DNA from: Clonostachys chloroleuca
Lineage: Eukaryota > Ascomycota > Sordariomycetes > Hypocreales > Bionectriaceae
Direction: 5' to 3'
DNA: 64,000 nt
Assembly: GCA_037952775.1 (NCBI GenBank)
Contig: JBANAY010000003.1
Span: 22,196,001 to 22,260,000, forward strand
In this document: positions 1 through 64,000 of the stretch, piece after piece
How the letters are laid out: every line of letters starts with the position of its first letter
How positions within the stretch are numbered: position 1 is the stretch's first letter
The notes under the pieces: model-generated
Databases searched by the model: none
Seen by the model: the letters and a program-made list of their open reading frames with translations, nothing else
Told to the model about the DNA's origin: nothing
Program-made: the position numbers and the translations under genes

Positions 1-123
1 GGGCCACCGACTCGGACTGAGGCTGACGATGCCGGACAGCACGACGTGCCGGAGCTCCTCGTGGAGCTCCAGGAATCGGGGGTCCACGGGGAAGTGGTCG
101 GTCTCGCTCATTGGTGCGTCCAT
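1..123 (-). CDS. 5' end of a gene running off the left edge (hypothetical)
   Basis: An open frame on the minus strand starts at ATG 123-121 (second in-frame ATG at 111-109) and stays open for 41 codons to the window edge. It reads MDAPMSETDHFPVDPRF, then a helical stretch rich in Leu, Glu and His. Codons favour G/C at the third position, as in the real genes here. No domain is visible in so short a piece. The bases before the ATG (cctaag) could also be a splice acceptor, so this could be an internal exon. No function is claimed. Confidence 0.4.
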   Translation of the reverse strand, partial: MDAPMSETDHFPVDPRFLELHEELRHVVLSGIVSLSPSRWP

Positions 124-1277
124 CTTAGGCTCGTATGGGACATCGATATGATGCGGCCCAGATATGCGTCTAACAGCGGTGACCACCGCCTCGGGTTCCT
201 CCTGCTCGTCGACGGTGGCATGGGTGGGTTGATAGAGGTGGCTACGTGTTGCCACTCGGTGGACCTAGTTCGAGCATGCTGTAGGCTACGTGAGAATGGA
301 GCTTGGCACGGAGGTCTAGCCTAATCTGGGGGACGTAGGCACTTAGCAATGCGACTACCAATGCTTGGCTTGCGGCTGTAGTCTAATTCATGCGGGGAAG
401 GGAAGAATGAGTCGATAGTAATGACTTTGGTAGGTCGGTCTGATGCTTTGCTTCCAAAACCTTCCTCAGACGAAGACGAGATATTTCGGTTCCGGAACAG
501 ACGTTTCTCCGATGACCGCCTGTTCTTTCACCGCTTTCGAGGCACACTGGCAGAATAGGGCACTAAAATTACAGGGGTTCGGCCGTTACGGACCAGTGGG
601 CAGTAAAACACCGTCGCTTGCAAGGAGCATTATCCAGCTTGTCAAATCAACGAAGTTGATCCTCAGACCAGCCCGAAATTGTTGCTAAATTGATACAAGC
701 AAAAATAAGAAATATTCAATCAATATATTCAATCAAAACGGTTTATCTTAACCCTCTCCTCTTTGTTTTGGCTGAATTCTGGCCGAATCTCGAGGGTGCT
801 GTTAGTACCGTAGGGTAGGAAGATAAAGTAGACCCGTGGACTTCCGAGTCAATCAAATCAATCTATCCCATCAAATCAATCAGACTTTTGGGGTGGTTGA
901 TTTGATTGATCGGAAGCGATGAAACGGGGAATTGGTATAATGGCTCAATGGTCTAAGTTTGATTTAATATCATAAACCAAACATCAATGATGTTCGTTTT
1001 ACAGAGGCTCAAGAGGATCTATCACGAAATCTACTTTAGACATCTGGATTACGAATGTTCCTACTGCACCAACGAAAATATTGCAAGATTTAAGAAGTTC
1101 ATTAGACTCAATGATAGAAATAAATCGCTAAAATGAGAGTTTTCCGCCTGATATGTCCCAATTTCCCTCGATTCCAACCATCCACGCTTGATACCTTGTA
1201 AAAGCAGTGAAAAAAGACTTTTGTTATGAATGCTGGTAAAATTTACCATGCTGTGAAAAGATGTGAATCCCTTGAAA
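124..1277. other. Intergenic, AT-rich, with an inverted repeat
   Basis: No gene is supported here; an 81-codon frame at 443-688 has no coding character. Around 693-735 the motif ATTCAATCA recurs. At about 846-912 two copies of an AATCAAATCAATC-type motif face a GATTTGATTGAT copy and could form a hairpin. Confidence 0.5.
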
Positions 1278-3034
1278 TCATACGTGGCCAAGACGGAAAG
1301 TCTGCCAAATCCTTTCCAACCTTGCAATTTGATCATCCAACACGATGCCCATCTTGCGCTCGATGTCTCGAAAGGCCTTCAAAAGTGCCACTTGCTGCGA
1401 CTCGTGCGTCATCCTCTCTGCCGCTAGTAGCAGTGCCGCTACGAAGAGAGGGTCAAACTGCTCCTGGAAATGATTCCAGGCGGCCATTCCCGCAATCTTC
1501 TGTGCGTGCCAGCTTTCCGAGCCAAGACGGACCTCTGACCGTGAGAGCTTGAGCAGCCGCGGCTTGTGGGCTATCAGGACGATGAACGATAGATGGATGG
1601 CCATGTTGGCCTGGAGAGCAATGGGCGTGGAGTATATCTCAATCGGAAACGAGGCTGAGCTCTCCGCAGACGGCTCGCCGCTAGAGAACCCAAAGATTGG
1701 CTCCATTTCCAGCGGCCGGGCTTGATACCAATTTATGCAGCGCGCCCAGAGGGTGTGCCATGATGACCAGGCCTCAGCGGCTTTGCCGGCTGGATCCGCT
1801 CCTGTTGGTGAACCCACCTGGGGCTCCCCAGATCTGGCCGTCAGTTGCGCGAGACAAGAATAGGTCAGATGTAGACATTGCGCAAGCTGAGATAGGCACG
1901 CGAGGTATGATGTTCTGATCGCTGAGTCTGGAGCAGAGACGCTTTGCTCGAGGTACTTTACGAGCGACATTGACGGTGGTTCTTCCGTCAGTAAACAGGA
2001 TGCTAACTCTGGTGACAAGCTTCTGGGTCAGTTAATCGTTACAAGCGTTATGGGGGTCTTGGGGACTCACCGATCTTCCCCTGCATCTGCAACAGATACC
2101 GTAGAGGTTCCTCTAAACCCTCTTTTGAATGCAGATAACTACCCCCGACTTTACTCCAGTATGTTGGGCGCGACCCGAATAACCTCGTGACGGATAGGAG
2201 GCTCCTAGCGACATGTACTGCCAAGGTGTCTTCCACACGGCCGAGCTCTCGTTCAACAGCGTCTACGGAGCGGCTTCCACGTTCTCCAAAGTCCTTCTTG
2301 CCATCTGTAGAGTTTAGGGCCTCCTCTCGTGTCCTGACGAGCGCAACCATAGCATTACGGACTACTGGTTGATGCGAGGCTAGACCGATGACAGAATTCG
2401 CGAATCTCGAACCGGGACAGGTTGAGACAATCCATGGCACGATGTCGGCCACGAAGCTCGTGAGAAGCCCCGCCTCGGATGTACCGGTACTGACTGCAGG
2501 ACAGCTGCTTGCAGGTTTGTCTGGTTTTTGCCTGGCAGGTCTCTCTGTTAAAGAACGTGTGCCATCGACTCGGTCCTCCAAATGTAATCGCTGGATCGGC
2601 GCAGCATAAAAGGGCAACGAAGGAGAAGGTTCCCGACCCCTAACATCGGGCTGCTGGACAGCCAAATCCACTAGCTGCCCGAAGCGACCGAGCATAGGGG
2701 CTGGAATATCAAGATTCGCATCGGGGCTGGCCGAATCGACGCGGGCAGCATCATTCTCGAGACCGGATGTAGAGCCAGAGACGGATCCTTTACCCCTCTG
2801 GCTCTCGAAGACGAAGGTCGGTTGTGGGTAGACACAGGCAACGTTCCTGGCGGTGCAACTGCCACATTCCGGCTTCTGTTCGTCGCCTGCATAGGGAAGT
2901 CGGCCGGTCAGCGAAAGCTTGGACGGGAGACGGCCAAATTCAAACCACTCACATTTGCGGCGGCGTTTACGGCAAGGTAAACAGCCTCTCCGCGATCGCC
3001 TCTTACTGTCGGGGATATGCCTTATCGAAGGCAT
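1278..3034 (-). CDS. Zn2Cys6 (Gal4-type) transcription factor
   Basis: Nuclear DNA-binding regulator of about 542 aa. Exons are 3034-2953, 2886-2071 and 2008-1278. The first intron (2887-2952) splits the third zinc-cluster cysteine codon; after splicing the cluster is C18-X2-C21-X6-C28-X6-C35-X2-C38-X6-C45 with a basic RKRRRK run. The second intron (2009-2070) must use the CACCAG acceptor, because the nearer CCCAG gives a stop. Start is ATG 3034, a short lead before the cluster. A Ser/Pro-rich linker follows, then a long helical region as in the middle and C-terminal part of fungal C6 regulators; no named second domain is recognised. Target genes cannot be told from sequence, and the neighbouring genes are not an obvious pathway. 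Confidence 0.85.
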
Positions 3035-3809
3035 CGGGCGGAATTTGTGGGCGACGCGGTGGATGATGGAGATTCGCGAAATGGTGAGTGGAGAGGCTCT
3101 ATCCTGACCGGGGCAGTAGTCTACATACCCAGAAAGAGAGCAAGGGCCCGAGTCGCTCCATGTCACAGGACGCCAACGGGGAGTGGGCCAACGTTGCCGG
3201 CTCTTGGCGAGTCACGCGCCCAGATTAGTGACATGGGTGATGGATTCATCCTTCAAAGGTCAAGGCTATGGAGAAGACTCGCGGGTGGAGCCTCGTGCTA
3301 GACCGGAGCGGCAGTCCAAGGCCAAGAGTCTCGCGAGAGAATAAAGAAATTAAACCTACAGAAACTATTACTTTTTTTTTCTACATCATATGAATCTAGA
3401 ACATGTTATGGGTAGTCATTCCTGAAAAACAATCGTCTCCATTTTCTATATCAGGTTACTCTGAGCTGGCTCGTTAAATCAGCAAAACGTTGCCGGCTTA
3501 ATTTCAGCTCAGTTTCAGTTTGCTAAATTTATGAAACTCGTGAAGCAACTGTCTAACTGTGATAGGATGCATCCTTGACCATAGTAGGGAAGCAAGTTGA
3601 TTATATTGTCCAGCCAGTGGCGTAATAGTAGAGAATGCGGTTTTTATTGCTCATCATTCTGAGATTTGACTTCGTAAAAGATTTCGCAATACCACCAGAC
3701 AATGGTCGAGTTTAAGATGTGGTAAGTTTCTCTCCCAACCAAAGACTTCCTGTGGCCGACAAAACTTATTGACATATCGCATGAGCTTGCAAATAGGTAC
3801 TTTGTTGCC
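3035..3809. other. Intergenic, promoter side of the zinc-cluster gene
   Basis: No convincing coding sequence. A T-run lies at about 3367-3380. The 91-codon minus frame at 3644-3919 overlaps the next gene's 3' end and looks like a shadow. Confidence 0.5.
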
Positions 3810-4522
3810 CTAGAATTCAAAATCGTCCTTGTAGCCATCCCAAGAAGTGCTGTGAACAAATCTCTCCTTGCCGTCAAAGAAGGAAAGATCTGGCTTTCGT
3901 CTACAGTCATACTTTTCATGATATATCAAGTCACTCATATATCGAAAAGTAAGTCCTCGTCCGAAGAAGCAACGATCTGGAAGATCCCTCCTAGGATTAA
4001 TCAAAAAGATGCGAGTCCAACGAGGAACCTCACCCACACTCCACGCCCAGTGTAGTCTCAAAATGAGACCTCGGACTGAGTCTTCACCAAGATGCTCACG
4101 CACTGACTCTAGACTATTCAGCCCCCTTTCCCAACCATCCTCAAATTCAAAGCCAATATTCAATACCGAAGCTTGAGGAAGTTGATAAAAAGGCAGACGT
4201 GTAATGAGTTGCCGCCAGTCGAGCAGTCTGCAAGCAGCCAGGTGTTCTGGCGCGAATCGAAAACAAATAATATCCCTGGGGGAATAGTCCATATATATGG
4301 TCGATGGACCTTCTCTGATCGGGACGATTGTGCGCCCTGCGGCAATGTCCCTCCTCCTCTTCCTAATTTGACGCTGAGTGAGTTTTTTTTCATTGGATCA
4401 GGCTTTTTCGTTACTGTAGGCTTTGGGTTTGCCGCCCGGCGCCTTTTCTTCACCAAAGATTGCTCCTTTTCCACTTCCTTCAATATTGGCCCCCAAGCCT
4501 TGCTTAAAACAATGCGTGATTC
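3810..4522 (-). pseudogene. Hypothetical protein gene with a one-base frame break
   Basis: Two adjacent minus frames both look coding. The upstream one (about 4522-4390) begins after a TTAG acceptor-like site and reads SKAWGPILKEVEKEQ, then a Lys/Arg-rich stretch. The downstream one (to the stop at 3810) contains GPSTIYMDYSPRDIICF and DYKDDFEF-like C-terminal text. They join if the A-run at 4383-4390 (T on + strand) had nine bases rather than eight, giving about 237 codons without the missing 5' exon. The pattern 'IYxDYxxRDIICF' loosely recalls fungal 2EXR-type proteins, but I cannot assign it. Either a decaying gene or an assembly error in a homopolymer. Confidence 0.4.
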
Positions 4523-5594
4523 CTAACAAGCTGTTCGAAGCCCTGCATTCCAGTAGTACCCCAACCTATTGCGCTTAGTCCAAGACAACTGAGAGCGATC
4601 GGTTGTCAGTATGGATCGTTGTTTCCCTTTTGACTTTGGACGCCGCCCATATTCATGCACGAACCAGGGAGATAGCTGGTTCGATGTCCTGTTTGATCTT
4701 CGTTGAACAAGGACTAGTAGTGAATCCGTGCGGGGAGATGATGAATAAATTCAACGCTGGAGGCTCCAAGTGTGCCATATTTTATGGCAGTCCGTGCCTT
4801 TTTCGTGAATAGCTCTCACCTGAATTTGACTAGTGAAAGGATAAATAATCTTGAGGAAGTATTGGCAGCCATGATTTGGACATTTGAGAAGTTATTAAAT
4901 ACGTCATGCAGCTTATCGATAAATCGATAAGCTGAATATTGCGTCAATACTTAGACGAACCTTCCTTTGGTTTGAACAGATAGCTTTTTTCTCCTCAGAC
5001 ATCATTCAATTGCTTCAATCAATCGCTTGCTTTTACCATAATACGGTCGTATCCGCTTGTCAACCCACTCTGATATCGAGGTCAAGATAGCAAGAGCCAA
5101 GGGTGGCCTTCCAGGTCGTCTCCTTTCCTTCACGCTCGACAAGCGACGAAAACAAGAACAGACCTAGATCCCACAACGTTTTGTTACTGTTCCTTTCCTC
5201 CTCTCTCTCTCTTCTTCTCTCCATAGCTCCATTATCATCAACATTCAGCCAGTATGGCCACCAAGCCCATGAGCTCCTAACTCATGTATCTTACCCACAA
5301 TCTAGCAGCTAATTCAGGTTACAGAAAAGCACAAACCAGTACCTACGTTAGGCACCGCAGGCCCAGCGACAAGAGACTTCTTGGCTCTCAAGCTAAACCG
5401 ACCCCAACGTCAGCAAGATTGTACATTGTCCTGACGATCCATGATCAAGCAACTGCCGTATCATATACTAAGGACGACATCATCATCGAGGACTCACCCA
5501 TGGTAAGCCCCTCCTAGACGAGCTGGTTTCGATCATAAACTAATCTACTCAATGTCTTTATTTAGCCCCAAACCTTCCTCCCATCGCCGTCGCC
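4523..5594. other. Upstream region of the microexon gene
   Basis: Holds a 26-bp palindrome at 4909-4934 and a CT-rich tract at about 5190-5223 of the kind seen before fungal transcription starts. Two coding-like pieces lie here: 5306-5420, after a TCTAG acceptor and ending at a GTACAT donor, and 5473-5502 (frame KDDIIIEDSPM), ending at GTAAGC. The exon-like piece 5566-5597 lies between a TTTAG and a GTATGT. Their frames do not join cleanly, so they are left out of the CDS call below. Confidence 0.4.
4909..4934. repeat. Perfect 12-bp inverted repeat (2-bp spacer)
   Basis: CAGCTTATCGAT, AA, then ATCGATAAGCTG: the arms are exact reverse complements. It is isolated in AT-rich DNA with no flanking target duplication or element visible. 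It could be a dimeric protein-binding site or a hairpin. Confidence 0.85.
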
Positions 5595-6286
5595 ATGGTA
5601 TGTTTCCAAAAAACGATCGTTCGGGGTATCGTGAATACTTGAGTTAACACGGTGACGAGCCCAATACCACCGTCGCGCCCCCGTCTCCCCCGCCCTCCCA
5701 AGCTGCCATCTCCTCCAAGGATTCTGCTGTGCGTTTCCAAATTTGATATCATTTTGAGTGAGACAAGCAAGAATAGGCTAACAATGAAGTAGTGGTGGCT
5801 GCTTTAGGCGCGAGTGAGTTCAGTTTGATAAAATGGGAAATAAGAATTAATGGTTAAAAAATCCGATAGAATACGCGGAGGCAGGTTGCTGTAAGTAAAT
5901 GTGGTTGTAAATTTCCGGAAACTGCGCTACTTAAAAATCTATGATAGGCCACAAGGACAAGATTGACGGTAAGTCCAACAATTGTCGTAATTTTGGTGGG
6001 CTTTCAATACTAACGAAGTGATAGAATGCGAGATCCGTTGTGCGGGTAAGAAACCTGTGAAGCTAAATTGTACAAGTTGTAATGTTAATAGAGAGGCTTT
6101 GACAGAGAAAACAGATACAAATCCGGGTAAAGAATATTCTTTTCTAGCCGTGCTGTTGGTTGATATATGATGCTAAAACGAACACCCACAATAGCAGATG
6201 GAGCTCGAGTTGGTTGTAAGTTTAAATTATTCTGACTGCTCTATTTCAGAGGCCAAAACTGACACCGCGAACCTATAGTGACTTGA
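5595..6286 (+). CDS. Small cysteine-containing protein encoded by 21-nt microexons
   Basis: Unrecognised protein of about 77 aa. Exons are 5595-5597 (ATG), 5660-5728, 5777-5813, 5870-5890, 5948-5968, 6025-6045, 6094-6126, 6195-6215 and 6279-6286 (stop). Four exons are exactly 21 nt, each phase 1 on both sides, so each adds one seven-residue cassette: KYAEAGC, CHKDKID, ECEIRCA, ADGARVG. Introns are 48-68 nt; most have canonical donors such as GTAAGT and TAG acceptors. The N-terminal part is Pro/Ser-rich (TVAPPSPPPS). Weak points: the 5659 acceptor is GAG; the 6093 acceptor is the second AG of TAGAG (the first AG gives a stop after three codons); and the true start may lie further upstream, since 5566-5594 also reads in frame (PNLPPIAVA). 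No signal peptide or known domain is seen. The seven-residue cassettes suggest a helical rod. The splice pattern is seen in the sequence; that it is expressed is inferred. Confidence 0.6.
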
Positions 6287-6961
6287 GCAATATGCCCAGG
6301 CTTGTACAGTCTCCTAATTCATATAATTAATCAAACTAATAATGGGGCTAAATAAAGGACGCCGAGCAGGAGGCTGAAGTAGATCTTTCAGCCTTGATAG
6401 ACACATCAAGATGTTCACTTGCTAAATACATGAACATCAGCAAGTGTGTGTCAGAATAATGGGGTCTGTAAAGCTGTTTTCAATCCAAGTTCCCAATATA
6501 GGCCACAATATTGATAGACAGTAGTTAGTAACAACAATAATAATAAATTATTAGGCAATTGGGGATTATTATGTGCTTACTATTGCACAATAGGAGGTAT
6601 TGTAATATGAGTTCCGGTCACAATGATTCTGTCAAGGTGACTTTTGCAGTCCTTGCTTTTCTGATAGCCACTTGATCAGCTAAAACCCGCTGACACCGCC
6701 GACGCTTCAGGGGACAATGTAAGTTTATCTTTGTGTTATTTCATATACCAGTCTAGAATTTATTAACCTAACATATCGTGTAGGTTGAATAAGCGTTTTC
6801 TTTTTCTTTTTCTGTTGTTCTCAAGCAAGTAATTGCGTTGGGCTGTTGCGTTGGTTTTGTACTTATTGTTTTTGGTTTGTTTTTTTGAAATGATAATTCC
6901 ATGTTCCGTTGAAAACTCGCAGTCTTGCACACTTATGAAAACTTTGCCATTTTGTAGAAGA
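6287..6961 (+). other. Extra exon-like segments after the microexon gene
   Basis: After an AAAG site, 6358-6459 is open for 34 codons to TAA in one frame (starts DAEQEAEV, contains CSLAKYMNISKC). After a GATAG, 6668-6718 reads PLDQLKPADTADASGDN and ends at a GTAAGT donor; a TGTAG at 6781-6783 then gives VE and TAA. The composition resembles the microexon gene's C-terminus. They may be alternative 3' exons or a decayed second copy; neither joins in frame to the main model. Confidence 0.35.
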
Positions 6962-7183
6962 TTAAGTTTCATTGTCTGCGTCGACTTCCAGTAATTCTGC
7001 CTTCATCTCATATTCCACTTCACGGGCTAGCTGGTCAAGCGCAGGTCGACAACTTCCCCAAGCGGCGATGAGTTCTGAGCGGTGGGTGCTGTAGAGGACC
7101 GATGCTGGCTAGGTAGCGCTGACCAAAGTTCCAGTAACTCCTGGGGTTGTCGATGCAATTTCTTGTAAACGTTCCTTCTCCAT
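6962..7183 (-). pseudogene. Gene remnant with an in-frame TAG
   Basis: From ATG 7183 the frame runs 24 codons (MEKERLQEIASTTPG...), meets TAG at 7111-7109, then continues 48 coding-like codons (LYSTHRSELIAAWG, then an acidic helical end) to TAA at 6964-6962. The context ACC-TAG-CCA would be ACC-CAG-CCA with one C-to-T change in a CpA, which fits repeat-induced point mutation or simple decay. A further minus frame at 7598-7239 (119 codons, acidic, aromatic-rich) may be an upstream part of the same dead gene. No family is recognised. Confidence 0.35.
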
Positions 7184-8110
7184 TTATGTTAGAGGCAAAC
7201 AAGAACCACCCAAAGCCCTACCATAAATTCTTAGACATCTACTCGATGCACACCATGAATGTGTTCATCTTCATTTCTAATTGAGCATACAGATCTATAC
7301 CCTGTAGATCCGAATCAGGAAAGTAAAAATCGTATGGAAAGCCAAAAAAGCGAAGGTCAGAATCATGTTCTGATCCCTCAACCACTAATGACCATAAGTC
7401 CTCTCCTATCGTCCCCAAATGATCTGATAACATGTCCATTCTTTTAAACAATCCTGAAATGAGCCAAACGGGACTCGTGGTCAGAAATTGGACAACCACG
7501 ACACTGGGAATCGGACCTCTACTTGACGCTCCACGCTGGAATTTAGTAAGTTGTCGTAGACGGAGGGTGAGATGTAGGGAGACTCCCATGATGCACATCG
7601 AATTACTAACTATAATATTTGAGCTTTTGTCGGTTATTGCCTATTATGATACATTGGAGACTTGCAACGACCAGGATCACAGAACCTTCAGGACTTAATC
7701 CTTCATCACTCCATACCCGACGTACACTGCCGGGACGTTTGAGAAACAGATGAATGGCGAGTAATACCCGAGATAAACCAACCATCGATTTTCTTCGTTT
7801 ACTTTCCAAAGCCTTGGAGTCCCGTACTCATGAGCGCAATGTGTGCCTTCAGGAGAGTCATTGTTTTGGTATAGGGTAAGCTGTAGAAACCGGAATGCTA
7901 ATTTTAGTGATAATTGCTCAGATTGAGCAAGGATGCAATGTTGCTGCGGCGCAGCGCATAACTATTTGCTTGACTAATTCATGTGTCAACCTTGGGCAGA
8001 TTCTCTTGAATTAATGGCGGGCGCAGCCAACCTTGACTTTATTCCAGCTTCAAACTCCTCCCCACTTGCTCGAATCTTGGAGACATCTCATCCAAAAAGC
8101 TTCCTTCAGC
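7184..8110. other. Intergenic with possible decayed coding sequence
   Basis: Contains the 7239-7598 minus frame mentioned with the preceding remnant and the promoter of the next gene. Nothing else is supported. Confidence 0.4.
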
Positions 8111-8812
8111 ATGGCTAAGGAAACCTCCTTGCTCGTGAGTTACCCAGAGCGATCTCGTTTCCCGCCGTCAATGATCTGATTGATTCTAACAAGTCCACTC
8201 TAGCCTACTACGGAGCCTAAGAATCCTGCCACGGGGAAGACGCAATCCACGACCGAAAAAAAGGCGACGCTCCTCGAACGCATCGCGAAGAACCGACTAT
8301 CAATCTTTTTTACCGTCTGCGCCCTATCGACTGCCTTGATCCCGCCGTCCTGCGCCTTCTTTTTCTGGGCCAAGTCCATCCCTGAGCCGTACTTCGACGC
8401 TACATTATGGGCTGTCCACGGGTTCTTGATCTCCCAGCTGCCTATGGCAACCTGGAGCATTGCGGGCGTGCTGCCGACCGAGAATAAAATCGCCGTCTTC
8501 TCTAGTGCGCGATATACGGCTCCTTCCTCCATCGTCCGAGGTGTGATGGTAGCTCTCTCTATGGCTTCGTTCCTGCACTGGCACACACTCTTCAGCCACA
8601 ACCCGCTGCACAGCAGATTGCACGATGCATCGATACTGGCATGGTGCTTCCTTGCGGTGGTGTTTCTGCCTCGAGGCCGGTGGTTACTGGTGGCGAAGGC
8701 GTTGTTTCACGTAACGGTAGCCGTGTTCTTTATTTCAGTGTGTCTGAAGATTAAATACGAAACCGTATGTCGGCCGGGGGTGGCGGAGGTCAATGATGTC
8801 CATTCTGAATAA
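8111..8812 (+). CDS. Small multi-pass membrane protein, hypothetical
   Basis: About 210 aa. ATG 8111 opens an 8-codon exon (MAKETSLL); the intron is 8135-8203 (GTGAGT...CTCTAG) and the rest runs to TAA at 8812. The N-terminal 35 residues are polar and Lys/Thr-rich, then four to five hydrophobic stretches follow (from LSIFFTVCALSTALIPP, FDATLWAVHGFLISQL, IVRGVMVALSMASFL, ILAWCFLAVVFL, ALFHVTVAVFFISVCL), with a short polar tail. This predicts an integral membrane protein with cytosolic N-terminus. No transporter or enzyme motif is visible. No functional partner is obvious in the neighbourhood. Confidence 0.75.
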
Positions 8813-9722
8813 CAGATAACAAAGAGAAATCTGGGTTTCATGGCCGATTACGACGATGGCTTCCTTGTGTAGTCTACGAAATCAATATTCTACATTACTG
8901 TTAACAGCGACGGCGCTTGTAATTGACATATTGCCTTGGTATTGATTAGTATCAGGACTTTTGAACGGAATGGTTTGTATCCTCAACTTATTGAAGTTTA
9001 TCAATCCCTTCCGTGCTTGAGAAGGTTCCATCCCGTAATTTATGGCTCTCTAGTAGCTCAAGGGAAGCAGGCAGTTGGAAAGTCACAACACATGATATTG
9101 CTTAGCGACGAAGGTTAATACCCGAAAAAACACCAAGCAATATCCGAGCTAGCAAGCTTTTCAACATGCAGGAATGTCAATCATCCTTGTTTTGGAAAGT
9201 CTGGGCCCCGATGCGGTAGCTTGGAGGATGGAAGAGGCTGCAAGAAAGACCCCCGTTGACAAGATGTCGACTGTAAGCCGAATGATAACTGCAACCCATT
9301 AACTAGCTGGTAGGCTAAGATCTGCGGAAGAAAGGGAACTAATGTAGTTTGTGGCACCATGTTATTCGCTGTATGAAATGAGGCTTTCTGAGGTTATCGG
9401 TAATCGTTATGATTCGATCATTTCTAGGGCTGAGGTGAAAGTGCAACTTGATTAGTAACGTGTCCTTGCACGATTGGTTTTCTAAGCCAGAAGAGTATGC
9501 AAGTTTACACAAATGTGTGGTTACTATATTTCTTTTCGGTCTGTAATAAGGGAAAAAGGTTGCCCTTGGAAGACCTGATCGAAAGGAATTCTCTCAACAA
9601 CCTCAAGAAATAGGAACCGCACTGTTTCTCGTTTTCATTCTTGGGCATCACGCTTTTGCGTTTCTTCGAAAGATTTGTACTATTTCTAAATCAGCCAACC
9701 TACGTAATAGGTAGGTGCCAAG
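8813..9722. other. Intergenic
   Basis: No coding signal beyond short random frames; AT-rich. Promoter side of the next gene. Confidence 0.5.
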
Positions 9723-12193
9723 ATGAGTCCTTCCAGACACACATTTACGGCTGCGTCTACCATCCGCGGTGGCTCCCAGCAAGACCTTGAATCTCTGGCC
9801 AACACATTGCTAGATTCATCAATTAGCCAAACAAGGAATGATTCTAAGCCACCTTCAGAGAGCTCGGGATTGCGGCGCGATGCTATAGCTTCTAGTACCG
9901 GGCGCGCAAAACGAGATTCCCGTCGACCGGTGACAGTCGTCGCCATTCGCATACGCAGAAGGAGGATCCCAGTCGAGCGTCTGCTTCTTCAAGTACAACA
10001 TCAAAAACACGTGAAAGACTCCGAGAAGTGGAACTAGAGCGGGACAAGCTCCTTCGTGATGTCGCATATGGAAAAGGTGTCGTAGAGCGACTCAAAAAGG
10101 AGGGCGCTGCCACAGAGCTCGCAGCGTCTCGTACCAAGGCCCGTGTCGAGAAATTGAAAACGGAAACCCATAGGGAGGGGTCGAAAGTATCAAGAAGTGC
10201 TACGGATGGATTCTTCAAGAAGGCTTCGTCGACCGACCTGCTCTTTCTCATGGACACAACGTCCTCTATGGATCCTTACATGAACGAGGCCAAGGAACAG
10301 GTCAGAAGCATCATCAGCGAGATCAGGGAGGCCTTTTTTGGTGAAGCTGAGGTGCGAATCTCCATCGTCAGCTACAAGGACCACGGGGATGAGCCGAGCA
10401 TTCAGTGGTTAGATTTTACTCCCGACGCCGATGCGGCGCGTGCATTCCTTGAGAATCTGTATGCAGAGGGCGGAGGAGATCCTCCAGAAGACGTTCTTGG
10501 TGGTATCCAGCAGGCTATCAACGCGAGCTGGAGAGCCTACACGCGCTGCATGATACACATTGCTGATGCACCACCGCATGGGCGGATATTCCACGATTGT
10601 GATGATGATACGTACCCTGAGCCAGGAAGCGAGCCTCATCAGCTCACATATAAGCCATTGATTCAGAAATTGACAGAGCTGCGTATAAACTATGCCTTAC
10701 TTCGCACAGGAGAATACACTGATAAGATGGCGGATCTCTTCATGCAGGAATATAGGCCTGCCGCAACCGTGTGCCGGCTACACACGTCAAATGGCTACTA
10801 CCCGCTGTCCATGGTCAAAGGAACATCGAATGCTGGATCTCCCGGTAAAAAAGGGATCCAGTTTCAAGAATTGGAGTTGGGCACTACTTACAGTGCTCTC
10901 CGACACCTCATTGTCCAGAGTGTGACTAGTTCGGCCTCTCTCACTGCCACATACTTGGCAAGCCGAAGGACCCCTGTGGCTAGAGCCACTTTCAAACTAC
11001 GAGCTCCACGTTTAACAATGGTGGAAGAGGAATTTGAAGGATCGGATGAAATCAAGATATCACTGGAAACCTCACCACCCCAATGGGATACTTTGAGCTG
11101 GTTTGGCGAGAAGGTCAACGTTGAGGGCTTCTCCCCGACTGTAGTAGTCCATGGATTCCAGACGCTCAACGACATGATGCTCTCCGATGATAATATCATC
11201 ATGGGTCCTGTGGAACTCTCACTTCGGTGGCGGTCCAAGCCATTTTCAAATGGAGCAACTCGCCAGGCATCTTATGCTCGCACCGAAGCTTCCACTGACC
11301 GGTTTGTAGTCAAATCGCCGTTGAAGAGCTCCACAAAGATGGTCCATCTCGTCGAAGACATGCGATGTCAAGCGCTCTGCCGAGCGTTCGCCCTAGAGTT
11401 CAATGGCCTCGTGGGATACGGGTTCAGCCTGAATTTCATTGTGACAATATGCTTCGAGGGTAAAGAGAAAGTGAGGAGCGATGCTGACTGTCTGTCTCTT
11501 GAGCCATTTATTCCGGGCCACTATATCAAGTACAATGGCAATAACGGATGGCTACCCGAGGGGCTGGAAGGTAACGACATCTTCAAGGCTTCCCAGGCTT
11601 TCTCTCATTTCACATATGAGCGCTCACATGGGGAATTTCTGGTATGTGACCTGCAGGGTGTGAACAACTTGCTTACCGACCCGGCGATTCATACACATAA
11701 TGTGGAGAGATTCAAGCTGTCGGCCACGAACTGCAATATAGCGGGAATCAAATTCTTCTTTGGCAGTCACAGATGTAACGAGATTTTTTCTAGTTTGGGA
11801 CTGCAAAGTTCTGCATATGGATTGAAGATGGGCTACCAGAGTTTCCGTACCAACTGGCCCTCCGTGGAGAATACCCTCCTTTGTTCTAACAAGCTCTGTG
11901 GCCGGATTGTGTACGCATCACATGCCAAGCAGTCCGTCGAATATCCAGACTGCAGCTGGTGTGACCAATGCTGGTCTCAGTTAGAGGCATCCAAAATATC
12001 GAGGCTTTGCGTTGGTCCTGGATCCGACCACGAGTTTGAGGTCTCAAAGTTCTTCTTCGAGTCACAGGGGAGTAGGTTACCGCGAGTGTGTCCACTGCAC
12101 CGCACTAAGGAGAACGACCTATCTGAGGCGGCCTCCACCTCCCGGAAAGGGCTCTGGGCAAGGTTAAAGTCAAGAGCCAAGAGGATAACTTAG
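9723..12193 (+). CDS. vWA domain / alpha-kinase fusion protein (N-terminal frame break)
   Basis: Predicted atypical protein kinase resembling the VwkA architecture (von Willebrand A plus alpha-kinase). The main frame is open from about 9890 to TAG 12193, but its only early start candidate (10028) is GTG. An ATG frame at 9723 (MSPSRHTFTAAST...) looks coding and would join the main frame if one base were restored between about 9890 and 9930, for example in the AAAA at 9908-9911; the whole would be about 823 aa. A short coiled coil (ERLREVELERDK) precedes the vWA domain, whose MIDAS-like motif DTTSS lies near codon 77 of the 10028 frame. The alpha-kinase part shows RQASYAR, FVVKSP, PFIPGHYIKYN, the catalytic-region block HFTYERSHGEFLVCDLQGV and FGSHRCNEI. 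Cys pairs (CSNKLC, CSWCDQC) near the C-terminus may bind zinc. Family identification is firm; substrate is unknown. Confidence 0.8.
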
Positions 12194-13663
12194 TCTAGTG
12201 AGCTATGCAATAGCATGGAGTAGCAAGTGGGTGACATTGACTTAAAATATTAGGCTGCTTATTGTCGAGCCTGCAACTGGTATTACCGCATTGTTAGGTA
12301 CTAGAATACATACCCCAAAGATAATACTGAATATATTATCACTTTAATTCTTTTTATACTTCTGAATATCTCTATTCTTTGCAGAAAGTAGTCGATTAAT
12401 AACTACTCTTTCATCAGGTATCTTATTTCTCCTGTCACCCACAAGTGGGTAAGGTGAGCATACCGGCATGCTAATGGTTATCTTACGGACAACACGTTTG
12501 TGTCGCAGTTCTTTAGCAATTGACGTTGTAAATAAGATAAGCATCCGAGTTTACAATCATCTCTGGCTTGCCGACGAAGAAGAGGGTGTAGGGAATAAGA
12601 TGGGTGCCAGTAATGGATTTACCTTCGTCCCAGAGCGGGGTGCAGCACTTAGTAGGACAGAAACAGTAAGAATTGGGTCAAAGACATTCGAGGAGAATTT
12701 AGGTCGGGATTTCCTTCAAAGATCTTGAAAGGGATGTGCTTTGTAAAGCGGTCTTGAGCTAAGTATGGTGAAGGCAATAATGAGATGCATCCAGCTGGAA
12801 AGATGTGACCTCAGACTTGCTGGAGATTTTTGTTGCAAAACGAGGAGCCCTTTCACAGAATTGATTTTAAACCTTTGTGGCCGACTTGATGGCTTCTTAA
12901 ATAAGAGGAATTAATTCATTACACGGTTGTTTTATTCAAAAGGGGGCCGAAACGGTCAACGCTTGACCTTCAGAGTATTCTATACCATGCCGAGAATAAA
13001 GGCAGCTTGGCTCTGGTTGCACATTTTCGGCCGGCCATGGAATTCAGCCATGGTGTAACCAATCTTAACAATGGCAGAAGGGAGGAGGCTGGTGATCAGG
13101 CACACGTGGCTACAACGTCATCGCCGAGCACGGTCATATGATGCAACATCATCATTGAGTAGCCTTCCAGTGACCTTACAGATCAAAGGAAGGATTGACC
13201 TGGCCTTTTCTATCTTATTAATTTATCAAAGTTTTCTAGAAAGCCGTTATCATCAAGAAAATGGTCCATGATCTAACTGGCCGTCCACTAAATTCAGGGG
13301 TGTCTCAGTGTCTGAGATAAATGTTGCAAACGGCAGAACCCGAACTCTATTTGCTTATGGTTGTTTACGGCGAGTTGCATTTTCCCAATCAGGACTGACG
13401 TGTCGCATTTTCAAAGTTGTGTCCGGCCATCACCAATCAGAACAAAAGCTTATCGAGTGGTGACATAGACGACTCAAAGTCACATGTCGTTCATTATGCC
13501 ACTGCTCCCCCAAACGTTGTTTAACCGCTCACTTCCCCAAATGATTTTATGTTGAACTCCGACATCTCATTCCCCACGACGCTGCTGCATACCTGTTGTG
13601 ACAGCCGTTGACCCGACGCCGACTGTACGTTGTGCTCCCTCAGGAGGTCGGAGCGGGACAATC
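12194..13663. other. Intergenic
   Basis: About 1.5 kb with no supported gene. Short open frames here lack coding character. The last few hundred bases form the MFS gene's promoter. Confidence 0.5.
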
Positions 13664-15602
13664 ATGACACACACCGGACCAGACCCTGGAGGGGACAGAA
13701 AGCTCACGGGCTCCCCGTCCCAGGCAGAGGGCATTGAAAATAGTAGCCAACGCTCGAGCCTGGAGTCGCTCCGGCTCAACAGTCGCACCATCCAGGAGAA
13801 GAAATGCAGACTTGTCAACCAGGAGATTGACCGCCAGGGCATGGGCAAGTATCAGTGGTACATCTGGGGATTGTGCGGATTCGGCTACATGATCGACTTG
13901 ATATGGGCGCATGCATTTGCTCTCGTTCTCAGTCCTCTGCAGCAAGAGCTGGGATTTGGCAACGGCCAGTCGGGTAACATCAGCACGAGCTTTAATGCTG
14001 GATTAACTGCAGGTGCTTTCGTTTGGGGATACTTGTCGGACGTGATTGGTGAACATTAACAATCCTTTCTGCTCGAATCCATCATTTTCACTGGATAATT
14101 TTAACCTTATCTGGAGTTAGGACGTCGATGGGCATTCAACCTCACATGTCTCATCTCCTCTCTGTTCGGGCTTTGCCTTGGTGCATCGAATAACTACACC
14201 ACGTTTCTCGTCTTGACTGCCTTTGTGGGCTTTGGAGTGGGTGGAAATGCGAGTACATCTGATCCCTTAAAAGAATGCCCTGACACTGACATTTAATGCT
14301 AGGTGCCTATTGATACCACCATTACACTTGAATTCCTTCCCCAGGTAACACAAGATTTCCCTGATTCCGATCCTTTCCTAGGACATCGACAATCCTAACG
14401 CTCTTCCTGTGTAGAATAGAAGATTTCTCCTTGCTTGCCTCTCAGTCTTCCAACCCATCGGCGTCATCATTAGCAGCGTTGTTGCACTCGCCTTCATCCC
14501 GACATATTCTTGCTCTCCAAACTTCTCCGAAGAGGGATCCCTGCCGTCCTGTGTCGCAGTTTCATCTGACGATGTCAAATGTTGCACTCGATCGAGCAAT
14601 ATGGGTTGGAGGTATCTGCTGTTTACACTCGGGGCCATCACCATTGTCGTCTTCTTCATCCGATTCTTCGTCTTCAAATTCCACGAGTCGCCAAAGTTTT
14701 TGATTTATCAAGGTCGAGATGCCGCGGCGATCCGAACGATCCAAGCGATGGCCAAAATGAACGGCCAAATAGCCCAGCTGAGACTTGAAGATTTGACTGC
14801 GCTTGACGAGACAAGTCACGAATCTTTTGGCAGTGATCCCCAGTTGAGGGGATTGATCGAGACCAAAGCTTCGTGGAAAGAAGGCTTGGCTCACGAGACG
14901 TCTCGATACCAGATGCTCTTCAGCAGTTTTAGGATGACACGGCTGACTATCTTTACTTGGTTGACCTATATCATGGATTTTTGGGGGTTCACGGTTGCAG
15001 GTCAGGAATTGCACTCAAATTGGTAGAGGGGCCTCCGTGGCTAATATTGATAATTTCTAGGTCTCTACTTGCCTCGCATCTTGGCTCTGAAGAACGGCGC
15101 AGCATCCGTCAGTCTGAAATCGACATACACTGCCTACGTTTATACCTACTCCCCAGGCATAATCGGCGTCCTCGCTGGTGCCGCCATGTACCGAATACCG
15201 TCTATCGGTCGTAAATGGACCATGATGTTCTCGGCTGGGCTCATGGGAGTCTCAATCTTCCTATTCTCCATCGTTGACACCGTGGCTAAGAACGAAGGCA
15301 TGTTTGCCATGGAGTACTTCTTCCAGTCCATGTTCAACGCGGTGCTCTACGGCTGGACGCCGCAAGCTTTCCCGGCAGCTGTGCGCGGAACAGCATGTGG
15401 CGTTGCGAGCTTTTGGGGAAGACTGGCTGGGATTGTGAGCCCTTTGATTGCACAGCATCTATACGGCCGAGCGGAGGACGGGAATGGTGATGGTGATATA
15501 AATAGCGTCTTGTATCTTGCTGGCGGTGTTACCTTGGGATGCGTCGTCAGCGTGGGTCTTTTACCGAACGACCTGATGGAGGCGAGGGACGAGGAATCAT
15601 GA
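13664..15602 (+). CDS. MFS transporter (SV2/sugar-transporter-like)
   Basis: Plasma- or organelle-membrane secondary transporter, 560 aa. Exons are 13664-14048, 14121-14248, 14303-14344, 14415-15000 and 15061-15602. The N-terminus is a polar ~60-residue tail, then about twelve membrane segments. Signature loops are seen: GYLSDVIGRRWAFN between TM2 and TM3, GVGGNVPID in TM4, FHESPKFLIYQG before the central loop, and PSIGRKWTM between TM8 and TM9. The second intron starts with GC (GCGAGT) and ends GCTAG; the frame GGN|VPID leaves no GT alternative. The Arg/Pro layout resembles SV2-related and YceI/sugar-type carriers, but the substrate cannot be told. Confidence 0.85.
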
Positions 15603-16093
15603 GACGTGCGGTATTATTCTATGGTTCGTAGATTTTCGGGCATATCTTCTTAGAGATATACAAGAAAATAGTCTAGACGAGAATCAAAGTTATTAGAGAA
15701 TAGTTATTTGCCGAAGATGGATGGTCGGCAACTGAAAGACACAATTGTGAGGCTTTGCATGAGGCGGATAAGCGGGCTGACGGGCTGAGGAGATGCATCA
15801 CAGATGTCCCCAGAATTCAAAGTTATAGAGCAAACCGGGGAGCCATGAAGGCACATGGGATATGGTCGGTCCGGCTGGCAGATTGAGCGGGGTAGATCTG
15901 ATGTGAATGTGCCGTGGAGGCGCAGCAAGGCAGATACCACATGCATGTACGAACAATACATTGCCCGTTATTCTTCCGGCATCTTCCCCGTCCGAATACT
16001 TCCTAGGCCTTTATTCCTCCATCTTGATCTATACAAAAAAAGGGGCATTAATTTCAACCGGTAGTGACGGAGGCAAGGCATGCGAGGGTTAAG
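15603..16093. other. Intergenic
   Basis: Nothing supported. Promoter of the HET-domain gene lies at its right end. Confidence 0.5.
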
Positions 16094-18506
16094 ATGCATG
16101 TTCTTAGCACGTTGCGAGCGTCTATCCATGACGCTAAAACAGGTACGAACTCTGTTCCTGGTTCGGAAAAGAATCAACTTGCCTTGGCGATCAGAGACGC
16201 GGGCATACCATTCGCAAGTACACCATCGCTAGTTGATGATGTGTGTAGCTTGCTCGCCTCGCGCACCAAGTTATGCCATATCTGCCAGTCATTCTCATCT
16301 CAGCTATCATCATGGATAAGAAAGCCAACGTTTGATGAATTACTACAGTGGCCGGAGAGAGATTACGCAAAAGATCGCATGGCTGCTCTCTCGGATGGCT
16401 ATCGTCTCCTCCCTCCAGAACGCGTTGATCCAACCACACCTCGACCAAGCAATGTTTTTGAGCATCATAAGGCTGCTCGAGATTTGCTGAAGTCAGCCAA
16501 GAACTGTCGATTTTGCGAATTGCTCAAACTCGCCATCGCCCTGGACTCGAATCGAAGTCTCGGTTTTCCGTATGATAAGACCACAACGCCACTAGGAGAA
16601 ATTCTGGTGCAATACAACAGTAGATCAGGCGGGTCTGATGTTGCCAACATCATTGAAGGATTGAAGACTAGTGCAGATGCAATTTACTTGATGGTAGAAC
16701 CATATCCGATGCCCGGTTACATTAAAAGTGTCGGTTATAAGTCTGCTCTTGGAAATATTCGTGTGATTTGGCAAAAGCCAAAAAGAATGTTGACAGAAGA
16801 TACTCGAGCTGTTGTTTTTACTCGGCTGAATATATACACGACACACAACAGTGAGTCTCTTCACTCTTTGCTTTGGTCGCGCTGATGTTGACAGAATCCT
16901 AGACTCGGCCTTGCTGCCATTCATTTCTACACGACAGCCACTACACAACTCTGGATCCCCAGACGCGATGGCTCTGATCAGAGAATGGTTCAGTGGTTGC
17001 CGATCCCGCCACGGCGAATGCTGCAGACGGACGGTATCGCGCCAAGTTATTCCGGAAGACGAGCTTCATGTCTTGCCAAGTCGAGTGATTGATGTAGGAC
17101 TTGACAACCCCAATCAAGACCCTCATCTTGTCGAAAATCAAGACAAGACAGTAGGACAATGGGTCGCACTTAGTCATTGTTGGGGAAAAGAAAAGAACCA
17201 TCCGTTGAAGACCACTCGACGGACTTTGGCTCTGCATCTCAAGGCTATTCCAATGTCGTCGATGCCCAAGACTTTTAGAGATGCCGTCGCGGTTTGCAGG
17301 TCGCTAGGGCAACGCTTTCTTTGGATTGATTCTCTCTGCATCGTGCAAGATGATGAGGATGAATGGGAGAAGGAATCTCAGCTCATGGGAACAGTGTATG
17401 AACACGCAGTCCTTACGCTCGCCGCTTCAGATGCTATTGATTCGACACGTGGCTTATTTCTTGAGCGACCATATGCTGATATCAGATTTCCATCAATCCA
17501 ACTTCCGCTTCTCACAGCAGAATCAGATACCGGGCGCCAGACGGCACTGGGCAGCTACTCCGTCGGGATCGATTGGCGACAGGAGCCCTTCATGATTCAT
17601 TTGCATCCTCACTGGACCCCGTTGGCGAGAAGAGGATGGTGTACGCAAGAACTAATTCTGTCACGGCGCGTTGTGCATTTTCTAAGAGAGGGCATGCTAT
17701 GGGTATGCAGAGATAAAGCAGAAGATGAAAATGGGCAGATGGTTTACGGCCGGCTAACTGAGCGTGATTGGAGTACCGAATGGGGTAAAATCATTTTGGA
17801 GCACTCTCAGCGGGAATTTACCTTTGAGAAAGATCGTCTGCGATCGCTGGACGGCTTGGCGAAGGAGCTCAGCAAAGTCAAGAACAATAGTTGCAACACC
17901 GGCGAGTATTTCTACGGAACTTGGTTGGCTGACATCCCAGAATACATCCTTTGGGCGTCTTATCGAGCCGGGAAGAAGAATACACGTTGTCCGTCGTGGA
18001 CGTGGGCATCCTGTGAGGGAGCTGTATGGTTTCGGTTCCGTGATTTCGACAACCTAAGGCAGGATGATTTCTCCCAATGCTGCAAAGTGCTCGGAGTAAG
18101 TAACACTACGGGTGTCTTGACCATAGAAGGCAAGGTGGCAGATATTAGCCACCTCATCTTGTATCCGATGCGACGAAATAGCACCGAGGACCTTATGGGA
18201 CAGAATTCAAATGTCACATACCGGCAACCTCTTGTTCAAGGGTATGCTGTAGGTTCTAGACGTGAAGAGCCATATGGCTGGATCGAGTTTGATGACGACC
18301 GGGATGCACTCGTCATGCCAGAACCAATCCTTTTCGTTCATTTAGCTGATGGCGAATACTACACACCGCCTATAATACAACACTGGGGACTCATTCTGGT
18401 TAAGGAGACTGGATCTGATAGCAGATACAGCCGCATTGGAATGGGTTCGTTATGGGGTTCAGAACTGTTTGCGGGCTTAATAGCCTCAAGAGTGGAAATC
18501 ATTTAA
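16094..18506 (+). CDS. HET-domain (heterokaryon incompatibility) protein
   Basis: 786 aa. ATG 16094; intron 16851-16902. The acceptor CCTAG at 16898-16902 is required, because the earlier GACAG puts the exon out of frame. The N-terminal ~250 residues hold CHIC and CRFC pairs, a common zinc-like lead in this family. The HET domain spans about residues 340-495, with VALSHCWG, FRDAVAVCRSLG, FLWIDSLCIVQDD and VYEHAVLTLAA. The C-terminus (WTWAS, DGEYYTP...) is the usual variable part. HET proteins trigger cell death on fusion of unlike strains or act as innate-immunity-like sensors; this role is from the family, and partners are unknown. Convergent with the F-box-like gene, only 143 bp between stops. 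Confidence 0.9.
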
Positions 18507-18649
18507 AAGGATAGCCGTTTACGTTGTAACTAAAAAATGAATACAAGTCCCGGTACTGCAAAAACCAAATTTCAAGTGTGTGCTTGATCGCAAGGGCAAA
18601 TGAAACCCAATATAATGTGATGGCCAACGCAAAAGTAGAGCTACTACTC

Positions 18650-20173
18650 TTAGCATGGGCGATTCCTTCTCGTTGAAGCTACCAGATCCTCGAGTGCCCG
18701 CAGATCTTCCTCATATGTTTCTGCCCCTCGGTCCAGTATTCGCCTTTTGTTGTATGAGGTTGGGGCCGAATCTATACCAATTGGCTCAGAGTCGTTATTG
18801 CCGAAGGTCATATGGCTCTCCTCGTCAATCCAACCCGAACAGTATCCAGTATCAAAGGTAAAATAGCGAGCCAGATGCGGCTCCTCACTCTCCATCAGAT
18901 CTGGCCGACAAAGGAAAAACGTATGAGGGTACCGGGAAAATCGAAAGTCCAATAAGTTGGGAAGCGACCCACGAATCGCATTGAATATGTCCGCCCATGT
19001 TCCCTCGAAGGTGTAGATCTCGTCATCTTCTCTATTGAAACCGAACGCCCCTTTCGGATGCTTTATCCAGTCCGTATCCTGTACATCCCAAAGCTGTCTG
19101 TGGCCACCGCCAATTCGCAGATGTGAGGCAATAGCGCACCTATCAAGACGCAAAGTCTGCAAGGTCTTTTGTCTCAATACCCAATCAAGCTGGCTGTGGC
19201 GAGCGATGATATAAGCCCCCAGGTGCAGGGTCCTGAGATTGGGAAATCTGAGGTCGCTCGTGTCAAATTTGCCAGGCATGACGCCCCAGCCACAGCGGAA
19301 GAGTAACGAAAGAGAAGTGAGATGCTCGGCAATGGGGTCAAGCCAGACTTGACGGAGATGGGGCTCGAAATTCCGACGCTCAGGGCGATACAAGTCAGCC
19401 TCACGCTCGCCATCCAAGGTATTTTCCTCATCGGCGACTAAAACATGCAGGCCCTTTAGGCCCTGCATCACCTGCTGAAATTTATCAGAACTAGTAAAAT
19501 CGTCCAACACGAAGTTTTGAAGATTCTCGATAGTAAGAGACCGAATGGTAGTAGTACCAGGAGACTCGTTTGTGCGCCGAGCCATGGCATCAAAGACAGC
19601 ATGGAGGGTACGCCTCCTAGTAGAAAGGGGTTCGCCACGTTCCGTATCGTATTCATAATCTCCGGTGCGACATTCTCTGACGAAATGCAAGACGAGCGAT
19701 GTCAGATTCCGCAGCTCACTCATGCGATTAAGAGAATCTATGAATTCTGGGTATTCCCCTTCATCTTCCCATAGATCCCAGCCGCACTCATCCCCACGGT
19801 CTTCGAACGGAAAGGGACTGCTGTCAATATGGACCCGCCTGACGCTTGATCTAATCATTTCGTTGTCAAGCATTGTATTCCACTTTTCGAAACCTTCAGA
19901 CCCGTGACGTAGGTGAATTGAGGAGAACAGATGCCGTGAGGCCAGCTCATTCCATTGCCGACATACAAGGCGAGCATTGGCGAGATGCTCTGGGTTTTGA
20001 GCAGCGGAGCTCTCATCGTACTCATCAGCAAATTCGAAGAGATGACCTATGATGAGATTCAGAGTCTCATTTGGGAAGTCTCTGAGTTCCATTGCGCGGG
20101 ACGCTTGATCTTCAAGTCGTTTGTCGCGTCCGTTTGATTTGATTAACGGAAAATGTTCACGGTGTGGATTCAT
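18650..20173 (-). CDS. F-box-like / leucine-rich protein
   Basis: 507 aa, no intron seen. ATG 20173 is the first in-frame start; ATG 20092 (MELRDFPNETLN) is an alternative placed right at the F-box. The box-like region is LRDFPNETLNLIIGHL ... ARLVCRQWNELASRHLF, which fits the N-terminal half of an F-box (Leu-Pro-type helix, then the RLVCRxW helix). The remainder has irregular leucine-rich runs (LRTLHLGAY, LQTLRLDRC, LPNLLDFRFSRYP). Such proteins are usually SCF ubiquitin-ligase adaptors; the target is unknown. The C-terminus is acidic. Confidence 0.75.
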   Translation of the reverse strand: MNPHREHFPLIKSNGRDKRLEDQASRAMELRDFPNETLNLIIGHLFEFADEYDESSAAQNPEHLANARLVCRQWNELASRHLFSSIHLRHGSEGFEKWNTMLDNEMIRSSVRRVHIDSSPFPFEDRGDECGWDLWEDEGEYPEFIDSLNRMSELRNLTSLVLHFVRECRTGDYEYDTERGEPLSTRRRTLHAVFDAMARRTNESPGTTTIRSLTIENLQNFVLDDFTSSDKFQQVMQGLKGLHVLVADEENTLDGEREADLYRPERRNFEPHLRQVWLDPIAEHLTSLSLLFRCGWGVMPGKFDTSDLRFPNLRTLHLGAYIIARHSQLDWVLRQKTLQTLRLDRCAIASHLRIGGGHRQLWDVQDTDWIKHPKGAFGFNREDDEIYTFEGTWADIFNAIRGSLPNLLDFRFSRYPHTFFLCRPDLMESEEPHLARYFTFDTGYCSGWIDEESHMTFGNNDSEPIGIDSAPTSYNKRRILDRGAETYEEDLRALEDLVASTRRNRPC

Positions 20174-20567
20174 CTCGGGCACCTAAATCTCCGGTATTAC
20201 CCTAGCGGGCTTCTACCAGTAGGACCGGGATAGAAAGAAACATGGTGTGAGGGTGACCGTTGGCAGGTTTCAATCCACACCGCTAAAGGCGGGATGTTCA
20301 GCGGAAATAAGATATTACCGGACATGGTCAATCCTACGGTCTGAGGGCCACACGGTTTTCCCATTGAGCCTGTCTTGACAATTATACGGTTGAGTTTAGT
20401 AAACAAGTTACGGGAGGGATTGAAGTTGCGAATCGTGCCCCCTTATGAAAAAACGACCTAGAAGAGGGCAACCTGCATATTTCATTTCAACCCATCAAGG
20501 CTTTGTTTTCGTTGTTTGAGCTTCTATGTCCACAGCGCACCGCTCTCTTCGGCATACCATTGGGTAT
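20174..20567. other. Intergenic
   Basis: Between the F-box-like gene start and the polygalacturonase stop; both are on the minus strand. No feature seen. Confidence 0.5.
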
Positions 20568-22006
20568 TTAGCCATCCACGATATCCCCGACAACATCCAG
20601 CAGCTCCGTGTCGATGAATCGAACCTGCCATTGAGGGGTCTTCCCACTCGGAGTTGACACATTGACGTTCTCGGCTCGTACGTTGCGGCAGCTCTGGGAA
20701 ACAGTTAGCCTTGGACTTGAAAAAAAATTAGTGATGAAGCTTGTTTGCTTGAACTACTGACCCGATCGTCGCTGCAAATGAGCGAGCCCACAACTGGGTC
20801 TCCCTTCTTCGACGTGGTACCCCAGAAATTCTTGAAAACGACGTCTTCAATGATCATTTGGGAAGGATTCTCCTCGCACGTCGAAGCATTGACAGTTCCA
20901 TAGCACTGGTCAATCTCGAGGACTGCATCGTTCCCCTTCACGTGGAATCCATCATAAGTTACATTGAGGACATGGCCCGTGCCGCCTCCGCCGATCCACC
21001 CTGGCTTTGTGACGGCATGCTCGCCGGCCCAGATCTTGATGCGTGCGCTGTCTGTGGCGTTGCTCAGTGTGTTGTTGTAGATGTACAGGTTCTCTATGAC
21101 GTCGAAAACGCCCGGGTACTGAGCGAGGGAGCCCACCGAGATGCCATGCGACGAGTTGCAGACGAGACCTTGAACAACAATGTTGGTGCTGTTGGGCTTG
21201 AAAGAGACGCAGTCATCGTCGTGGTCAATGTACGAGTTTTGGATAACGATATTGTCAGATCGGTAAGTGTCCCAGCCGTCGAGGTTCTTAGCCTCGTGCT
21301 CAGACGTGGATCGAGAGTAAATATCGATGTCAGAGATGAGAAGGTCCGAGCTGTTGGCGATGAGATTGTGCCACTGTTATCCACGATTAGCTCCTCCGGC
21401 CTCAATACGCCTCGAGCTGGGTAGATTTCTCACCTGGGGAGAATTCCGCAGCTTCAGACCAGTGATGGATCCCCCAACCCACCCGTCAGTGACGAAAAGC
21501 AAAGGCCGCTGGACATTAGAAATAGCATGTGCATCATACCAAACCTGTCCATTGCCATCGATGGTTCCCGTGCCAGCTCCGTACAGGTTGATATCCTCTC
21601 CTCCCCACAGCCACCAGGTCCCCTGGTCCTGGAATGGGAAGTTGAAAAATGTTGGCACCCATTTCTCAATATCCTCGCAGAACTTGACTGTGCCAGTAAG
21701 AGCAATGTCAATGTGTTTAAGGAAGCGAAGGTCAAGTGGGCTGCAGATGGTGTACTCTTTATCCAGCACGACCGTGCCGCCATTGTTACACTCCTCAATG
21801 GCTGCGAGAATCTTTGGTGCATCGTCTCGCCCGGGCGTGCAGCTCGGCTTCACGAAGCATGATTTCGTTCGTGGAGCTGAGGTTGGGAACGGCTTGAAAG
21901 GTTGGATAGGACCGGGCACAATGTTGGGACGCTCTGGCACCTGTCGAGCCTGTGCTATACTGCTGATTGCAGTGCCTGCAATAGCTATGAGAGCAGTGGA
22001 AACCAT
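20568..22006 (-). CDS. Secreted exo-polygalacturonase (GH28)
   Basis: Hydrolyses terminal galacturonate from pectin outside the cell. 436 aa in three exons: 22006-21434, 21373-20762 and 20693-20568. ATG 22006 opens a signal peptide (MVSTALIAIAGTAISSIAQA). GH28 landmarks: NLDGWDTYRS (usual NTDGWDTYRS; Thr replaced by Leu), DDDCVSF (catalytic Asp pair region), SHGISVGS and ARIKIW. The exo-type spacing and the long beta-helix are consistent with exopolygalacturonase rather than endo-enzyme. Several Asn-X-Ser/Thr sites suggest glycosylation. The last exon (SCRNVRAENVNVS) completes the helix. Suggests a plant-associated or saprotrophic lifestyle. Confidence 0.9.
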
Positions 22007-23367
22007 CTTGTGAAATTGTTTAGATATAGTTCTGGTCCACAACCGAATTGTCCCAGATCAAACCGTCCATTTTAACGGCACCGGGCTGCATTTATCTACA
22101 TAACGTAACAAGCTATCCATACCGGGTCCAGGCTGTCGGTAACAGGGAGTTGCACGTTGTGCCAATCGATCCGTCGGTTCTCGTGCTTAACGTTTAGCCT
22201 GAAGTCATCATTAGCTCGCGCCAGGGGTTTCAAAGCTTGGCGTTGAGGGGGAGAACGTAATTAACAGGCATCATCATCGTCCGGAGAACATGATGTGGGC
22301 CGTAATCAGCCAACAATATTCCTCCAATGAAAAATTCGCCATGCTTCACTGCCAGGATACAATCTTCAGGTTTCATGGAGCTGTATTAGTTTGAAGAATT
22401 AGCGTCATTGTAGTCTCAGTATATCGTCAGACTTTCAAAGCTGGGGTTTATCGTGGTACTGATTTGTTCGTCATCAAGCACCTTGAAGAGGCTCCCTGGT
22501 TCAGTGTTAGGATATGTCAAGTTTTAAAAAAGTGATAACGAGCATCATTGTTCAAGGATTTACCACATACTCTACATTTATCATAATATTTTTTTTTAGT
22601 GAGCTCTTACTGCGAATTGGTTGTCAGTCCTTGCGATTTCCCCGACTCTCCTTGTGAGTGGTTTCAGTGTATCTAATCAGGTTAATGTATGGGCTATGAA
22701 GTTGTTTAAGTATCAATAGGCCATAACTTGTAAGGTTTGAGATAATCATAAAAGCTGGCGACAATCAATTATGTCTGATTCGAGACAAGCCATGACTCTG
22801 CTCAAACTTCATGCACTGTGGAAGACGTCAATTAAAATCTACGGCAAGTAAACTTGATGGGCGTGGATTTTAGTCTATGGACGTTGAAACTAGAAACATC
22901 ATGCTAACTGTCACATTAAACCTATCGGTCCAACACCATCACATCATTTTCAACCACTTCTTTTCTCCGGCTAAGTGTCGAGAGCCGCCCACAAAGAACT
23001 CTTTGGACACTAAAGCCCTTAACAATGACTCTCAATGAGTCTGTATTGACGTTCATTTTAGCTACGCCGACCAAGACATCCAGTGTAGACTCCCCTACCC
23101 ACAGATGACCTGTTCGCCTTTGGATACTGCGGAATGTCGTTGATAAGCACGAGCATCTCTCTTACACCAGTTTAGTCCTTGGCGACATCTTTTCAAGTTC
23201 GACAGCCTGGCACTGACCTTGTATTACTGATTTGCAAACAAAATTCGTCTAACTTTGACTAGGTATCAACCGCATGGTGATTTGAAATCCACAAATGCAA
23301 CACCTTGCTTACAGATTTTCATCATGAAAATCCCATCACCTCATCTCGATCATGCACCGTGCTTCCG
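22007..23367. other. Intergenic, AT-rich
   Basis: About 1.4 kb without a supported gene. Contains T-runs near 22588-22600. The first part is the polygalacturonase promoter. Confidence 0.5.
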
Positions 23368-25194
23368 TCAGTTCTGATGCCTAAACTCTTCCCATGCCTC
23401 TTTCGTGTAATATCGTAAACATGTCTCACAACTCCCACAACCGCCGCACCCCGGGGCTGCCCAGGACCCTGTAAAGGGATCAAAAATCCACGTCGGGTCC
23501 CTGGCTGGAAACGGACCGGTCTCGAGATCATACTTATCTGGCATTTTGGGAAAACCAAGCTCAGGAATCGGTTCGTGCTGGTTTGACAATGTACGGACAT
23601 AAACACCCTGCCCCTTTGCAGCTGTCATTGTTTTTTGAAAAGATATTTTGGTTCTGGGCATCGAGGCCTGCTTCTCGACTTGTTCGAGGTAGATGGCCTT
23701 CAGGTTTGGGAATGACCGCGAATTGATTAGCGCCACAATGGCATCGTCTAAAGCCTCATTTACCTCGTAATCCCCTCGGTGATACCAGGCCTCATCCTCC
23801 GATCCCCAAAGAAGTAAAACTTCGAGAGTTGGCGGTAAGCACATAGGAAAGTGAGTTACAACGTCGTCATGGTTTATAGCTTCGTCGGCGGAGTTGTCGT
23901 CTTTCGTCTCCCCGTGCACCTCTGGCATGTCGGGTAGTGGAGGTGTGGCAATGAGAATACTCTCGTCATCATCATGGCCGATGGGCTCTTGATTGAAAAA
24001 TTCATTCATCTCGGGATCATTACGAGAACCGCCGTAGAGCCAGAAGAAGCAATCTATCAAAATGTCCTCCACACAAAGTTGTACCATGCGGATGTTTCGC
24101 ATTGATGACAAAATACTCGGCTCGTAATTACGACAGCTCTCTCCGAACATGCAGTCTGGTTGATAAAGGAGGAGCTGGCGAAGAGACCGTTGGGAAACCG
24201 AAGAGTTGAGCTCTTCGATGAATGTATCCACTGAGACCAATTGCTCCCCGCTCTGTGCACGGATGACTATTGTATCAAGGCCAATCGACGTCTGGACCAG
24301 TGCTCCTCGGAGGTTGATATTGTCTTCTCTGATTCTGTCAAGAACCAAGGTTCTGACGGTCGAAGTTTCAAGGGGAAGTAACCACCCCCCATCGGATTCC
24401 AGTCCACCTGTATCTAAGTTCCGGAAGTAGATCTCCTCAATGGAGGGAAGGCGAAGCAGCGCACAGAGGCTCGTGGAGTCTGACGTAGCTTCAAGCTCGG
24501 GACGATCGAGAACGGGGACTCCAACAGATACCTTGCGAAGGGAGTTCAATCCGGGGGGCCAAGGGAAAACGTCACGCAAGCTCCATTCGATCATTTGCCC
24601 TAACCAATTCAGGGTATCATTTGGAACATCAGGGCTAACGAATACAAGGTTATTTAGTCGCGGTAACATGGAAACTATCATCGCCTTTAAGTAGCCATCT
24701 TCTCCGTCTTTAAAGGCTTCTGCGATGAGCTCATGATCGTGGCAGGGATGAAACATAAGTTGCATCTCCTTGACATGGTCAGCCACTTCGTGGGGGCTGA
24801 ATGGTGAGGGTAACGGATCTTCGTGGGCGGCAAGGGAGAGAGTTCCGTCAGTACCAATCTCCCAACTTTTCCACTCGTCCCACGTCAGTCTAGATCCCCA
24901 TATTTCGAATTTCCTGACGTGCCATGCCTCGATGGCTTCAAGACCGACAGAGGCCTGGGCGCTGCGATATACGCGTACAAGAAGCTCAAGCGAGCAATCG
25001 GAGATGACGCGGTTGTCTCGATGAGCATTCCGGTGGATCTCAAGGATGGGCTTTGATCGAGCGTAGATGAGCTTGCATGTCGTGGCCAGCGCAAAATGGT
25101 CGGAGGGTTCGAGTTCGTCGTAGATGCCGAAGAGGAGCTCGGTCGGCAGCTTAGCCAACAGTCCTCGCCCCTCATCAACTACCCTTGCCGCCAT
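23368..25194 (-). CDS. F-box-like protein with Cys-rich C-terminus
   Basis: 608 aa, single exon, ATG 25194. The N-terminus LLAKLPTELLFGIYDELEP ... ALATTCKLIYARSKP matches the F-box core (LP-x-E-L-L-x-x-I, then the second helix). The middle has leucine-rich strands in irregular spacing (LRKVSVGVPVL, VRTLVLDRI, LRQLLLYQP). An acidic Asp/Glu-rich stretch (DDDESILIA, ETKDDNSADEA) lies near residue 420-450. The C-terminus has CGGCGSCETCLRYY, five cysteines in 12 residues, which could bind a metal. Likely an SCF-type adaptor by family; substrate unknown. Not a close copy of the other F-box-like gene. Confidence 0.75.
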   Translation of the reverse strand: MAARVVDEGRGLLAKLPTELLFGIYDELEPSDHFALATTCKLIYARSKPILEIHRNAHRDNRVISDCSLELLVRVYRSAQASVGLEAIEAWHVRKFEIWGSRLTWDEWKSWEIGTDGTLSLAAHEDPLPSPFSPHEVADHVKEMQLMFHPCHDHELIAEAFKDGEDGYLKAMIVSMLPRLNNLVFVSPDVPNDTLNWLGQMIEWSLRDVFPWPPGLNSLRKVSVGVPVLDRPELEATSDSTSLCALLRLPSIEEIYFRNLDTGGLESDGGWLLPLETSTVRTLVLDRIREDNINLRGALVQTSIGLDTIVIRAQSGEQLVSVDTFIEELNSSVSQRSLRQLLLYQPDCMFGESCRNYEPSILSSMRNIRMVQLCVEDILIDCFFWLYGGSRNDPEMNEFFNQEPIGHDDDESILIATPPLPDMPEVHGETKDDNSADEAINHDDVVTHFPMCLPPTLEVLLLWGSEDEAWYHRGDYEVNEALDDAIVALINSRSFPNLKAIYLEQVEKQASMPRTKISFQKTMTAAKGQGVYVRTLSNQHEPIPELGFPKMPDKYDLETGPFPARDPTWIFDPFTGSWAAPGCGGCGSCETCLRYYTKEAWEEFRHQN

Positions 25195-26105
25195 GCGTGC
25201 GGTGGGGTGTGGGTAGTTTGGAGCTTAGGCGAGCCTGAAATGAGTAAGGAGAAGAAAGGTTGTGGATTGAAGGCTAGCTTTCTTGCTTCATTTGGAACGG
25301 GATTCGCAGGGTAACCATCGCAGAGATGATGACTGCCTGATTGTTGAAGGTGCAAAATCTCAGACTTGGAGATGGTCAGGCAAAAGTGAGCGCGAGTTCC
25401 AAGTTCATACTCAGGGCAGAAGCGAGTCACGTGATTAGCCAGCCTCCCCACCACTTGAGCACTACCATCACTCCCAACTTTGATACCCCAACATTGACGA
25501 GCATTAATCTGCCTAGGAGCAAGAAGATATCACATATTCGTACGGAAAACTGTCCTAGAATCATATTTACCTAGTTACCTAGCTACTGTTGTCGCTCTGT
25601 AGCTGGAACTGATGAATATTATCTCCCCATTCGTGTCCGGCTCTAGGGCTCCTCATGCTACAACTTAGTGGTGATCTCAGCGAAGAGGCCCCTGGAATAT
25701 AGCCCAATACCGGCCGCCAATGCGCTGGGTGGAACGATCATGAGAGCACTTGGGCCTGTTTCTCTCCATCCATCCATCAATCCTTATTTCATCATCATTT
25801 GGACTCTTTCACAAACTGGATTTAATAACAGCCTGGCACGAATCCCTCTGTTAACCTAGCACAGATAGTTCAGGCAACATGGTGCCGGCCGGTTACCTCT
25901 CCCGAAGCCTACCCCAAAGTGCTTTAAAGGGTTAGCTGTGGTCGAGACCTGCCACCAGCTGATCGTTTGCCTTTCTCCCACATTGACAACACGAATCTGA
26001 TGACGACTGCATATATTGCGCTCAGTGACAAAACGGCGACAGATTATCTGGCACGCTACCTTCATTGTTTTCACACAGACAGCCTCACTATACAACAGGA
26101 GCGTC
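25195..26105. other. Divergent intergenic region
   Basis: Separates the minus-strand F-box-like gene from the plus-strand hydrolase, so it likely holds both promoters. No gene seen. Confidence 0.5.
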
Positions 26106-27152
26106 ATGGCACACTCCTTTTCATCCCACTATATCATCACCAAGGACGGCGCCCAGTTGAGTTACTACAGCATCGGAAATGGGCCAGGACTCATCATCCT
26201 GCATGGCTCTGCTGGGTATGCGCTCACCCACCAGGAGCTCGCGCTTCAGCTTAGTCCATTCTATACTGTGTATCTCCCTTCTCGAAGATGCCGGGGCCTG
26301 TCTGATCCATATCCGGAGTCTGTCGAAAAAGACGGCCCCCTTGTTGAGCACGAGGACAGCGATATTCCAGATCAAAATTCCCACATTCGCATTGGAGAAA
26401 AGAGCTACCAGGAAACCTATCGGCCAAGCTTTAAATCATCCCTGCTAGAAGTGGAAATTTCTGATTTGGAGTGTTTTGTCGCAAGCACCGGGGCATCGTA
26501 TCTGATTGGTGTCTCAACCGGCGCTTTAATTATTCTTCAATCTTTGCTCAGCGCCGAGACTCTTCCTTGGATCAACCAGATCCAAAGGATAATCCTCTTC
26601 GAACCCCCCTTAGTCTGTATTGATGTTCATCCGTCACTTGACATCAACGGAATTGGCCAATATGAGCGTGATCTTGCCTCAAAAGGGGAAGTGAGCGCTT
26701 TGGTTACGGCCATGTACACTGTGCAGCTGGGACCCACGTGGATCCCAAGAAGGATTATGGACGTCCTGGCTTGGGTTGGATTCACACTGGCTGGACGATC
26801 TGGACAAGGCCCCAAGGGACCAAACGGAAAGGATCTTGGAAAATGCACACTGAAGGATATGGCACACATAATTCGCTATGACTTTGCCGTCGTGGAGGGG
26901 ATGATACAAGAGTCAAAGAACTTTCAAGCCTTGAACAGCCATGGCCAGAACCTCATGCTACTCCAAGGAGAGAAAACGATGGAGTATATGAAAGAGGCGA
27001 TGTCAATTTTGAGGAAGTCTGCCCCCAACACGACTCACCTTGATATTCCTGGAGTTGGCCATGAGCTTCTCGTCAACTCGGACATGAGAGGTCGGCCGGA
27101 AAGAGCTGTTCCTTCTATTAAGGAGTTTTTCTCTTCCCGCGCCAGCAACTAA
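26106..27152 (+). CDS. Alpha/beta hydrolase
   Basis: 348 aa, single exon. The start is ATG 26106 (MAHSFSSHY); the open frame upstream begins at a non-ATG codon. Alpha/beta-hydrolase landmarks: oxyanion-hole region LHGSAG, nucleophile elbow GVSTGA (Gly-X-Ser-X-Gly), and a histidine in VGHELLVN. The lid region is long (about residues 190-260) and holds an aromatic stretch ending WVGFTLAGRSG. No signal peptide, so probably cytosolic. Esterase, lactonase or C-C hydrolase activities are all possible; substrate cannot be told. Confidence 0.8.
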   Translation: MAHSFSSHYIITKDGAQLSYYSIGNGPGLIILHGSAGYALTHQELALQLSPFYTVYLPSRRCRGLSDPYPESVEKDGPLVEHEDSDIPDQNSHIRIGEKSYQETYRPSFKSSLLEVEISDLECFVASTGASYLIGVSTGALIILQSLLSAETLPWINQIQRIILFEPPLVCIDVHPSLDINGIGQYERDLASKGEVSALVTAMYTVQLGPTWIPRRIMDVLAWVGFTLAGRSGQGPKGPNGKDLGKCTLKDMAHIIRYDFAVVEGMIQESKNFQALNSHGQNLMLLQGEKTMEYMKEAMSILRKSAPNTTHLDIPGVGHELLVNSDMRGRPERAVPSIKEFFSSRASN

Positions 27153-27404
27153 GCATTATTTGAAAATTTTAGCACTCAATATGTGAGAATGCCTTTTTTG
27201 TTTCATCCTTTTTCTGCCGGATTTTAACTTGTTATCCTCAAGAGATCACTGATGTCACATTCGTGTACTCAGCGTCGTGGTATCAGTGTATTTTTCTGCA
27301 TGTAATTTAGAAAATTATTCCCAGAATGATCAGTAAGTAACCTATTAAAAACGTGTCCAGGGTTACATTTGGATGAAGCGCGCCCTGGTTTTCTCATTAT
27401 TCTC

Positions 27405-29047
27405 TCAATCTTCTCTCGATCTTCTAGCCTGTTCTCTTTCTCGTCGCCTCCTTGCTGCATTTCTTCTCTCTTGCTCTTCCCTTTGTTCTTGCATAATCCG
27501 GAGTCGCTCTGCCTCTTGTCTTCGTTCTTCTTCTCTCCTCCGTTCTCTTTCCCATTCCGCTGCTCTCTCGTCTATCAATGCAAAATTAAGATTAGCCACA
27601 TAACTTGAATTTCATAGCAATGATCACACGGCTCGTATACGGCTCTGATTTCAAGGAAGTCAATGACATGGAACGTACGGGGCCCGAATAAGATGAACAA
27701 ATCCCTGTAATAGCGACGAAACTTCGGAGAGAGAACTAAGGGGGAAGACGTGAGGAGGAAGAAGTAGGTAATGATGAAGAAGAAATAGTAGCAGTACCTT
27801 CAGTTTCCCCATGTTTATCAAATGCTACCATTGCAACGGGATTGCTGTCTTCCGTCCCGAGAGAGAACAGAATATCGTGGTTCTTGTAGTAATAATCGTC
27901 AAAAATATGGAAGGTATCTGTGCGATAGTTGCGGTCATCTCCTTCAGGTCAACGTGGTACCGGCCCGGATGATGTTTGGATTCACTTCACTCCACAATTT
28001 CAAGTCATCTATGGTGCTGTTGCTGACGAGGTGGCCCAGTTTATTCCCCGTGTCAAGCAGAGATCTGACTTCCCTGTGACGGCCATCACGATCCACAGCT
28101 TTTATTGCTGGGCTGTCTCGTGAAACTGAAGCCCTGGAGCTTAAAGCCGGCGGCAGTGGTTCGTTCATCATGGGGATCCGAGGGGGCACTCTTGAGAAGG
28201 GGTTATGCTCTTTTGGGTTGGAGTCGTAACGTCCCGAGTCATCCCTTGGTAGTATCGGGCGATGAGGGTGTGGAACGGGAGTAGACTCGTGCCAGTGGCT
28301 GCTTGTATCACTAATCTCTTCGTCGTCCTCTCCTGGGTATTGACGTAACCCTCTCCTCTGAAATGGTGAATTCGAGGAGCTATAACCATAGGGTTCTTGC
28401 ATCGACGGCGGCTGGCTAGGCAGAGCTCTAAACGGTCGACTTTCTTGTTGCCAAGGAGAGTCGTAGTTTCTCACACCTCGTCTGGGTTGCTCGTATTGGG
28501 CTCTCCGATTGCCCCCTACTTCCAGTGAACTCGCATCAAGGTACTCTCTAGATCCACGATTCCCTCGGTAGAGTCCCTGTCGAACAGGATTCGGCCTGAC
28601 ATGGTCACGGTGATGGACACCCATCTGGCTCACTGTATTGATGGGAAAGTCTAGCCCTCGTTCGGCACTCGTCCGGTTTCCAGGTCTCAATCCTCGCCTG
28701 ATCTGATGTGGAGGGTACCCATCGGGTGGAAAATCGGGTTGATAATTTCTCTCTGACTCTCTATGTATTGGGGCCGGCTCTGCGGTGTATTGAGTAGGAT
28801 TACCAAAATGTGTTTAATAAGGCTGTGATACCACATACTCCATCGTAGGATCATAGCTGAATCTATTATAGCCTAGGGTTGGCCCGAGGTTTCTAGGAGG
28901 TGGTTGAGACGACCTAGAGCTTCTGAGTGAAGTTGAATTGCGTTCGTCATCATGATAATCTGCATGTCGCTGTGGCTGAGGGTGTTCTTCCCATTCGGCC
29001 GTGTATTCGCTATTACCTTCCTCCGAGTACCAGTTGCGAGACGCCAT
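27405..29047 (-). pseudogene. Disordered, coiled-coil protein gene with stop and frameshift
   Basis: About 490 codons if two lesions are ignored. Exons: 29047-27798, 27735-27679 and 27571-27405, with introns 27736-27797 and 27572-27678. ATG 29047 opens a Ser/Arg/Pro-rich, low-complexity region. An in-frame TAA lies at 28816-28814, after SQPY; CAA would fit. The same frame then reads to NIIRAGTTLT, where TGA (27946-27944) ends it, but skipping one base gives EGDDRNYRTDTFHIFDD, then FSLGTEDSNPVAM, plainly coding. The 57-nt exon encodes VLSPKFRRYYRDLFILFGP in phase 1 on both sides. The C-terminus is a highly charged Glu/Arg coiled coil. The conserved part and clean splice sites say this was a real gene; the lesions are either true or assembly errors. 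Family not recognised. Confidence 0.6.
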
Positions 29048-29711
29048 CGCAGCCCAACAGGGTGGTGGCGGCTGATCCTTAAACGATATACTTTGGCTTG
29101 CAATATTTTACCTTGATATTGTGTCGTGCTTACTGATTCAAGGCAATGGCAATGTGTTCTCATGAGATAAGGACTCAAAGACAAAGCAGCGAAAACGTGG
29201 CTCTATCTTGAGTTGTTGAAACTTGGAGGATGTTTCCCGCCTTAATGTTGAAATGTTGCTAGATACCAGCGTATTGGTGCCCAACGTGCTGTGCTGGCTT
29301 TGCCCACTCTGTAATTTAGGCGGTCATTCAATGAATGGTCGTCAAAGTGCAGCTTTTTGCCTCGTAAGGCATATTGGTGTCTCAGACAACACCAATGCGA
29401 ACCAGAATTCCATCCGGAGTGAGGCGGGAAGTGCAATGATTGGCTCTTGCTAGTAGTGCCACACCACCACATTCCAGCTCCTGTACCGTATAATAAGGCT
29501 TCGTGGCGGTAGGGAGAGAACGCGGAAATGATGGAGCGGAGATTCTCAGAACTTCGCCCGCGAACGTTTCGCTTTAATTAATATATTCCCCTCTCCCTGG
29601 TAGTGCTGGCGTCTCTCAACTGTTTGATCGAATGTGCAAGGACCGTGTCGACGTCGAGCATCTTTCTATCAACCGTGCGATCCTGGGTACAACCATCAGC
29701 TTCTCACTGAA
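29048..29711. other. Divergent intergenic region
   Basis: Lies between the starts of the disrupted gene (minus) and the DUF6594 gene (plus). The open frame extending left of 29712 begins at GTG and has no other support. Confidence 0.5.
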
Positions 29712-30856
29712 ATGTGCGCCAAAGCTGAGGATAGTGAGAAAGGCAATAGTGCGGTGGACAATCGCTATGGGGGGTATCCACGATTAGCCAAGTTTATGGG
29801 GGACATTCCCGATGTTGCTATTTTCTCCCGTTTTCTTGATTTGTCTACAGAAAGCCTGTTGCACTATCAAGCCGAGCTACGCGAGATTCAATCGCACCTC
29901 AGGATAGTTCAGGAGGCCGATAGGGATTTAAACTCTGGTGGAATGAGAAACACATACGAGTTTAACTCTTCAGTCCTACGCGAATCATACTTGGCCGAAT
30001 TGGATGATGACAGCGATCCCGACCTTGAAAGAGTCCACTTCGATAGCAAAAGGCAATGGGAAACACTCTTGAAAGCTCGGGGGACGATGAAAGAATATCG
30101 TGAGTCTACAAGAGTCTCCTATTGTCCCTGGGCGGAATAGTATTGAGATTGCTGACGCAACTGCGCGAAAGATGAGGCTTTACTTTTGCACCGACAGATT
30201 GTTAATCTTCCCAAACCTCCCCAAGGACAGGTCGATAGTCTCAATGATTGGATGCGACGACCTACCAGAGGCAACATGTATCTCAAAGGTAGCGATAGCG
30301 AGCTGTGGAAGGATTCCAAGCTCAATGAACTCATGACGATGGAGCAGCCTACAAGCGACGACACCTCCAGCTCAACCATTCGAGTCGTCAAACTGTACCA
30401 CAACATCATTGGCCGATTCATTCATGTATGTTTAGCTCAGAGGCTATTGGTGGCCGTTGAATGTATTTGTCTAATCATATTTGAACTTATAGGATGAGCC
30501 GGACGAGCAACACATGAAAAACACCATCGTCTACACGAACAACGGCGCTATCAAGGTTGTAAGAGGAGCCAAGACCCTGGTAGCTTGCATGATTCCTATT
30601 TTGGGAATCGTAGTGCTGTATTTCGTCAAGGATCAGGGAGCCAGGCTTGGTGTCATTGCTGCCTTTACCGCGATTTTCTCCGTCACCCTGAGCGCCTTTA
30701 CGCCGGCAGCCATGAAAGATATTTTCAGTGCCACATCAGCGTACGTGTCTCTGAGATATAGCACGAAGCATGAGAAAAGTTCTATACTGATACTCAATAC
30801 TCTTTTCAACCAGATTTTCTGCCGTCCTAGTCGTCTTCGTTGGTGGAACATCTTGA
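29712..30856 (+). CDS. DUF6594 family membrane protein
   Basis: 310 aa in four exons: 29712-30099, 30172-30425, 30493-30740 and 30814-30856; all junctions are GT-AG and in frame. ATG 29712 (MCAKAEDSEKGN) precedes the family's leading motif GGYPRLAKFMGD ... AIFSRFLDL, followed by a helical segment (LLHYQAELREIQSHL). The splice at 30099/30172 gives EYHEALLLHRQIVNLPKP, typical of this fungal family. The C-terminus carries membrane segments (LVACMIPILGIVVLYFV; LGVIAAFTAIFSVTLSAF; the last exon FSAVLVVFVGGTS). Function of DUF6594 proteins is unknown; they are numerous in filamentous ascomycetes. Confidence 0.85.
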
Positions 30857-31175
30857 TGCGAAACGATTGCACGCACCGCTACCTCCATCGGAGAAAAGCA
30901 ACTAAAATTGATTTTGGTTTTCTTACTCACTGTATGATTTTTTATTTGAAATGTCTTGATAATGACCTCTTGCGTTTTATATTGTCTGGGATTGTTGTCT
31001 TGGTTGTAATGTAAGTTTGAGTGCAGAGTGACGCATTGGTTTTGATAAATTTATGGCAATCACCAATCAACTGAGGTAAAATTGCTTTTCAATCCCCATT
31101 AGCTTGGTTAATAACTTGATTTATTGTTGTCGCAGGTTATACAACAGCAAGGGACGCGGCTTCCTAACTATTCAA
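30857..31175. other. Intergenic (convergent)
   Basis: Short AT-rich stretch between the DUF6594 stop and the alcohol dehydrogenase stop. Nothing else seen. Confidence 0.5.
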
Positions 31176-32365
31176 TCATAATCTAGAAGTAGACCGAGGT
31201 CTTGACCCAGAGATACCCTCAGCTGAATTCCCAAACTTGACTGCCATACGGCCCCTTGCTTCATGATTTTGCATTTTCTTCACCATTAGCGGCAACTCAT
31301 CCAGTGTAAAGTATTCCAGACGAGAATAAATGTTATGTTTCGCGCTAAACTCAATAGCAGCCCGCATGTTGTAGCCGGTACCGTTGTTAGAGCCCATAAC
31401 TCTGAATTTCCCCAGGGCGATGTCGTATGCGTTGAGCTCAATGGGCTCGGCAGGGATTCCCACAACCATCAATATACCTCGTCCAGGACGAATAATGGCA
31501 GGCATGGCACTGTATGCCTTCTTGCTCGCGGTGAAGTTGACTGCTGCGTCAACACCACCACTAGTGATCTCAAGAACACGCTCAAGATATTTATCCGCCG
31601 CTGCAGAGTCGAACACGTATTCGGCACCCAGTGACTTTGCCTCTTCTCTCGCCGCAGCTGCGATGTCGAGGCCAATGACCCGGTACCTCATTGCTCGCGC
31701 GTACTGAACTGCTAAAGCGCCGAGCCCACCACAGCCGACGATAGCTACCCAGCTACCGGCAGGAAGCTTGAGATCATCGATGGCGTGGAACGCAGTGACT
31801 CCAGCGCAAAACAGGGGTGCTGCAGCAACTGGGTCAAGATTCTCTGGCAGGACCATGGAGCTTCGGTAATCAACAACTGCATATTCGGCAAAATATCCGT
31901 CCGAGCCAAAGCCTTGCATTACCGGTTGGTTCTTCTCGCACCACATATTATGTCTAGATGGACTAAGCATAATGTTACATAGCAAGAGGGATGGGTGATA
32001 CATACACTTGCTTGCAAGGGATGCAGTTGAAGCAGACATTTGTCGCTGGGAGGAAGCCAATGTTGTCGCCTTTCTTAAAGCCCTTCACATTGGAGCCCAT
32101 TTCAATTACTTGGCCCGTAGCCTCATGTCCCATAGTGGTTGGCCTTTCGGGGTATACCATCTCGTCATTGGGCTCGAATATCATGATGTCCGAGTGACAG
32201 AGAGAGGCGCAGTGAATTTTAACGAGTATCTCATTCTTGTTTGGTTTTGGAATAGGCACATCATTTATCTCAACTTTCAAGCTCTGGGGGTTTATCCTAA
32301 TCCGTGTGAGTTTGGCGATGCATTAAATTGACTGTTTGAATTTCAACATACTGTCCTGCCTTCAT
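31176..32365 (-). CDS. Zinc-dependent alcohol dehydrogenase (MDR family)
   Basis: NAD(P)-dependent oxidation of alcohol to aldehyde, cytosolic. 360 aa, exons 32365-32352 (only 14 nt: MKAGQ split), 32296-32006 and 31953-31176. The tiny first exon is supported by a GTATGT donor and TTAG acceptor and gives a normal MDR start. Catalytic zinc ligands are in ASLCHSD and MGHEATG. The structural zinc site is C-X2-C-X2-C-X7-C (CFNCIPC...WC), completed across the second intron. The Rossmann motif is GCGGLGALAV. Divergent to an alpha/beta hydrolase and near an aldehyde dehydrogenase, so the pair could take an alcohol to an acid. Substrate unknown. Confidence 0.9.
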
Positions 32366-33502
32366 TGTTCCATGCCTCGGTCTGATGAGAGGCCCTGTCC
32401 ACCTTGTTGTTGACATGGTCCTTGGGTTCTGTGATGTTTAGGAGCCGAGTCAAGGTAATACCGACTTTCTCATTCATGAAATTGATTGACAATATGTTGA
32501 GAAGTGAAAGATGATTGATGTCCAGGTATCTAATGACACACCACAACTCGAGGCAGTGAGTGGGAAATGGCAATGCTGTCTCATATGGGGAAATTAAAAG
32601 AGGCTATTTGGGAAACCAAATTCCGGAAGGCGCTGGATAACTCCCTTTGTGCAATGGCCACCCCAACCTGTTGGGGTAATGAAAAGCGGTTATTCTATCG
32701 CGGCTTCTTACCGCGCGGTCCAACTACTAGCCGTTTCTCGCAAGGAATATCTCAGCCGTGGGCGGAAAACAACTACCGAGACTCGGGAGTGACCGTTTAA
32801 GATGCATAGCTTTTCATTAATGCAATAGACCCGTTCTGGTTTTACTCAATCTATTTTTTTTCTCTCTCTCTCTTTTACTTGTCCATCTTTGATATCCTCA
32901 AGCACATCCTCAAGCACATCACTGACCATACACAAAAACAGCCCCCTAAGCTCTCGCGAAAATAACAACGCGTGAGTGGGTAAAGCAAGCCACGCGATTA
33001 GGGAACCTAGCGATCCTTAATTGCTCCCTCACAGAAACAGAATGGGTGGTTTTCGTGGCGAGCACAGCAACATCCGTGATGAAGGTGGTTGACAAATTGA
33101 CACAACTAAACATGGGGACGAGGCGTGGGTTTCGCACGTTACGCCATCAGCCTTCTCTCTAGCGGGTAAGATGGGATACGGGGGCGAATTTAGAGACATC
33201 TTGCCTTGACGAGCGAGTGAGATTATATATGGGTCGGTCCCTGAAAGCAAGATTACATGCAACATGAGTATGAGGCCTCGAGCTTCACATGTCAAAGGAA
33301 GGGCGCGCACAAACCTCTCTCTTTGGTTCTGCAAATGATGGACAAAAAACCTGTTAATTTGTCAGCACTGAGCAATGGTGTGACTGCGATGGCACAATCT
33401 TAACCCCCACCAGCACAAATCCAGAAATCCTTCAACTGCTTTTCTTCATTCATCTTCGCAAGTAATCCAGAATTATCTCTCGAAATCGCTGTTATAGATA
33501 AA
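32366..33502. promoter_or_regulatory. Divergent promoter region, ADH / hydrolase
   Basis: About 1.1 kb between ADH (minus) and hydrolase (plus). It contains a T/CT-rich tract at about 32852-32880 and a 12-bp direct repeat. No gene is supported. Confidence 0.5.
32894..32917. repeat. 12-bp direct repeat, two copies
   Basis: ATCCTCAAGCAC occurs twice in tandem. Isolated; role unknown. Confidence 0.8.
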
Positions 33503-34330
33503 ATGGTTTCTCTTTTGTCTGCGCGTGAAATTGGGGAGGGATTCCCAATCCTCATCGTCCACGGATGGGAGATGCGGGGAGAGGTTGAAGAGCGAGATTT
33601 CGAGCCGGTCTTCAGCAAAATACCAGGCATTCGCCGGATTTACGTGGACCTTCCGGGCATGGGCGCGACACCGGCGAACGGTGTCAAGAACCAGGATGAG
33701 ATGTACCATCGACTCGTGGAATTCATAGATTCGCGACTTGGCAGCTCAAGGTTCGCAGTCGCAGGCTCATCGTGCGGCGCATATCTTGCACGCGCTGTAG
33801 CCCAGAAATATCCCGACCAAGTTGATGGCTTGCTATTGCGGGTGCCGCTCATCGAGCCAGCCGATAGCAATCGGGATGTCGATTCTTTCAAACCGTTGAT
33901 TGAAGACGAGCAATTCTTGTCTAGCATCCCAGCTGAGGAAAGGGCAACCCTTGGCAACATTCTGATCCAGACGCCGGAGTATGTTGAAGCCTTGAAGAAA
34001 AAGTACCATGAGGTCTATGCTCCCGCCATGAAGGCAGCGGACAGTAGCGTTTTGGATCCGATTCGTGAAGACCCAAATCGATACGGACTGTCTTTCTCGC
34101 TGGACGAGGCCAAGTTCTTTGCACCCACACTTATCGTCTGCGGCCAGCAGGACACAGGCGTGGGCTATCGTGACAGCCTTCGATTACTGGAGCTCTATCC
34201 GCGATCAACATATGCTGTTCTCGATCGCGGTACACATGGTCTCCCTATAGGTGACCCTAGCCTGTTTGAAGCCCTGGTTCGGGACTGGGTCTCTCGTGTT
34301 AATGAATGGCGAGGTCGCACGGAGAGCTAG
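33503..34330 (+). CDS. Alpha/beta hydrolase
   Basis: 275 aa, single exon, ATG 33503. Motifs: IVHGWEM (oxyanion region), nucleophile elbow GSSCGA (Gly-X-Ser-X-Gly), acid candidate in VCGQQDTG, and histidine in DRGTHGLP. The compact length and layout fit small epoxide-hydrolase/haloperoxidase-type or meta-cleavage-type hydrolases. No signal peptide. It stands between the alcohol and aldehyde dehydrogenases, so it may hydrolyse an ester or lactone feeding the same pathway; that is inference. Confidence 0.85.
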   Translation: MVSLLSAREIGEGFPILIVHGWEMRGEVEERDFEPVFSKIPGIRRIYVDLPGMGATPANGVKNQDEMYHRLVEFIDSRLGSSRFAVAGSSCGAYLARAVAQKYPDQVDGLLLRVPLIEPADSNRDVDSFKPLIEDEQFLSSIPAEERATLGNILIQTPEYVEALKKKYHEVYAPAMKAADSSVLDPIREDPNRYGLSFSLDEAKFFAPTLIVCGQQDTGVGYRDSLRLLELYPRSTYAVLDRGTHGLPIGDPSLFEALVRDWVSRVNEWRGRTES

Positions 34331-34848
34331 GACTTCTACCAAAAGAAATCTGTATTTAGAATAAGTAACAGCATGCAGCGATGTGGTGGGGTTTTGAAGT
34401 GATCAGATAATGAAAGACACTACTCTTGTTCTGCTGACGGCCCTATGTTCCTCCTTTCGTCCCCCGTCATACATTACCATGCAAAGGTCGATTCTTTGTA
34501 TCCGGATCTGGTCGGTAACTTGAGGCGGCAGAACGTTTGGCTTGTTCCGAGAGTTGTAGTGATCCGAATTGCCAGATTTTAGGGCGGATTTTTATCTCAT
34601 TGGCTGGAACATTCCACACCCACGATGGACGAAACAATCGTGTGCCCACAAATACAAATCAAGACGATGCCGAAATAGATTCGACTTGATCTTTTCTTGG
34701 TGCCAATACAATTGAAGTATATCATAGTAGAACATTATGAGCGTTATTACTTTGACCGGCACCGGAGGGAGGCAAATCCAAGGTACGCGAGCTGCTCCCC
34801 ATCGATAGGCTTGCGCATCTATCCCATAAAGCTTAGAACTAACCAAAG
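34331..34848. other. Upstream of aldehyde dehydrogenase; 5' exon unresolved
   Basis: An ATG at 34625 opens MDETIVCPQIQIKT, which resembles an aldehyde dehydrogenase N-terminus. I found no donor and acceptor pair that joins it in frame to the body of the gene. Confidence 0.35.
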
Positions 34849-36432
34849 CGGCGCTATCAAGTCAATACGGGACTCTTTATAAACAATGGATTCATTTCAG
34901 CGGACGGAAATGAGGTCTTGGAGGTTGAGAACCCCTACAATGGCAAAATATTGGCGTCATGCTCTGCAGCAACCAAGAGGGATGTTGATGTAGCTGTCGC
35001 ATCTGCCGAGACTGCATTTTACAAGTCGTGGAAGGGCATCCGTCCATCGACCCGAGGATCGCTGCTCAACAAGCTGGCAGACCTGATCGAGAGAGATGCC
35101 GACGATTTAGCAAGCTTGGAAGCTTTGGAGGCTGGGATTCTCTTCTCCGACTCAAAGGCACTACACATAACCCAGGCCACGGAAACACTGAGATACTTTG
35201 CGGGATGGGCAGATAAAATCACCGGCCAGTCGCTGAATATTCCACAAGGATATGCCTATACAACCCGAGTCCCGATTGGAGTCTGTGCTGCCATCGTACC
35301 TTGGAATGCACCTCTGTAAGTCTCATTTCCTGGTGGGCCATGGTTTTATTTATTAGTGCGCCTGACTAACGGCTGCAGGATGATTACTATCTGGAAGTTG
35401 GCTCCTGCTATTGCTGCGGGCAATGTGCTTATTATCAAGACACCCGAGTTAACGCCATTGTATGGCCAAAAACTAGCTAGCCTAATCCAAGAGGCCGGCT
35501 TCCCCCCGGGTGTCATCAATATTCTCTGTGGTCATGGCCCCGTTGCTGGCCAAGCACTAGCTGAGCATCCAAAAGTCAGAAAGCTGGCATTCACAGGGAG
35601 CTCTCCCGTTGGCCGTCAGATTCTCCGTGCGGCTGCCGATTCCAACCTCAAAAAGGTCACGCTCGAGCTTGGAGGAAAAAGTCCGTCCATTGTGTTCTCT
35701 GACGCCGACCTAGACAACGCAGTGTTCTGGACAAGTATTGGCATCACAGCAAATAATGGGCAGGTTTGTGCAGCTGGATCTCGGCTGTACATCGAAGAGA
35801 GCATCTTTGACAAATTTGTTTCGGCGTTTGCTGCGAAGCTGAACCAGACTAGTTACGGTAACCCTCTGCTTCCGGAGATTACCAAAGGGCCAGTCATTAG
35901 TCATGGCCAGAAGGAAAAGATCAACAGGTACATTGAACAGGCGAAACAGACTGGCTTGAAGCAGATTGAAGGCAACGGCATTCAGCAATCTCCCGCGGGC
36001 CATTTTGTTGCGAACACGGCGTTCTTAAATGTTCCCGGCGATGCACAGATCATGAAGGAAGAGATATTTGGTCCTGTTGCAGTACGTATCTCTGGTTAAT
36101 GATCCATGATTAAGTCTCCCGTCACTAACAAGCGAGAAAATAAGTCAATATCAACTTTCAAAACCGAGGAGGAGGTGATCGAAAAGGCGAATGACAACGA
36201 ACACGGTCTTAGTTCGGCAGTTTTTACTAAAGATATCGACAAGGCGTATCGGGTTGGAACAGCATTGGAAGCTGGACAAGTGACCATCAATTATTGGGGC
36301 GGAATCAATGCCAATGCGCCCTTCGGGGGGATCAAACAGTCCGGTTTTGGTCGAGACATGGGCGAAGAGGCTCTAGATGGTTGGCTAGTGTCCAAAACAC
36401 TGAAGTATAGCATTCCGTCGTCCAAACTATAG
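34849..36432 (+). CDS. Aldehyde dehydrogenase (NAD(P)+), 5' exon missing from model
   Basis: Oxidises an aldehyde to its acid. The modelled part is 485 codons: 34849-35315, 35379-36081 and 36145-36432. The first supported residues are NTGLFINNGFISADGNEV, the usual ALDH lead; no in-frame ATG precedes it, so a short 5' exon must lie upstream (34.6-34.85 kb). Landmarks: VPWNAPL, FTGSSPVGRQI, catalytic Glu in LELGGKSP, catalytic Cys in NNGQVCAAGSR, EEIFGPV and the C-terminal GGIKQSGFGRDMG. Length is normal for the family. Its neighbours (ADH, hydrolases, FAD monooxygenase) suggest a degradative pathway; it could also supply acids to the homogentisate block at 55 kb. Confidence 0.9.
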
Positions 36433-37061
36433 CGCAGGCATCTTTACGGGATACTTGCTGTATTACCAGAAAGCAAGTTTCTTTTACCCAAATCTTTGCA
36501 GGTGGAAGATTGAATACTTATTTTGATTTGAATTAATAACAAAATTCCTTATCGGAAACTGACAACTTGGTACGAAGGGACGTGATATTCATTTGCATGA
36601 CTTCCCAGTCTCATGACGAGATGAAACACTACGACGTTAAGTTATAAATGCAACCTACCTCTTCATTACGCCTAGGAATTAATGACTAGAATTAATCTCT
36701 TAAGAGATCAATATTCTAACTAAGGATGGGAAAATCCACCAACAGCTTTTGCGGCCTACCCACCGCAAGATCGGCCCGATTAGCCGTCACTCGGCACTAA
36801 ACTCTCTCGATATAGATAAAAAGCCTCACATAAGGCCACTTACTTCTATCAAAGTAGATTTCCAGCCGTTGACAATTTGTCAAACGAATACGAGAGCGAG
36901 GTATTTGCACCTATTTGGCCCACACGGCTCGGGTGAGGTTCAATGACATTATTAATCATATCGAGTTGTGCCGAGTTAAAAGACCACCTCACCCCTCTCT
37001 TGCAAATTATAAGGTCAACATATCGATTACCCACGTCGCAAGTAGTTTGCCGTTGATTACA
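36433..37061. other. Intergenic
   Basis: No supported gene; promoter of the HSL-type hydrolase. Confidence 0.5.
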
Positions 37062-38349
37062 ATGAAGTCCGACTACATTCTTGACTCCGCTCAGTTTTCT
37101 CCTCACAATGCTAGCAAAGGCGCGGAGATTGCATGTGCGTTTCTACGAAAAGGAGATGAAGAAAACAAAGATAGCCTTGTACGTCAAGCTTCATGATCTA
37201 TAGACATCCAATCCGATCTGTTTTGAGTAAGTTGATGACTTTAAACATTCTAACCGGTCATTTGAAGGGCGACATGGAGAGAATGAGAGCAAGGCCAGGA
37301 AAGACTGTTCTTGAAGGCGAAAATATCGAGATTCAGTCAAGAGATTCCGGCCGTACCATTCCTTGCCGGGTCGTTCTACCAAAGACCGGACGAACCAGCG
37401 TCACTGGTGTTTTCCTCCATTTTCACGGAGGAGGCCTTTGTGAAGGCGGGCATGACGAGTCAGTGTCCTTCGTAAATTCTATTGTTTTGTGAAAGAGAGC
37501 CTAATTTTCACAAATTTAGAGTCGACCCTCTTCTGCATCGATTTGCCAATGCCTCTCGATGCACCGTTGTCTCTGTTGGATATAGACTCGCTCCAGAGAA
37601 CGCATATCCCAGCTGCATACACGACTGCTTTGATGTTGCAGATTATCTTTTTGAAAATGCAGCCGAACGTTTTGGAGGTCCTTTGCAATTTATTGGGGGA
37701 GAGGTGAGAATGACTCTTCTTTGTCAACGAAGCGGTTTCTTTCTTGACGTTCGTTCCACTAACTTCGAAAATTCAAATCGACTAGTCTGCTGGTGGTTAC
37801 CTTACTATGCAGACCTTCTTGCATTTGGCGGGAGCCCATGAGGACTGGAGTTCCCTAAAAGGGCTGGTTTTAACATACGGAGTGTTTTCGTTCTCATATC
37901 TCCCAACGGTGTTCACTACTCCTAACCCCGTATGTGTTGATGCCAAGAAAATACTTTGGTACTACAAGGCCGCATTCCCTGTAAATGAAGAACAGCACTG
38001 GGAGGTGTGCAAGGAACTGGAAAAAGAATTTGGCATTCTTGCACAGCCGGAGTTGCCATACGACGCACCCCCGAAACATCCAGCCATATCCCCATTATAT
38101 CGCAGCTTGGAAAAGCTACGCTCACGGCTACCAACTGCATTCTTTCTCTGTGGTACGGCGGATCCTCTTGTTGATGACACAATTTTGATGTCAGCTCATT
38201 GGCAGATTGCTGGTGGTCGCGCGGTTGTGAAATTTGTCACTGGCGCTCCCCATGCTTTTGTCGAACTGCCACTCGAGCTTGCTGACTGTTGCGTGAAGGG
38301 GAATGAACTCATCCAGGAATTTCTTGAGGAATCTAGGCTCTCTACATAG
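37062..38349 (+). CDS. HSL-type alpha/beta hydrolase-3 (esterase/lipase)
   Basis: 351 aa in four exons: 37062-37178, 37268-37458, 37520-37703 and 37786-38349. The HSL oxyanion motif is HFHGGG, the nucleophile elbow is GESAGGYL (formed by splicing GGE to SAGG across the third intron), the acid lies in GTADPLVDD, and the histidine in GAPHAFVEL. The segment SVGYRLAPENAYP is the usual partner motif. No signal peptide, so probably intracellular. Family members hydrolyse short acyl or aryl esters. It fits the catabolic block but the substrate is unknown. Confidence 0.9.
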
Positions 38350-38798
38350 ATAGCTTAATCCGTAACTGCTTGTCAACGCTCTATATAGCTATAATTTTGA
38401 ACATATTAGGTTTAGCAAGTTAAATATTTGGTCAAAAACAGTCTACCTTCACATTTGTTGATCAACAGGCTGGTCAAAAACCAAAGAATGCGTTGATCAA
38501 TTATGTCAATCGATACACTGAAAAAAATTGACGTTCAACGTGAAGAATAACTATCTTGACACAGCCTAGATGTGCGCAGATTGATTAAACAGTAAGACTG
38601 GGTGTATGGTCAGCAAGAAGGGATCAACGCAGGGACGGTTTCGATTTTCGACCTTTACTGAACAAATATCGCGTCAGTGAGTCAATTATGTTATCTAGAA
38701 GGGCACGTGAATTATGGACACAATATTCAGTACGTATAATGTCCCACTAAGGACAAGGTTATATCGCACTCATCCTATTTCTTTTCAATTATCTATGC
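38350..38798. other. Intergenic (convergent)
   Basis: AT-rich spacer between two stop codons. Nothing seen. Confidence 0.5.
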
Positions 38799-39299
38799 TT
38801 AGAGTAAACTAGGGGTGATAGCCCAGTCCCTATGGCGAGCAGCACTTTTGAATACAACTGCATAGCGAGGAGTAGAGAAAGTGATGGTGCTGCCTCGGTG
38901 AATAAAGAAAGTATCACCAGGCTGCAACTTGGCGGAATTGCCCTTTTCATCTAAAATGTGTAGCTCGCCTACAATATTAAAGGTAAGCCGCTGTCATGAT
39001 GAATTTGTTTTGAAGACAACAAATAACAAGTCCTTACCTTTGAGTACGACTCCAGTTTCATCGTAAGAGTAGGTTGGTGCTGGCTCCGGCTTGTCGATTT
39101 TCTCGAGGTAGAAAAAGCTTGATGTCAACGGATTGGAGGCATCACTTGAAGCAGTGCCGTAGATGTCACCTGGAAGAAGATTAGACTAGATTATGATAAG
39201 TAAACTGGTTGCTTTCTTACCAAACCAGACATTTCGTGGGCCAGGATCCAGTTTTGGAACTCTGTGGAGCTTTCCTTCATCATGCCACTCGAAGCCCAT
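38799..39299 (-). CDS. Cupin-domain protein, EutQ-like
   Basis: Small cupin, 126 aa, found only by splicing: exons 39299-39221, 39169-39038 and 38968-38799; introns GTAAGA...CCAG and GTAAGG...GTAG. ATG 39299 gives MGFEWHDEGKLHRVP. The cupin core shows YSYDETGVVLKGELHI, LQPGDTFFIHRGSTITF and a C-terminal RHRDWAITPSLL. These are the two conserved cupin motifs of the ethanolamine-utilisation EutQ-like group. The first motif lacks the usual His-X-His metal pair, so it may be non-catalytic or bind metal weakly. Divergent to the FAD monooxygenase about 0.5 kb away, suggesting shared control. Confidence 0.85.
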
Positions 39300-39808
39300 T
39301 TTGCTTGCAGGTGATGGTTGATCTTGACGATAAAGATTTTAGTTCCCAAGACCGTCTATAACCCAGAAACGATTTGGCATTTCAAATAGAAGAGGCAACC
39401 AAAATGGATCTTTCATATAGAGTTCAAAGATAAGTAACTAAACCCGTTAAGGGGTGGTGTTAGAGGTAGTGGATGGCTGGAAAAACCTGACCAATTACAT
39501 GTTGATCCTGGCAATGGACACCTTCTAATCTACAGACACCACGAGGAATATTACAACTTTCGTTTCGACCTTGCGGTTTCCAGTAATCTGCACAGTCTGG
39601 CCAAATACCAATGTAATAGACATTGCACGCCGTTGGACCGAGAGCGGAATCGAACCTGGATGGACGGTATCGCTTGTGCATAAAACAAAGAACCATCCAC
39701 CAAATCAAGAAACTCCATATCCTACCTCAAATCGGCATTACGCTGAGGAATCCTAAATCATCCAAACAAGATCCTTGAAGATAATTACTGGTTCATTTGA
39801 GCGCCACA
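39300..39808. promoter_or_regulatory. Divergent promoter, cupin / FAD monooxygenase
   Basis: Separates two oppositely transcribed starts by about 0.5 kb. No coding signal; a TTCGATT at about 39640 on the minus strand recalls a tRNA T-loop, but nothing else of a tRNA fits. Confidence 0.45.
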
Positions 39809-41226
39809 ATGGCACCAACTCGCCCTCTCGATGTCATCATTGTTGGCGCCGGTTTCGGTGGCCTCACTGCCGCTATTGAGTGCAAGCTACGCGGCATGAA
39901 TGTGACCCTAGTTGAGACATATCCGACGAGTCTAAACTATGGCGACATCATCGACTTCTTCCCCAATGGTGGCCGCATCATTGAGAATTGGGAGAACGGC
40001 CAAGTTGGACGAGACCTAATGAAAATATGCATCAACCAGGGGGACCAGTTCCAGTACTTCAAGGCTGACGGGACCAAGATCTACACAGAAGATTGGATCT
40101 TGGAGCCCCATCACTACTGGAAGCAGTATGCAGGCCATCGAGGACAGATGCATAAAGTCGTTCTCGACTATGCCGAGAAGGTCGGCGTCAATATGCAGTT
40201 TGGCCACCGCGTTACCCAATATCACGATGGCGATAAGCCTAGTGTCACTACTGCTGAGGGGAAAGTCTTCGCTGGCGATGTAGTCGTGGCTGCTGATGGA
40301 CCTCGGTCTATTGCCCGACAGCAAGTTCTTGGACTCCCAGATACCAAGGTGAATAGCGGCTATGCTATCTTTCGCGCCTACTTCACCCTCACCGAGGAGC
40401 ACGCCAAAAATCCTTTATTGAAGGAATTCTGCGACCAAACTGTTGATAAAACTTTGCTGTGGACAACAAAGGATCTCCACATGATCATTTACACTTGGAA
40501 CAAGGGCAAGGATCTAGGATGGGTTCTGACTCACAAGGTACGAGTTGATTTGCCAACGATTGCTAAGCAGTAGTACTAACATGGTTCTTGTAGGATACGG
40601 AAGATATTGGTGAATCGTGGTCTTTTCCAGGTCGCAAGCAAGATGTCATGGACTGTTTGGCACAGGGCAAGTTTGAGAAGCGTCTTGTTGAAGTTGTAAA
40701 CGCCACTCCCGAGAAGAACATCGTCGATTACAAGCTCGTGTGGCGTGACCCTCTGGAGACCTGGCTTAGCCCCTCAGCTCATACTGTGCTAATTGGGGAC
40801 GCCGCTCACTGTCACCTTCCAACTTCTGCTCAAGGTGGATCCCAAGCCATGGAAGATGGTGTGGCCTTGGCTGTTGCCTTGGATCGCAGCCAGGGCGACG
40901 TCGCTCTGGGACTGCGGGTATTTGAAAGAATCAGATTCAACCGCTCCCATGTCACCCATATGGCATCCATTGCGGTGCGAGATGGCTATCATAACGTCGA
41001 CTGGGATGGTGACTTCATCCGGGAGAACCCGCATATTCTGGCACTTCCTCGGCCTGAGTGGGTTATCGAGTATGATATTGAGAAGGAGTCAGAGAAGTAC
41101 TTTGAGAGGCTGGCTGCCGATGTGAGAAATGGGAAGCAAGGAACAATTCAGCAGCTGGCACTTCCCGCTGGAGGCGATTATGAACCGAAGACATTGAAAA
41201 GAAAGGGTCCTCGATCGAAGTTTTGA
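39809..41226 (+). CDS. FAD-dependent aromatic-ring monooxygenase
   Basis: 453 aa in two exons: 39809-40537 and 40594-41226. ATG 39809 (MAPTRPLDVII) directly precedes the FAD Rossmann motif VGAGFGGL; the frame upstream has only a TTG. The group-A hydroxylase motifs are present: AADGPRS (DG motif) and IGDAAHCHLPTSAQGGSQ (GD motif). The C-terminus is basic and not a known targeting signal. Salicylate/hydroxybenzoate-type hydroxylases have this layout and act on hydroxylated aromatic acids with NAD(P)H and O2. Divergent to the cupin; downstream of ADH, ALDH and esterases. Substrate unknown. Confidence 0.9.
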
Positions 41227-43366
41227 GGCTACGAGCATGAAATGTAATAAACAAGAATGGATTTAGAGTTGTCTATGGGCCGCTTTGATGGAGAAATTAA
41301 ATAAATCTTTTCAAATATCACTTCCTAGATCCCAGACTCCAGCAGAGTCAGAGTGGTTCTCGAATTAACGTACTCCTGGGCTAGACGATGGGAAGCGTAA
41401 TATGAGGATGGTTGATAACCCAGCGTGCCAAATTCTGTGTCATATTTCTGCCTTGTCCGGCATTAGGATGCAAATAAACAAACGCCGCCGGTCGCTTTCC
41501 GAATGGCAGGTTTGTATGCTCCTCTGTGGTCCTCTATGGTCTTTATACGAACTACTGTAACCTAGTCCCCCTCGTGTCATTCTCAATATCGATGTCAAAC
41601 AGGTAGAAGTTCCGGGCAAGCCCGAATAGACGAATTGTGGACCCAGAGAGGGTTTGCTTATAGTACTTTATTCAAGCAGGAAATTCTGCCATCTTAGGTG
41701 TAAATTATCCTTCAACCATTGTCGGCTATGAAATGCCTACAATACAGGTAAGGGCAGGTTCGTGAAAGTTTTGGTTGTGGTTCGCCGGCTCTCCGTCATT
41801 GGCAGGATCGCATGATACGAGTTCGAGAAACACAATCGGCATTCTAAGTGCTGAGTGTACCTTGGGGTGGGCAGATGTTACATTATCTCCTCAAATATAT
41901 GTCTCGCTATGTCACTGGTGAATCTAGCGACCATTAATTCCGATCTCTAGGCAGCTAGTAGGGCTTCAGTCGTAGAGACCACAAAGATGGGCCAACATGT
42001 CGGAGAAAAAGCTGGAATTTTCTCAATTTCCTAGTGCATGAATGAGTTCTATCTTATCAACCAGATATCCGCTATTTGGGTAGTTCCTGTTAAATTTTAA
42101 TAAGTGAAGACAGCTTTTCTGTCGAGTCTTCGTCCAGATCCTACTCGTGTTCATGAAGAGGGCTTTGATGATGCTGAGGTGGTCAACTAATTGATAATGC
42201 ACGTGTCTGGTGACTTCTTGTTTCTCCTCACAACCAGGGGTCTTATTGAGGGAATTTCCGGCAATTGCACCTATACGCTGATTTCGCTTTACTCATAGCA
42301 TATTCATCCATTGCCAAGGCACGATGACAGCAGGCCGTAGGCAAGAAATAGGATGGCTTAGACGCTGTCACCAGAAGTTCCTGCATTGTGATATCGACTT
42401 TTGTCTTCGTATTGTAACGGTTGGCAGGGGTGCATAATGAAGATCACGCACGGGGAGCCATCTGATAGGCCCTGCAAATGCACTTCGCCTCGTGTCATCC
42501 TCCGCCATTATTAACCCGCCATGCTTAACAATGTACTGCCGCGGTCTTGGCTCCTGGGATCGCTCAATCGCCCGCACAAAGAGTCACTGGTTTAGGCAGG
42601 TTCTTTTGGGACCGTACATTAGCGTAGGATGTCAGCATAGGAAGGCCAAGAGTGTGCTCATCGTCCCTGTATACAGAGGCCGACTTGGATACTACCTGCC
42701 GCCGATCAGTGGCATGGGTATGCTTATCCTTGGACGCTAGACGGAGCTTTCTCACGCGAGGTGAGCCCAAGGCTGTTTTCCCAGAGTTGAGGAATCGCGA
42801 TAGGAAACGATTGTCCCTCTCGTGCTCGACAGGTCTAAGCCTCAGATGAACCATATACAGCGCAATAAGCCAGATGCTTCAGAGAGAAAAAATTTGTTCG
42901 TATTGACAACAGGAGCCCTTTTTGTATGCAGTTTTTGCAATCAGTAGCCGAGGGCTGGTAGCCAACCATAAACCTCACAAGAGGCGGCATGTTGACCGCA
43001 TTTCACCAACCGACCTGCCTCGCTGTGCCTTATCTGACTACTCTATGGAGAACTATCCCTCCACTTTCATTGTAGCCCACCGAATTGAGTGAGTATGATT
43101 CGTATTAAGCTTCACCCCGGTCACGGCACGGCAGCTTCCCTGTCAGGAAGGTGAGTGAACCTACTAGTGTCGAATGAATGACTATTAGTGATCATGAGGC
43201 GGAACGTTAAGATGATAAATAGGACTCTCGTCTCCCGATCAAATAACCAATCTCCAGACTTTGGATATCCATTGGAGCATAGGGAAGAAGTAGTCGTCAA
43301 CACTACCATTTCGTCGTCTTTGTTAGTTGGCAAGCCAAGTCTCTGTGAACAACTTCCCCTTCCAAG
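41227..43366. other. Largest intergenic gap
   Basis: About 2.1 kb. I found no splice-consistent gene; frames of 60-116 codons have no family likeness. The last 300 bases are the subtilase promoter. Confidence 0.5.
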
Positions 43367-44721
<1,355 letters not shown>

Positions 44722-45476
44722 TTGAGATATCTCTGCAGCTGATACCTATTTGAACCTCATCATTTATCCAAGATGAATTCCATTAATAAATAGATGAAGA
44801 TAGAGTAATCATAACTGAACATGCAACATAAGCCACCAAATGAGAGCGGCATATGCATACTTCGTATCTTCGCACGTGCTCTTAGACTTCCGTTTCCTTC
44901 GGACCCAGCTCAGTTGAGAAATATATATCACAAATATTAATTACTGCCGCAATGAATTTCAAATATTGTGTTAGAGAAGAACAACAACCGACCCACATCG
45001 TAAATAAAAAAGAGAAGTCACATATACCGAGGGTCAAGACATAGATGAGGATCTAATGTTATATAAACTTGGGGCTTGTCTTCAGGTTTTTTTCATTAGA
45101 TCAAATGTTTCATGCCGGTTTTCGCTTCCTTTGCACTCAAGAAGGCTCAAAAGCACGGAGGGAAAACTCATCTTCCAAAGGTGGCCACTTTTCAAAAGAG
45201 AACGTGAGTAGAGGCAAAGATTATGTGAAATTTATAACTACGAAATCTAGCTACCTTATATAGGTCTTTCCTCGGGTAGCAGGTGGTCCCCGATCCAATA
45301 GATTCTCCTCTATTGTGGCGAAATAAAGTCCTTCTTATTATGGCTTGCGTTGAAGGAAGAGTGCTTATGATATCATTCAAATCTAACAAATTAAGGCAAA
45401 GGGATTGTGCATTGCTTCGCATGAGATTCATGGGTAAGTTTCATAACCCTTAGTCCGCATGTTTACGCCACTAAGT
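44722..45476. other. Intergenic (convergent)
   Basis: No supported gene. Confidence 0.5.
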
Positions 45477-46562
45477 TTACCCCTTCTTCCACGCCGTAGC
45501 TATCAACTCAGCAATTGTCATAGGCTTAACCTCAGGATACCGATCGTTGAGGCGCCCTTCCTCAGGTAGCTTCAGCTCTTCCTTGATGAGTTGTAATCCA
45601 AGCATAGACATCATCATCCTCGGATCCATCCCGCCGTAGCTTGAATCATCGAGCAAAGTAGCTTCATTCTTGTCTAGCTTCTCTTTGCTGTCATAGGTTA
45701 CGTTGAAATCTTCACCTGTGATGATGTTAGCCTCTTGTTCTCTTTTTGCAGCTTCCCTCTATACTTGCCTGTATACTCCTGAGCAAGAGCGAGGATTTCG
45801 TTGAATGACGTATCGGATCCTGAGACAATGCTATACTCAGGCCAATCTCCATCCTCAAGTAGGCGTTCGATGAACCGAGCGACATCCTTGGAGTATGTCA
45901 TAGATATAATTTCATCGCCGGAGCCAGGCATTGCAGCACGGCGTTTAGCAATGTCAACACCCCAGATAAAAGGCCTGAGGTGAGAGGGAATGTTGGGGGT
46001 GCCAAAGTAATCCATGAACATACCAATAGCAAAGCGTGTATACTGCAACCCTGATTCGTGGAGTGCATCTACTGCGCGTAAGACCCCGGCAGTGAACTTG
46101 TTCTCTTCTGCGCTGTTGAACCAGGTAAGCATATGAGCGTCCTCTTGTATATAGTGCATCCAGGATTTGCTTACTCAGGAGGAGTATACGCTGCATACTC
46201 GCTTGGGATGAATCTGGTGGTACTTAGAGCCTTCCTTGCCCCAGCAATTAGCTTCAGCTGCCCCTCTCCACCAGCTAGCCCCAGTGCGGATATAATAGTA
46301 TCAACTGCATTGGCATCAAGAGTTGCCGCAATAGCCTCCGCGTCGTTATAGTCGATAACGAGGAGCTTAGCGCCAGGGACGGGTGAGTCAACTTGCTTTA
46401 GCTTAATGTTAAAGAATAACACTTTGTAGAGGGGTTATAGACATTTGTAGATAGTACCTTGCGGGAGAGTATGTATATAGTGTGCTTTCCAGACCCGGCC
46501 AGATACTCAGCGATAGTCCGACCGACATCGCCGGTACCACCTGCTACTGCAACGACACCCAT
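45477..46562 (-). CDS. NmrA-like / isoflavone-reductase-like protein
   Basis: Atypical SDR, 302 aa in four exons: 46562-46458, 46395-46175, 46112-45769 and 45715-45477. ATG 46562 opens the NAD(P) motif VAVAGGTGDVGRT. Further text: IDYNDAEAIAATL, VDTIISALG, FIPSEYAAYTPPD, GSGDEIISMTYSKDVARFIERLL. The third intron begins GCAAGT and ends CACAG (GC-AG). NmrA-like proteins act as redox-sensing regulators or reductases of aromatic/isoflavonoid compounds; the choice cannot be made here. Several spliced junctions were fixed by frame. Confidence 0.85.
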
Positions 46563-47664
46563 GGCAGTCAAATAATAGTGAATCTGGCAATAGAGATTGG
46601 GATTTCTCTGATTTAACGCCTTAAATCGTATTTATATGCTACTTACGTTACGATCGTGCGGACTTTGAAGGCGGGATCCATCCACCCACCACTTGTATCT
46701 CCGCACGTTACAAGTAAATATTCGGGCCCCGAGGGTACCGAACCGCGCGCGTAGGGTTGCGATTTTGAATCGCAAGCCATTTTCACGTATCTCTACGATG
46801 TCACTCCTCTAACTTCTATGGATCTTGCTGAACTCTCAGATTAAAGGTGGAATTACTCCGCAGCACACCTTGTAATTATGCAAAGGGCATCGGAGATTAA
46901 ACCACGGCATTGCATTTCAGTCTAGGCCTTCTGGCTCCTTAAGTGCCTTAGAGAATTGATCTCGCAGGCATTTCGCTTCCAAATAGCACGGCGTATCAGA
47001 CGATGTTTATCGGGTTTGGTTAGCGCTTCAGTGTCTAGAACGATTTCATATCTCGATTATTATTGTATTTAAACTTGCATTAAGCCTACTTCTAATTCTT
47101 TTAAATAACTTTAAGTACTAGCTCTCTTTCCTATGAATCCTAATGTTACTATTAGTTAGTTGTGATCCGAACTTGTTACTATTGTCATGAACACTAACCG
47201 TGAGAGGCGAATAATGTGAGCTGGTCAGTTAACAACAACATGAATTTTAGAGGCAGTAATAATCCATTTGAGAGAAAAGTAACAGTACCCTCACTAGAAC
47301 TCGCGTTAATTCTATCATCCCACCATAAATTTTCTGAAAGGAAGCGGCCCTTCAAGTTCACGTACGCTACAACGAACAGAAGAAGAAAGAAATCTCGCTC
47401 CAGTAATCTCAAACCTACAAGAGGGCTAATATCCCTCATGGGGACGCAGCACGCAGTTTAGAGAGGCCATCTTCTTCATCCACCCTCCTTTGCTTCGTCT
47501 CTGCGAGCGCCCCAGCCCAAACCCTCTCTGGTGCCTCCTGGTGAAGATTAAGTGAATCTCACAGCTGTACAACCTAGTCGGTCATCTCTCTATAAACCCG
47601 GGCCGAAATATTCCTCTGCCTAACGATCAAGTTACCTTGTTATATTGATCCTTTAGAAAGCACG
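46563..47664. other. Intergenic, possible membrane-protein relic
   Basis: A minus frame at 47194-47439 includes LWWDDRINASS after a hydrophobic stretch, reminiscent of the start of PTH11/rhodopsin-like fungal membrane proteins, but no gene can be built. Otherwise nothing. Confidence 0.35.
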
Positions 47665-48015
47665 ATGGCTTTTCAGAAATATCCAGCCCTTCTCTTTTTA
47701 CCTCTCCTATGGCAGTCCTCAGCCGTTTCTGCACTGCCACACACTCTCACCTCTATCACTCCTGACCTGTTGAAGCGGGACTCAAAGCCCAACAAGAATT
47801 GTGTTGGCGCCACAATTGCCGTCGTCATGGTTTCGGTAACTATGCTATTTATGTGTATATTCACCTACATCGGCCAGTCATGTTGCCAGTCCCAAAGAAG
47901 AGGAGAAACCGTTCATTCCGTGCTAGATTCATCTACATCAGCATCCACTGGGATGCCTCAAGAGCCTCCGCCTGCTTATACGCCATCGGCTGACGGCACA
48001 AACGGGCCGAAATGA
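47665..48015 (+). CDS. Small secretory-pathway membrane protein, hypothetical
   Basis: 116 aa, single exon, ATG 47665. Signal peptide-like start MAFQKYPALLFLPLLWQSS, a short lumenal part, then one membrane segment (GATIAVVMVSVTMLFMCIFTYIG) followed at once by Cys-Cys (QSCCQS) and a short cytosolic tail with EPPPAYTP, a PPxY-like motif that WW domains of Nedd4-type ligases bind. Predicts a type I single-pass protein. No family recognised. The similar layout of the gene at 49942-50238 is notable. Confidence 0.65.
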   Translation: MAFQKYPALLFLPLLWQSSAVSALPHTLTSITPDLLKRDSKPNKNCVGATIAVVMVSVTMLFMCIFTYIGQSCCQSQRRGETVHSVLDSSTSASTGMPQEPPPAYTPSADGTNGPK

Positions 48016-49941
48016 AACACGATCTGAGACAAGAGTGTGTTGAAAAAGCCGTTGCAGCGCCTCTTCGTAGGCTTTTAGACTAATATATTCTCAGCCGAAG
48101 CTGATCAAATAAAAAAAACGACTTTGTACTTCTGGGTTTCAGACGCAGCTCGCTATCCACAATCGCGAGGTGCTACCCTAGACCACATTCATGAGTTGAA
48201 GAACGATGAAAGAGGAGCGCGAAGTGGCTTTTTTTCAGCATAATACCCTAGTCGGGAGGGTTATTTGCATTGGTTTTCCTTTAAATATTGATAGAACATT
48301 ACATACCCGATAGAAGAGCAACGTATATTCATTCAATTCCAGATATGAAGTTTGATCATGGTGGACAACACTTTGTAGCTTCACTGACACAAATCCTCAA
48401 AACCATGCGAACTACTATTTTATTCCGTTAGCGCCAAGGCGTCCGTGCCCGGCTGCTAATAGAAGTCGATCATTCGGTCTAATTTCTGTGTCAAGAATAA
48501 GTCCCACCGAAACTTGCGTCAGGACTGATGTTTACTACTGAAACTTTAACCTGGCAAAATACTCCCGCGTGACACGAACAAGGATATGTGAGGCGCCAAC
48601 TTGTCACTACGTAAGACGGAGCATTTCATGGAACACAGTTTGTCCTTACCCGTCCAGGTACGCTTTTATGACGACATCACTAAGATCTACCAAATTCCAA
48701 CTTCGGTCGTATCACGGCTTGGGCTTGGCCAGTCGTGTTCTCCGGGACGGTGAATTAAATACTGGGTGATTGGATGCCACAGGGAACGGCCAGGGGCGTC
48801 TAGGTGCACGAGCAACCACGCGATCCCACGCACGCGTACTCGTAGCTGGCTGGGCATTAATTCAGGGCAAGAAAAAGCAAGCAAGCGCTCTTCACTAATT
48901 TGGGTGCACCGCCCCTGTCGCTGTGGCGCGGGCTGAAGCGTGACAGGCAGGTCTAGACTCTCGCCCATCAGCGGTGTACGCGATGGTGGGTGAATCAGTT
49001 ACGCCACATGCTGCAACGCAACCCATTCCGCTCCCCTCATTTCCTGCTTCATGCAGTGATCAAGAGCAATCATCATGGCTCTGATCGCTCGAGCCCAATC
49101 GTGTCTCCTGGACACCTAGGCAGTAGCTCGTCATGGCGGCATCCCTCTGCAGGGAGCCGAGCTGAGTGTAAGACAATTGAATTAAACCAAACGAAAATCA
49201 CAACATTTACCCTGGGCGCCTACAGACTGGTCAAATGAACGAGAAACCTGATGGTGCCAAGGTCTCGGCAGCCAGCCGAGTAGGACAGAACTTGGTACCA
49301 TGCCATCATATTGCCATGATGTAATCAATCACCGAACGTGCCTCCATTTTCTACTTTTCTAGGCTACTCTTAGTCTCCTGCGTATGCACTCATTCCATGA
49401 TTTGACGCGGGCAAACCAGTTCGGCGAGAAGGAGCGCACTTGTGGTGATGATCAGTGTTGGTGCGAGGACGCGCGTCAAAGGGCTTGACTGCTGGATACA
49501 TGCATCAGCCAAGCGTTTGGCCAGTGGCTGGGCGTTTCCTTGTGCTTGGCATGCGAGGGGATCATTTGTGAGTCGTGACTGACTTGTCTTACCTTGCTGC
49601 TCGTCCCTGCCCTGCTTGATGAGTGCGTATTGGTTGTTGTCCTACGTGGCTCAGCCTAGAGCCAAGAGAACGGCATTTATGAGCCGGGGGAAGGCACTTG
49701 GACTGCTCTAGCTGCATCTTCAGCCGCTATTCCTGTTTGGCGACTTGGCCTGTCGTCGTCATCTCATCACGATCTGTGAATAACAAGGGAGGCCACGGCA
49801 ATAAAGCAGAGAAGCTCGCAGTCCAACTCGTCTTGCTTTTTATTCATACACTTATCTTCTCAGTATTACAATCATACTACGAATTCCAAGCAAGAACGCC
49901 TCAATTGCTGTCCCAGGCACGCCCTACGACCCAAGACCAAC
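48016..49941. other. Intergenic
   Basis: About 1.9 kb without a supported gene. Confidence 0.5.
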
Positions 49942-50238
49942 ATGGCTGCCCTCCAATCCAACCTCATCTGCATCGCTGCCCTGCTGCTCAGCGCAGTGAA
50001 CCAGTCCTATGCCTTTGCCCTCCCAGCACTCGAAGACCCCTTTGGCAGCCCTCTTCTGGACGCTCGCTCCAGCAACAACAACAATAAAAAATCCTCCACA
50101 GCCAGGAAGCTCGCCAAGGGTGCCATCATCGGTATCGCGGTCGGTGTCGCCGTCTTTGTCCTCATCATCGTTGCCCTCATTGTCTGCTGCTGCATGAGAA
50201 GACGCAAGAGCAAGAAGGCCCGCGAGATTGGCCAGTAA
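49942..50238 (+). CDS. Small secretory-pathway membrane protein with CCC and basic tail
   Basis: 98 aa, single exon, ATG 49942. Signal peptide-like start (MAALQSNLICIAALLLSAVN), a short Asn-rich lumenal stretch (SSNNNNKKSS), one membrane helix (GAIIGIAVGVAVFVLIIVALIV), then CCC and RRRKSKKAREIGQ. The three juxtamembrane cysteines could be palmitoylated and the basic tail follows the positive-inside rule. Same plan as the protein encoded at 47665-48015 but without clear sequence identity. No family recognised. The next gene (HET domain) is 1.1 kb away on the other strand. Confidence 0.65.
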   Translation: MAALQSNLICIAALLLSAVNQSYAFALPALEDPFGSPLLDARSSNNNNKKSSTARKLAKGAIIGIAVGVAVFVLIIVALIVCCCMRRRKSKKAREIGQ

Positions 50239-51342
50239 ACAACCTCCCTCGCTTGGATAGACGACAACGGAAGCGATACCAAAACGAGACGACACTCTGC
50301 CCTCTCTTGGCATGGTGGATAACGAATTCCTTTTCCTTTGGCAAGATGCATGATGTTGGATGTTGTGTGAAGCACATATCACTCTATACCCGCTTGGATG
50401 AACACCAAGCATCACGGTTGGTCGCGCAACCAGGGCGATACGAGGAGTCGGGCGATTTTTGGCTTTGGGTGCGTAATGATAAAATGGACTTGGTTGGTTG
50501 TTAGATGGAACTCAGTTCAATTCAAGGAAACCACTTCTTCATGTACTCAGTTTTTCAAACCAAACGACACCCCGACGAAGTTCATCACCTATACCCTAAT
50601 AAAATATAATTAATTTAGTTTCAATTACTCTTGAGTAACATGATACAAGGAGGGGATGTGTCTTCTCAACAATAAGGACACGCAAAACAATTTTCTATCA
50701 ATAGAGAGGGTATTGGAAGCTGACAGCGTGCTGTGCAGTTCTCAATATCTGTTGGAATATTAATTTAATCAAGCAAGGAGCAGAGTGCCTGGGCGTGCCC
50801 CAAATAAATGTTCGGTCTCATGATCCCCTTCAAGGTTAAGCAACGTCAAGATTAGCCAATCCAGCAACGGACAACTATCTTGCTAGAACAAGTTGCCTCG
50901 CCCACTCCGGATTTATTTAATCTATAACTCCTAGAAAGTATGGGGCACATATTTCTCGAGTGCAGCGTGAATGGCTTGCTTTTAGGTTTCATCCTCCAAC
51001 CTTGCTTAGCCTCTTTTGCCGTGACTTATCCAGCAACAACTTTGCCTTCCATCCAGCCAGCCAAAAAGAAAGGTTTATCGCCAAACCGTGAATTGAATAC
51101 GGGCCTCGTGTCATTTGAGATGGAAACACTATGCACAGATCCTACCACTAGACTATTTGGCCTTTGTTGGTGGTATTGAGGTTGAAAGTCCTATGTAAAG
51201 GGTTACTCAGGGCCGTCTCCCCTGCTGCACTCTGTGTAATACCCATGGTTTAAACCGTAAGACAGACCGAAAGTCTAAGAACAGTTTGACCGCCGTGACT
51301 AATGTAGCTAGTTGGATCGCTGGCCATTTGATGTTCCATGAT
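50239..51342. other. Intergenic (convergent)
   Basis: A 79-codon ATG frame at 50940-51179 is not convincing. On the minus strand 51162-51078 has tRNA-like acceptor pairing (GGCCAAA / TTTGGC) and a T-loop-like TTCAATT, but too many mispairs to call. Confidence 0.4.
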
Positions 51343-53834
51343 CTAGACAATACTGAACACCTCTGTTTCCTCCTCCACCCCGGGTCTTGTCAGATACTCA
51401 CCATGCATGATGCTTTCCACAAAACACTCCCCAATAAACTCAAATTTCGCACTGGCACCTCCCAAGTCTGGCTTCTGTCGGAGGAGATACGGGATATCGC
51501 CTCCGTCAAGAAGGACGACGACGTCCCCAGCCTTTGCCATCCAGGGGCAGAGACCCCACTGCCCATCTTCTGTTACGAAAAAGCACGGCTCGAGGCACGG
51601 CGTGAGCTTCTGGGTCGGCTCATATTGAACCTCGCCTGCCCACGAAGGAAATAATGCCTGGAGAGCAGGTTGTGGTAGGTATGCCCAGTGGCTGTTCAGG
51701 TGATCGCCGTACTCCCTCTGTCCCCGCTCTCGGGTGTTCTCCTTCTCTGAGAAAACGGTCTTCAGACTCCAGAAGCCGGTGTAACCACAGGGATCCAAGA
51801 TCTTGTCAATAACAAAGGGAAGATCTGGCCGCTCATCCATGTCCATCGTGTACGGGCTGAATAGCTCCATGGGTATGTGCCCGAGAGCAGAGATACGTGA
51901 GACTCGACGCCCGGAGAGATCCAAAACCAGTGATTCAGACGATTGGAGGAGTGTTACGTCAACTTCTCGCGAGCTGGCGGCGCGGAATCTTCCCAGTTTT
52001 TGTAGCGAGGCGGTTGCCCAGCGAGAGAGTCCCTCGCCGTGGACCGCCCAACTTGGTTGGTTGGGGTCCGGTACGTTTACGTGCGTGTCGCAGCTGGTCC
52101 GCTGCCAGGTGCGTGCGGTTTGGCTATGGATGGCGGACAGGATGGCTAACGAACGATTCTCTTTGATCCACCATCTTGTAAAGTCTGCGTATACTTGGGC
52201 TGTCGACTTCCTATAATCAGGCTTAATTAGTTCATCGAGATCTTGTATCTCATTCGTTTCCTTTCCAAATGTCAGAAGCGCAAAGACCTTGTCTCGAGGG
52301 TCAGTAGAGCGAAGATCGTGGCCCGCAATAAAAACATCTAAGATATTGGGTAGATAATCAAAAAGTTCCGCTGCGGTTTGCCTACCATCGATGGCAGCTC
52401 TGAGGTCCTTCCATATCGGGGCCATGAGGATCTCGGACTGGATATGCTGTGTCTGAAGCTGGTAGGAAAGGTCTCCTATCCAACCATTTACCTCGGCGAC
52501 TTCATCCCAAGTCACCATTTCCTCCGAGCTGTAAAGGAAGGCCTGGCGAGCAAGTGTCGCTTCCTGCACAACCCAAACGCGGGTGAACCAGGGATGAGAG
52601 AAGAGTGCTGACATCATGATTTGCAGGTGCATCCCGTGTTGTCCGCCAGCCCAGTCCACCTCATCAGGGGAAAAGGAGTGTCGGAAGGTGTCGAATACCT
52701 CATCCATGCGTTGCCAGGATACAAACTCTCCAGCCTTTCGCTTTCTCTCCACCAAGTCATCCACCACTTTGAGCTCAATCGAATGACGGGTACCGGTACA
52801 TTGACACGCATCTCCTCCGGGACAGGCTCTCGAGTTGTAATTGGATATGTTGCGGACGAGGCGGAGTGCCGTGTTGACAATGCTCTGGTCCTCCCCCAGC
52901 CAGATGTGCACCTTGTCCGCAAAGGAGTAGATTTCCCTCATCAAGGACACCTGCTGAGATCGTTCTATGGGGTCCGCTTGGTTGACGCAGATGGCGTCGA
53001 TCCATATCACCAAACTCTCCTCTTTCGACCTCAATCGACGGATCGCAGCCACAACCGTCTTGCCAGCACGAAAAGGCCTTTTATGAGTTGCGTGTTCATC
53101 CGTGACGGAAATACTGACGTCTACAGTTTGTGTAGACTCGCCCCAGCAATAGGACAGAGCACTAAAGTTCAGATTCTCGGTCAGCCTGGCAGACAACCAA
53201 GACAGTTCCAGCTCGGCATCCACCTCATCTGCCGGTTGCACGACCAAGAGGCGGATCTCCTTCGCCTCAGGGTCCAATGGTTTGCTATAGTGATATTCTT
53301 GAGCAGTTGCCAACGAAGGAGCTTTAACAATTCCAATGGCTGGTTTATACTCAATCTCAATACGGCACTCTTTGATGATGTTGGTCCAGGCCAGATATTT
53401 GGCTTTGGGGATGAGCTGTATGACATCTCCGCTTCGAAGGGCCTGCAGCCAAGTCCAGCGACGCGCACCGGACTCTGCACTCCAGCGGCGAGTGTGCTCG
53501 CGAAATTCCGGAACGCCAGGATCGTTGGACATGACCCCGATAGTGCGCAGGCTGGATCGGCCAAGCGGGCGCCGCACAGAAGCCATGAACCAGGTAAACG
53601 ACGCCTCGCTGGAGTCAGCCCATCCTATTTCCTGGGGGTTAGTGGCACATCATCAGTAGGCAAAGGGGGTCGGTCTCCTTCACCTTGATCTCGAGAGACG
53701 GATGTGAACGTAACGCTAACAACCTCTGCAGCATCTTGAGGGACTTCCAGCTCAATGTAAGCTCGATCAGGACAGTGATCATGCACCGCGGTCATGCGTG
53801 CGCGGTGCACATGGTGTTTTTTCACGTCTGCCAT
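51343..53834 (-). CDS. HET-domain protein with N-terminal domain (second HET gene)
   Basis: 810 aa. Exons 53834-53684 and 53624-51343; the intron GTGAAG...AATAG joins SRDQ|GWADSS in frame and supplies the N-terminal segment MADVKKHHVHRARM ... YIELEVPQ missing from the long frame. Residues up to about 190 include RWTWLQALRSGDVIQLIPKA and a Trp-Ser-rich part typical of this subgroup. The HET domain has FSALSYCWG, VVAAIRRLR, IWIDAICVNQADPIERSQQV and WLGEDQ, followed by SHPWFTRVWVVQE. The C-terminal half carries DYRKSTAQVYADFTRW and FRRW-like helical text. Role in non-self recognition is from the family. Confidence 0.9.
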
Positions 53835-55240
53835 GGTTTGGAACTGGACAGCTGCATTCAGTTCTGAGAATATATGGAGAGAAAACCTCTCCTGTGTGAG
53901 ACCAAAGCTGTTATATGCGGTGTTATGTGCTGGATCCAGGCATTTGCATCTGCTGGCAGGGCTGGACCTCAATTCCGAAGCCCATGCCAATTTCTGGGCT
54001 GATTTTCCCTGATTTTCCCAGTTGCAAAAATAGCGCAATCCTCCGACGTTGCATTATTGACACGGCTTGGCCGAGCTGACGGTCGAGCACCCAATGCTCC
54101 CCCGACTTCATCAAAAAAAATCCGGGATAAGGGTACGGTAGCCCTCAGCCCTATCGAGAGGTGAGATCCCTGACGGTATGCAAGAAGCTTAATCGATACC
54201 CGAAAAGGAAGGTGAAGTAAACATTTCAGTTGGATAGCTCAGGGTAGGAATTCGAAAGAGGGCCTGTTGCCAGTCGACACGGACATAGCATTTTGACATT
54301 GGCCCAGATGACTTGGGCATTGGATCTGAGTGTACCTTCATTAACTTTGCTTGCAAAATTTCGGCGTGTTTCCCTGAGTGGAATGAACTTGCTAGCCTTG
54401 TGGCTATGAGATTCCGGCTGTCGAAAAGTTGCAGATTCAAGGTGACAAAGTCAAGTTGAGCTGACTTACTACTACGGGGATTTACAAGAGCATGGATAGA
54501 TGCCGTGATATTGTGTAAGTCTTGAGAGCTTAGGTGTCTTGGAAATTTCTGTCTGCTGTTTTTGCCAACACCGTAAAATGACCCAATGGATAGTTAGACT
54601 CCACTAAGAGAGATACATTCTTCGGGCTGCTGCGAGCATTGTTTCTGGGGGGTATGTACGAAACGAAATTTAATCGTATGAGTTCCACCGCTTCATTGTA
54701 AGGGGATCCCAGGATATTAGTAGCGAAGATGACTTATTTCCTACGCATTCGTCTACTTCGAAGTCAAATACTCAACTTATTTAATAGTAGGGCTGTTTAA
54801 GAACTGAATTTTGAGTTGCTAATTATGATTTCCTCGCATTGTGAGCAAAATACTCATATGAAATCAATACAACGCGTTAAATTGGCTACCTTGAAGATTA
54901 CCGTCTCTCTAACCTAACTGAAATGCTTTCAAGAGTAAGCCATTAGTTGCGTCATGAAATCAAGAGTAGGCGGGCTCGCTTGTTTATTGGTGGCACAAAT
55001 GGAGGGTACAAGGGACTGTGCTTGATTGTGGCAACGCATCCGCAGTACTGAGCATAGCGACATCTCATTTTCATTGCTACATGTAAATTCACAATTGAAT
55101 AGGAATCCCTTGATTGCACTTTGTTTTGTTTTCAATTTCACTTAGTTATTTAGCCAGGTTTGTTACTGACAACGACATATCCAACACTGCAAGAAACAAG
55201 CACAACATTTTCTAGCCTACGTACCATCCATCCAAACTCC
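53835..55240. other. Intergenic
   Basis: About 1.4 kb. A minus frame at 54189-54440 (83 codons) is the most coding-like piece but has no recognisable motif. Otherwise nothing. Confidence 0.45.
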
Positions 55241-56598
55241 TTAGGCTACTGGGGGTTTGAAGTGCCGTTTAAGCGGAACCCATGATTCAGAATTGTACTG
55301 CCGCTGAACCTTTCGACACTCTTCCGTTGCCCACTCGGTCACTCCAATCATGAGCGGGCTCTCAAACATGAACGCCATGCTGCCCTCTCCTACCTTGAAA
55401 GGTCTTAGCTCTGCATTGATTGCCTTCTCATGAGTATCTGCATCTGGACCGTGTGCGCTCATCACATTATGCAAACTCGCTCCGGCCGGTTTGAAACCCC
55501 CGCCAGCCTTTGCGTCATAGTCGCCCATGATAAGCCCCATGAACTCAGACATGGTGTTGCGGTGGTACCAGGGAGGGCGGAACGTATCCTCCTGCACAAG
55601 CCACCGAGGAGGGAAGATGACGAAATCGGCTGTTGGATTTGAGAGGACGGTGTATATGCTAGGGTCTGGGTGATCAAAGCTCGTGCTTCCGATGACGTTG
55701 AAGCGACCCAGATCATACTTGTATGGATAATACACCCCATGCCACCCGACCACATCGAATGGTGTATGGGTTTGCTCTGCAGAGAATATCTGGTTATCGT
55801 ATTTCGTGAAGATGGTCCATGTCCCTGGCTCCTCGATGTCCTCAAAAGCGGCAACGGGAGCTTGGAAGTCACGCGCATTGGCGAGGCCGTTGGATCCGAT
55901 AGGCCCTAGCTCTGGTAACTTGAAGTGACCGTCGTAAAGTTCGAGGATGTAGCCGCGAATTTTCCCGGAGGGAAGTCCCACTCGGAACTTAATACCTCGA
56001 GGGATGACAACAATCTCATTAGGACGAACCAGAATGTGACCCAGCTCGGTTTGAATATCCATGTCTCCAAGTTGCGGAACGATCAACAGGTCACCATCGG
56101 ATGAATAGAAGGCCTGTTGTGGAGACATAGAAGCTCCGGCAGCATATATGTATATTCCAAGCCCAGTTTTGGTTGCCGGGCTCCCAACACCTCCAACTTG
56201 CTTTAAGCCATGAAGCCAGTCTGCCTTCTCATCAAGGTCAAATGGATCCCATCTGAATTGTGTAGGAACTTGGCTTATTGGAGTCGTGATGTTAAAATCG
56301 TCCCGCTTCTGAAATGGGAGATGAGCCGCAGAGGGGAGAATACGGTAGAGCCAGCTTTGGAGATTCTCATGTCGTGGCGCGATAAATGAAGTTCCAGATA
56401 GCTTTTCGGCATAGAGACCGTGGTTCGGCTTCTGAGGCGAGTTTGCTCCAATCGGTAGTGTATCAGGAACTGCTTCTGATCTATCTACCATTCAGTACAT
56501 TGACATGAGGTGGAAAGCTATCAGACATACTCATGATAAGATTGAAAGCCGTTGAGATATTTGTACTTGTCGGCTGTTGGGAAGTTTGAGATAGGCAT
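55241..56598 (-). CDS. hmgA: Homogentisate 1,2-dioxygenase
   Basis: Fe(II) enzyme opening the homogentisate ring to maleylacetoacetate in Phe/Tyr and phenylacetate catabolism; cytosolic. 435 aa, exons 56598-56531 and 56480-55241. The first exon ([18 protein letters not shown]) was found by splicing; the acceptor is the second AG of GGTAGATAG and gives [20 protein letters not shown], the family's lead. Metal ligands are seen in [12 protein letters not shown] (His and Glu) and SAHGPD (His). [12 protein letters not shown] and [19 protein letters not shown] are family blocks. Divergent to fumarylacetoacetase, sharing a 409-bp intergenic region. Confidence 0.95.
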
Positions 56599-57007
56599 AT
56601 TGTTCAAATGAGTTGCAGAAGGTATTCAGTCTAGCCTGCTTTCGGTCAAATGCCAACTTGATACTCAGTGACAAAAGACAGATAACGGATTGCTATCTTC
56701 AATCCCGGCTACCCTATTATATTGGAACTTTCGGCTATTAGAAACTTCTACCATGTCAACTGACTGCCTCTAGATCGGGTTCTTTGAGCTTTGACTGGCT
56801 GAACCGGATTCCATCGTCTAACTTGGTACTCCGGTGGGAAAATTGGCGCTGGTTGGAGCGGATAAATCGTTCATTGGCGAGACTCCACGCTTGTGATACC
56901 ACATGCGGCAATATACAAGAACAGCAAAGTATGTTGACCATGAATTTGAGAAAGAAAGGCACATGTTGTTTCGGAAACTGCATTCGCATCCTGAACATCG
57001 TACCATC
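56599..57007. promoter_or_regulatory. Bidirectional promoter, homogentisate dioxygenase / fumarylacetoacetase
   Basis: 409 bp between two divergent starts of consecutive pathway genes, so shared control is likely. No binding site could be named with confidence. Confidence 0.6.
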
Positions 57008-58300
57008 ATGGCTCCTAAATCCTGGCTCCCGATCGCCGGCTCATCCCATTTCTCCCTAGCCAACATCCCGTTCGGCATCATTTCCACCAAGGCGCTACCT
57101 GATCCTCGCCCGGCATCCATCATCGGATCCAATGTGATTGATCTTCAAGCTTTTGCTGAAGGTGGCGGGTTTTCGCCCCTAGAAGCACTCAAGCCTCACA
57201 TTGGTGTTTTCTCGCAGCCTCGACTGAACGCATTCGCGGCTTTAGGGCGCCCCGTTCACTCTCAAGTGCGGTCGTACCTACAGCAGGTATTTTCTGAAGA
57301 CGGCTCTTATCCTCAGATCCTACGAGACAACAGTGACCTTAGGAGCAAGGTACTTATTCGTGCTTCAGAGGCAACCACGCATCTTCCTCTAGAGATTGGG
57401 GATTACACCGACTTCTTCGCTGGAATCAACCATGCATTCACGGTTGGCTCATTGTTCCGGGGACCTGAAAATGCTTTGCAGCCCAACTACAAGCATCTCC
57501 CAGTTGCTTATCACAGCCGAGCGTCCTCGGTCGTAGTCTCTGGTACTCCCATCCGGCGACCTTGGGGCCAAATTCTCACCGCGCCTCCAAGTGTCACGCC
57601 GCAAGCGCCGATTGTTGCCCCTTGCCGACGCCTGGATATCGAGCTCGAACTTGCTGCATTTATCTGTAAATCAAACCCAATTGGTGAGCCTGTGCCTGTT
57701 GACGAAGCCGAGCAAAGTATTTTTGGCTACGTTCTGATGAACGATTGGTCAGCCAGAGATATTCAAACCTGGGAGTACGTTCCCCTCGGGCCATTTAACG
57801 CAAAGAATTTTGCCACTTCCATCAGCCCATGGGTCGTCCTACCCGATGCACTTGAGCCATTTGCCACGTCCGGGATTGCCAATGACACGGAGTATGCTGC
57901 CTACCTCAAGGAAAGTCGGGAACTGAACCAATACGACATTCGCCTCAAGGTCGACCTGACAACTAAGAAAGGCATCACCACGACCATCACAGAGACAAGT
58001 AGCAAGAACCTAATTTGGTCATTTCCTCAAATGATCGCACATCACACATTTTCAGGGTGCCCGATGCGCCCCGGTGACCTTCTCGGAAGCGGCACAATCA
58101 GCGGCACAACAGATTCGTCTCGTGGCAGTTTGCTTGAGCAGAACGGCGGAGGAAAGAAGGTTATAACACTCAACGGGGGAGAGGAGAGGAAGTTCTTGGA
58201 GGATGGAGACACAATTACGATTTATGGAGTTTCTGGCGATGAGAGAGCTCTCGTGGGATTTGGCGAGTGTAGCGGCCAGATTATCGAGGCCCGTCGATAG
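57008..58300 (+). CDS. fahA: Fumarylacetoacetase
   Basis: Hydrolyses fumarylacetoacetate to fumarate and acetoacetate, last step of the homogentisate route. 430 aa, single exon. ATG 57008 (MAPKSWLPIAGSSHF) is chosen over the non-ATG start further upstream, as it gives the usual N-terminus. Landmarks: DYTDFFAGINHAFTVGSLF (active-site Asp and His), AYHSRASSVVVSGTPIRRP (usual YHGRAS, Gly replaced by Ser), LDIELELAAF (metal-binding Glu pair), MNDWSARDIQTWEYVPLGPF and AKNFATSISPWVV. The substitution is conservative in position and does not break the pocket. No maleylacetoacetate isomerase is seen in the window. Confidence 0.95.
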   Translation: MAPKSWLPIAGSSHFSLANIPFGIISTKALPDPRPASIIGSNVIDLQAFAEGGGFSPLEALKPHIGVFSQPRLNAFAALGRPVHSQVRSYLQQVFSEDGSYPQILRDNSDLRSKVLIRASEATTHLPLEIGDYTDFFAGINHAFTVGSLFRGPENALQPNYKHLPVAYHSRASSVVVSGTPIRRPWGQILTAPPSVTPQAPIVAPCRRLDIELELAAFICKSNPIGEPVPVDEAEQSIFGYVLMNDWSARDIQTWEYVPLGPFNAKNFATSISPWVVLPDALEPFATSGIANDTEYAAYLKESRELNQYDIRLKVDLTTKKGITTTITETSSKNLIWSFPQMIAHHTFSGCPMRPGDLLGSGTISGTTDSSRGSLLEQNGGGKKVITLNGGEERKFLEDGDTITIYGVSGDERALVGFGECSGQIIEARR

Positions 58301-59076
58301 CGCTATATCTTACATTCAAGACCTCTCTTCATTGAAGGTCTGGAAATAGATAATTACCTTACCAAATGAGATATATTGGGAAAATGCCCTCCTGACGCCC
58401 CTTTATTCACGAGTTCTTTCTGACAAGTACGTTTCAGTCCTACTTCACAGCATATAACACAGGACCAAAGCTTTTTATAGCAGGTGTTTTCCTATACAGG
58501 ATAAGTTAAATAACCACAATTATACATAAAACATTAGCTTGATTGATTTACAGTAGAGAAAGAAACAAGTTTCTTACGGATAGCCAAGTAATTAAAGATA
58601 TCTAGATTTAAGACAACATGCTCCGCTTGATAACAGCAACCTCCATCCATCGGCGCTCTAGGGTAGGTATTTATAGCAACGGAAGTGCCATGAGACGTAC
58701 ATTAACATTAACCTGTCTCAGGAGCGATTTGCCGCCGGTTAGACGGCCAATTTGCCCCCTACCGGGAGGAAAGGGGCAAAGTAAAACGGCAAGGGATCCA
58801 ATTCCCATTCATGCGGAGCTGCTGAATGCATTAGCCGGCTATCATGATAACCTACCTTGTTGTTCTTCCAGGACCAGGCCGGACTCCCTGATTGGCTCTA
58901 ATTTTCCACCCAATTAATCCGCCTGGCCTAGACTTGAACAGGCCTCAAACAGACCGACATTGTATTAATAATGAATCAAACTGCAGTACATAGAGAGAAG
59001 CTTCAGTGAGAGAAGCATGGCTCTGTATTCGAGTTCTTCTAATTGTTTATTTTGATTTAACAGAATAGAAAGCAAG
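58301..59076. other. Intergenic
   Basis: A 99-codon frame at 58618-58917 is not convincing. Promoter of the amine oxidase. Confidence 0.5.
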
Positions 59077-60794
59077 ATGGTATACAGCAGCGAAGGCTTT
59101 ACCTGGACCCCAAGTGGAGGGATCCGTCATGGGCTACCAACCATAGGAGCAGTTGATCCTCCAACATTTTTTGCATCCTCCAAGGATCAAGTTTACGATG
59201 TGATCGTGGTTGGTGCGGGATATGCAGGCTTAGTTGCCTCCCGTGACCTGGCCACACAAGGTGCGTGTCTCGAATGTTAGTCATGAAACTTTCCCGATCG
59301 GCTAACAATATCAAATCAATAGGAAAGAAGACACTGCTTGTTGAAGCTCGTGATCGGCTGGGAGGCCGTACGTGGCATTCAACCATCAATGGATTCAACT
59401 ACGAGATGGGAGGAACCTGGATCCACTGGCACATGCCACACATCTACCGCGAAGTCTCCCACTATGGACTTCAGGATGACTGGGTTGTGACTCAAGTGCC
59501 TGGAGGCAAAGAGGACTACTGCACCTTAACTACTGGAGACCGACAGAGAAACATCTCTCATGAGGAGGAGGTCAGTTATTTTTCCAGATTTGCTATCTTA
59601 TGGAACAACCATTAACATCCGTTGGTTTATGCGCTAGGCCGACCTTTGCGGCAGAGTTTTCAGGATCTTTTGCAACTTAGATGGCAATGACCTCAGAGAG
59701 AAGTGGAAATATGTATTTGGTACTAAGCTTGATCCTCAATTCGCTGCTAAGTGGGACAACCTTAGCTGCAGCGATCGACTGAATCAAATCCGAAATCAGC
59801 TGAGCCCAGAAGAGCTAGCAGCACTAGAAGCTCAGCTCGTCCAGATGGGAGGCAACTCTCCAGATAAGATCGGCTTCTTGAACGCTCTTCTATGGTGGTC
59901 TCTGGGCTCACATACAGGAACCGGGCTGAACGAGATTGCACTTCATACTCGCCTTGCTAGCGGACAAAGTGAACTTCACCGACGAATTTTCGAGCACGCT
60001 GCCAGCACTGGTAACCTCTCCTATGCATTTGGTTATCCTGTTAAGAGCGTCCAGGACAAGAAGGGCCTCGTTACCGTTACAGCAAGAGACGGGTCAGCCT
60101 GGAAAGCAAGGTCTGTGATATCCACAGTGCCCCTCAACGTCCTCGCCGATGTTCAATTTTCGCCAAGTCTTCCTGTTGAAAAGGTGGAGGCTTCAAAGAT
60201 GGGTACAGCGAATCTCTGCAACAAAGTCCACATTGACGTCCAGGGGCCAGATTATTTATCTTGGGGCTCTCTTGCTAGCCCGGGTAAAGGGCTCGTGTCC
60301 GCATTTGCAGATCAACTCACGCCCGCAGACAATACTCATCTCGTGTCGTTTGGCCCGGACCCAAAGTCATCTTTGGGAATAAAACTGAACAACATCGACA
60401 GAATTATTTCTGCTTTCAAACACCTGCTTCCAGCGGAAAAGCGAGATGAAGTTTTGGTGAACAGAATTGTAAGAAGAAATGGAATTCATGGCGATATATC
60501 AGAAGACTGACAGATGGCATAGGTCGCGCATGATTGGAACAACGACGAGTTTGCTAAAGGGACATGGCTTTTTGCGCCTCCCAAGCTTACTACAAAGTAT
60601 CTAGAGGCTCTACAACGGCCTCACGGTAATGTCTACTTCGCTAGTGCGGACTGGTCTGATGGATGGCGTGGATGGATTGACGGGGGGTCCAGAGCGGTAT
60701 GGAAGTAGCTCGGGATGTGATCCAACATCAGAAGGTTGCCAGCAACAATTCGGATGGAAGGACCCAAAACCCCCGCTCTCAATCGAAGCTTTAA
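59077..60794 (+). CDS. Flavin amine oxidase (MAO-N-like), C-terminal frame break
   Basis: FAD enzyme oxidising amines to aldehydes plus ammonia and peroxide. Exons 59077-59260, 59323-59570, 59638-60468 and 60523-60794. Landmarks: FAD motif VVGAGYAGL, GGRTW, MGGTWIHW, NALLWWSLGSHTGTG and the C-terminal ASADWSDGWRGWIDG. As written, the frame then reads SRAVWK and stops at TAG 60708 (482 aa). If the G-run at 60682-60687 had seven bases it would continue VQSGMEVARDVIQHQKV and stop at TAA 60794, as expected for the family (about 511 aa). So either a mild truncation or an assembly error. Near HGO and FAH; could feed aryl aldehydes into that route. Confidence 0.85.
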
Positions 60795-61338
60795 TGGGCG
60801 CTCCCGTCCACGATTGAGTGACTTCAGTTACACTCGCATTATAGTTGGTCTCTGTTAGATAGTGGTAAAGAAGATAATTTGAAGTTGAACATTTTCATCC
60901 AAAAAGCATCAAAGAGTAGAAAACAAAATATTGTGAAAATTTTGACTGGCAAAGTATCTTAAACGATGAAAGCAGCTCATTTGACTGATTCACTATCACA
61001 GAATCGGAAGACTTGAGTAATATTAGTCAAACCACCGACTTGAACGCTATAGTACGTAATGCCAGTGAAATATGCTCTGTGAGTACTGTTTGGGTGGAAT
61101 TCTCACATCGTTTTTCAAAAGCTAGACAAGCTTGATATTTCTACACACTAGAGAATCGAATTGAGAGACTGAGTGTGTTACGAACACGCGACAGAATGCA
61201 GGCAAAGGAGTTTCAGCCCAACTAACAATTTCTATGTGATTTGAGATTTACACATAGCCATTTCTCCGTTTTGTCTCCATCTTGTCTTTGTGATGGTAAA
61301 TTTGAGACTCGACACACAGATTTAGTAATGAAACCTTT
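60795..61338. other. Intergenic (convergent)
   Basis: AT-rich; nothing seen. Confidence 0.5.
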
Positions 61339-63047
61339 TCACATCGACTTGAGCAAGTCCTGGTTGCGAGGCCGCAAGTAGAACTCCACGCCTTCTTGTC
61401 GAACAAACCAAGAATCCTGCAGCTTCCATTCAGCGGTCGGATCAACCAAACTGACCTACAATTGCCATTTGCGCATTAGCCCCATATCTCAGAAAAAAGG
61501 TTAATTGAAATATCCGAATGCCACTTCCACTTACATCGTACTTGAGGAAGAAGCTAGGCAGTATCTTGTAGATCTCTAGCAAGCTGATATTCTTGCCGAT
61601 GCAAGTCCTGTGTCCCTTTCCAAAGGTCATATTGTTTCCATTCATAGACTTCAGGCGCGCCGAATATGTCTCTTCACCTTCATCCACATATGGTAACCAT
61701 CTCTCTGGCCGGAACATGGCTGCGTCTTCTCCATATACTGACTTGTCTCTATGTAAGACCCATGGCGAGGCACCGACAATTGTGCCTGCAGGAAGAAGAG
61801 TACCGCACTCGAGCTGCAAACCTTCGGAGGGAACAATTCTTTCTAATATCATTCCGACTGCTGGGTGAAGCCGAAGCGATTCTTTGACCACGCTGTCGAA
61901 GTAAGGCAAAGCCTGGCTCTCTTTCCACGTCGCGAGCTGGCTAAGACGGCCTTCAGCCTGGGCTTGGATTAGCTCTTCCATGAGCTTCGCGTAAACTCTC
62001 GGGTGCTTGACAGTGTAATACACAATGGCTCTCAATGAAATCGCCGTGGTGTCAGATCCTGCAAATATATTGGTCACCATGTATGAAAAGACTTGCTGGT
62101 CGTCAACCACTGCGGGATGTGTCTCCTTGGCTTGGAGGAAGCGGTCCACGAAGTCTCCGTTACCAGGCGCCGCCCCTCCGCCCTCGCTTCGCTTCATCTC
62201 TTGAAGCCTAACATACAGTCTGTCTCTTGCGAAACTTACAACTGGTCCTGTGGGAGCAGCGAACCAAGCCCAAACCGGATTCTTCTTCAGCAATGTATCA
62301 AGCCATGGGAGCTGGCCCACGATGGCGTGATAATCCATCGAAGTACCGAGAGTGTGCATTATGCCTTCAATATCACGGCCCTGTTCAACGAACCCAAGCG
62401 AAGTACTGCATGTGACTTGCCCAATGACATCGAACGCGTAGAATTGGAGCCAGTCAAATAGTGGACAGCTAGCCCCCGTACTACCAAAGCGCTGATCAAG
62501 TTGCTCAAATAAGCTTTGAATTGTTCGATTAACGAGCGGCTCATAGCTCTGCAGGGTTGTCATGGAATAGGCACTAGCAATGGGGCGTTTGATCTTTGCA
62601 TGGAAGTCCTCATTAAGAGTTGTGAAAAGAGTCTGGGTTGGCTTTCCGTTGGCCATCTGTTGTTGCACGGCATAAAAGGGGCTCTAGAGGCGGCGCGATG
62701 TCAGGTCATTGCATTAAAAATAAATCATAACATGTAGGTGACATCAAACATACCTTGACATAGTGGCTCTTGATTCCGTACACCTGGTTTACATCTTTTG
62801 GGTTCTTGATGCTGACCACACGAGGTCCGAATCTAACGTTGTCGCCATACTTTCGGTGTAAATTTTCCAAAGATACTTGATTGTCGCCTCTTGACACGTT
62901 AACGAGCCTGTATAAATTGCTAAGTTTCGCAAGAAATGGTCCTGGGACTTTAGAAACTCCAGTAGCGAAGTAATTTATAACTAAATGGAGAGTGAAAAGG
63001 GCAAATATAGCCCATAGGAGTATGGGTAGAGATACATTTAGAAGCAT
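61339..63047 (-). CDS. Cytochrome P450 (pisatin-demethylase-like)
   Basis: ER membrane monooxygenase, 519 aa. Exons 63047-62754, 62683-61535 and 61455-61339. N-terminal anchor MLLNVSLPILLWAIFALFTL, then the Pro hinge VPGPFLAKLSNLYR. Motifs: I-helix AGSDTTAIS, K-helix KESLR, PERW and the heme loop FGKGHRTCIG (Cys near residue 459). The last exon (39 codons) is added by splicing and ends LRPRNQDLLKSM. The layout (KYGDNVRFGPRVVSI) most resembles the fungal pisatin demethylase/CYP57-like group, not clearly the phenylacetate 2-hydroxylase group. Substrate unknown; neighbours suggest an aromatic. Confidence 0.9.
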
Positions 63048-64000
63048 TGTGATGGCTGCTGAATCAATACTGAGTCAGCGTCACCTATGAGATATACGGT
63101 CGTTTCTTATACCTTGAATTCCGGCCTAGAGGCTTAGGGCACCCCGCGGGGAAATGTTCACGCTCGGAATCTCGGAAATATGGACAGCCAGTAGGGATCG
63201 ACTTGCCCAGACGTCTGGGGATATCGCTTAACCCCGCTGCACATCTATTAGCTGATGTAGCTTCATCCAATGACATCCATCTATTACCAAGAAATGTTTA
63301 CTAACCCATTCACAACAGCCCACTGAATTAACTACCATTGCCGTCAAAGTAGACATGCCGTAGTACAGGGCCGGAGGGGGAGGAGAATCCTTGAGTTTTT
63401 CCGGCCTCCTGTGAACGCGTCTATATGCTTCCTTCTACCTACCAGTAACTCTTGCAACAATCGGTCAAGGAAAGACGCAAGAAATACATAAACATGATTT
63501 TGATTGACGATTCAAGTACAAACATGACTTTAGAAGCATATCCCGACATGTTTTATACATCATTCGTTGTCTCGCTAGCTTTGGCTTTGTGTAACACCTG
63601 GTTGATTTTATGCTCAGTATTACCAATGCGGAGACGAAGTCTGAGCCGCGTGACCCAAATCCTTGAGTTCTAAAACAATCTAATATCCCCACGATACCAC
63701 CGAGCTTTCCCCGCAATCCACCCTCGCTCGTCTTCGCCAATGTTCTTGCTCGAAATTAATCTGACAGAGAGCATCTGAGTGATGAGCTCTGGTCGTAGGT
63801 CAGTCAGCGTTGGACATGATGCTGAGGTTTGATTGGTCGCATTTTTCCGGATCGACTTGGCTGTTATCGGAAAACGCTCCCCACAGACAAGGTTTATAAG
63901 TTTAGTGTATCAAGATACGTAATAGTGGTAGGCTATTGCAGCCTCATGACTTGAATATCGCTGTATCGGGGAGCCATAATCTCGGTCTCTGATGCGGGCA
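63048..64000. other. Intergenic to the right edge
   Basis: No gene supported. Short frames at 63452-63740 have no coding character. Confidence 0.5.

Follow-up and report, generated by a model that had tools for sequence, protein, structure and literature searches.

The micro-exon genes (MEGs) of schistosomes contain a large number of very small exons whose lengths are multiples of three, and skipping of these exons keeps the reading frame. The bicycle genes of aphids are outlined as a large family with about 17 exons on average, the internal exons being nearly all in phase 2 (PMC9168663). In Trichoderma virens, Xlr2 contains a 20-nt microexon that, according to the outline of that work, was missed by the annotated gene model and was shown by RNA-seq and conservation (PMC11121469). 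Introner-like elements and stwintrons, as summarized in PMC8469720 (compare PMC4457414), are many short introns, some with inverted repeats, that have been put into fungal genes. Among the literature found, judged by titles or by the start of abstracts, there was no report of a run of microexons in a fungus.

The locus described here lies at about 5595–6792 on the forward strand of the window, the whole 64,000-nt stretch of DNA that was analysed, and is probably a small fungal micro-exon gene, as predicted from its splice signals. With schistosome MEGs it has in common tiny frame-neutral exons, predicted in the present case; it differs in being fungal, in having been found as a single copy and in its nearly uniform exon length of 21 nt. 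The bicycle genes, as they are outlined, resemble it in that their internal exons are unusually small, follow one another in a run and share one phase, and in being recognizable by gene structure, whereas the present case is one locus, shorter and from another kingdom (PMC9168663). Phase 2, which prevails in bicycle exons, meets a stop in microexon 3 of our locus. Like the locus, Xlr2 as outlined has a microexon in a filamentous ascomycete, but there the microexon is single, not part of a run, and lies in a large gene for a transcription factor, and our locus is predicted from sequence (PMC11121469). Introner-like elements were rejected as a source of the introns, no other copies of which were found by DNA search of the genome; the inverted repeat at the locus also spans the exon array and not one intron, as compared with the elements summarized in PMC8469720.

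A scan blind to reading frame scored donors, branch sites and acceptors and retained the best chain of 44–79-nt introns separated by 9–40-nt exons. It covered both strands of 264 kb, comprising the window and 20 stretches of 10 kb. The locus ranked first with a score of 30.8 for five introns and four exons, and the runner-up in the 264 kb reached 16.9 with two introns. This score was attained by none of 3000 dinucleotide shuffles of the locus (best 21.6) and by none of 1233 background tiles of 800 nt (best 16.9); the maximum in further loci amounting to 75 kb was 13.7. In all eight settings of intron cost and exon limit, the chosen exons were 21, 21, 21 and 21 nt long, and with a wider exon limit exons of 32 and 69 nt joined the chain upstream. 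The first four microexons start 77, 78 and 77 nt apart. This 77–78-nt spacing, the splice-signal chain, the repeated 21-nt length, the single copy by DNA search, the MITE-like element and the target duplication around it all rest directly on the sequence and its statistics. The splice weights of the scan and of the gene finder were set by hand after the general fungal consensus. Site scores were derived from 27 training introns of 48–94 nt, for which GAG acceptors were excluded and a G at donor position +5 and a CTRAY branch were required; the low score of GAG acceptors is therefore partly built in.

In the structural sense, a micro-exon gene has several consecutive exons far below normal size and canonical introns. 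At the level of splice signals, this is what was found, with four 21-nt exons in a chain that no shuffle matched. Divisibility of exon length by three was also found, in that microexons 1–4, 6 and 8 are 21 nt long, while for 5 and 7 the length varies with the splice site used. Among the predicted exons, four were called blind, two are plain and two (microexons 5 and 7) come from a choice of site, the last two being suggestive only. An exon length of 21 nt means that the predicted lengthening or skipping would keep the frame in any phase.

A preliminary description of this DNA had proposed a run of frame-neutral 21-nt exons, and this proposal is backed by the chain statistics. Microexons 2, 3, 4 and 6, the four on which it was founded, are each exactly 21 nt between AG and GT, and the geometry of the exons is confirmed, more strongly than was stated there. 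Microexon 1 was absent from that model, which had a 37-nt exon at 5777–5813 instead. The 33-nt exon that it obtained through the GAG acceptor at 6093 has an alternative, the CAG acceptor at 6105 yielding 21 nt there too.

Table 1. Predicted parts of the locus and associated repeats, in order along the window.
Feature	Position	Strand	Length	Remarks
Predicted intron	5503..5565	+	63 nt	Donor GTAAGC strong, branch CTAAT; score 18.1; in best wide chain
Inverted repeat, left arm	5556..5570	+	15 nt	Perfect; CTTTATTTAGCCCCA; covers 3' splice site of first intron
Predicted 5' exon	5566..5597	+	32 nt	Ends in ATG 5595–5597, the candidate start common to the preliminary description and the favoured phase-0 model
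Predicted intron	5598..5659	+		Weak GAG acceptor; score 13.2; required by both of these models
Predicted exon	5660..5728	+	69 nt	67% G+C; proline-rich in frame 0
Microexon 1	5793..5813	+	21 nt	Phase 0 WWLL*AR, phase 1 LVAALGA; best frame-blind chain
Microexon 2	5870..5890	+	21 nt	Phase 0 NTRRQVA, phase 1 KYAEAGC; best frame-blind chain
Microexon 3	5948..5968	+	21 nt	Phase 0 ATRTRLT, phase 1 CHKDKID; best frame-blind chain
Microexon 4	6025..6045	+	21 nt	Phase 0 NARSVVR, phase 1 ECEIRCA; best frame-blind chain
Microexon 5	6106..6126	+	21 nt via CAG 6105	35 nt via TAG 6091; 33 nt via GAG 6093 (preliminary description); 31 nt via GAG 6095
Microexon 6	6195..6215	+	21 nt	Phase 0 QMELELV, phase 1 ADGARVG; intron upstream has weak donor GTAAAG
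Possible microexon 7	6279..6299	+	21 nt only with GC donor	With donor GTACAG, 25 nt (to 6303); phases 0 and 1 meet a stop
Inverted repeat, right arm	6343..6357	+		Exact complement of left arm; at 3' splice site of microexon 8
Microexon 8	6358..6378	+	21 nt	67% G+C; phase 0 DAEQEAE; weak donor GTAGAT
Predicted intron with MITE	6379..6679	+		62 nt (6379–6440) when element and one target copy are not counted
MITE-like copy	6441..6674	+		Ends CAAGTG...CACTTG; 5-bp duplication ATCAG at 6436–6440 and 6675–6679
Predicted exon	6680..6718	+	39 nt	Phase 0 LKPADTADASGDN
Last predicted intron	6719..6783	+		Strong: GTAAGT, CTAAC, GTAG; score 19.3
Terminal exon, phase 0	6784..6792	+		VE, then stop TAA

Three of the microexons offer a choice of sites. 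The alternative acceptor at 5807 reduces microexon 1 to GCGCGA (5808–5813). Microexon 5 is preceded, at 6085–6095 of the window, by a tandem triple acceptor TAG-AG-AG, whose AGs at 6091, 6093 and 6095 give all three downstream phases. Its acceptors scored 16.2 at 6091 (the best), 14.4 at 6105, and 12.7 each at 6093 and 6095, and by these tandem sites the exon could shift the frame. Microexon 7 is the weakest of the predicted set and may be skipped.

Because no 21-nt exon alters the frame, one choice of frame applies to the entire run. If the 3' end is read in phase 0, the microexons are too, unless the frame is shifted by an irregular exon. Microexon 8 and the exon at 6680–6718 are open in phase 0 only, at −5.57 bits per codon as compared with −5.83 for real genes, and phase 0 of the 3' exons runs to a stop at 6792. 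When the heptads were compared by position, those of phase 0 were similar to one another (p 0.0022 for all eight, 0.0012 for 2–8, 0.0065 for 2–6, 0.016 for 1–6 and 0.03 for 2–4), and permutation gave p 0.30–0.92 for phases 1 and 2. The best of these values, p 0.001, comes from 12 groupings and is thus of moderate value. Phase 0 also does not need the GAG acceptor at 6093. We tentatively favour, from these features, a small protein gene at about 5595–6792 whose seven-residue microexons all keep one frame, which is most likely phase 0 and not phase 1; this is the leading reading, with low confidence. What we infer in this best explanation is that the locus is spliced, that translation starts at 5595 and runs in phase 0 to the stop at 6792, and that the product has about 83–96 residues.

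Phase 0 carries a TAG in microexon 1 and a TGA in microexon 7. It requires either the 6-nt exon at 5808–5813 or a 141-nt intron, together with the GAG acceptor at 5659, and it requires the weak donor GTAGAT; the 96-residue version uses GTACAG as well. On the best frame-blind path, phase 1 alone is open through the four 21-nt exons, phase 0 having its TAG in the first and phase 2 a TGA in the third. The codon usage of microexons 2–4 (exons 5870–6045) favours phase 1 by about 3:1 (likelihood ratio 2.9). Compared with shuffles, codon usage gave p 0.010 for the whole path of the preliminary description and p 0.046 for the phase-0 path.

These observations argue for an improved form of the phase-1 reading, which we consider unlikely, if the least unlikely of the alternatives. 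With the ordinary acceptors 5792 and 6105, it would encode LVAALGA-KYAEAGC-CHKDKID-ECEIRCA-EKTDTNP-ADGARVG-LT and stop at 6284–6286, the exons beyond being untranslated. Phase 1 is the only phase open across microexons 1–6 together, and acceptor 6105 makes the GAG at 6093 unnecessary. It reaches a stop three codons on, however, if microexon 5 uses its best-scored TAG at 6091. With acceptor 5792, the in-frame upstream ATG that was traced (5441) reads the proline-rich exon in a different frame from ATG 5595, and a start at ATG 5595 would need the weak acceptor 5776 (12.0 as compared with 19.5) or another donor. The phase-1 heptads of microexons 1–6 are dissimilar by position (p 0.51) and show no amphipathic signal, and the strong intron at 6719–6783 would fall in the 3' untranslated region.

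The preliminary description had read the locus in phase 1, as the sole open phase, into a specific peptide, with suggested helical heptads, ending at 6286. When its path of eight introns of 48–68 nt was rebuilt, phase 1 was open for 75 codons and the other frames had three stops each, and two codons and a stop follow at 6279–6286. That phase 1 alone is open no longer holds with the ordinary TAG acceptor at 6091, by which phase 0 is open over 70 codons from exon 5870 to 6789. As first written, the peptide needs two GAG acceptors and leaves the strong last intron untranslated. In the groupings of all eight, 2–8, 2–6 and 1–6, its heptads were at chance by position (p 0.30–0.61) as compared with p 0.001–0.016 in phase 0. 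The helical heptad gained no support, the phase-1 hydrophobic moment at the heptad period being 0.27 against a shuffle mean of 0.42 (p 0.73). At a period of 3.5 residues, shuffles gave p 0.18–0.41 for three phase-0 strings, p 0.73–0.85 for two phase-1 strings and p 0.57 for one phase-2 string, values that do not discriminate among the phases. The end at 6286 was not confirmed, as exons 6358–6378, 6680–6718 and 6784–6792 and the strong intron 6719–6783 can follow, although 13 of 25 listed gene-finder parses stop there. The phase-1 peptide, the helical heptad and the 6286 end point were not established by this analysis.

The locus might also be an ordinary, constitutively spliced small gene without cassettes, in which only some exons are 21 nt and their equal length has no function. 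We place this reading after the phase-1 alternative and regard it as rather improbable. Exons of 35, 21 and 25 nt (6092–6126, 6195–6215 and 6279–6303) would then encode RGFDRENRYKSG-RWSSSW-FDLSNMPRL, followed by DAEQEAE-LKPADTADASGDN-VE. Such a gene uses the best-scored acceptor 6091 and acceptor 6278 (18.9), stays open for 70 codons to 6789 with a stop at 6790–6792, and has its middle part carried by the best parse from ATG 5595. It depends, however, on the donor GTACAG at 6304, and the common length of the four blind microexons, 6195–6215 and 6358–6378 would be a coincidence. Ranked behind it, and judged improbable, is a spliced non-coding RNA or a decaying gene copy, in which introns are still recognized and no frame is maintained. 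This would fit the lack of any one frame open through all eight 21-nt exons, the MITE-like insertion in the locus, the recourse to one GAG and one GC site, the absence of a Pfam family above cut-off and the failure to find a second copy in the genome. It fits poorly with the G+C content of exon 5660–5728 (67%), with the good codons of 6358–6378 and 6680–6718, open in one frame only, and with exon lengths divisible by three; no Rfam family was found, and a known snoRNA host is thus not indicated.

Gene-finder results swing with the settings and do not settle the frame. When the MITE-bearing intron was penalized for length, the 25 listed parses ended at 6286 (13), 6832 (seven), 6792 (four) and 6102 (one); the two best of them end at 6832, reading into the MITE. 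When that intron was not charged for its length, all six best parses (three frames with two exon limits) ended in DAEQEAE-LKPADTADASGDN-VE at 6792. With all ATG starts allowed, the posteriors over 12 settings were 0.004–0.277 for phase 0, 0.026–0.176 for phase 1 and 0.42–0.82 for phase 2, which was the highest class in 10 of the 12. The best phase-2 parses begin in an upstream open stretch at 5284–5502. With the start fixed at 5595, the phase-0 posterior was 0.87–0.93 when 5-nt exons were allowed; with a 12-nt exon minimum it was 0.26–0.49 as compared with 0.30–0.73 for phase 1. The posterior of an end at 6792 from this start was 0.24–0.73 in four settings, and the best printed parses end at 6832. 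These fixed-start values were taken from the rows for 5595 only; the rows listing several starts were left aside, some of those positions not being ATG.

The upstream stretch at 5284–5502 comprises 73 open codons that begin with an ATG and end at the strong donor at 5503; with the 32-nt exon included, its frame differs from that of the favoured reading. It is possibly an upstream open reading frame or an alternative 5' end.

The MITE-like element belongs to a family for which at least 21 more matches were found on contigs C3 and C4 of the genome, at 69–84% identity, and all 19 loci fetched align. Inverted ends of 35 nt (89%) were detected in one family copy (locus L002), and at that setting in neither the 6441–6674 copy nor locus L004. 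The AG of the penultimate intron lies in the 3' target copy; by holding this AG, the target duplication leaves the intron with a usable acceptor beyond the element. The intron measures 62 nt if the element and one target copy are not counted, and its neighbours are 56–68 nt. This similarity in length supports 6358–6378 and 6680–6718 as exons of one gene.

The two 15-nt arms flanking the array are the sole exact copies found in the 59-Mb genome, and four more were found with one mismatch. They could, by their complementarity, pair in the transcript. A comparable inverted pair was found in one of 2000 shuffles and in two of 205 real tiles, a background of about 1%, and given the latter the repeat may be a chance occurrence. 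RNA folding of 5480–6430 was not better than in shuffles (z +1.73; the fold was equalled or bettered by 18 of 20 shuffles), and for this reason no structural claim rests on it. A transposon bounded by the arms was rejected, as there were no other exact arm copies, the region is single-copy and no target duplication was seen at the arms. The most doubtful of the readings considered is a strict 21-nt rule, in which eight seven-residue exons at 77–89-nt spacing, each removable in frame and two of them stop-bearing poison exons, would let splicing set both the length of a heptad protein and its on/off state, the unique inverted repeat folding the array out.

When the genome was searched at DNA level with 5200–6438 (E up to 1), the region matched itself and no second copy was found. 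A protein-level search of the genome gave one weak match beyond the locus (E = 5.7). A recent origin by tandem duplication of a 77-bp exon–intron unit gained no support, as the six pairs among the first four units did not align above shuffles (z −0.85 to 1.57); the exon columns are slightly above permutation, with p 0.02–0.03 in three groupings. Pfam gave no family above cut-off for the locus peptides, and the match of an early composite peptide to CC4_RECK (E 0.08; 13.6 bits against a cut-off of 27) was taken as chance. Among solved structures there was no convincing match (best E 1.1). In prokaryote and viral collections, which are not meant to hold fungi, 119 and 24 pattern stretches were found, none of them confirmed by tblastn. 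A snoRNA host was also rejected: Rfam at E up to 10 gave one unrelated match (E = 8; 16.1 bits, the gathering score being 60). Introns of 56–68 nt are very short for snoRNA hosting.

The genome, of 59.4 Mb, is assembled in four contigs, and the window sits at about 22.2 Mb on C3 (37.5 Mb), which is unusually long for a chromosome of a filamentous ascomycete. Elsewhere in the window, an open reading frame at 10028–12193 joins a von Willebrand A domain and an alpha-kinase domain (Pfam). A homogentisate 1,2-dioxygenase (Pfam) at 55241–58300 adjoins a 465-amino-acid open reading frame on the opposite strand, which we take to resemble a fumarylacetoacetate-hydrolase-type protein; with other oxidative genes nearby, this is possibly a tyrosine breakdown cluster. 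Some translations in the window are presumably HET, F-box and Zn2Cys6 proteins, as judged by eye; like the two Pfam-identified genes and the short introns, they are in keeping with a filamentous ascomycete.

In the favoured phase-0 reading, the chain of splice signals marks predicted exons exactly 21 nt in length, and including or skipping one of them would change the product by seven residues with no change of frame. The product would be about 83–96 residues, with a proline-rich start, basic heptads and an acidic tail, and would vary in length with the acceptor of microexon 5 and the skipping of microexon 7. Microexons 1 and 7, with their phase-0 stops, would need shortening by an alternative acceptor or skipping; because of these stops, whether the full or a truncated product is made would follow from the choice of splicing.

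If true, such genes may escape gene predictors, as the microexon of Xlr2, in the outline of that work, did (PMC11121469). The locus provides a compact test case for the recognition of tiny exons and for protein variation in steps of one heptad. If an ascomycete does have a run of 21-nt exons, a short-intron splicing system can define seven-codon exons in series.
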